NCBI RefSeq assembly: GCF_009687865.1 | Contig: NZ_BLAE01000093.1 | Location: 1-38,727, forward strand | Direction of reading: 5' to 3' | DNA: 38,727 bases | Source: Acrocarpospora macrocephala | GTDB lineage: Bacteria > Actinomycetota > Actinomycetes > Streptosporangiales > Streptosporangiaceae | Part shown: one piece after another, positions 1-38,727 of the stretch | How the letters are laid out: each line of letters starts with the position of its first letter | How positions within the stretch are numbered: the stretch's first letter is position 1 | Program-made: the position numbers and the translations under genes | Notes under the pieces: model-generated | The model's input: only the letters and a program-made list of their open reading frames with translations | Told to the model about the DNA's origin: nothing | The model's database searches: none

Positions 1-2133
1 CTCCCCGCCCCCACCCCCGGCACCCTGGTCGGCCGCACCGGCGACCTGACCACGATCGCCGCCCTGCTCGCCACCCACCGCCTGGTCACCCTGATCGGCC
101 CGCCCGGCGTCGGCAAGACCCGCCTGGCCCTGGAGGCCGCCTCCGCCGCCGACCCGCCCGCCGGGGTGGGCGTGATCTGGCTGGGCAGCGTGGAAACCCC
201 CGACAGCGTGGCCCCCGCCCTGCTGACCGCCCTCCGCGCCCCCGGCGACCCGCACGGCGACCCGCTCACCAGCGTCACCCGCTGGCTCGGCCACCGCCGC
301 GCCCTGCTCCTGCTGGACAACTGCGAACACCTGATCGCGGAGGTCCGCCGCGTGATCGCCGCCCTGCTGACCGCCTGCCCGAACCTCCGCGTCCTGGCCA
401 CCAGCCGCGAACTCCTCGGCCTCGGCGACGAACGGGTGCACCTGCTCCGCCCGCTGGACGTGCCCGCCGCCGACACCCAAGAGGCCGTCGCGGCCTCCGA
501 CGCCGGCCGCCTGTTCCTGGCCAGGGCACGCCAGATCGACCCCGAGTTCGAGGTGCCCGCCGCCGATGTGGCCCGCGTGTGCCGGGCGGTGGACGGGCTA
601 CCGCTGGCGATCGAGCTCGCGGTCGGACGGCTGCGCGCGTTCTCCGCCGCCCAGGTCGCCGACCGGCTGGATCACCAGCTCGACCTGCTGGCGAGCACGC
701 GCACGGGCACCCGGCACCGGTCGCTCCGCGCCGCCGTGGACTGGAGCCATGTGCTGCTGAGCGAGACCGAGCGGCTGGTCTTCGCCCGGCTCGCGGTGTT
801 CCGGGATGGGTTCACGCTGGAGGCCGCCGAAGCGGTGTGCGCGGATGACGGGCTGTCCGCGACAGCCGTACTGGATGGGCTTGGGACGCTCGTGGAGCGG
901 TCGCTGGTGCTGGCCGAGCCGGGGTCGCGGTATCGCATGCTGGTGGCGCTCCGGCAGTACGCGGAGGAGCGACTGGTGGAGCCGGAGGCCATCAGGGCGC
1001 GGCACGCGCGGTATTTCTGCCGGCTGGCCGAGCAGGCGAACGAGGAGCGGCGCGGCGCCCGGCGGGGGCACTGGCTGGGCGTGCTCCGGGAGGAGTACGC
1101 GAATCTGCGGATCGCCACGGCGTGGACGCTGGCCGCCGGGGAGCGGGAGGTGGCGCTGCGGTTCGCGGCGGCGTTGTGCTGGTTCTGGCGGCACACCGCG
1201 ATCGGGGAGGCACTGGCCTGGTTGCGGCGCCTGCTGGAGATCCCGGATGGGCCGCCCGAGTTGCTGTCGCGTGCGCTGATCGGCGCCGGGTTCCTGTCGT
1301 TGCGAGCGTCCGTCGATGAGGCGGAGGGATTTTTCCAGGCTGCGCTCGACCTGGCTGAGAAGCAGGGCGCGGGAAAGTGGCAGGTGCTCGCGCTGTCCTG
1401 CCTGGCGTCGGTGAACGTCTATCGGGGGGATCGGCGCGCGGTGGCCGAGTTCGGGGGCCAGGCGGTGGCGCTGGCCCGGACGCACGGCGAGCCCTATTCG
1501 CTGGCGCGGACGCTGATGGCGTGCGCGCTCACCCGGGGCCACATCGGCGACCTGGACGGCGTGGCCGCGGACCTGGACGAGGCGCAGGCGCTGTTCCGCG
1601 GTCTCGGGGACCGGTTCGGCGGGACCGAGGTCGAGGTGGCGCGGGCCGAGCTGGCCTGGATCTACGCCGACGCGGACGCGGTGGCGCGGGCCCTCGGCGC
1701 GGTCGAGGTGGCCGGTTTCCCACCGGCGGCGGTGGCGTCCTACTGGTTGAGCCACGCCTGGCTGGCTTTGCACGAGGGCCGCCATGACCAGGTTCCCGGC
1801 CATCTGCGGGAGGGTTTGGCCGCGGTGCTCGACCAGCACGAAGGTCCCTACGCCGCCCAGCGCATCCTGGGTCCCGCGCTGGATCTGGCGGCGGCGCTCG
1901 CAGCGGCTCAGGATCGGCCAGTGCACGCGGCCATATTGCTGCACGCCGCCGACATCACGCTTACCTCCGGCGGTGCCTTCGCCGAGCGCCCGCAGGTCCG
2001 CTGGGCGAACTCGCTGCGCGCCCGGCTGAAAGCCACCCTGGCGGAGGATTCCTACGCCTGGGCGGCCGCCCGGGGCAGCGCGATGAGCACCGCAGAAGCC
2101 CTCCGGTATGCCGGACTGCCCGTTCCGCCGTGA
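1..2133 (+). CDS. AfsR/LuxR-type ATPase regulator, 5' truncated
   Basis: About 710 residues are visible; the reading frame is open from the first base, so the gene begins outside the window. The first visible part is a STAND/NB-ARC-type ATPase. Walker A GPPGVGKT is at visible residues 33-40, a Walker B LLLLDNCEH at 102-110, an ATSRE sensor motif near 133, and GLPLAIELA near 199. A winged-helix-like segment (WSHVLLSETERLVFARLAVF) follows, then Ala/Leu-rich helical repeats that read like TPRs up to the end. Proteins of this class are signal-responsive transcription regulators that often control secondary metabolism. No C-terminal LuxR helix-turn-helix is present, so any DNA-binding part (for example a SARP/BTAD domain) would have to lie in the missing N-terminus. 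The target genes cannot be read from here. Confidence 0.85.
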   Translation, partial: LPAPTPGTLVGRTGDLTTIAALLATHRLVTLIGPPGVGKTRLALEAASAADPPAGVGVIWLGSVETPDSVAPALLTALRAPGDPHGDPLTSVTRWLGHRRALLLLDNCEHLIAEVRRVIAALLTACPNLRVLATSRELLGLGDERVHLLRPLDVPAADTQEAVAASDAGRLFLARARQIDPEFEVPAADVARVCRAVDGLPLAIELAVGRLRAFSAAQVADRLDHQLDLLASTRTGTRHRSLRAAVDWSHVLLSETERLVFARLAVFRDGFTLEAAEAVCADDGLSATAVLDGLGTLVERSLVLAEPGSRYRMLVALRQYAEERLVEPEAIRARHARYFCRLAEQANEERRGARRGHWLGVLREEYANLRIATAWTLAAGEREVALRFAAALCWFWRHTAIGEALAWLRRLLEIPDGPPELLSRALIGAGFLSLRASVDEAEGFFQAALDLAEKQGAGKWQVLALSCLASVNVYRGDRRAVAEFGGQAVALARTHGEPYSLARTLMACALTRGHIGDLDGVAADLDEAQALFRGLGDRFGGTEVEVARAELAWIYADADAVARALGAVEVAGFPPAAVASYWLSHAWLALHEGRHDQVPGHLREGLAAVLDQHEGPYAAQRILGPALDLAAALAAAQDRPVHAAILLHAADITLTSGGAFAERPQVRWANSLRARLKATLAEDSYAWAAARGSAMSTAEALRYAGLPVPP

Positions 2134-2134
2134 G

Positions 2135-2140
2135 TACTGT
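2135..2140 (+). promoter_or_regulatory. Candidate -10 box for leaderless DUF389 gene
   Basis: TACTGT lies 6 nt upstream of the GTG at 2147. That spacing would place the transcription start on the start codon itself. No convincing -35 box is visible. The position agrees with the family-typical N-terminus (LHLRVIS), which also begins at 2147. Confidence 0.35.
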
Positions 2141-2146
2141 GTGCTC

Positions 2147-3112
2147 GTGCTCCATCTGCGTGTGATCAGCCCCCGGGAACACACCGACGCGGCGGTCGCC
2201 CTGCTGCGGCAGTCCCCTGGGCTCACCAACCTCGTCGTCCTGCCGGGCGTCGCCCAGGAACCCCCCGGCGACCTGCTGATGTTCGACCTCGCCAGGGAGG
2301 CCGCCAACGAGGTGATCGAACACCTCACGAAGCTGGGCATGTCGATCGCGGTCGAGAACGTGGATCTGATGCTTTCCGACGCCGCCGACCGGGCCGAACA
2401 GGAGGCGCCCGGCCAGGGTGAGGACGCGGTCGTCTGGGAGGAGCTCGCCCAGCGCGTGGACGACGACACCCGGATCACCTGGGCTTTCCTCACGTTCCTC
2501 GCCATCGCCACCCAGATCGCGGGGATCGGCGTGGTCGTCGGCTCGCCGATCCTGATCGTGGGCGCGATGGTGCTCGGCCCCGAGTTCGGCGCGATCGCGG
2601 CCATCTCCTTCGGCCTGCTGCGCCGCCGCCCCCACCTGATCGCCCGCGCGGTCCGCGCGCTGGCCGTCGGCTTCGCGGTCGCGATGGCGATCACTTTCGC
2701 CTGCGCCCTGGTGTCCACCTGGCTCGGCTGGATCGACGCCACCATGCTCGACAGCCACCCCGAAGTCGAGTTCATCGTAAAGCCCGATAAATGGTCATTT
2801 ATTGTGGCGCTGCTGGCGGGGACGGCGGGGGTGCTCTCGATCACGGCGGGCAAGTCGTCCGCACTGGTCGGCGTGTTCATCTCGGTGACCACGGTCCCGG
2901 CCGCCGGATACGCCTCGGTGGCGCTCGCGCTGGGCGCCTGGGGGGACGTGGGCGCATCCGCGCTCCAGCTGGCCGTCAACATCCTCGGCATGATCGTGGC
3001 CGGCACCCTGACCCTGCTCACCCAGCACTACCTCGGCGCCCGCTACCACCGCGCCGTCCCGCTTACCCACCGAGGACGAGGGCGACGCGAGCAACCTCCT
3101 CCTTTTGACTGA
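2147..3112 (+). CDS. DUF389 family membrane protein
   Basis: About 321 residues. The N-terminal third is a soluble alpha/beta region (LHLRVISP..., about residues 1-105). It is followed by several hydrophobic helices with the Gly-rich segment VVGSPILIVGAMVLGPEFGAIAAISFG, which is typical of DUF389 proteins. Five to six membrane passes are plausible. The family has no established biochemical function. I chose the GTG at 2147 because family members start close to LHLRVIS and a TACTGT box sits 6 nt upstream. An ATG at 2108, overlapping the preceding gene, and a GTG at 2141 are in-frame alternatives. The C-terminus is a short Arg-rich cytoplasmic tail. The gene lies between the regulator and the ABC unit without clear coupling to either. 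Confidence 0.85.
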   Translation: MLHLRVISPREHTDAAVALLRQSPGLTNLVVLPGVAQEPPGDLLMFDLAREAANEVIEHLTKLGMSIAVENVDLMLSDAADRAEQEAPGQGEDAVVWEELAQRVDDDTRITWAFLTFLAIATQIAGIGVVVGSPILIVGAMVLGPEFGAIAAISFGLLRRRPHLIARAVRALAVGFAVAMAITFACALVSTWLGWIDATMLDSHPEVEFIVKPDKWSFIVALLAGTAGVLSITAGKSSALVGVFISVTTVPAAGYASVALALGAWGDVGASALQLAVNILGMIVAGTLTLLTQHYLGARYHRAVPLTHRGRGRREQPPPFD

Positions 3113-3135
3113 GGCCACCCGGCTGGTCGGAGCGG

Positions 3136-3141
3136 TACTGT
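3136..3141 (+). promoter_or_regulatory. Candidate -10 box for leaderless ABC unit transcript
   Basis: TACTGT is followed by 7 nt and then the ATG at 3149, and no Shine-Dalgarno-like purine run is visible. This is the geometry expected of a leaderless actinobacterial mRNA. A TTGACT at 3106-3111 is 24 nt upstream, too far for a normal -35. Confidence 0.4.
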
Positions 3142-3148
3142 CCGGATC

Positions 3149-4039
3149 ATGACAATCCTCGCAACCGAGGGTCTCACCAAGCGGTTCCCCCGCGTCACCG
3201 CGCTCGACCAGCTCACGGTCGCCGCCGGAACGGGCGTCACCGGCCTGGTGGGCGCCAACGGCGCGGGCAAGTCCACGCTGATCAAGATCCTGCTGGGGCT
3301 GCTCCCCGCCAGTGCGGGCCGCGCGTCCGTGCTCGGCATGGACTCGGCCGTGCAAGGCCTGGAGATCAGGCGCATCGTGGGCTACATGCCCGAGCACGAA
3401 TGCCTGCCACCCGACGTGTCGGCCACCGAGTTCGTCGTGCACATGGCCCAGATGTCCGGCCTGCCGCGCACCGCCGCCCGGGAGCGCGCGGCCGACACGC
3501 TCCGCCACGTCGGCCTGCACGAGGAGCGTTACCGCCCCATCGGCGGCTACTCCACCGGCATGAAGCAGCGGGTGAAGCTGGCCCAGGCGCTGGTGCACGA
3601 CCCGAAGGTCGTCTTCCTGGACGAGCCCACCAACGGCCTGGACCCGCAGGGCCGCGACGAGATGCTCGCCCTGATCCGCCGGATCGGCAGCGAGTTCGGC
3701 ATCAGCGTGCTGGTCACCTCGCACCTGCTCGGCGAGCTGGAACGCATCTGCGACCACGTCATCGTCATCGACGGCGGCCGGCTGCTGCGCTCCTCCGCCA
3801 TCGGCGAGCTCACCCAGGTCACCCAGGCCGTCTCCGTCGAGGTCGAGGAAGGCTGGGAGCTGCTGGCCGGCCACCTCACCGAGGCGGGCGAGGCGGTGGC
3901 CGTGGAGGGCCGCCTGATCACCGTCCAGGTCCGCGCCGACGAGACCTTCGACGTGCTCAGGGACGCGCTCTGCGACCTGGACCTCAATCTGGTACGGCTG
4001 GAACAGCGGCACGGCCGCATCGAGGACGTGTTCAAGTGA
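3149..4039 (+). CDS. ABC transporter ATP-binding protein
   Basis: 296 residues, one nucleotide-binding domain. Walker A GANGAGKST is at 35-43. The signature loop is the variant YSTGMKQR, typical of ABC-2 exporters, followed by Walker B VVFLDEPT with the D-loop NGLDP and the H-loop VTSHLLGE. A C-terminal extension of about 80 residues follows the catalytic core, as in drug and lipid exporter ATPases. It hydrolyses ATP to drive the permease encoded next. The stop codon overlaps the next gene's GTG start in GTGA at 4036-4039, implying translational coupling. It is the first gene of a four-gene unit. The substrate cannot be inferred from sequence. Confidence 0.93.
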   Translation: MTILATEGLTKRFPRVTALDQLTVAAGTGVTGLVGANGAGKSTLIKILLGLLPASAGRASVLGMDSAVQGLEIRRIVGYMPEHECLPPDVSATEFVVHMAQMSGLPRTAARERAADTLRHVGLHEERYRPIGGYSTGMKQRVKLAQALVHDPKVVFLDEPTNGLDPQGRDEMLALIRRIGSEFGISVLVTSHLLGELERICDHVIVIDGGRLLRSSAIGELTQVTQAVSVEVEEGWELLAGHLTEAGEAVAVEGRLITVQVRADETFDVLRDALCDLDLNLVRLEQRHGRIEDVFK

Positions 4040-4902
4040 CCCAACCCACAGGTGTCATCCACGACATCGGCTATCGCCACTACGACGGCGTACGGCTCAG
4101 CCGGGGCTACGCCGCCACCGCGCTCGCGCTGCACAGCCTGCGCGGCGCCTTCGGCCTGGGCCGGCCGGCCCGATCGAAGATCATCCCATTCCTGGTGGCG
4201 GCCACCATGCTGCTGCCCGCCGTGGTGTCCATCGCGGTGATGGCCCTGCTCAAGCAGCAGCCGCTGCCCTACACCGGGCTCGCGGTGACCATGCAGGCGG
4301 TGCTGGCGGTGTTCCTGGCCGCGCAGTCGCCCTACCTGGTGGCGCCGGATCTGCGGTTCCGGGTGCTGCCGCTCTACCTGTCCCGGCCGGTCACGGTGCT
4401 CGACTACGTGGGCGCCAAGTTCGTCGCGCTGACGGTGGCGCTGTTCCTGCTGATGGCCGTGCCGCTGACGCTGATCTACATCGGCGAGCTGCTGGTCGAG
4501 CTGGAGACCCCCGTGCACCACGGCGACTACCTGGCCGCGATGGGCGGCAGCCTGATCTTCGCGGTGCTGCTGGCGTCGATCGGTCTTGCGCTGGCCTCGT
4601 TCACGCCCCGGCGCGGGCTCGGCGTGGCCTCGGTGATCGCCTTCTACATGTTCACGCTGGCCGCCTCGGCGGTGTTCTTCGGCGTGCTCCTGTCGGAAGG
4701 GCTCGACAACGCCGCCAAGTGGAGCATTCTCATCAATCCCTTCTTCCTGGTGGATGCCGTACAGGTGAATCTGTTCGGCACCGATCCCAGCAACGGCGAG
4801 GGCTATCCGCCGGGGTTCGGGCCTGCGGCTATCGCCCTGGCGGTCATCGCGCTCGCGCTGTCCGCCCTGTTCCTGCGCTACCGGAAAGCGGCGGCCTCAT
4901 GA
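4036..4902 (+). CDS. ABC-2 type transporter permease
   Basis: 288 residues starting at GTG 4036, within the GTGA overlap with the upstream ATPase. The N-terminus (about 45 residues, containing IHDIGYRHYDG) is cytoplasmic. Six hydrophobic segments follow: IIPFLVAATMLLPAVVSIAV, the region before APDLRFRVLPLYLSRP, FVALTVALFLLMAVPLTL, SLIFAVLLASIGLALASF, VASVIAFYMFTLAASAVFF and a C-terminal IALAVIALALSALFL. This is the layout of an ABC-2 exporter membrane subunit. It probably pairs with the ATPase encoded just upstream or the one just downstream, with which it overlaps at ATGA (4899-4902). Confidence 0.88.
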   Translation: MTQPTGVIHDIGYRHYDGVRLSRGYAATALALHSLRGAFGLGRPARSKIIPFLVAATMLLPAVVSIAVMALLKQQPLPYTGLAVTMQAVLAVFLAAQSPYLVAPDLRFRVLPLYLSRPVTVLDYVGAKFVALTVALFLLMAVPLTLIYIGELLVELETPVHHGDYLAAMGGSLIFAVLLASIGLALASFTPRRGLGVASVIAFYMFTLAASAVFFGVLLSEGLDNAAKWSILINPFFLVDAVQVNLFGTDPSNGEGYPPGFGPAAIALAVIALALSALFLRYRKAAAS

Positions 4903-5807
4903 GCGTGATCGAGCTGAAGCAGGTCTCCCGCTGGTACGGCAACGTGGTGGCCGTCAACGACGTCACCATGACCATCGGCCCGGGCGTCACCGGCCTGCTC
5001 GGCCCCAACGGCGCCGGCAAGTCCACCCTGCTGCACCTGATGGCCGGCTTCCTGGCCACCTCCGGCGGCACCGCCACCCTGGACGGCAAGCAGATCTGGC
5101 GCAACCACGAGATCTACCGCACCATCGGCCTGGTCCCGGAACGGGAGGGCGTCTACGGCTTCCTCACCGGCTGGCAGTTCGTGCGCTCCGCCGCCCGCCT
5201 GCACGGCCTGCAGGACGACGCCGCCGAGCGCGCCCTCGAATTGGTCGAGATGACGGCCGCCAAGGACCGCAGGATCGAGACCTACTCCAAGGGCATGCGC
5301 CAGCGCGTCAAGGTCGCCGGGGCGCTCGTGCACGAGCCGCAGGTGCTGCTGCTGGACGAGCCGTTCAACGGCATGGACCCGCGCCAGCGACTGCACCTGA
5401 TGGACCTGGTCAGGAAGCTGGGCGCGGCCGGGCGGACGATCCTGTTCAGCTCGCACATCCTGGAGGAGGTGGAGCGGGTCGCCCAGCAGATCGAGGTGCT
5501 GGTCGCGGGCCGACACGCGGCCTCCGGCGACTACCGGGAGATCCGGCGGCGGATGACCGACCGCCCGCACCTGTTCCGGGTGCGCTCCAGCGACGACCGC
5601 CGCCTGGCCGCCGCCCTGATCGCCGACGCCTCCTCCGGCGGGGTGTCCCTCACCGCGCAGGGCCTGGAGGTCCGCACCGAGGACTTCCGCCGCTTCACCC
5701 GGCTGCTTCCCCGCCTGGCCCGCGACCTCAACGTGCACCTCTGGCAGGTGTCCCCCACAGACGAGGACCTGGAAAGCGTGTTCTCCTACCTGAGCGGGCG
5801 CTCATGA
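4899..5807 (+). CDS. ABC transporter ATP-binding protein
   Basis: 302 residues from the ATG at 4899, which overlaps the preceding stop (ATGA). It has Walker A GPNGAGKST near residue 36, signature YSKGMRQR, Walker B VLLLDEPFNGMDP and H-loop FSSHILEEVE. It resembles the first ATPase of the unit in signature variant and length but is clearly diverged, so it looks like an old paralogue and not a recent copy. The C-terminal 90 residues carry no recognisable motif. It overlaps the next permease by ATGA at 5804-5807 and so likely powers that permease, or forms a heterodimer with the first ATPase. Confidence 0.93.
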   Translation: MSVIELKQVSRWYGNVVAVNDVTMTIGPGVTGLLGPNGAGKSTLLHLMAGFLATSGGTATLDGKQIWRNHEIYRTIGLVPEREGVYGFLTGWQFVRSAARLHGLQDDAAERALELVEMTAAKDRRIETYSKGMRQRVKVAGALVHEPQVLLLDEPFNGMDPRQRLHLMDLVRKLGAAGRTILFSSHILEEVERVAQQIEVLVAGRHAASGDYREIRRRMTDRPHLFRVRSSDDRRLAAALIADASSGGVSLTAQGLEVRTEDFRRFTRLLPRLARDLNVHLWQVSPTDEDLESVFSYLSGRS

Positions 5808-6520
5808 ACTCCGTCGTGGCGTCCATCACCTACCGGGCGATGCTGGGCCGCAAGCGGATCTGGCTGCTGGCCGCGCTCCCGCTGGCCCTGATCGCCATCG
5901 CGGTGCTGCTCCGCCTGATCGGCGGCGGCGACGAGAACACCGCCGTCAGGCTGATGGAGAAGTTCGCGATCGGCACCATCCTGCCGCTGCTCGGCCTGAT
6001 CGCGGGCACCGGCGTGATCTCCCCCGAGATCGAGGACGGCACGATCATCCATCTGCTGTCCAAGCCAATCCCCCGGCCGTCGATCGCGCTCACCAAGTTC
6101 GCGGTGGCCGCCTCGCTGATCGTGGCCTTCTCGGCCGTGCCGACGTTCCTGGCGGCCTACCTGCTGATCGGCACGGAGGCGGGGGTGGCCGCCGGCTTCG
6201 CGTTCGGCGCGCTGTTCGCCGGGATCGCGTACGCGGCGGTGTTCCTGCTGGTGGGGGTGCTCACCAAGCACGCCGTCGTGGTGGGCGTCATCTACGCGCT
6301 GGTCTGGGAGGGCGCGATCGGCGGGTACGTCCCGGGGGCGCGCAAGCTGTCGATCCAGCAGTGGGGGCAGACCCTGGCCGACCAGGTGTCGTCCTCGCCG
6401 TTCCTCAAGGCGGACGTGGCGCTCAGCTTCGCCGCGCCGGCCATCGTGATCGTGACGGTGGTCGCGGTGCTGTGGGCCGGTCAGCGACTGCGTGGGCTGT
6501 CGCTGACCGGCGATGAATAA
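5804..6520 (+). CDS. ABC-2 type transporter permease
   Basis: 238 residues with six predicted membrane helices: IWLLAALPLALIAIAVLL, IGTILPLLGLIAGTGVI, AASLIVAFSAVPTFLAAYLL, AGIAYAAVFLLVGVLT, AVVVGVIYALVWEGAIGGYV and IVIVTVVAVLWAG. The segment IIHLLSKPIPRPSIALTKF between helices 2 and 3 is the cytoplasmic coupling region typical of ABC-2 permeases. It is the last gene of the four-gene overlapping unit. Its TAA stop ends 2 nt before the palindromic repeat at 6523-6613, which probably also serves as transcription end. Confidence 0.88.
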   Translation: MNSVVASITYRAMLGRKRIWLLAALPLALIAIAVLLRLIGGGDENTAVRLMEKFAIGTILPLLGLIAGTGVISPEIEDGTIIHLLSKPIPRPSIALTKFAVAASLIVAFSAVPTFLAAYLLIGTEAGVAAGFAFGALFAGIAYAAVFLLVGVLTKHAVVVGVIYALVWEGAIGGYVPGARKLSIQQWGQTLADQVSSSPFLKADVALSFAAPAIVIVTVVAVLWAGQRLRGLSLTGDE

Positions 6521-6522
6521 CT

Positions 6523-6613
6523 ATTAATTAGAAAGTCGTGATCTGGACAGCCGCGGCGGTGAGTCGCTGGTCGGCGGCTTTGCGGCTGTCTATGGGACGG
6601 GTTTCTGATTAAT
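6523..6613. repeat. Palindromic intergenic repeat, copy 1
   Basis: A 91-bp element with inverted termini ATTAATTAGAAA and TTTCTGATTAAT and an inner perfect 9-bp stem (GACAGCCGC with GCGGCTGTC). A second copy with about 87% identity by hand alignment lies at 33893-33984 in opposite orientation. The stem position next to ATTAAT is a T-G pair here and a G-C pair in the other copy, so both partners changed and pairing is kept. The copies differ by a 1-nt indel and share no reading frame, so the element is not coding. It lies between converging genes and contains the TAA stop of glmM. It could be a non-autonomous mobile element (MITE-like), a bidirectional terminator, or both. Confidence 0.8.
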
Positions 6614-7940
6614 CGCAGACCTGGCGGACGGTGTCCGCCAGGCGGGCGGCCACGGATTCGGCGTGGTCGTGCGACTGCGCCTCGACCATCACGCGGATCA
6701 TCGGCTCGGTGCCGCTAGGCCGGATCAGCACCCGGCCGGTGTCGCCGAGCTCCTCCTCCGCCAGCGTCACCGCGGCCAGCAGCTCCGGGTGCGCGGCTTT
6801 GTCCTTGCTCACGTCGCGGACGTTGACCAGCACCTGCGGGAGCTTGGTCATCACCGCGGCGAGCTCGGCCAAGCTGCGGCCTGAGCTCACCACCGCGGCC
6901 AGCAGGTGCAGCGAGGTGAGCAGCCCGTCCCCGGTGGTGGCGTGGTCGAGCATGATCACATGCCCGGACTGCTCACCGCCGAAGTTGTAGCCGCTCTCCT
7001 GCATCTTCTCCAGCACGTAACGGTCGCCGACGGCGGTCTCCACCACCGTCACGCCCGCCTCGCGCAGGGCCAGCTTGAAGCCGAGGTTGGACATCACCGT
7101 GGCGACCACCGTGTCCCGCTGGAGGCGGCCTTGCGCCCGCATCTCCAGCGCCAGGATCGCCATGATCTGGTCGCCGTCGATCTCCTCGCCGTCGCCGGTC
7201 ACCGCCAGGCAGCGGTCGGCGTCGCCGTCGTAGGCGATGCCCAGATCGGCCGACTTGGCCACGACCGCCTTCTTCAACGGATCGAGATGGGTCGAGCCCA
7301 CCCCGTCGTTGATGTTCAAGCCGTCTGGAGCGGTCCCAATGGTGTCCACCTGGGCGCCCGCCCGGCGCAGCGCCTCCGGGGCGACCATGTGGGCGGCGCC
7401 GTGCGCGCAGTCCACCACCACCCGCAGGCCGTCCAGCCGGTGCGGCAGCGAGGTGAGCAGGTGGGCGACGTAACGGTTGGCTTCCCCGTACGCCTCCCGG
7501 ACCCGGCCCACGGCGGAGCCGACCGGGCGTTCCCACGGCTCGCCGAGCCGGTCCTCGATCTCGTTCTCCACCGCGTCGGGCAGCTTGAAGCCACCCCGGG
7601 TGAGGAACTTGATCCCGTTGTCGGGCGCGGGATTGTGCGAGGCCGAGAGCATGACCCCGAGGTCGGCTCCCAGCGCTGGTGTCAGGTAGGCGACCGCCGG
7701 GGTGGGCAGCACACCGAGCCGGAGCACGTCCATGCCCGACGACGCGAGGCCGGCGACCACAGCGGCTTCCAGGAATTCTCCTGAAGCCCGCGGGTCCCGG
7801 CCTACGACGGCGAGCGGGCGGCTCCTCCCGGCGTCCCGGAGCACGTGCGCGGCCGCCACGGACAGGTCCATGGCGAGCTCGGCCGTGAGGTCGCGTCCCG
7901 CGACCCCACGTACCCCGTCGGTGCCGAAAAGGCGGCCCAA
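6609..7940 (-). CDS. glmM: Phosphoglucosamine mutase
   Basis: 443 residues, the normal family length. It converts glucosamine-6-phosphate to glucosamine-1-phosphate for UDP-GlcNAc and hence peptidoglycan synthesis. The N-terminus [11 protein letters not shown] is diagnostic. The phosphoserine loop SASHNP has its serine near residue 100, the metal loop is DGDADR (about 238), the sugar-binding loop GEQSGH, and the phosphate-binding loop RPSGTEP near the end. The start is TTG at 7940, the only candidate in register with the conserved N-terminus, and it sits one base after the rpsI stop. The tight rplM-rpsI-glmM order is usual in actinobacteria. The TAA stop lies inside the palindromic repeat at 6523-6613. 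Confidence 0.97.
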
Positions 7941-7941
7941 T

Positions 7942-8463
7942 TTAACGCTTGCTGTACTGCGGAGCCTTACGAGCCTTCTTCAGGCCGTACTTCTTCCGCT
8001 CGGTGGCGCGGGCGTCCCGGGTGAGGAAGCCGGCCTTCTTGAGCGGGGGGCGGTTGGTCTCGGCGTCCAGCACGGCCAGCGCGCGGGACAGGCCCATGCG
8101 CAGCGCGCCGGCCTGGCCGGTCACGCCGCCACCGTCGATGCGGGCCAGGACGTCGAACTGCTCCTCGGCGCCGAGCACCACGAAGGGCTCGTTCACGATC
8201 TGCTGGTGCACCTTGTTCGGGAAGTAGGCGTCCAGCGAGCGGCCGTTGATCGTCCACTTGCCGGTGCCGGGCACGATGCGGACCCGGGCCACGGCCTCCT
8301 TGCGGCGGCCGGTGCCGTACGAGTTGCCGGTGGTGACCGGCTTGCGCACGGGGGCGTCGGACGCGGGCGACGACTCGGTGGTGTACTCCGACGGGAACTC
8401 CTCGGCGGAGAAGTCTTCCAGCTCGCCCTCGACGAGCGTCTCGGTACCGGTGGTCTCAGCCAC
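7942..8463 (-). CDS. rpsI: 30S ribosomal protein uS9
   Basis: 173 residues from GTG 8463, with an AGGAG Shine-Dalgarno 5 nt upstream. The conserved core begins around residue 50 ([14 protein letters not shown]) and ends in the family-typical basic tail KAPQYSKR, whose last residues reach the P-site tRNA. The first 48 residues are an acidic, Ser/Thr/Glu-rich extension absent from E. coli S9 (about 130 residues). Similar acidic extensions occur in other actinobacterial S9 proteins. It is co-transcribed with rplM, 30 nt upstream. Confidence 0.97.
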
Positions 8464-8493
8464 GGTTCTCCTCTTAACTTTCCTGGCTCGGCG

Positions 8494-8937
8494 TTACTGG
8501 GCGATCTGGGTGATCGTGAAGGGCACCGGCGTCTGGGCCTGGTGCGGGTGCTCGGGACCGGCGTAGACCTTGAGCTTCTTGACCATCTTCCGGCCGAGGG
8601 CGTTCTTGGGCAGCATGCCCTTGACGGCCTTCTCGACGGCGCGGTCGGGGCGCTTCTCCATCAGCTCGCCGTACGTGACGGACCGCAGGCCGCCCGGGTA
8701 GCCGGAGTGCCGGTACGCCTTCTTCTGCTGCAGCTTGTTGCCGGTGAGGGCGACCTTGTCGGCGTTGATGACGATGACGAAGTCACCGGTGTCGACGTGG
8801 TTCGCGAAGATCGGCTTGTGCTTGCCACGGAGCAGGACCGCGACGTGGCTGGCCAACCGGCCGAGCACGACGTCGGTCGCGTCGATGACGTACCACTGAC
8901 GCTCGACCTCGTTGGGCTTCGGTGTGAACGTGCGCAC
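8494..8937 (-). CDS. rplM: 50S ribosomal protein uL13
   Basis: 147 residues from GTG 8937, preceded by GAAGG. The frame remains open upstream to 9072, but the family N-terminus ([19 protein letters not shown]) begins at 8937. Conserved L13 features are [32 protein letters not shown] and [12 protein letters not shown]. It binds 23S rRNA early in 50S assembly. It is the first gene of the rplM-rpsI-glmM operon, behind a leader of about 220 nt with two hairpins. Confidence 0.97.
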
Positions 8938-9016
8938 GGCAGTGCCTTCTGTTGGATGTGAACTCTCGGTAGGTTGCGCAGGCACACGGCGACAACCTTC
9001 CGTCTCCACTGACTCA

Positions 9017-9091
9017 CCCCACGAGCGTGGGGAGGACCATTTACGGGAGATGACGCCGGACGCGCCGTGCATCAGTCAGCGAAGGACTGAT
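9017..9091 (-). promoter_or_regulatory. Structured 5' leader of rplM, two hairpins
   Basis: Within the untranslated leader are two perfect short stems: CCCCAC/GTGGGG with a GAGC loop (9017-9032) and ATCAGTC/GACTGAT with a 7-nt loop (about 9071-9091). They could be an autoregulatory binding site for a product of the operon, but no match to a known leader family was established. Confidence 0.35.
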
Positions 9092-9161
9092 CCACACACA
9101 ACGAACTAGCAGACTACCGGTCTACCGGCCAAACGGCAAAACGATCAGCCCGAGTCGCGCG

Positions 9162-9192
9162 AGTCTAGGGCCTGACCGACCTGACTAGTCAA
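9162..9192 (-). promoter_or_regulatory. Sigma70-type promoter of rplM-rpsI-glmM
   Basis: On the minus strand, TTGACT (9192-9187) and TAGACT (9167-9162) are separated by 19 bp, one or two more than ideal. The box sequences fit the principal actinobacterial sigma factor, as does the str promoter at 38518-38546. Transcription would start near 9155, about 218 nt before rplM. Confidence 0.6.
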
Positions 9193-9211
9193 TCCCGTCA
9201 CCCTGTTCTCA

Positions 9212-9240
9212 TTTTCAACACGCCAGGAAATCCCTATATT
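9212..9240 (+). promoter_or_regulatory. Candidate promoter of CAP-domain gene
   Basis: TTTTCA (9212-9217) and TATATT (9235-9240) are 17 bp apart. The -10 box ends 10 nt before the ATG at 9251, so the mRNA would have almost no leader. It diverges from the rplM promoter about 20 bp away. Confidence 0.4.
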
Positions 9241-9250
9241 TGGCTGCGGA

Positions 9251-10036
9251 ATGTCGCAGCCCCCTCACACCCGGCATACCCAATGGACGTCCCGGCGCGG
9301 GACGCTCTTGGGCCTTGTCGCATGCGTGACGGCGGTTCTGCTGCTCGGCATCGTGATCGGCCGCCTGACCATGACCCCGGCCGGCAGCGACGAGGTCTTC
9401 CTGCGCAACAACGAGCCGACACCGCAGGCCAAGGCGTCCACCACGCCGGCCCCGGCCAAGCGGCGGCACCTGTCCGCGCTCGCCCCGGTGGCCCGCGCCG
9501 TCACCCCGGACGCCGCCCCCGCCACCGGCCAGGCCGCCACCCCCGGCGAGAAGCCGCGCAACCGTTCGAACAACATGATCGACGGCTCGTACGGCGGCGA
9601 CCAGACCAGCACCCACAACGGCGACGAGCTCTCCTCCTCCGACAGCGGCTCCCTGGTCACGCTGGAGAACGAGGTGGTCGCCCTGGTCAACGCCGAGCGC
9701 GCGAAGAAGAACGGCTGCGTCCCGCTCCGGATCGACCAGCGCCTGGTCCAGTCGGCCAGGACCCACTCGGACGAGATGGCCGCCTCCGGCTCCTTCGTTC
9801 ATGAGTCCCCCAACGGCGCCACCCCCTGGCAGCGCATGGCCCGGGCCGGTTACCAGCATGGCGGCGCGGAGAACATCGCCCGCGGCTACCAGACCGCCCA
9901 GGAGGCCGTACGCGGCTGGATGGCCAGCTCCACCCACCGCGGCAACATCCTCAACTGCCGCCTCACCGCCACCGGCGTCGGCGTCACCCTCGGCCCGGAA
10001 GGCCCCTGGTGGACGCAGGACTTCGGCTACCCCTGA
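9251..10036 (+). CDS. Membrane-anchored CAP-domain (YkwD-like) protein
   Basis: 261 residues. A short cytoplasmic segment is followed by one hydrophobic helix at about 18-37 (GLVACVTAVLLLGIVIG), which is a signal anchor. A Pro/Ala/Thr-rich linker extends to about residue 135. The CAP/SCP domain fills the C-terminus (about 137-261), with LVNAERAKKNGC, HSDEMAASGSFVHES, GAENIARGY, a THRGNIL motif and a final WWTQDFGYP. These carry the His and Glu residues that line the CAP cavity. Bacterial CAP proteins are exported and mostly of unknown function, and this one should face the cell exterior. It precedes two membrane proteins with their own starts and may be functionally linked to them, but there is no overlap or common promoter to prove it. 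Confidence 0.9.
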   Translation: MSQPPHTRHTQWTSRRGTLLGLVACVTAVLLLGIVIGRLTMTPAGSDEVFLRNNEPTPQAKASTTPAPAKRRHLSALAPVARAVTPDAAPATGQAATPGEKPRNRSNNMIDGSYGGDQTSTHNGDELSSSDSGSLVTLENEVVALVNAERAKKNGCVPLRIDQRLVQSARTHSDEMAASGSFVHESPNGATPWQRMARAGYQHGGAENIARGYQTAQEAVRGWMASSTHRGNILNCRLTATGVGVTLGPEGPWWTQDFGYP

Positions 10037-10085
10037 CGGCACTGACGGTATTCCTGACCGGTCCGCATCTGATGGGATAGGCGGC

Positions 10086-10091
10086 TAATCT
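10086..10091 (+). promoter_or_regulatory. Candidate -10 box, leaderless start
   Basis: TAATCT lies 6 nt before the ATG at 10098, and no ribosome binding site is visible. No clear -35 was found at normal distance. Confidence 0.4.
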
Positions 10092-10097
10092 CAGGCC

Positions 10098-10835
10098 ATG
10101 GGTTCCCGCGACTACCCGACATCCTCCCTCTGGCGCCCCCCGGTGATCATCGCCGCCATCGCCATCGGCCTGGTCCTCGTCGTGGCCGTCACCTTCTGGG
10201 TCTCCGCCAGCGGCGAGAAGGCCCCCGAGGCGATCGCCGCCCCGAAGGCGACCCCATCACTCCCCGAGGGCCCCACCGGCCAGTACGGCTACGCCGCGGC
10301 CCGCAAGACCGACCCGAAACCCCTCACCGCCAAAGAGCTCTTCGGCAAGGCCAAGTTCACCAGCGAGGGGCGGTCTTACCAGCGGACCACCCACAAGTCC
10401 GACAAGGTCTGCAAGGGCGCCATCTCCGGGGCGAAACTCGAGAAGGCGCTCAAGGACGCGGGTTGCAACCAGCTCATCCGGGCCAGCTTCCGGGACGCCA
10501 AGGGCCTGGTCATCGGCACCGTCGGGGTCGCCAACCTGAAGACCTCCGCGGGCGCCAAGAAGGTCGCGAACGCGGGCGCCGGGGCGGAGAGGAAGGACTT
10601 CCTCAAGCCGCTGCCCGGCAAGGATGAGATCAGCAAGTTCCTCGGCCAGGGCGAGGCGTACGCGGGCGGCTGGTATCACGGGCACTACGCGGTGCTGCTC
10701 TGGTTCCAGTTCAAGGACGGGCACAAACCGAAGAAGTCCGAGCTCAAGCGGCTCAACCAGGCCGCCGTGGACATCACCAACCTGACCGTTTTCGCGGCCC
10801 TGGACACCCGTTCCATCAGCGGCGCCCCCGCCTGA
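10098..10835 (+). CDS. Single-pass membrane protein with paired-Cys outer domain
   Basis: 245 residues, with no family I recognise. One membrane helix at about 14-35 (PVIIAAIAIGLVLVVAVTFW) is followed by a short Pro/Ala linker and an extracytoplasmic domain of about 170 residues. That domain has two cysteines (C105 and C123), plausibly a disulfide. The domain aligns by eye with the C-terminal domain of the next gene: LT..E.F..A at the start, GR..R, the cysteine pair 18 residues apart, a following RA-aromatic motif, GG...G, and DGH.P near the end. The two genes therefore look like a tandem duplication, only one of which has the long Trp-repeat region. Its role is unknown; an envelope-associated function is inferred from topology only. 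Confidence 0.8.
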   Translation: MGSRDYPTSSLWRPPVIIAAIAIGLVLVVAVTFWVSASGEKAPEAIAAPKATPSLPEGPTGQYGYAAARKTDPKPLTAKELFGKAKFTSEGRSYQRTTHKSDKVCKGAISGAKLEKALKDAGCNQLIRASFRDAKGLVIGTVGVANLKTSAGAKKVANAGAGAERKDFLKPLPGKDEISKFLGQGEAYAGGWYHGHYAVLLWFQFKDGHKPKKSELKRLNQAAVDITNLTVFAALDTRSISGAPA

Positions 10836-10893
10836 GAGGCTCGGGAGCCCTGCGGAAACGCCCATAGCGGCACGCCGATCTCGTCTGCGCCGA

Positions 10894-10899
10894 TACGCT
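10894..10899 (+). promoter_or_regulatory. Candidate -10 box, leaderless start
   Basis: TACGCT is followed by 7 nt and the ATG at 10907. The geometry matches the boxes at 3136 and 10086. No -35 is evident. Confidence 0.35.
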
Positions 10900-10906
10900 T
10901 CCGCCT

Positions 10907-13756
10907 ATGCGTGGCCAGGATCCGGGTTCCGAACACGACTACGACCGCAGCGGTCCCGCGGCCTCGGCGGTCCCTCCGCCGAGCTTCGGGCAGTCCGGTC
11001 GTGGCGACGACCTGCAGTTGAACGCGGGCTCCCCGTGGCGCCCCGGCTACAGCTGGTTCTCGGCGCCCATCCGGGAAGACGACATGACGTGGTCACCCTC
11101 CGTCCCGGAACCTCCCGGGCCTATCGTGGGGTCCGCGCCCGCCAGGAACCATGACCCGGCATGGTCGCCCTCTGTCCCGGACATTGCCGGGGAGGGCGCG
11201 TCCAGCCGGAATGACCTGGCATGGTCGCCCTCCATCCCGGAAGCCCCCGGGCCTGTCGTGGGGTCCACGCCCGCCAGTAACCATGACCCGGCATGGTCAT
11301 CCTCCGCCCCGGACGTTGCCGAGGAGGGCGCGTCCAGCCGCAATGACCTGGCATGGTCGTCCTCCATCCCGGAATCTCCCGGGCCTGTCGTGGAGTCCAC
11401 GCCCGCCAGGAACCATGACCCGGCATGGTCATCCTCCGCCCCGGAAGGCCACGGGCCCGTCGTAGAAGCCGCACCAACCGCGTGGTCGTCCTCCGTCCCG
11501 GAAGTTCCCGGGCCTGTTGTAGAAGCCGCACCAACCGCATGGTCGTCCTCCTTCCCGGGAACTTCTGGGCCCGCGGTGGAGGCCGCGCCGCCGGTGATTC
11601 CGGGGGCTCCGCCGTGGCAGCCGCCGCCCGCGTTCACCGCGGCCGCCGCTGGGATGCAGGTGTGGCCCGGTGCGAACGACTCCGCCGACCAGCCCGTCTG
11701 GCCCGCTGCCACTGGCGAGTCGATGGGCGACCCCGCCGGATGGCCGCCCCCGACCACGCCTTCATCTCCGGCTTCGCCTCAACCTTCGGTTCAATCGTCG
11801 CCCCCGCCCGGATCCGCGTCTTCATCCTTGCCCCCGTCCGAGCCGTCACCCCCGCACTCGTCCGGCTACTCGCCCTCGTCGGAGCCTCAGCCCGAGTCCT
11901 CCGAGGCTTCCAGGTCGGGGCTGCCGTTATTGCCCGAGTGGCCCGCGAGCGCCGCCGTCGAGGCGGAGGCAGAGGCGGCGCAGGAGCCGGTCCGGTCTGG
12001 TGAGCGCGGGGACGTTCCGGTCTGGCCGCCGCGCCTGCCCGGCGAGGCCGTGCACGACGAGGATGCCGAGGGCGACGATCCTCCGGTGGTGCCCCGGCAC
12101 TGGCCGCCCACCGAGAACCCCGGCCCGACCTTGCGCCCGTGGTCCGCGCCCGGCCGGTTGCCCGCCACCTCGGAAAACGAGCCGCCCGGAGAGACACTCC
12201 CGCCCTCCCCGGAGCCGGATGCGCCGGTGTGGCCGTCGGCGGTAGGCGCGCACGCGAGTTCCGAGCCCACCATTGCCGAACCGGCCGCCTCCGAAGCCCT
12301 GGCCACCGAAGCCCTGGCCACCGAGCCTGCCGCGCCCGGCACTTCAGGTGCCTTCGAACCGGAGCCGGTCGGGCAGCACTGGCCCAGTTTCGGTTCCTGG
12401 CCGTCCGTTCCCGAGGCCCGGGTGGCGGAAGCCGTACCGGCGGAGGAGCTGGCGGACGGGGCCGAGGAATCGCATGAGGTCATCCCGGAGACGAGCGCCG
12501 GCGTGCCGTCCTGGCCCGAAGCCCGCCCCGAAGACCAGAACGTCCCGCACAGCCAGAGCATCCCAGACAGCCAGCACGGCCAGGGCACCCCGGGTAACCA
12601 GCAGGACCAGGGCAACCAGCACAGCCAGGGCAGTTCGGACAGCCAAGGCGGTTCGGACGGCCAAGGCAGCCTGGAAGGCCCGGACGGTCAGAGCGGCAGC
12701 CCGGACGAGGCTCAGGAGGATGAGCGGGATCAGGTCACCCTGCCTGGGGAGCGGGAAGCCGGGCTGACCTGGCCCGCCGAGTCCACCGAGTGGCCGCCAG
12801 GCCCGGGCAGGTGGCGTTCCGCGGTGCCGATGCCGCCCCCGGCCGAGGAAACCGTGGCCGAGACCACGATCCCGCGCCGCGAGGTGATGTTCCCGGTCAC
12901 CGACTCGACGCCCCCGCCGCTCCGGCGCATTCACGGCGAGAACACCCCGGCCGAGGGCATCGTCCTGCCGCCCGTACCGCAGCAGCAGGCCTTCCGCCGC
13001 CAGCAACTGCCGCCCCCGCCCAAAACCGAGGAGCGTTCGTCCGGCGGCGCGGGCCGCAAGGCGGTGCTCGCGCTCTGCTCGGTGATCGTGGTGGGCGCGA
13101 TCGGCACCGCGGCCTACTTCGCCTACACCGACGCGGGCGACCCGGCCGCAACCGGCAAAGCCCCCACGGTCACCGGCGCACCCGCCGTCTCGGCCGAGGC
13201 CCCCGATCCCGCACCCGTGACAGCGGCCGTGCTGGACTCAGAAGCCACCGACCCCCGCAAACTGACCCTCGCTGAAGCGTTCCCGGACGCCCGGATCAGC
13301 GTGGACGGCCGAACCTTCCGCCGCGTCAAGGTGAACATCACCGACAAGTGTGAGGAGGCCGCCGCCGGCGCCTTCGCCGAGGCCCTCGCCCAGCAACAGT
13401 GCCGCCGAGTCCTCCGCGCCACCTACGTGGACAACCGCAAGCAGTACGCGGTCACGACCGGTATCGCCGTCCTCCCCACCAAGGAAGCCGCCCTGGTGGT
13501 CGACAAAACCAAAAACCTGGGCGGCAACCTCTGGTTCCGCGGCCTGGACGGCGACCCCGACACCGGCGCCGACCGGGTCTCCATCTCCGGCGGCTACGCG
13601 GCAGGCATGGTCTGGGGCCGCTACATCGTCTTCAGCTACGCCACCTACGCCGACGGCCACACCCCAGTCGAAAAGGAAAAGGACCTCGGCCCAGTAAGCG
13701 GCGCCTTCCGCGACCACACCGCCGAAATAATCGAAAAACGCATCGCCGACTCTTAG
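10907..13756 (+). CDS. Large membrane protein with Trp/Pro repeat region
   Basis: 949 residues. The first 700 or so are low complexity, rich in Pro, Ser, Glu, Ala and Trp, and should be disordered and cytoplasmic. Residues 62-212 hold eight repeats centred on W-S-x-S-x-P. Later parts have many isolated VWP or SWP tripeptides, and a Gln/Ser/Gly/Asp-rich run lies near 545-600. One membrane helix at about 719-741 (AVLALCSVIVVGAIGTAAYF) is followed by an outer domain (about 785-949) homologous to that of the preceding gene, with the cysteine pair C815/C832 and a YADGHTP motif. The long regularly Trp-spaced inner segment suggests multivalent binding, but that is inference. No enzyme motif is present. 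The other frames across it are shadows of the same GC-rich repeats. Confidence 0.85.
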   Translation: MRGQDPGSEHDYDRSGPAASAVPPPSFGQSGRGDDLQLNAGSPWRPGYSWFSAPIREDDMTWSPSVPEPPGPIVGSAPARNHDPAWSPSVPDIAGEGASSRNDLAWSPSIPEAPGPVVGSTPASNHDPAWSSSAPDVAEEGASSRNDLAWSSSIPESPGPVVESTPARNHDPAWSSSAPEGHGPVVEAAPTAWSSSVPEVPGPVVEAAPTAWSSSFPGTSGPAVEAAPPVIPGAPPWQPPPAFTAAAAGMQVWPGANDSADQPVWPAATGESMGDPAGWPPPTTPSSPASPQPSVQSSPPPGSASSSLPPSEPSPPHSSGYSPSSEPQPESSEASRSGLPLLPEWPASAAVEAEAEAAQEPVRSGERGDVPVWPPRLPGEAVHDEDAEGDDPPVVPRHWPPTENPGPTLRPWSAPGRLPATSENEPPGETLPPSPEPDAPVWPSAVGAHASSEPTIAEPAASEALATEALATEPAAPGTSGAFEPEPVGQHWPSFGSWPSVPEARVAEAVPAEELADGAEESHEVIPETSAGVPSWPEARPEDQNVPHSQSIPDSQHGQGTPGNQQDQGNQHSQGSSDSQGGSDGQGSLEGPDGQSGSPDEAQEDERDQVTLPGEREAGLTWPAESTEWPPGPGRWRSAVPMPPPAEETVAETTIPRREVMFPVTDSTPPPLRRIHGENTPAEGIVLPPVPQQQAFRRQQLPPPPKTEERSSGGAGRKAVLALCSVIVVGAIGTAAYFAYTDAGDPAATGKAPTVTGAPAVSAEAPDPAPVTAAVLDSEATDPRKLTLAEAFPDARISVDGRTFRRVKVNITDKCEEAAAGAFAEALAQQQCRRVLRATYVDNRKQYAVTTGIAVLPTKEAALVVDKTKNLGGNLWFRGLDGDPDTGADRVSISGGYAAGMVWGRYIVFSYATYADGHTPVEKEKDLGPVSGAFRDHTAEIIEKRIADS
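11087..11575 (+). repeat. In-frame tandem repeats encoding W-S-x-S-x-P units
   Basis: Tryptophan codons open eight units at residues 62, 86, 106, 130, 150, 174, 193 and 212. Spacing alternates 24/20 residues, giving a higher-order unit of 44 residues (132 bp), then changes to 19/19. The nucleotide sequence is also closely repeated, for example ATGACCTGGCATGGTCG at about 11211 and 11343. Confidence 0.9.
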
Positions 13757-13940
13757 GGCCCGCAGCGAATTGACCTGCGTGCTCACCAAGTGTTCGCCGA
13801 GGCCAGAGGCCTGAAATCTATATGCGGGCTCTAACAGGGCGCGCTACAGACTGCCGCTCTTGGCGCCGGTGCGGCGAGAAGCATCGCCTGCGTGAACGGT
13901 GCCGGATTACGGCGAATAGCCCGGCGACCTGCTCATTTCG

Positions 13941-14753
13941 TTAGGTGTTCGCGGCGAGATCGCGCACTCGGCGGGTTTGCAGGGCTCGTAGGGCCAGTTC
14001 GGGGTCTGGTGGGTAGCGGACTTCTTCCAGGGTGAGGCCGAGAGCGGGTGCCACGTGGATGCCGGAGTCTCGTTCTGCGCGGGCTAGGGCTTCGGCGGGC
14101 CATTCGACTGGGCGGCGGCCCTCGCCGACTGCTAGGAGGGAGCCGACCAGGGCGCGGACCATTGAATGGCAGAAGGCGTCCGCGACGACTGTGGCCAGGA
14201 GTACGCCGTCGGAAGCGCGGGTCCAGTCCAGGCGCTGGAGTTCTCTGATCGTGGTGGCGCCTTCGCGTTTCTTGCAGAATGCGGCGAAGTCGTGTTCGCC
14301 GAGGAGGCGGGTGGCGGCGGCGTTCAGCAGGTCCACGTCGAGTGGGCGGTTGTGCCAGTAGATGTCGCGCCGACGTAGCGGATCCACGCCGCCGGGGGCG
14401 TCCGCGACGCGGTAGCCGTACCGGCGGGAAAGGGCCGAGAAGCGGGCGTCGAAACCGGTAGGAGCCACGGACAGCCGATGAACCCTGACATCTAGGCTCA
14501 ATACCCCGGCGAGGCGTCGCAGCAGCGCAGGGAGCTCCACATCGGCCTCCAGGTCCACGTGCGCGACCTGGCCGCGCGCGTGCACTCCGGCGTCGGTGCG
14601 GCCGGCGACCGTCAGTGCGGGCGCCGGATCCACCCGGAGAATTCGGCCGAGCGCCTGCTCAATCTCGCCCTGCACGGTCCTGCGGCCCGGCTGCCGTGCC
14701 CACCCGGAGAAATCCGTGCCGTCATACCCCAGATCCAGGCGCAACCTGACCAT
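13941..14753 (-). CDS. truA: tRNA pseudouridine(38-40) synthase TruA
   Basis: 270 residues. It isomerises uridines 38-40 in the tRNA anticodon arm. The catalytic aspartate is D54 in GRTDAGVHA, the N-terminal strand [15 protein letters not shown] is typical, and later motifs are [16 protein letters not shown] and [18 protein letters not shown] chose ATG 14753 because a GGAGAGG ribosome binding site lies just upstream. The earlier ATG at 14771 would put that site inside the gene and add residues foreign to the family. It follows rplQ at the end of the alpha operon, with a terminator-like hairpin between them. Confidence 0.95.
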
Positions 14754-14778
14754 CGGATCCTCTCCCATCAAAACAAAC

Positions 14779-14809
14779 GGGTCCGGCGCCCTGAGCGGAC
14801 ACCGGACCC
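14779..14809 (-). terminator. Hairpin with U-rich tail between rplQ and truA
   Basis: On the minus strand, GGGTCCGG pairs perfectly with CCGGACCC around a 15-nt centre and is followed by GTTTGTTTTG. This is the best intrinsic-type terminator in the window. It sits 26 nt before truA, so it may attenuate rather than end transcription. Confidence 0.65.
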
Positions 14810-14826
14810 ATCAAGAACCTGAAATA

Positions 14827-15357
14827 TCAGGCTTCGTCCTTCTTGGCCTCGGGAGCCTCAGCGGCTTCCGGAGCCTCGGTGGTCTCAGCGGCGGCCTCAG
14901 CAGGAGCCTCAGCCGTGGCCGGAGCCTCCTCAACCTCCGCGTCGGCCTTCGGAGCGACCGGCTCAGCCGGAGCCGCCTTCGCGACCTTGACCGGGTTCAT
15001 CGGCTCGGTCACCAGCTCGATGATCGCCATCGGGGCGTTGTCGCCCTTCCGGGGACCGATCTTGGTGATCCGGGTGTAGCCACCGGGACGCTCGGCGAAC
15101 GTCGGGGCGATCTCCGCGAACAGGTGGTGAATGACACCCTTGTCACGGACGATCGTCATGACCTGGCGACGGTTGTGCAGGTCGCCCTTCTTCGCCTTGG
15201 TGATCAGCCGCTCGGCCAGCGGGCGGAGCCGCTTGGCCTTGGCCTCGGTGGTACGGATCCGGCCGTGCTGGAACAGCTGAGTGGCGAGGTTCGACAGGAT
15301 CAGCCGCTCGTGCGCCGGGCCACCGCCGAGGCGGGCGCCCTTGGTGGGCTTGGGCAT
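14827..15357 (-). CDS. rplQ: 50S ribosomal protein bL17
   Basis: 176 residues. The conserved L17 core covers about residues 1-117 ([18 protein letters not shown], then [18 protein letters not shown] and [19 protein letters not shown]). The last 55-60 residues form an Ala/Glu/Pro-rich acidic tail not present in E. coli L17 (127 residues); such tails are common in actinobacteria. The ATG at 15357 has AAGGAG about 7 nt upstream. bL17 lies near the peptide exit tunnel. The gene follows rpoA by 85 nt. Confidence 0.97.
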
Positions 15358-15442
15358 GGAATGCTCCTTGGAGATAACCCGCCCCGGCCGTATCAGGTAC
15401 CGGGGTCGGGCCGATCGGCGAGCCGATCGTTACGTGAAATTT

Positions 15443-16459
15443 CTAGTACTGCTCGGTCTCGATGAAGCCGCCGTCCTCATCGTCGTACCCGCCGCCGGCG
15501 ACCGCGGTGGGGTCGAATCCGGGCGGGGAGTCCTTGAGGGCGAGGCCCATCTCGTGCAGCTTCTGCTTGACCTCTTCGATGGACTTGGCACCGAAGTTCC
15601 TTATGTCGAGCAGGTCCTGCTCGCTGCGCGCCACGAGCTCACCCACGGTGTGGATGCCCTCGCGCTTGAGGCAGTTGTAGGAGCGGACCGTGAGGTTCAG
15701 CTCCTCGATCGGCAGCGCCAGATCGGCGGCCAGAGCCGCGTCGGTCGGCGACGGGCCGATGTCGATGCCCTCGGCCTCGACGTTGAGCTCGCGGGCCAGG
15801 CCGAAGAGCTCGACGAGGGTCTTACCGGCCGAGGCCACCGCGTCGCGGGGCTTCATGCACGGCTTGGTCTCGACGTCGAGGATCAGGCGGTCGAAGTCCG
15901 TGCGCTGCTCGACACGGGTGGCCTCGACCTTGTAGGTGACCTTGAGGACCGGGGAGTAGATCGAGTCGATCGGAATGCGCCCGATCTCCTGGCCCGGCTG
16001 CTTGTTCTGCGCGGCGGAGACGTAGCCGCGACCGCGCTCGACGGTCAGCTCCATCTCCAGCTTCGCCTTGCCGTTCAGCGTGGCGATGTGCAGGTCGGGG
16101 TTGTGCACCTCGACACCGGCCGGAGGCGCGATGTCGGCGGCGGTGACCTCGCCAGGGCCCTGCTTGCGCAGGTACATGACCACCGGCTCGTCATGCTCGG
16201 ACGAGACCACCAGCGCCTTCAGGTTCAGGATGATGTCGGTGACATCCTCCTTGACCCCGGGGACGGTGGAGAACTCGTGCAGCACGCCCTCGATGCGGAT
16301 GCTCGTGACGGCCGCGCCCGGAATGGACGAGAGCAGCGTGCGGCGGACCGAGTTGCCGATGGTGTAGCCGAAGCCCGGCTCCAGCGGCTCGATGACGAAC
16401 TTGGAGCGGTGCTCTTCGAGAGATTCCTCGACGAGGCTGGGACGCTGTGCGATAAGCAT
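15443..16459 (-). CDS. rpoA: RNA polymerase subunit alpha
   Basis: 338 residues. The N-terminal assembly domain runs to about 230, with [20 protein letters not shown]-type sequence (here [16 protein letters not shown]) that dimerises and nucleates beta and beta' binding. The C-terminal domain (about 250-320) holds the helix-hairpin-helix part [17 protein letters not shown]...[16 protein letters not shown], which contacts UP elements and activators. A short Gly/Asp/Glu tail ends the protein. The ATG at 16459 follows GAGGAG. It lies in the usual rpsD-rpoA-rplQ order. Confidence 0.98.
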
Positions 16460-16564
16460 GCGTTTTCTCCTCTTTCACGGCGACGCCCGCTATTTGACGC
16501 CGCTCGCCTACAACCATGATGCCGCACGACCCGCGATGCGCGGGCCGTGCGGCAAAGACAAGCC

Positions 16565-17191
16565 TTACTTCGAGTAAAGCTCGACGATGAGCTGCTCCTG
16601 GACCAGCGTGTCGATCTGCTGGCGGACCGGGAGCTGGTGCACGAGGATGCGCATGGCCTCCGAGGAGACCCCCAGCCACGCCGGAACGGTCTTGTCCCCG
16701 GCGGTGGCCCGAGCCACCTCGTACGGCAGCAGGTTGCGCGACTTCTCCCGCACCTCGACGATGTCGTGCTCGCGCACGCGGTACGACGGGATGTCGACCT
16801 TCTTGCCGTTCACCAGCACGTGCCCGTGGCGGACCTGCTGGCGGGCGGCGTCGCGGGACTCCGCGAATCCGGCGCGGTAGACCACGTTGTCGAGACGGCT
16901 CTCCAGGATCTGGAGGAGGTTCTCGCCGGTCTTGCCGGACTTGCGGTTGGCTTCCTCGTAGTAGTTGCGGAACTGCCGCTCGAGGATGCCGTAGATGCGG
17001 CGGGTCTTCTGCTTCTCCCGGAGCTGGAGCTGGTACTCCGACTCCTTGGGACGGCCTCGGCCGTGCTCACCCGGCGGGTAAGGACGGATCTCGATGGGGC
17101 ATTTCGCGGACTCGCACTTCTTACCCTTGAGGAAGAGCTTGGTCTTCTCCCGACGGCAGAGCTTGCAGTCCGCACCCGTGTAACGAGCCAT
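16565..17191 (-). CDS. rpsD: 30S ribosomal protein uS4, zinc-binding form
   Basis: 208 residues. C9, C12, C26 and C31 make a CxxC...C-x4-C zinc site near the N-terminus, so this is the zinc-dependent form. The S4 RNA-binding domain follows ([30 protein letters not shown]). uS4 nucleates 30S assembly and lines the mRNA entry channel with uS3 and uS5. The ATG at 17191 has AGGAG upstream. Confidence 0.97.
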
Positions 17192-17209
17192 TGTTCTCTA
17201 ATCTCCTGG

Positions 17210-17614
17210 TCAGACGCGGCGGCGCTTCGGCGGACGGCAACCGTTGTGCGGAACCGGGGTCACGTCCTGGATGGACCCGACCTCGAGCCCGGTCGCCTGC
17301 AGCGAGCGGATCGCGGTCTCCCGGCCGGAGCCAGGGCCCTTCACGAAGACGTCGACCTTGCGCATGCCGTGCTCCATGGCCCGGCGGGCGGCGTTCTCGG
17401 CTGCCATCTGCGCGGCGAACGGGGTGGACTTACGGGAGCCCTTGAACCCGACGTGGCCGGCGCTGGCCCAGGAGATCACGTTCCCGTTCGGGTCGGTGAT
17501 CGAAACGATCGTGTTGTTGAACGTGCTCTTGATGTGGGCGTGCCCGTGAGCGACGTTCTTCTTTTCCTTGCGGCGCACCTTCTTCGGTGCGCCCTGGCGG
17601 CTCTTCGGCGGCAT
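17210..17614 (-). CDS. rpsK: 30S ribosomal protein uS11
   Basis: 134 residues with a Lys-rich N-terminus ([19 protein letters not shown]). The conserved core has [33 protein letters not shown] and [16 protein letters not shown], and the protein ends [17 protein letters not shown]. It is a platform protein near the E site. AGGAG lies 11 nt before the ATG at 17614. It sits between rpsM (35 nt upstream) and rpsD (18 nt downstream). Confidence 0.97.
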
Positions 17615-17649
17615 TTAAAGCGCTTCTCCTGGAATGTGGCTGCTAAGGA

Positions 17650-18030
17650 CTACTTCTTGCCCGGCTTCTTCTTGCCGGCCACGGTCTTCTTCTTGCCCTT
17701 GCGGGTACGCGCGTTCGTCTGCGTCCGCTGACCGTGGACAGGCAGGCCCTTGCGGTGCCGGATGCCCTGGTAACAGCCGATCTCGATCTTGCGACGGATG
17801 TCCGCCTGAACTTCGCGGCGGAGGTCGCCCTCGATCTTGAAGTTCGCCTCGATGTAGTCACGCATGGGCACGAGCTCGGCGTCGCTGAGCTGGTGCACGC
17901 GCAGGTCACCGCTGACGCCGGTGGCCGTGAGGATCTCCAGGGCGCGGGTGCGACCGATTCCGAAAATGTAGGTGAGAGCGATCTCCAGCCGCTTGTCGCG
18001 GGGGAGGTCGACGCCAACCAGGCGAGCCAT
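17650..18030 (-). CDS. rpsM: 30S ribosomal protein uS13
   Basis: 126 residues from ATG 18030, giving the family start [14 protein letters not shown]. An open frame continues upstream to 18087 but adds unrelated residues. The helix-two-turn-helix segment [14 protein letters not shown] is followed by [23 protein letters not shown] and a Lys-rich C-terminal tail ([15 protein letters not shown]) that approaches P-site tRNA. Its upstream neighbour, rpmJ, is about 210 nt away, a long gap with no clear promoter. Confidence 0.97.
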
Positions 18031-18241
18031 GGTCGGGCATTCTCCTTCGTTTGGGCGGAGGTCCTGCGCCTCACTTCCCCTCCCCATGCCCGGGGTGAGG
18101 GCCCCGGCCTCCGACCGGGGGTCGCCCGCGCGGTTCGCCTTCCGAAGAGGACGCCTACGCGAGTGTGACGCGCGTTTACTTTTCAGCCCACATGCGTCGA
18201 GTCCGCCACCCTGGGCGGACTCATGAGGGCCGTTTCCGCGA

Positions 18242-18355
18242 CTAGCCCTGGCGCTGCTTGTGGCGCAGGTTGTCGCAGATCACCATGACGCGACCGTGCC
18301 GGCGAATCACCTTGCACTTGTCACAGATCTTCTTGACGCTCGGCTTGACCTTCAT
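18242..18355 (-). CDS. rpmJ: 50S ribosomal protein bL36, zinc-binding form
   Basis: 37 residues: [20 protein letters not shown] is followed by [17 protein letters not shown]. Zinc ligands C11, C14, C27 and H32 make the standard C-x2-C-x12-C-x4-H ribbon, so this is the zinc-dependent paralogue. It lies between infA (41 nt upstream) and rpsM, its normal place. Confidence 0.97.
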
Positions 18356-18396
18356 AGTCCTTATTCGTTCCTCAGACGGTCACCCGGGAGGGCGAC

Positions 18397-18618
18397 CTAC
18401 TTGTACCGGTAGACGATCCGCCCACGAGTCAGGTCGTAGGGGCTCAGTTCGACGACAACCCGGTCGTCAGGAAGAATCCGGATGTAGTGCATCCGCATCC
18501 TCCCGCTGATGTGGGCCAGGACCTTATGGCCGTTGTCAAGTTGCACCCTGAACATCGCGTTCGGGAGCGACTCAACCACAGTGCCCTCGATCTCGATGGC
18601 GCCGTCTTTCTTGGCCAT
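18397..18618 (-). CDS. infA: Translation initiation factor IF-1
   Basis: 73 residues, one OB fold: [20 protein letters not shown], then [20 protein letters not shown] and the conserved end [12 protein letters not shown]. It occupies the 30S A site during initiation. It is the first gene of the infA-to-truA group. Here it is separated from map, its usual upstream neighbour, by about 2.4 kb of non-ribosomal genes and so must have its own promoter. Confidence 0.98.
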
Positions 18619-19047
18619 GTCCCTCGCGTTTCACTGATCGGTCGTCTGAGGCTTCGGAACACTAATCAGCCGCGACCTTTCCGCGCTTCCAGAGAGCGGC
18701 AGCCAGCCAGGCCGCCTTGCGCAAAAGGTCATAGTGAACCGACAAAGGAGTGTACGACAACCCGCCGAGGAAAGCGAAACGATCGCGCATTCCCTCGTGT
18801 TCTGCGGAGCCAGTACACAGCCGTCTAACAGCCTACCTCAGTCCGCGAGCTACCCGTACCCACCCACCCAGCCCTCCCCCGCCATCTCAGTGGTCGCCTG
18901 GATGAGATCCCAGCTTGACCCGGGTGGTTCCCCCACCCACCCAGCCCGTTGTTTCCCCTCGGGCTCCGCCCGACCCCGCCATCCCCGTGACCGCCCAGAC
19001 GAAGCGGCAGCTGGATCCGGCTTGTCGGCCTGGATGGGCACGGTGGT
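18619..19047. other. Non-coding region upstream of infA
   Basis: 429 bases without a supported gene. It should contain the infA promoter. A TACACT box on the minus strand at 18754-18749 is the best -10 candidate but lacks a good -35. The left part is unusually A-rich for this genome around 18720-18790. The right part (18859-18970) holds one and a half copies of a C-rich repeat described separately. Confidence 0.4.
18921..18970 (+). repeat. C-rich dispersed repeat, copy A
   Basis: CCCACCCACCCAGCC is followed by a short T-rich spacer and CCCTCGGGCTCCGCC. The same order recurs at the right window edge (38680-38727), differing only by small indels and a few substitutions. A partial copy (CCCACCCACCCAGCC followed by CCCCCGCCAT) lies 70 bp to the left at about 18861. 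GGGTGG before CCACCC gives a small hairpin. It is noncoding at both sites. Confidence 0.7.
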
Positions 19048-19470
19048 TCAAGTCCTACGGCGTCTGCGCACCACGACCGCCACCACGCCGCCGAGCGCGA
19101 GGACCGCGCCAAGCAGCCAAGGCACCCGGCCAGCGCCCCTGGACCCCGCCGCGCCGACGGTGAACTCACCCGTGAACGGGCCGCCCGCGCAGTAGACGTA
19201 CACGGTTTTCAGGCCGCTGGCGGAGTACGGGCTGAGCTTGGCCGTGCCATGCCACCCGGACCCAGACCGGGTCAGCGTGGTGTAGGCAGCGAACGCCGAG
19301 GAAGTGGCGGTCACGCTGGGGGCCGCACTAGAGCAACTGGATGTGGCGACCTGAACGGTGCCACCGGGCGCGGCCGAGCCAGGCGAGATCGTGACATGCC
19401 GGGTGTCCGGGATGGCGGCCGGGAACAGCAGCATGGCGGCCAGGACAGCTGGCGCGAAATATTCGGACAT
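19048..19470 (-). CDS. Exported, C-terminally anchored surface protein
   Basis: 140 residues. The N-terminal hydrophobic segment (APAVLAAMLLFPAAIP, residues 6-21) serves as a signal peptide. The middle (about 25-105) is Ser/Thr/Gly-rich with VTISPGSAAPGGTVQV, resembling a small beta-sandwich, and has two cysteines (C46 and C94) that could form a disulfide. One transmembrane helix (about 116-134) ends in RRRRRT, a stop-transfer signal, so the protein should be anchored facing outwards. The ATG at 19470 has GGGAGGG just upstream. I cannot name the family. It lies in the block between map and infA. Confidence 0.75.
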   Translation of the reverse strand: MSEYFAPAVLAAMLLFPAAIPDTRHVTISPGSAAPGGTVQVATSSCSSAAPSVTATSSAFAAYTTLTRSGSGWHGTAKLSPYSASGLKTVYVYCAGGPFTGEFTVGAAGSRGAGRVPWLLGAVLALGGVVAVVVRRRRRT

Positions 19471-19494
19471 GTCCCTCCCCTGGCTCGATGGAGA

Positions 19495-19689
19495 TCATCT
19501 ACCCGGGGACGCACCGAGCGAGGGCGCGGAAGCGGCAAAGAGTCCGTCTAACCCCGGGTCGATGCCGACGATTCGGCAGGCGTGCATGCTGCTGTAGCCC
19601 TGGTGCATGAGCTGGAAGTATGCCGCCCGTTCACGGGTCAGTTTCTTCCGCCCTTGTGCTTTGCGGTCCTTACGGATCTCGAAGTCCAT
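19495..19689 (-). pseudogene. IS30-family transposase N-terminal fragment
   Basis: The first 43 residues (MDFEIRKDRKAQGRKKLTRE...YFQLMHQGYSSMHACRIVGI) match the N-terminal helix-turn-helix region I know from actinobacterial IS30-type transposases. After 19561 the frame runs into unrelated sequence (DPGLDGLFAASAPS...) and stops. The catalytic DDE domain is absent, so it is a truncated remnant. The match is from memory of the family, not from a search. Confidence 0.7.
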
Positions 19690-19730
19690 CGCATCCCCTG
19701 AGATGGGGTGTTGCGACAACCACTAGAACC
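19561..19730 (-). mobile_element. IS30-like element remnant with one end
   Basis: The transposase fragment is preceded at 19703-19729 by GGGGTGTTGCGACAACCACT, placed and oriented as the upstream terminal inverted repeat of an IS30-type element would be. No matching opposite end was seen, so the rest has been deleted. The A-rich sequence at 19730-19800 differs from its surroundings and may also derive from transferred DNA. Confidence 0.55.
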
Positions 19731-19811
19731 CAAGGGGAACAAGCACGGCAACAGCGGAAGCGGGCGAAGTCCTGGCAGAACAAACAGGTAAAACACCGGG
19801 GCATGCGGAAA

Positions 19812-19843
19812 GCGGGGCCCGTCCCGAGATTTACGGGCCCCGC
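19812..19843 (-). terminator. Hairpin terminator of secreted-protein gene
   Basis: A perfect 11-bp stem, GCGGGGCCCGT with ACGGGCCCCGC, around a 10-nt loop, begins 54 nt past the stop of the minus-strand gene ending at 19898. Only TTT follows the stem, as is common for actinobacterial terminators. It could act in both directions. Confidence 0.65.
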
Positions 19844-19897
19844 TGGATTTAGGGATTACCCCCCGTTACACACGACTCAGATCGAGTCAAGAGCGCT

Positions 19898-20368
19898 CTA
19901 GAAAGCGTCGCCCCAGTTCCCGCAGTCCTCGAAGCGGCTGTCGCCCTCGCAGACCTTGATGTCGAAGTCGTCGAACTTGCCGGACTTGAACTTGAAGAAC
20001 TTGTTGAACTTCAGGTGGTTCTTGGTCTTGCCGAAGTACTTCTCGTGGTAGCCACTGCCGTCGTGGTACCGGTACCACACGTAGGAGTACTCGTTGTCCC
20101 GGTCACGGTCGTACAGGTCGCCGTAGAACCAGTAGTAGCCGTCCTTCTTGTACCAGTAGCCCTTGAAGTAGGAGCGGTGACCGAAGTCGTCGTCCTCGCT
20201 CGGGTGCCACTTGGAGTAGAAGTTGCCGAAGAAGTGCTTCGAGGGGGCCGACGCCGAGGCGGCGGCAGCGGGAGCGGCGGCCGCGTTGGCCGCGGGGGCG
20301 GCCAAGGCGCCGGCGGCGAGTGCGCCGGCGAGCGCGGTGCCGACCATGATGCTGCGAATGTTTCGCAC
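19898..20368 (-). CDS. Small secreted aromatic-rich protein
   Basis: 156 residues from GTG 20368, fixed by GGAGG 5 nt upstream. The frame extends to 20416, but that start would bury the signal peptide. Residues 1-29 form a classical signal sequence (RNIRSIMVG, Ala-rich core, cleavage after ANA). A short Ala/Ser linker is followed by about 110 residues very rich in Tyr, Phe, Trp, Lys and Asp (FYSKWHPSEDDD, YKKDGYYWFYGDLYDRD, YFGKTKNHLKFNKFFKFKSG). Two cysteines lie near the C-terminus (VCEGDSRFEDCGNWG). I do not recognise the family. The alternating aromatic and charged residues suggest a small beta-rich extracellular domain. It is flanked by a DUF1707 gene and an IS remnant. Confidence 0.78.
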   Translation of the reverse strand: MRNIRSIMVGTALAGALAAGALAAPAANAAAAPAAAASASAPSKHFFGNFYSKWHPSEDDDFGHRSYFKGYWYKKDGYYWFYGDLYDRDRDNEYSYVWYRYHDGSGYHEKYFGKTKNHLKFNKFFKFKSGKFDDFDIKVCEGDSRFEDCGNWGDAF

Positions 20369-20502
20369 GATGTCCTCCAGGGAGACCACTCCGGGATGCT
20401 GCTCATCTCCGGACATCGCTCACGTTATGAAGCATCAAGCGTTCGTTCTGTGGACGAATACGCATAACCCCCCGAGGGTGCACAACGGCACATTCAGGAT
20501 GG

Positions 20503-20943
20503 CTACCGCCGATTGCCGCCCGCCGCCGCGGAAAGCGTGCCGACCAGCAGAACCACACCCCACGGACCCATCACCCACAGCGGCCACGGATACACGGGCC
20601 CATCCGAGGTGGTGCTCACGATCAGCCAGATCACCCAGTTGATCGAGCTGGCGAAGGCCCAGATCGCCCAGTTCGCGCGCAGTTCCTCCCGGGCCTTCTT
20701 CGGATCCTTGCGCGCCTTCGGGTTCGGCTGAGGCGTGGTAGCGGGCAGCGTGTGCAGGTCGGTCGCGGGCAGATCCGAAGTCACCTTGGCCAGCTCGCCG
20801 TACGTGCGGCTCTTGTAGACCTGCTCCAGGCGCTCGTTGAACTCGTCCACATCGAGGCGGCCATCGACCATGTGCTCGCGCAGCGCGGCCGCGACCCGCT
20901 CCCGATCGCCATCGGAGGCCCGCATCTCGGGGCTAGCCACCAT
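20503..20943 (-). CDS. DUF1707 and two-helix membrane protein
   Basis: 146 residues. The N-terminal DUF1707 domain (about 6-60) has MRASDGDRERVAAALREH, DGRLDVDEFNERL and SRTYGELAKVTSDLP. A Pro/Lys linker leads to two membrane helices (about 91-110 and 120-140) with Trp-rich edges. The start at ATG 20943 is supported by GAGGAG 6 nt upstream; an open frame to 21042 overlaps map and is not used. DUF1707 proteins are common actinobacterial membrane proteins of unknown role. The gene follows map by 64 nt and may be read from the same transcript. Confidence 0.88.
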   Translation of the reverse strand: MVASPEMRASDGDRERVAAALREHMVDGRLDVDEFNERLEQVYKSRTYGELAKVTSDLPATDLHTLPATTPQPNPKARKDPKKAREELRANWAIWAFASSINWVIWLIVSTTSDGPVYPWPLWVMGPWGVVLLVGTLSAAAGGNRR

Positions 20944-21007
20944 AGCCATCTCCTCGCTCTGCGTAATAAATCCCATTATGTACGGCGAACGCCGCCCACC
21001 GCGGCCC

Positions 21008-21823
21008 TCATTCGCGCGGCCCCAACCGGGACTCCCCACCATCCAGCGCCGTCAGCACCCACGGCCCACTCTCCGTCACCGCCACACTGTGCTCGAAATG
21101 CGCCGACGCCTTCCCATCCAGCGTCACCACCGTCCAGTCGTCGGCCAGCACCCGGGTCTTGTCCGTACCCAGATTGAGCATCGGCTCGATGGCCAGGCAC
21201 ATGCCGACCTCCAGCCGCGGCCCCCGCCCGGGACGCCCGTGATTGGCCACCCACGGATCCATGTGCATCTCGGTGCCGATCCCATGCCCGCCATACTCGT
21301 GCGGGATCCCGTAACGGCCCTGAGAGCGCGCGTAACGCTCGATCTGATGGCCGATGTCGGACAGATACCCCCCAGCCCGCAACGCGCTGATTCCGCGCCA
21401 CATGGCCTCCTCGGTGACCCGCATCAGCTCGATCAGCTTCGGATCCAGCTCCTCCGCCGGACCCACCGGCACCGTGATCGCCGCGTCCCCGTGCCAGCCG
21501 TCCAGGATCGCCCCGCAGTCGATCGAAATGATGTCCCCGGCGCGCAGCTCCCGCGCCCGGCTCGGGATGCCGTGCACCACCTCGGCGTTCACCGAGGCGC
21601 AGATGGTCGCGGGAAAGCCCTGGTAGCCCTTGAAGGACGGCACGGCGCCCGCGTCCCTGATCGCCTTCTCGGCGATCACATCCAGATCCAGCGGCGTCAT
21701 ACCCGGCTCGACGGACTCACGCAGCAGTTCGAGCGTGCGGCCCACCACCAGACCGGCGGCGCGCATCCCGCGCAGCTGCTCCGGCGTCTTGATCTGGATC
21801 CCGTGCCTGTTCTTCTTCAACAC
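21008..21823 (-). CDS. map: Methionine aminopeptidase, type I
   Basis: 271 residues. It removes the initiator Met from nascent proteins. The pita-bread fold metal ligands are visible in order: two Asp in SIDCGAILDGWHGDAA, His in GGHGIGTEMH, Glu in AIEPMLNLG, and Glu in AVTESGPWVLT. The start is GTG 21823 with a GGGGG-rich stretch upstream. The adk-map spacer carries a strong hairpin and a possible alternative pairing that would involve this ribosome binding site. Normally infA would follow; here a DUF1707 gene does. Confidence 0.96.
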   Translation of the reverse strand: MLKKNRHGIQIKTPEQLRGMRAAGLVVGRTLELLRESVEPGMTPLDLDVIAEKAIRDAGAVPSFKGYQGFPATICASVNAEVVHGIPSRARELRAGDIISIDCGAILDGWHGDAAITVPVGPAEELDPKLIELMRVTEEAMWRGISALRAGGYLSDIGHQIERYARSQGRYGIPHEYGGHGIGTEMHMDPWVANHGRPGRGPRLEVGMCLAIEPMLNLGTDKTRVLADDWTVVTLDGKASAHFEHSVAVTESGPWVLTALDGGESRLGPRE

Positions 21824-21866
21824 CTACAGCACCCCCTGGGGTGGTTTTCGTGAATGTTCCCGCAAA

Positions 21867-21911
21867 ATGACCGAACGCCACCCCACGGTATGGGGTGGCG
21901 TTCTCGGTCAT
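21867..21911 (-). terminator. Long hairpin between adk and map
   Basis: A 12-bp perfect stem (AACGCCACCCCA with TGGGGTGGCGTT, 5-nt loop) is extended by 8 bp (ATGACCGA/TCGGTCAT) past a 2-nt bulge. On the minus strand TTTT follows. The inner strand can also pair with CCACCCCA at 21837-21844, just before the map start, so this may be an attenuator and not a plain terminator. Confidence 0.6.
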
Positions 21912-21931
21912 CGGTTGGGCCGGCCCAGCGC

Positions 21932-22585
21932 CTAATCGGCGAACCGGCGAAGCTCCGACATCGCCCGCTGGGTGACCTCCTCGACCGGACCGGTCGCGTC
22001 CACCCCGCGCAGAATGCCCTCGTCGGCATAGAAACTGATTAAAGGAGCGGTCTGCTCCTGGTAGACCTCCAGCCGGTGCCTGATGGTCTCCTCGCGATCG
22101 TCATCACGCTGGAACAGCTCGCCGCCGCAGGCGTCGCAGATCCCGTCCACCTTCGGCGGATCGAAATCCACGTGCCACACCTTGCCGCAGGACCGGCAGG
22201 TACGGCGGCCCGCCAGGCGACGGACCACCTCGTCGTCGTCGACCACCAGCTCCAGCACCAGGTCGAGCCCGATGCCGAAGTCGGCCAGCATCTTCTTGAG
22301 CACCTCAGCCTGGGCCACGTTCCGAGGGAAGCCGTCGAGCAGGAAGCCCTCCTGCGCGTCGTTCTCCGCCAGCCGGTCGCGAACCATCGCGATCGTCACC
22401 TCGTCGGGGACCAGGTCCCCGCGATCCATGAAACCCTTGGCGAGCTTGCCAAGTTCCGTGCCCCCAGAGACGTTGGCGCGGAAAATGTCACCTGTCGAGA
22501 TTTTCGGGATCGACAGATGCGATGCGATGAACTGGGCCTGCGTCCCCTTGCCCGCTCCGGGGGGCCCGACCAGGACGACGCGCAC
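21932..22585 (-). CDS. adk: Adenylate kinase, zinc-lid type
   Basis: 217 residues. It interconverts 2 ADP with ATP and AMP. The P-loop GPPGAGKG is at residues 7-14. The NMP-binding part ([12 protein letters not shown]) and [11 protein letters not shown] are conserved. The lid has four cysteines (CRSC ... CDAC) in place of the His/Ser/Asp/Thr network of E. coli, so it binds zinc. The start is GTG 22585, whose first base is the last base of the secY stop. The secY-adk-map order is standard. Confidence 0.97.
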
Positions 22586-23898
22586 TATCTCAGGAAGCCC
22601 TCGTAATTACGCTGCTGGAGCTGGCTCTCGATCTGCTTGACCGTGTCCAGGCCCACACCCACCATGATCAGAATGCTGGTTCCTCCGAACGGGAAGTTCT
22701 GGCTCGCCCCGGCCAGCGCCAGCGCGAAGATCGGGACCATGGAGATCGCGCCCAGATACAACGAGCCTGGCGCCGTCAACCGGGTGAGCACGTAGTTCAG
22801 GTACTCAGCGGTCGGCCGGCCCGGACGGATGCCCGGAATGAACCCACCGTACTTCTTCATGTTGTCGGACACTTCAACGGGGTTGAAGGTAATGGACACG
22901 TAGAAGTAGGTGAAGAAGACGATCAGGAGGAAGAACGTAGCCATGTAGATGGGGGTGTCCCCCGTGGCCATGTTCTGCGCGATCCACTCGACCACCACGT
23001 TGGGCGTGGTGCTGTTGGCGAACAGCGTGACGACCAGCTGCGGCAGGTAGAGCAGCGAGGAGGCGAAGATGACCGGGATGATGCCGGCCTGGTTGACCTT
23101 GAGCGGGATGTAGGTCGAGGTTCCGCCGTACATCCTGCGGCCGACCATACGCTTGGCGTACTGCACGGGGATGCGGCGCTGCGCCTGCTCGACGAAGACC
23201 ACCGCGGCGACCATGAAGACACCGACGATCATCACGATGACGAACGTGAACCAGCCCTTGGTCCGGAAGATGTTCATCAGCTCGGACGGGAAGACCGCGA
23301 TGATCTGGGTGAAGATGAGGATGGACATGCCGTTGCCGACGCCACGGTCGGTGATCAGCTCGCCCAGCCACATGATGACGGCGGTGCCCGCGGTCATGGT
23401 GACGACCATGGTGACGACGGTGAAGATGTCGTCGTTCAGGAGCACCGGAAGATCAGCGCTGTTCTGGAACAGCTGCCCCGATCGGGCCAGCGCCACGAAA
23501 GCCGTCGACTGGAGCACAGCCAGCCCGATGGTGAGGTAACGCGTGTACTGCGTGATCTTCGCCGTACCCGCCTGCCCCTCCTTCTTCAGGGCTTCCAGTC
23601 GGGGAATGACGACGGTCAGCAGCTGCAGGATGATGCTCGCGGTGATGTACGGCATGATGCCGAGCGCGAACACCGAAAGTTTCAGCAGCGCACCGCCACT
23701 GAACAGCTGCACCATCCCATAGATGTTGCCCAGTTCACCCGCCTGCGCCTGTTCAAGGGCGACACGGACGTTTTCAGCGTTGACACCGGGGGTCGGAAGC
23801 ACCGAGCCGAGTCGGAACAACGCGATGATGCCCAAGGTAAAGAGCAACTTCTTGCGCAGGTCCGGAGTACGGAATGCCCGGGTGAGAGCGGTTAGCAC
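22585..23898 (-). CDS. secY: Protein translocase subunit SecY
   Basis: 437 residues with ten membrane helices. It is the pore of the SecYEG translocon. Diagnostic parts are [21 protein letters not shown] at the start, [20 protein letters not shown] (plug and helix 2 region), GIGNGMSI-type sequence (here [11 protein letters not shown]), the cytosolic loop [21 protein letters not shown], and [12 protein letters not shown]. The start is GTG 23898 after AGGAGG. The 191-nt gap to rplO is larger than in the rest of the operon and may hold a separate promoter, but no convincing box pair was found. Confidence 0.98.
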
Positions 23899-23996
23899 GG
23901 TCCCTCCTGCGCGCCTAAGACGCGTTACGGTCAGCGATGGTCCGGGGGTCGTCCATCAGTCAGGTCTTCAAGTACGAACTGCACAAACTGTACGGG

Positions 23997-24023
23997 TGGA
24001 CAGCGAACGAACCCCACTGTCCA
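23997..24023 (-). other. Hairpin in rplO-secY spacer
   Basis: TGGACAG and CTGTCCA form a perfect 7-bp stem around 13 nt in the spacer upstream of secY. No T-run follows. It could be a processing or regulatory structure; nothing else supports a function. Confidence 0.35.
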
Positions 24024-24089
24024 GCGAACTCTAACGCACTACGGGCGCGGAAACTCATTCCGAGCCCCCGCGCCTCGTGATGCATCTGC

Positions 24090-24545
24090 TTACAGCTCCG
24101 TGACGGAGCCACCGGCGGCAGCGATCTTCTCCTTGGCGCTGGCGGAGAAGGCGTGCGCCTGCACGTTCAACGCCACGGAGATGTCGCCGGTTCCCAGCAC
24201 CTTGACGAGCTGGTTCTTCCGAACCGCGCCCGCCTCGACCAGCGTGTCCACCGTGACGTCGCCGCCGGCGGGGAACAGCTCGCCGAGCCGGTCCAGGTTG
24301 ACGACCTGGTAGGTCGTCTTGAACAGCGAGTTGGAGAAGCCCTTCAGCTTCGGCAGCCGCCGCTGGAGCGGAACCTGGCCACCTTCGAAGCCGAGCGGGA
24401 CGTTCGTCCGGGACTTGGTGCCCTTGGTGCCGCGACCGGCGGTCTTGCCCTTGGAGCCCTCGCCGCGGCCCTTGCGGACCTTGGACTTGTGGGCGCCCGG
24501 GGCCGGACGCAGGTCGTGCGGCTTGAGCGGGGTGTTATCAGTCAT
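24090..24545 (-). CDS. rplO: 50S ribosomal protein uL15
   Basis: 151 residues. The Gly/Lys/Arg-rich N-terminal arm ([20 protein letters not shown], then [14 protein letters not shown]) threads into 23S rRNA. The globular part has [20 protein letters not shown] and the C-terminal [17 protein letters not shown]. It is a late 50S assembly protein. ATG 24545 is 2 nt past the rpmD stop. Confidence 0.97.
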
Positions 24546-24547
24546 GA

Positions 24548-24730
24548 CTAGTCGACCTCTTCAACCTCGACGAGGTGCGTCACCACGGCGACCATCCCGC
24601 GAATCTCGGGCCGGTCCTCCTTGACGACGACATCGCCGATGCGCTTCAGGCCCAGCGAGCGCAGCGAGTCCCGCTGGTTCTGCTTGCCACCGATCTTCGA
24701 CCGGGTCTGGGTGATCTTCAGACGAGCCAT
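24548..24730 (-). CDS. rpmD: 50S ribosomal protein uL30
   Basis: 60 residues, the usual size: [20 protein letters not shown], then [24 protein letters not shown] and [11 protein letters not shown]. It is a small ferredoxin-like protein of the large subunit, lying between rpsE (3 nt) and rplO (2 nt) with near-overlapping ends. Confidence 0.97.
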
Positions 24731-24733
24731 CGA

Positions 24734-25366
24734 CTAGCTCACCGCCTTCGCCGCCGCGGCGGCCTCGGCGAGACCCTCGGCGCGCGCCTTGAGCATCCGC
24801 TTGGGGGCGACGTCCTCGATCGGCAGACCGCGGCGGGCCGCGATCTCCTCAGGCCGGGACAGGCCCTTCAGCGCCGCCACGGTGGCGTGCACGATGTTGA
24901 TCGGGTTGTCCGAGCCGAGCGACTTGGACAGCACGTCGTGGATCCCGGCGCACTCCAGCACCGCGCGCACCGGGCCACCCGCGATCACACCGGTACCGGG
25001 CGAGGCCGGCCGCAGGAGCACGACGCCAGCGGCGTCCTCGCCCTGCACGGTGTGCGGGATGGTGCCCTGGATGCGCGGCACCTTGAAGAAGTGCTTCTTG
25101 GCCTCCTCGACGCCCTTGGCGATCGCCGCGGGCACCTCCTTGGCCTTGCCGTAGCCGACCCCGACGAGGCCGTTGCCATCGCCGACGATGACCAGCGCGG
25201 TGAAGCTGAAGCGCCGGCCACCCTTGACGACCTTGGCCACTCGGTTGATCTTCACGACGCGCTCGATGTAAGAGACGCCCTTGTCCTGGGCGCCACCGCG
25301 GCGATCGTCACGACGTTCCCGCCGCTCGCCACCGCCGCCGGCACCGCGACGCGGAGCTCCAGCCAT
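24734..25366 (-). CDS. rpsE: 30S ribosomal protein uS5, RG-rich N-tail
   Basis: 210 residues. The core starts near residue 31 ([21 protein letters not shown]), with the double-stranded RNA-binding fold and [15 protein letters not shown], followed by [23 protein letters not shown]. The first 27 residues are a low-complexity tail containing [11 protein letters not shown] (15-25), nearly the same as a segment in the uS3 tail of this genome. uS5 lines the mRNA entry channel and affects decoding accuracy. The start is ATG 25366. Confidence 0.97.
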
Positions 25367-25433
25367 CAGTGGTTCCTCTTCTCATTGCTCATAAGACGGG
25401 TGGTCATCAGTTGCGACCCTCGGATCGGATTCA

Positions 25434-25811
25434 TCAGAAGTCCAACCCGCCTTCACGGGCGCTATCGGCGAGCGCCGCCAGGCGGCCCGCGTAGCGGTTG
25501 CCACCGCGGTCGAAGACCACGGCGGAGATCCCGGCGGCCTTGGCCCGCTGAGCGAGGAGCGCGCCGACCTGCTTGGCCTTCTCGGTCTTGTCGCCCTCCG
25601 CCGTACGGAGCGAGGCGTCCAGCGTGGACGCGCTCACCAGCGTGTGACCGGCGGTGTCGTCCACGATCTGCACGAACATGTGCCGGGTGGACCGGTTGAC
25701 GACCAGACGCGGACGCTCGACGGTCCCGACGACCTTCTTGCGCACGCGACGGTGGCGACGGGCTCGCGAAATGGCGCGAGCGGCGGTGTGCTTGCCGTAC
25801 TTCGCGGCCAT
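25434..25811 (-). CDS. rplR: 50S ribosomal protein uL18
   Basis: 125 residues from ATG 25811, where the family sequence [20 protein letters not shown] begins. The open frame up to 25991 overlaps rplF and is discarded. Conserved parts are [30 protein letters not shown] and [20 protein letters not shown]. It binds 5S rRNA together with uL5. The start lies 1 nt after the rplF stop. Confidence 0.97.
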
Positions 25812-25812
25812 T

Positions 25813-26355
25813 TTACTTACCAGCCTTTCCGACCTTGCGGCGGATAACTTCACCCTGGTAGCGCACGCCCTTGCCCTTGTACGGGTCGGGCTTGCGCAGC
25901 TTGCGGATGTTCGCGGCGACCTCGCCGACCTTCTGCTTGTCGATGCCGTCCACGTGGAAAAGCGTGGGGCGCTCGACCCGGAAGGTGACACCCTCCGGAG
26001 CGTCGACGACGACGGGGTGGCTGAAGCCCAGTGCGAACTCCAGCTGCGTCGGGCCCTTGGCCTGCACGCGGTAACCCACGCCGACGATCTCCAGCGTCTT
26101 GGTGTATCCCTGGGTGACCCCGCTCACCATGTTGGCGATCAGGGTCCGAGACAGGCCGTGCAGCGCGCGGACCTTGTTCTCGTCGTTGGGACGGGTGACG
26201 GCGATGGTGCCGTCATCGGCGCGCGCGACCTCGATGGGCTCGGCGACCGTGTGTGAAAGCGTGCCCTTCGGGCCCTTGACCTGGACATCCCGGCCGTCGA
26301 TGGCGATCTCGACACCGCTCGGTACGGGGATGGGCAGTCGTCCGATTCGCGACAT
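25813..26355 (-). CDS. rplF: 50S ribosomal protein uL6
   Basis: 180 residues with the two repeated alpha/beta domains of L6. It starts [20 protein letters not shown] and has [35 protein letters not shown], and the C-terminal signature [27 protein letters not shown]. It sits near the factor-binding site of the 50S subunit. It follows rpsH by 18 nt. Confidence 0.98.
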
Positions 26356-26373
26356 GCTGTGGTTACTCCCCTC

Positions 26374-26772
26374 TTACCAAACGTAGGCGAGGACTTCCCC
26401 GCCCACTCCGCGCTTGCCGGCCTGCTTGTCGGTCATGAGCCCGCCCGACGTCGAGATGATCGCGACGCCGAGCCCGCCCAGCACCCGAGGCAGGTTGTCC
26501 TTCTTTGCGTAGACCCGCAGGCCGGGCTTGGAAACCCGGCGGATGCCCGAGAGCGAGCGCTCCCTGGTCGGCCCGAACTTGAGCTCCACCACGAGGTTCT
26601 TTCCGACCTTGGCGTCTTCGACGGTCCAGGCCTGGATGTAACCCTCCTGCTGGAGGATCTCGGCGATGTGCGCCTTGATCTTCGAATACGGCATGCTCAC
26701 GGATTCGTGGTACGCCGAGTTCGCGTTACGCAGACGCGTGAGCATGTCCGCGATCGGGTCGGTCATCGTCAT
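26374..26772 (-). CDS. rpsH: 30S ribosomal protein uS8
   Basis: 132 residues: [17 protein letters not shown], then the RNA-binding C-terminal half with [19 protein letters not shown] and [29 protein letters not shown]. It binds 16S rRNA helix 21, and in E. coli it represses the spc operon. GAGGAAGG lies about 10 nt before ATG 26772; an ATG two codons later is possible. Confidence 0.98.
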
Positions 26773-26866
26773 GGCCGGCGGCCTTCCTCACCGCGGTTTC
26801 CCAGCGGGACCTACGGTGTGGTCGTGGGCGTTCGAAAGGAACACCCGGTGAATATGACTCTGGTCT

Positions 26867-27052
26867 TTACCAGCTGGACTTCGTGATACCGGGCAGCTCG
26901 CCCCGGTGGGCCATCTCGCGGAAGCAGACTCGGCACAGGCCGAACTTCCGGTAGACCGCACGCGGGCGTCCGCACCGCGTACAGCGAGTGTACGCGCGGA
27001 CGTCGAACTTCTGCTTACGCGCTGCCTTGACCTTCAGCGACGTCTTCGCCAT
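26867..27052 (-). CDS. rpsZ: 30S ribosomal protein uS14, zinc type Z
   Basis: 61 residues from ATG 27052; the open frame upstream of it is a shadow of rplE. C24, C27, C40 and C43 form the CxxC-x12-CxxC zinc site, so this is the short zinc-binding S14 (rpsZ/rpsN1 type) and not the longer zinc-free form. The end [21 protein letters not shown] is standard. It lies 2 nt after rplE. Confidence 0.97.
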
Positions 27053-27054
27053 GA

Positions 27055-27624
27055 TCAGGCCTCCTTGAAGGGGAAGCCGAGGAGCTTCAGCAGCGCCCGG
27101 CCCTGTTCGTCGTTGGTCGCCGTGGTCACCACGGTGATGTCCATGCCGCGCTGGCGGTCGACCTTGTCCTGGTCGATCTCGTGGAACATGACCTGCTCGG
27201 TGAGACCGAAGGTGTAGTTGCCGTGGCCGTCGAACTGCTTGGGCGACAGGCCGCGGAAGTCCCGGATACGGGGCAGCGCCAGCGACAGCAGCCGGTCCAG
27301 GAACTCCCACATGCGGTCGCCGCGCAGCGTCACGTGCGCGCCGATGGGCATGCCCTCACGCAGCTTGAACTGCGCGATGGACTTGCGGGCCCGGACCACG
27401 GCCGGCTTCTGGCCGGTGATCGCGGTGAGGTCGCGGACCGCGCCCTCGATGAGCTTGGAGTCGCGCGCGGCCTCGCCGACGCCCATGTTCACCTTGATCT
27501 TGGTGACACCGGGCACCAGCATGATGTTCTCGATGCCGAACTGCTCGCGCAGCTGCGCCACGATCTCCTCGCGGTAGCGCTGCTTGAGGCGCGGGGCGAC
27601 CCGCTCTTCCGTCTGGGCAGTCAT
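27055..27624 (-). CDS. rplE: 50S ribosomal protein uL5
   Basis: 189 residues. Conserved parts are [60 protein letters not shown], and the C-terminal [20 protein letters not shown]. It binds 5S rRNA and contacts P-site tRNA and bridge B1b. Its ATG shares one base with the rplX stop. Confidence 0.98.
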
Positions 27625-27959
27625 CAGTCGTCCTCACCCGTCTCGTCCGCGGCCTTCTTGGCCGACGCCTTGGCGGGCTTCTCCTCGTGATCCTTGTCCT
27701 TATCCTTAAGGTCCTCATCCTTGAGCTTCTTGACGTTGCTCACGTGGATGGGAGCCTCCAGGGTGGTCACGCCGCCCTCGCGGGCGCCACGCGGACCGTT
27801 GTTGGTCACCTTGGAGTGCTTCTTGATCATGTTGACGCCCTCGACGACCACGCGGTCCTCGCTGGGCAGCGCGACGATCACCCGGCCCTTGGCGCCCTTG
27901 TCCTTGCCGGCGATGACCTGAACCAGGTCGCCCTTCTTCACATGCAGCGACTTCGCCAT
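27624..27959 (-). CDS. rplX: 50S ribosomal protein uL24
   Basis: 111 residues. The N-terminal KOW motif ([20 protein letters not shown]) is followed by [13 protein letters not shown]. The last 25 residues are a charged tail alternating Lys/Asp and ending ETGEDD. uL24 is an assembly initiator near the tunnel exit. ATG 27959 follows the rplN stop directly (TAAATG). Confidence 0.97.
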
Positions 27960-28328
27960 TTACAACACCTCCGGCGCGAGCGAGATGATGCGCATGAACT
28001 TCTTGTCACGCAGCTCGCGGCCCACCGGGCCGAAGATACGCGTGCCCCGGGGGTCACCGCTGTCCTTGATGATGACCGCCGCGTTCTCGTCGAAGCGGAT
28101 GTACGAACCGTCCGGCCGCCTGCGCTCCTTGACGGTGCGCACGACGACGGCCTTGACGACGTCGCCCTTCTTCACGCCGCCGCCCGGGATGGCGTCCTTC
28201 ACCGTCGCAACGATGATGTCGCCGATCCCCGCGTAGCGCCGGCCCGAGCCACCGAGCACGCGGATGCAGAGAATCTCCTTGGCACCCGTGTTGTCGGCGA
28301 CCTTGAGTCGCGACTCCTGCTGGATCAC
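27960..28328 (-). CDS. rplN: 50S ribosomal protein uL14
   Basis: 122 residues, the exact family length, from GTG 28328 with AGGAG 6 nt upstream. The open frame to 28385 adds non-family residues. Sequence: [19 protein letters not shown], then [25 protein letters not shown] and [23 protein letters not shown]. It forms part of intersubunit bridge B8. A gap of 174 nt separates it from rpsQ. Confidence 0.98.
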
Positions 28329-28463
28329 GTCTAACTCCTGTGTGTCTCGCCGGTTCTCATCCGGGGATGAGCCTGGCGGAACCAATGTGGTCTTTTTCCC
28401 CCGACGTCAGTCCGCGTGGAACCGTCGCCGCAGGCGGGCCGTGCGGCCCCTTGGACACCACCA

Positions 28464-28487
28464 TGGGGGGCGGTCACCCACCCCCCA
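28464..28487 (-). other. G/C hairpin in rpsQ-rplN spacer
   Basis: TGGGGGG (28464-28470) and CCCCCCA (28481-28487) pair across 10 nt. It is one of the few internal spacers of the S10/spc block longer than 100 nt, at the junction where E. coli separates the S10 and spc operons. No T-run or promoter pair is obvious. Confidence 0.35.
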
Positions 28488-28502
28488 CGAGGCGCGTCTG
28501 TG

Positions 28503-28787
28503 TTACTTGGCGCGTTCGAGCACTTCCACGACCCGCCACCGCTTGGTGGCGGACAGCGGCCGGGTCTCCATCAGGAGCACGCGGTCGCCGACCCCGGCCG
28601 TGTTGGCCTCGTCGTGCGCCTTGTACTTCGTGGTACGGCGGATGACCTTGCCGTACAGCGGGTGCTTCACGCGGTCCTCGACGGCGACGACGACGGTCTT
28701 CTCCATCTTGTCGCTGACCACCAGGCCCTCGCGGGTCTTGCGGTAGTTACGCGTGGTCTTCTCGGTGTTCTCAGTTGCTTCAGCCAT
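28503..28787 (-). CDS. rpsQ: 30S ribosomal protein uS17
   Basis: 94 residues. The OB-fold core is [21 protein letters not shown], then [19 protein letters not shown] and [26 protein letters not shown]. The Glu/Thr-rich first 13 residues are an actinobacterial-type extension. It binds 16S rRNA early in 30S assembly. It overlaps rpmC by 8 nt. Confidence 0.97.
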
Positions 28788-29016
28788 CGCTCGACTCCTT
28801 CTCGACCGTGACGATGCCGAGCTCCCGCTCGCGCATCACGGTGTAGATACGGGCGATCTCGCGGCGGACGGCACGCAGCCGCCCGTGGCTCTCCAACTGA
28901 CCGGTCGCTGACTGGAAGCGGAGGTTGAACAGCTCCTCCTTGGCTTCCTTGAGCTTCTGGACCAGGGCTTCCTGGTCCTCCACCCGCAGCTCACCGGCGG
29001 TCAGGCCCTTAGCCAT
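28780..29016 (-). CDS. rpmC: 50S ribosomal protein uL29
   Basis: 78 residues from ATG 29016, which overlaps the rplP stop as TGATG; a GTG one codon earlier (29019) is also possible. The helical hairpin is [20 protein letters not shown]...[16 protein letters not shown] and [24 protein letters not shown]. It lies at the tunnel exit beside uL23, where SRP and trigger factor bind. Confidence 0.97.
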
Positions 29017-29435
29017 CACGCCTCACCCACTTCACGCTTAATAAACCGGCACTTCATGGGCAGCTTGTGGATGGCCCGGCGCATCGCCTCACGGGCGATG
29101 GTCTCGGGGACACCGGACAGCTCGAACATGACGCGGCCGGGCTTGACATTGGCGATCCACCACTCGGGCGAACCCTTACCGGAACCCATGCGGGTCTCGG
29201 CCGGCTTCTTGGTGAGCGGGCGGTCCGGGTAGATGTTGATCCACACCTTGCCGCCACGGCGGATGTGCCGGGTCATGGCGATACGAGCCGACTCGATCTG
29301 GCGGTTGGTCACGTAGGAGTGCTCCAGCGCCTGAATGCCGAACTCGCCGAACACGACCCTGGTGCCGCCCTTGGCGGCGCCGTGACGGTCGGGCCGGTGC
29401 TGCTTACGGTGCTTGACCCTGCGCGGGATCAGCAT
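29016..29435 (-). CDS. rplP: 50S ribosomal protein uL16
   Basis: 139 residues: [20 protein letters not shown], then [41 protein letters not shown] and [23 protein letters not shown]. The last contains the conserved Arg/Gly/Lys loop near the A- and P-site tRNAs. A late-assembly protein. Its ATG at 29435 is 2 nt past the rpsC stop. Confidence 0.98.
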
Positions 29436-29437
29436 GG

Positions 29438-30310
29438 TCAGCTCCCTTCAGCACCCGGCTGCTCCGCCGGGCCGCTCTCAGGGGCGGCCTGCGCGGCCGC
29501 CTCGGTACGGGGTGCGCGTTCGGTACGGCCACCGCCCGCGCCGCCACGACGGGGACGATCACCGCCACCACCGCGACGAGGACGCTCGGCGCCACCGCCA
29601 CCACCGCCGCCACCGCGACGGTCGTCACGCTCGCGACGCTGGCCCGCGCGGGCTCCGGCCGCCGCCGCCTCGCGCTCGGCGCGAGAGGTCGGGGCCTCAC
29701 CCTTGTAGATCCACACCTTCACGCCGATCCGGCCGAAGGTGGTCTTGGCCTCGTAGAAGCCGTAGTCGATGTCCGCGCGGAGCGTGTGCAGGGGCACGCG
29801 GCCCTCGCGGTAGAACTCCGAACGGGACATCTCCGCGCCGCCGAGGCGACCCGAGCACTGCACCCGGATGCCCTTGGCGCCGCTCTTCATGGCGGACTGC
29901 ATCGCCTTGCGCATCGCGCGGCGGAACGAGACCCGGCTGGAGAGCTGCTCGGCCACGCCCTGCGCGACCAGCTGCGCGTCGATCTCGGGGTTCTTCACCT
30001 CGAGGATGTTGAGCTGGACCTGCTTCTTGGTCAGCTTCTCCAGGTCGCCGCGGATGCGGTCGGCCTCCGCGCCGCGACGGCCGATGACGATGCCCGGCCG
30101 GGCGGTGTGGATGTCGACCTGGACGCGGTCGGTGGTCCGCTCGATCTCGACCTTGGAGATACCGGCCCGCTCCATGCCCTTCTGCAGCATGCGGCGGATC
30201 GAGACATCCTCGGCCACGTACGCCTTGTACAGCTTGTCGGCGTACCACCGGCTCTTGAAGTCGGTCGTGATACCGAGACGGAACCCGTGCGGGTTAACCT
30301 TCTGGCCCAC
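29438..30310 (-). CDS. rpsC: 30S ribosomal protein uS3, long RGG-like tail
   Basis: 290 residues from GTG 30310; the stop of rplV shares one base. The KH domain (about 38-106) has [23 protein letters not shown], and the C-terminal domain ends with [13 protein letters not shown] (about 210). The remaining 80 residues are a low-complexity tail, with [10 protein letters not shown] at 225-234, an eight-glycine run, two PRRGG units and an acidic end. E. coli S3 has 233 residues. uS3 lines the mRNA entry site and takes part in ribosomal helicase activity. The tail resembles the N-tail of uS5. Confidence 0.97.
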
Positions 30311-30663
30311 TAGCGGGTCCTCCCCTTCGGCTCGCGGGACTCCACGATCACGGTGATGTGGCTGGTCCGCTTGTTGATCCGATAGGCGCGACCCTGGGCC
30401 CGGGGACGGAACCGCTTGAGCGTCGGTCCCTCGTCCACCCACGCACGGCTCACGACGAGCGTCTCACGGTCGAGCTTGAAGTTGTGCTCGGCGTTCGCCA
30501 TGGCGGACGAGAGCACCTTGTAAACGGTCTCGCTCGCCGCCTGCGGGGCGAACTGCAGTACGGCCTGCGCCTCCGAAGCGGGCAGGCCGCGAATGAGGTC
30601 CACCACCCGGCGGGCCTTCCGGGGCGTGTGGCGCGCGTACCGCGCCTGTGCCCTGGCTTCCAT
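30310..30663 (-). CDS. rplV: 50S ribosomal protein uL22
   Basis: 117 residues: [20 protein letters not shown], then [20 protein letters not shown] and the beta-hairpin loop [21 protein letters not shown] that reaches the exit-tunnel constriction. That loop is where macrolide-resistance changes occur in other bacteria; it looks ordinary here. The gene overlaps rpsC by one base. Confidence 0.98.
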
Positions 30664-30691
30664 CGCTGTCTCCTAGTTGCTTATGAAGGCG

Positions 30692-30970
30692 CTACCGCCG
30701 ACTGCGGCGGTCTTCCTTGACGTGGCTGCGGAAGGTCCGCGTAGGCGCGAACTCCCCGAGCTTGTGGCCGATCATCGACTCGGTGATGAACACCGGGACG
30801 TGCTTGCGGCCGTCGTGCACGGCGATCGTGTGCCCGAGCATGTCGGGCACGATCATGGAGCGCCGCGACCACGTCTTGATGACGGTCTTGGTGCCCTTCT
30901 CGTTCTGGACGTCGACCTTCTTCTGAAGGTGATCGTCCACGAAGGGACCCTTCTTAAGGCTACGTGGCAT
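30692..30970 (-). CDS. rpsS: 30S ribosomal protein uS19
   Basis: 92 residues from ATG 30970 ([14 protein letters not shown]). The open frame above it to 31180 is a shadow of rplB. Conserved parts are [20 protein letters not shown] and [20 protein letters not shown]. It is a head protein that pairs with uS13 and contacts the A-site finger. It follows rplB by 11 nt. Confidence 0.98.
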
Positions 30971-30981
30971 TTCGGCTGCTC

Positions 30982-31818
30982 CTACCGCTTCTTCCTCTTG
31001 CTCCGACGTCGGATGATCAGCCGGTCGCTGGCCTTGTTCGCCTGCCGGGTCCGTCCCTCGGGCTTGCCGTTGGGGTTGACCGGGTGGCGACCACCGGAGG
31101 TCTTGCCCTCGCCACCACCGTGCGGGTGGTCGACGGGGTTCATGGCGACACCGCGGACGGTCGGGCGCTTGCCCTTCCACCGGTTGCGGCCCGCCTTGCC
31201 GATGTTGATGTTGGCCTGCTCGGCGTTGCCGACCTGTCCGACGGAGGCCCGGCAGCGCACATCGACCTGACGCATTTCACCGGACGGCATACGCAGCGTG
31301 GCGTAGGTGCCCTCCTTGGCCAGCAGCTGGATCTGCGCGCCGGCGCTGCGGCCCAGCTTGGCGCCGCCGCCCGGGCGGAGCTCCACCGCGTGGATGAAGG
31401 TACCGGTCGGGATGTTGCGCAGCGGCAGGCAGTTGCCCGGCTTGATGTCGGCGCCGGGACCGTTCTCGATGCGGTCACCCTGCTTGATGCCGGTCGGCGC
31501 GAGGATGTAGCGCTTCTCGCCGTCGGCGTAGTGCAGCAGGGCGATGCGGGAGGTGCGGTTCGGGTCGTACTCGATGTGAGCGACCTTGGCCGGGATCCCG
31601 TCCTTGTCGTGCCTGCGGAAATCGATGATCCGGTAGGCGCGCTTGTGACCGCCGCCCTGGTGCCGGGCCGTGACCCGGCCGTGGACGTTGCGGCCGCCCT
31701 TGCTGTGCAGGGGAGCAAGCAGCGACTTCTCGGGCGTGCTGCGCGTGATCTCGGCGAAGTCCGAGACACTCGCGCCGCGGCGACCCGGGGTCGTCGGCTT
31801 GTATTTACGGATGCCCAT
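30982..31818 (-). CDS. rplB: 50S ribosomal protein uL2
   Basis: 278 residues: [20 protein letters not shown], then [20 protein letters not shown] and the peptidyl-transferase-proximal region [20 protein letters not shown] with the conserved His. It ends in basic RRRSKRKKR. It is required for subunit association and peptide-bond formation. The 84-nt gap to rplW holds a G/C hairpin. Confidence 0.98.
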
Positions 31819-31851
31819 CTTTTTCGTTCATCCTTGTCGATTCATACCGGC

Positions 31852-31877
31852 GGGGGTCCGCCGCCCGGCGGTCCCCC
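31852..31877 (-). other. G/C hairpin between rplW and rplB
   Basis: GGGGGTCCGCC and GGCGGTCCCCC pair with one central mismatch and a loop of only 4 nt; flanking ACCG/CGGT can extend it. There is no U-tail. It is one of few structured spacers within the S10 block and could be a processing or attenuation site. Confidence 0.35.
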
Positions 31878-31902
31878 TCGGTGCTGACGTGCAGCTTCAG
31901 CC

Positions 31903-32205
31903 TCAGCCGATCTGGCCGAAGATGTCGATACGCTCGCCTTCGGCCAGGCTCACGATCGCGCGCTTGGTAGCCGGACGCTGGCCGTATCCGAACCGGGTCC
32001 GCTTGCGCTTGCCCTGGCGGTTGATGGTGTTGACGCTGGTCACCTTGACCCCGAAGATCTGCTCGATGGCGATCTTCACCTGCGTCTTGTTCACCCCCTG
32101 CCGAACCAGGAACGTGTACTTGTTGTGCTCGTCGATCAGGCCGTAGCTCTTCTCAGAGACGATCGGCTTGATGATGATGTCGCGCGGGTCGGCGATCTTC
32201 TGCAT
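31903..32205 (-). CDS. rplW: 50S ribosomal protein uL23
   Basis: 100 residues from ATG 32205, which overlaps the rplD stop by one base. Sequence: [20 protein letters not shown], then [31 protein letters not shown] and [19 protein letters not shown]. It is the main docking site for trigger factor and SRP at the exit tunnel. Confidence 0.98.
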
Positions 32206-32855
32206 CAGGCCTCTTCCTTCCCGCTCTTCGCGAGCCGCGCCACCACCGTGTCGTACGCCTCCTGCGTGAAGACGACGTCGTCGTGGCACAGCACGTCATA
32301 GGTGTTCAGCTGCCCGGCGTCCAGCAGGTGGACCTCCGGGGCGTTGCGCAGGCTCAGCCAGGTGATCTCGTCGTCCTCGCCGACCACGACGAGCACGCTG
32401 CGCGCCTCGGTGATCTTGCGAAGCGCCTGGAGCGCGGTCTTGGTCTTGGGCGTCTCGCCCGTGACCAGCTCGCTCACCACGTGCACCCGGCCGCCGCCCG
32501 CGCGGTCCGACAGCGCGCCGCGAAGCGCGGCGGCCTTCATCTTCTTGGGCGTCTTCTGCTCGTACGAGCGCGGCTGCGGGCCGTGCACGGTGCCACCGCC
32601 GGTGAACTGCGGCGCCCGGGTGGAACCCTGGCGGGCCCGGCCGGTGCCCTTCTGCCGGTACGGCTTCTTGCCACCGCCGCGGACCTGGCCGCGGGTCTTG
32701 GTGGCGTGGGTGCCCTGCCGGCGCGCGGCCAGCTGGGCCACGACGACCTGGTGGATCAGCGGGATGTTGACCTTGACACCGAAGATGTCCTCCGGCAGGT
32801 CCACACTGCTGCCCGTCTTGGCGCCACTGGCGTCGAGAACGTCAATCGTGCTCAT
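32205..32855 (-). CDS. rplD: 50S ribosomal protein uL4
   Basis: 216 residues from ATG 32855, inside an ATGA overlap with rplC; the frame above is a shadow. Conserved parts are [20 protein letters not shown], the tunnel loop [19 protein letters not shown] with [18 protein letters not shown], and [21 protein letters not shown]. The loop lines the exit tunnel. In E. coli L4 represses the S10 operon; whether it does so here is not visible. Confidence 0.97.
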
Positions 32856-33505
32856 TTGCCGGCCCCCTTCTTGGCTGCGGTACGGATGAGGACCAGGCTG
32901 CCGTTGGCGCCGGGAATCGCACCCTTGATCAGGATGAGATTCTTCTCGACGTCCACGGCGTGCACCTTCAGGCTCTGGATGGTGGTGCGGACGTTGCCCA
33001 TCCGACCGGCCATGCGCAGGCCCTTGAAGACGCGGCCCGGAGTGGCGCAGCCGCCGATGGAACCAGGCGAGCGGTGCTTGCGCTGGGTGCCGTGCGAGGC
33101 GCTGAGACCCTTGAAGTTGTGGCGCTTCATGACGCCCGCGAAGCCCTTGCCCTTGCTCTTGCCCGTCACGTCGACGTGCTGGCCGGCCTCGAAGGTGTCC
33201 GCGAGGACTTCCTGGCCCAGGGTGTAGTCGGAGGCGTCGTCGGTGCGTACCTCGACGAAGAAGCGGCGCGGGGTGATGTCGTGCTTGCGCAGGTAGTCGC
33301 CGAGCGGCTTGTTGACCTTGCGCGGGTCGACCTGCCCGTAACCGAGCTGTACGGCGGCGTAGCCGTCGCGCTCTTCCGTGCGGACCCTGGTCACCACGCA
33401 CGGACCGGCCTCGACGACGGTCACCGGAACCATCCGGTTGCCCTCGTCGAAGACCTGGGTCATGCCGAGCTTCTTGCCCAGGACGCCCTTGATCTGCTTA
33501 GCCAT
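32852..33505 (-). CDS. rplC: 50S ribosomal protein uL3
   Basis: 217 residues: [20 protein letters not shown], then [47 protein letters not shown] and [11 protein letters not shown]. The central extension reaches the peptidyl-transferase centre. It is an early assembly protein. GAGGGA precedes ATG 33505; the rpsJ stop is 14 nt away. Confidence 0.98.
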
Positions 33506-33519
33506 GTCAGTGCGTTCCC

Positions 33520-33828
33520 TCAGAGCTTGATCGAGATGTCGACACCCGCGGGCAGGTCGAGCCGCATGAGCGAGTCGACGGTCTTGGGTGTCGGGTCGAT
33601 GATGTCAATCAGCCGCTTGTGCGTGCGCATCTCAAAGTGCTCGCGGCTGTCCTTGTACTTGTGCGGCGAACGGATGACGCAGTACACGTTCTTCTCGGTC
33701 GGCAGCGGCACCGGGCCCGCGACCTTCGCGCCGGTACGCGTCACCGTCTCGACGATCTTCTTGGCCGAGCTGTCGATGACCTCGTGGTCATACGCCTTGA
33801 GCCGGATGCGGATCTTCTGTCCCGCCAT
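33520..33828 (-). CDS. rpsJ: 30S ribosomal protein uS10
   Basis: 102 residues: [20 protein letters not shown], then [27 protein letters not shown] and [20 protein letters not shown]. It is a head protein and also the NusE antitermination partner of NusB. It is the first gene of the S10 block; ATG 33828 has GAAGGA and GAGG upstream. The preceding 245-nt spacer to tuf is filled with hairpins, so this block may be transcribed separately from the str operon. Confidence 0.98.
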
Positions 33829-33892
33829 AATGGCCTCGGTGTCCTTCGCTGTCGTCTGAACAAGTAACGTGCGGCAGGTTGCCGCTTAGCTA

Positions 33893-33984
33893 GTTAATGA
33901 GAAACCCGTCCCATAGCCAGCCGCATGACCGCCGACCAGGCGATTCACTGCTGCGGCTGTCCAGTTCACGACTTTCTCATTAAT
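33893..33984. repeat. Palindromic intergenic repeat, copy 2
   Basis: A 92-bp element with termini GTTAATGAGAAA and TTTCTCATTAAT, in the opposite orientation to the copy at 6523-6613. By hand alignment 12 of 92 positions differ, including one single-base gap. The G-C pair beside the terminal ATTAAT replaces a T-G pair in copy 1. It begins about 65 bp upstream of rpsJ, between the tuf terminator hairpins and the start codon. The local A/T-rich ends contrast with the surrounding GC. Confidence 0.8.
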
Positions 33985-33985
33985 C

Positions 33986-34035
33986 CGTGATCCGGCAGCT
34001 CCTTCGGATTCCTCCGAAGGGACTGCGGCATCACG
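33986..34035 (-). other. Long imperfect hairpin in tuf-rpsJ spacer
   Basis: CCTTCGGA and TCCGAAGG (34001-34020) form a perfect 8-bp stem with a 4-nt loop. It is extended outward by partly paired CTGCCGG/GCCGCAG-type arms and a perfect outer CGTGAT/ATCACG. It lies directly against the palindromic repeat and after the tuf terminator. Confidence 0.5.
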
Positions 34036-34039
34036 GGGT

Positions 34040-34067
34040 GCGGCCGGGTCCTGGTGGACCCGGCCGC
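34040..34067 (-). terminator. Terminator-like hairpin after tuf
   Basis: Perfect 11-bp stem GCGGCCGGGTC/GACCCGGCCGC with a 6-nt loop, 7 nt after the tuf stop. No U-tract follows, which is usual for actinobacterial terminators. Confidence 0.65.
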
Positions 34068-34073
34068 CTGGTA

Positions 34074-35267
<1,194 letters not shown>

Positions 35268-35323
35268 TGGTCTGTCTCCTTAGAGATTTCTGACTTGACT
35301 TTCGTCTTCCAACAGGCCTGGGG

Positions 35324-37423
<2,100 letters not shown>

Positions 37424-37456
37424 TTCTCTGCGTCCTTTGCTTGGTGGTGCGCCCGG

Positions 37457-37927
37457 CTACCAGCGGTAGTGAGCGAAGGCCTTGTTGGACTCGGCCATCT
37501 TGTGGGTGTCCTCGCGCTTCTTGACACTCGCGCCGAGGCCGTTGCTGGCGTCGAGGAGCTCGTTCATGAGGCGCTCGGTCATGGTCTTCTCGCGGCGGGC
37601 GCGGGAGTACTGCACCAGCCAGCGCAGGGCCAGGGTGGTGCTGCGCGCCGCGCGCACCTCGACCGGAACCTGGTACGTGGCGCCACCGACCCGACGGCTG
37701 CGGACCTCGAGAGTCGGCTTGACGTTGTCGAGAGCGCGCTTGAGCGTGACGACCGGGTCGTTGCCGGTCTTATCCTTGCAACCCTCGAGGGCGCCGTACA
37801 CGATCGACTGGGCGATCGAGCGCTTGCCGTCCAGGAGGACCTTGTTGATCAGGGCGGTGACCAGCGGCGAGTTGTGCACCGGGTCGGACATGAGCTGGCG
37901 ACGCCCAGGAGAACCCTTGCGAGGCAT
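37457..37927 (-). CDS. rpsG: 30S ribosomal protein uS7
   Basis: 156 residues: [20 protein letters not shown], then [38 protein letters not shown] and [19 protein letters not shown]. It nucleates the 30S head and contacts mRNA at the E site. ATG 37927 shares a base with the rpsL stop (TAATG). Confidence 0.98.
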
Positions 37928-38301
37928 TACTTCTTCTCCTTCTTGGCGCCGTAGCGGCTGCGAGCCTGCTTGCGGTTGCGGACGCCCTGGGTGTCGAGCG
38001 AGCCGCGGATGATCTTGTAGCGAACGCCGGGGAGGTCCTTCACACGACCGCCACGGACGAGCACGATCGAGTGCTCCTGCAGGTTGTGACCCACACCAGG
38101 GATGTAGGCCGTGACCTCGATGCCGTTGGTCAGGCGGACACGCGCGACCTTCCGAAGCGCCGAGTTCGGCTTCTTCGGGGTGGTGGTGTAGACGCGGGTG
38201 CAGACGCCGCGCCGCTGCGGGCTGCCCTTGAGCGCAGGAGTCTTGGTCTTGGAGACCTTGTCCTGCCGGCCCTTGCGGACCAACTGCTGAATCGTGGGCA
38301 C
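37927..38301 (-). CDS. rpsL: 30S ribosomal protein uS12
   Basis: 124 residues from GTG 38301 with GGAG 6 nt upstream. It is the decoding-centre protein. The loop [13 protein letters not shown] carries K43 and the loop GGRVKDLPG carries K88; both residues linked to streptomycin resistance in other bacteria have the sensitive (Lys) state. It is the first gene of the str operon, with a leader of about 210 nt. Confidence 0.98.
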
Positions 38302-38517
38302 TACAACTCCGTTTCGTGCCTATGCCGGTGATACGGTGACATGCTTTTTCGCAGGTGCTGCCGGTGTCATGACCTGCTGGTTTTCCCTCTCCGCCGACCC
38401 ACGCGGTCGGGCGTGTCGCGATCTAATCGCGTTACACCCTTGCTGGATTTGGAGAGAGCCACGCGGCGCTACCTGCGCGCACGCATGCGGACCCACGAAC
38501 CATGGGCACGAAGAGCA

Positions 38518-38546
38518 AGACTACCCAGCCCCCCGCAACACGTCAA
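38518..38546 (-). promoter_or_regulatory. Sigma70-type promoter of str operon
   Basis: On the minus strand, TTGACG (38546-38541), 17 bp and TAGTCT (38523-38518). It is the best-matching promoter in the window and uses the same box style as the rplM promoter. Transcription would start near 38511. Confidence 0.75.
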
Positions 38547-38679
38547 AACGGCCGCGCTCAGCGGGTCATCGGGATCCCGTGCCCGGGTCCCCGGCCCACC
38601 TTTCTCACGCAGGCCGAAATTGAGTCCGCCACCAGTTTACCCCGCCACCCCGACTCCCCCGACCATTTCCCCCAAACCC

Positions 38680-38727
38680 CGGGTTCTCCCACCCACCCAG
38701 CCTCCTTTGCTTCCCCCGGGCTCCGCC
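38680..38727 (+). repeat. C-rich dispersed repeat, copy B (cut by window edge)
   Basis: CCCACCCACCCAGCC is followed by TTTGCTTCCCCC and GGGCTCCGCC, matching 18921-18970 apart from small indels and a few substitutions. It runs into the end of the window, so its full length is unknown. Confidence 0.65.

What the first reader, a model, noticed from the sequence alone, without database searches (positions are those of the whole stretch)
6523..6613. Two inverted copies of a ~91-bp palindromic element with a covarying terminal stem
The copy at 6523-6613 and the copy at 33893-33984 (opposite strand) agree at about 80 of 92 aligned positions, although they sit in unrelated spacers 27 kb apart. Both have ATTAAT-type ends followed by AGAAA and its complement, and an inner GACAGCCGC/GCGGCTGTC stem (one mismatch in copy 2). 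Beside the terminal ATTAAT the pair is T-G in copy 1 and G-C in copy 2, so both partners changed while pairing held. That points to selection on, or mobility through, the folded form. No reading frame is shared. A MITE- or REP-like element that lands in operon ends is a reasonable hypothesis.
Basis: partly seen in the sequence, partly recalled or inferred. Interest (0 to 1): 0.7.

Follow-up and report, generated by a model that had tools for sequence, protein, structure and literature searches.

The report
Hairpin-shaped jumping element in Acrocarpospora
The two copies belong to a family of about 90-base, hairpin-forming DNA elements that have spread by inserting at TA sites in the genomes of a genus of soil-type bacteria; it is a new family of a well-known kind of small mobile element, with unusually well documented matching changes in its two hairpin arms.

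Summary
The two window copies are 88% identical and belong to a dispersed family present in all 5 held genomes of one genus, Acrocarpospora; 104 full-length copies were aligned. 16 of 19 further own-genome sites, and both window sites, are empty in the nearest relative. Three sites show a clean TA duplication; TA abuts the left end in 50 and the right end in 41 of 91 copies, background 0.9%. Covariation far exceeds controls: 103 double-changed cells against 32.3±3.5 shuffled and 5-8 slid. A diverged sister family lives in a second genus.

Best reading: a TA-targeting MITE family, like Correia, ERIC and RUP, moved in trans by a transposase that was looked for and not found. The step from covariation to selection on the fold is not secured: a strand control was negative, orientation to transcription shows no preference for the better-folding strand, and template switching between the arms could give the same double changes. 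New member of a known kind.

The parts
6523..6613 (+). Copy 1 of the element; core TTAA...TTAA is 6524-6612, preceded by TA (6522-6523)
   Evidence: site empty in G001-G004
33893..33984 (-). Copy 2 of the element; core is 33894-33983
   Evidence: same site occupied in G002, empty in G001, G003, G004
6524..6534 (+). left terminal inverted repeat TTAATTAGAAA of copy 1
6602..6612 (-). right terminal inverted repeat of copy 1 (TTAATCAGAAA on the - strand)
33973..33983 (-). left terminal inverted repeat of copy 2 (TTAATGAGAAA on the - strand)
33894..33904 (+). right terminal inverted repeat of copy 2 (TTAATGAGAAA read on the + strand)
5804..6520 (+). ABC-2 type transporter membrane protein gene; its TAA stop is 6518-6520, two bases before copy 1
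6609..7940 (-). phosphoglucomutase/phosphomannomutase family gene; its TAA stop (6609-6611) lies inside the right end of copy 1
33520..33828 (-). rpsJ (ribosomal protein S10); its start lies 65 nt from copy 2
34074..35267 (-). tuf (elongation factor Tu)

Best explanation
A non-autonomous, TA-targeting miniature inverted-repeat transposable element (MITE) family of about 90 bp. Shown: dispersed copies, terminal inverted repeats TTAAYNAGAAA...TTTCTNRTTAA, sites that are empty in relatives, TA duplication at clean sites. Inferred: a DDE transposase with a TA target (IS630/Tc1 type or the IS427 group of IS5; these classes are recalled), supplied in trans, acts on the inverted ends and inserts the element into a TA, which is duplicated on repair. 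Most surviving copies lie in spacers. Because TTAA follows the duplicated TA, an insertion in the frame of a stop codon's TA reads TAT TAA, so the neighbouring protein gains one residue and stops. After insertion the two arms go on matching each other, probably through template switching between the arms, with selection on the fold as the alternative; this last step is inferred and open.
For: 46 matches in the own genome; present in 5 of 5 genus genomes; 119 distinct places in fetched loci and 104 full-length copies. Of 19 further own-genome copies 16 have a contiguous empty site in G004; both window copies are empty there too; some of the 19 sites also match contiguously in G001-G003 (by query coverage only). 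Clean TA-[element]-TA against a single TA at C20:25405, C21:152474 and C4:195446. TA outside the left end 50 of 91, right end 41 of 91, both 27, background 0.9%. TA-duplicating MITEs of this size are known in bacteria (PMC2229807, passages).
Against: No autonomous partner: 9 PF13358 and 19 PF13340 loci of the five draft genomes carry no matching ends. 27 of 91 copies have TA at neither end, and at most of the 16 empty sites the duplication is blurred by later change. Paralogues are at most 96.7% identical in G000 and 97.8% in G004, so there is no sign of a very recent burst. Copies at shared sites are often not each other's closest relatives.
Confidence: 0.87

Rival explanations
1. A structured RNA or regulatory element (leader, 3'UTR hairpin, terminator or RNase site) kept because its transcript is useful; mobility is incidental.
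For: Covariation far above controls. Inner-stem columns change about half as often as unpaired ones. All 16 departures from the G-G mismatch at positions 12-79 form a standard pair. G-U cells far outnumber A-C cells in both families (342 to 17; 78 to 7), and the consensus fold is much better on one strand (-24.1 against -1.0; -23.4 against -9.3).
Against: The C>U over G>A bias is similar in paired (1.9-fold) and unpaired (1.65-fold) columns, and four column pairs shared by most copies carry 260 of the 342 G-U cells. In tandem spacers the better-folding strand is sense in 20 and antisense in 34 copies (p 0.076). No Rfam match at the gathering threshold. Terminator-like sites: one in copy 1 (0.2 expected), none in copy 2.
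Confidence: 0.08
2. A REP-like palindrome moved by a RAYT (HUH, single-strand) transposase.
For: Palindromic, mostly intergenic, many copies; one strand keeps the better consensus fold in two families.
Against: TA duplication at clean sites does not fit HUH single-strand insertion (recalled); 90 bp with AGAAA-type terminal repeats is not REP anatomy (recalled). RAYT genes were not searched for.
Confidence: 0.04
3. For the covariation alone: selection on the folded form, rather than template switching, keeps the arms matched.
For: Same architecture in two genera with a flipped central pair (A-U in Acrocarpospora, U-A in the sister family) and G-U at corresponding pairs; at pair 5-94 C with A never occurs (0 of 98, Fisher p 0.0009; rows are related, so the p value is too small).
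Against: Double changes appear between copies at the same site, e.g. A-U to U-A between C40:35749 and G004:C22:41226; the control; the sister family alone does not show the C-A deficit (p 0.56). Template switching is described as a source of compensatory changes (PMC8794818, abstract).
Confidence: 0.4

Closest known systems
RUP (repeat unit of pneumococcus)
   Same: 107 bp, terminal inverted repeats, insertion at TA, many intergenic copies (PMC2229807, passages)
   Different: RUP has a proposed partner, IS630-Spn1, with similar ends; none was found here. No sequence comparison with RUP was made.
Correia / NEMIS elements of Neisseria
   Same: about 107 and 155 bp, terminal inverted repeats, TA at the ends, target duplication, stem-loop transcripts (PMC2229807, passages)
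   Different: Different host group; the present element is G+C-rich inside, whereas the review calls most such elements A+T-rich. No sequence comparison was made.
ERIC / RU-1
   Same: Short TA-duplicating repeat with terminal inverted repeats that forms a long stem (PMC2229807, passages)
   Different: 127 bp with 7 bp inverted repeats (PMC2759123 search listing; PMC2229807); enterobacterial. No sequence comparison was made.
Sister family in a second genus (g4) of the same family, found here
   Same: Same length, same ATGAGAAA/TTTCTCAT arms, same TGGACNGCCGC stem, G-U at corresponding pairs
   Different: Central stem pair T-A instead of A-T, outer ends C(C/T)(G/A) instead of TTA, different internal loop; TA duplication was not tested there

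Membership tests
MITE (broad class) | short, too small for a transposase, many dispersed copies | tested here: met
   about 90 bp; 46 matches in the own genome, 104 full-length copies in five genomes
MITE (broad class) | terminal inverted repeats | tested here: met
   TTAAYNAGAAA at both ends, 55 occurrences against 1 for the reversed control; alignment of 98 copies
MITE (broad class) | presence/absence at orthologous sites | tested here: met
   16 of 19 further sites and both window sites empty in G004
MITE (broad class) | target-site duplication | tested here: met
   TA duplicated at three clean sites; TA flank in 50 and 41 of 91; blurred or missing at many others
MITE (broad class) | autonomous relative with matching ends | tested here: not met
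   none among 9 PF13358 and 19 PF13340 loci in five draft genomes; other transposase families were not searched. Most described bacterial repeats lack a known partner too (PMC2229807, passages), so this is not taken as excluding membership
REP / RAYT system | RAYT transposase gene in carrier genomes | not tested
   no search was made
REP / RAYT system | no target duplication (recalled) | tested here: not met
   TA duplication at three sites
Known Rfam RNA family | match at the family's gathering score | tested here: not met
   the only match in the window is the L17 leader at 15379-15430
Intrinsic terminator | G+C-rich stem followed by a T run, beyond chance | tested here: inconclusive
   one site in copy 1 (0.2 expected), none in copy 2; only the two window copies were scanned

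The most novel reading that the evidence does not exclude
An old hairpin-element lineage of this bacterial family whose mobile or functional form is one folded strand: two families in two genera keep the fold of the same strand, with G-U pairs at corresponding places, while their sequences diverge and their orientation to transcription stays free. That would mean that mobilisation reads a folded single strand (or an RNA) and still ends in a TA duplication. A milder form: about 100 copies are a natural record of template switching writing 'compensatory' base pairs without selection.
Probability: 0.15. Interest if true: 0.65.

Novelty: new member of a known kind. Interest (0 to 1): 0.38.

Why it matters
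It adds a MITE family, and a sister family, in a group of actinobacteria for which searches of the held papers showed none (the 2024 review of prokaryotic MITEs, PMC10969869, searched by words only, does not contain actinobacteri, Streptomyces or Mycobacteri in its text). About 100 copies, with empty sites and shared sites in relatives, make it a test bed for whether base-pair covariation needs selection or can come from template switching; that bears on how structured RNAs are claimed from covariation. Copy 2 lies just upstream of the S10 ribosomal gene, so an effect on a core operon could be tested.

Tried and rejected
Autonomous partner. PF13358 (IS630 type) gave 1 locus in G000 and 8 in three of four relatives; PF13340 (DUF4096, IS5 type) gave 19 loci in five genomes. 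None carries TTAAYNAGAAA-type ends in the fetched flanks. The one pair of such ends 400-3000 bases apart in the held loci (L082) belongs to two copies of the element. Solitary end matches in the own genome were fetched: decayed copies or related palindromes. The genomes are drafts, so a repeated insertion sequence may be missing.

Stop-codon targeting. In 39 of 91 copies a neighbour's stop codon lies in the terminal 12 nt. A null drawn from the TAs of the same spacers expects 13.1 sites in stop codons and 11 are seen (46 sites tested; 27 without TA and 18 judged to lie inside a reading frame were left out). Rejected as a target preference. The ORF finder is my own and rough.

Strand-specific selection. 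The G-U excess looked decisive until the unpaired-column control showed a similar mutation bias. Kept only as the novel case.

Shared sites. One search pairs 12 own-genome sites with a copy at the same place in a relative, one of them in opposite orientation (C47:43238 and G004:C18:43917). 12 pairings were listed for element comparison and 11 ran (C85/C19 fell below the length cut); two further sites (C14/C28, C43/G003:C19) were not compared because copies are truncated. Ranks of the shared-site partner among all copies: 2, 1, 18, 10, 1, 76, 6, 47, 1, 76, 75. So conversion, re-insertion or fast decay cannot be excluded, and I do not call every pair orthologous.

Rows dropped: 6 of 104 full-length rows before the covariation count; 13 of 104 before the non-redundant count of 91. 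Counts per genome are lower bounds because the search scored at most 40 candidates per genome, 3 in the family search and 14-16. One of the 119 places (G003:C100:5581, 24.8 bits) is a different, related palindrome, and five are units of one tandem array. The partial blastn match in G052 (39 bases) scored 9.5 bits with the profile and was dropped. Plasmids and phages: no match at E 1e-5. An earlier count said 117 copies; the table there sums to 116.

Full report
What is there. Two copies of a palindromic element of about 90 bp lie at 6523-6613 (+) and 33893-33984 (-). They are 88% identical, fold beyond all 200 shuffles on both strands and match no Rfam family at the gathering threshold. Copy 1 lies between the 3' ends of an ABC-2 transporter gene and a phosphoglucomutase/phosphomannomutase family gene, whose stop codon (6609-6611) is inside the element. 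Copy 2 lies between tuf and rpsJ.

Family. The window is contig 93 of a 12.1 Mb draft genome. Copy 1 gives 46 matches there; 40 of 103 candidates were scored. All 5 held genomes of the genus carry the element. Profile searching of the fetched loci gave 119 distinct places (G000 44, of which five are units of one tandem array; G004 40; G001 23; G002 7; G003 5). With three later additions 104 copies are full-length. A scan of genome contigs for one exact 25-base pattern hit 25 stretches, 19 in Acrocarpospora pleiomorpha and 6 in A. catenulata; contig lengths identify G004 and G001 with these. By blastn 6 of 297 genomes of the family match, the sixth (G052) over 39 bases only. A covariance model matches 9 of 297: the five Acrocarpospora genomes and four of a second genus, g4. 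With one of those four as query, 18 of 54 g4 genomes carry a diverged sister family, 16 matches in the richest (16 candidates scored). Thirty of its copies align to the same architecture. That genus is not named by any search.

Mobility. Joined flanks of 19 further own-genome copies were searched in four relatives. In G004, the nearest by flank identity, 16 are contiguous, that is empty; 2 are split by other DNA (C3:199463, where G004 holds a remnant of the same element beside another palindrome, and C95:679); C40:25332 gave no match. Copy 1 is absent from G001-G004. Copy 2 is present at the same site in G002 and absent from G001, G003 and G004. Three sites show TA-[element]-TA against a single TA in the empty site: C20:25405, C21:152474, C4:195446. 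At most of the others one TA is altered or the spacer has diverged. Among 91 non-redundant copies TA abuts the left end in 50, the right in 41, both in 27, neither in 27; background TA is 0.9%. Nearest paralogues reach 96.7% identity in G000 and 97.8% in G004: lineage-specific insertions, but no very recent burst.

Anatomy. Outer stem TTAAYNAGAAA..CGT with ACG..TTTCTNRTTAA, an internal loop, inner stem TGGACAGCCGC with GCGGCTGTCTA, and a variable tip. On 98 copies (97 distinct) 93.8% of cells pair; 16 of 26 pairs show a change on both sides; 103 cells are double-changed against 32.3±3.5 in shuffles and 5-8 in slid controls.

What the covariation means. Against selection as the only cause: (a) the C>U over G>A bias is 1.9-fold in inner paired and 1.65-fold in unpaired columns, so the G-U excess of fresh changes is not special to pairs, and 260 of 342 G-U cells come from four column pairs; (b) in tandem spacers the better-folding strand is sense in 20 and antisense in 34 copies (p 0.076); (c) double changes appear between copies at one site, most clearly A-U to U-A at pair 7-101 between C40:35749 and G004:C22:41226. 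These two share a T before CAGCC seen in 4 of 98 rows, and U-A at that pair occurs in no other row of G000 or G004; overall, however, they are not closest relatives (rank 18). Template switching between hairpin arms is described as a source of such changes (PMC8794818: abstract and the first part of the introduction). For selection: inner-stem columns change about half as often as unpaired ones; all 16 departures at the 12-79 mismatch give standard pairs; C with A is absent at pair 5-94 (0 of 98, p 0.0009 without correction for relatedness; the sister family alone gives p 0.56); the sister family keeps the architecture with a flipped central pair and G-U at corresponding places. I leave the cause open, leaning to template switching for the terminal stem.

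Insertion context. By a simple ORF finder 26 of 91 copies lie between convergent, 8 between divergent and 54 between tandem genes; 3 are undecided (convergent against divergent p 0.003). In 39 of 91 a neighbour's stop codon lies in the terminal 12 nt of the element: TA followed by TTAA reads TAT TAA. This is not a preference for stop codons: 11 seen, 13.1 expected from the TAs of the same spacers (46 sites).

How it most likely works. Shown: multi-copy, inverted ends, empty sites, TA duplication. Inferred: a transposase acting in trans at the inverted ends, with a TA target. None was found among 9 IS630-type and 19 DUF4096 loci of the five drafts; other transposase families were not searched. 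Intact IS630-type elements of the genus have CTAGTG ends, not TTAA.

Known relatives. Anatomy and target agree with what PMC2229807 (passages) reports for Correia, ERIC and RUP. It works like them; descent from any of them was not tested. Membership in the broad class MITE is met on four tested features and unmet on the fifth (autonomous partner).

Novelty. Searches of the held papers: Acrocarpospora with MITE gave 1 paper, a taxonomy paper by title, not read; miniature inverted-repeat with Nonomuraea 0; with Streptosporangi 0; MITE with Streptomyces, transposase, intergenic and stem-loop 1, by title unrelated, not read. The library lacks most subscription papers. Verdict: a new family of a known kind.

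Noticed in passing
window 15379-15430 (-): Match to the Rfam L17-Actino-Proteobacteria ribosomal protein leader, 58 bits.
   Followed up: no
L032 1705-1962 (G000:C25:147204-147461): The inner part of one copy of the element has expanded into 4.4 tandem units of 59 bp.
   Followed up: partly
L205 222-334 (G004:C44): A different 113-bp palindrome with TTAA ends (TTAACCCCGTTTTCCGCA...TGCGGAAACAGGATTAA) lies beside a remnant of the element; possibly a second MITE family.
   Followed up: partly
L217 1921-2019 (G000:C121): A 99-bp palindrome with the same TAATGAGAAA...TTTCTCATTA arms but an unrelated middle.
   Followed up: partly
L212 2004-2095 and L048 266-356: Two further related palindromes (TTAACGAGAAAAGCGTGAAGTGGATCGCC...), one in G000 and one in G003, that match each other.
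   Followed up: partly
window 33893-33984: Copy 2 is identical over 90 of 90 bases in G002 at the same site, although the tuf-side flank is 91.7% identical to G002 and 100% to G004, where the site is empty: recombination, loss or re-insertion.
   Followed up: partly
G000:C47:43238 and G004:C18:43917: Same site in two genomes, element in opposite orientation: independent insertion or inversion in place.
   Followed up: partly
L137 around 2520 (G002, site of copy 1): The empty site of copy 1 in G002 carries a short direct repeat (GCGAATAACTAACG-like) in about three copies.
   Followed up: no
L222 1369-2507 (G004:C22): An IS630-type element with perfect 22-bp inverted ends TAGTGTGCCGCGCCAGAAATTC.
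   Followed up: no
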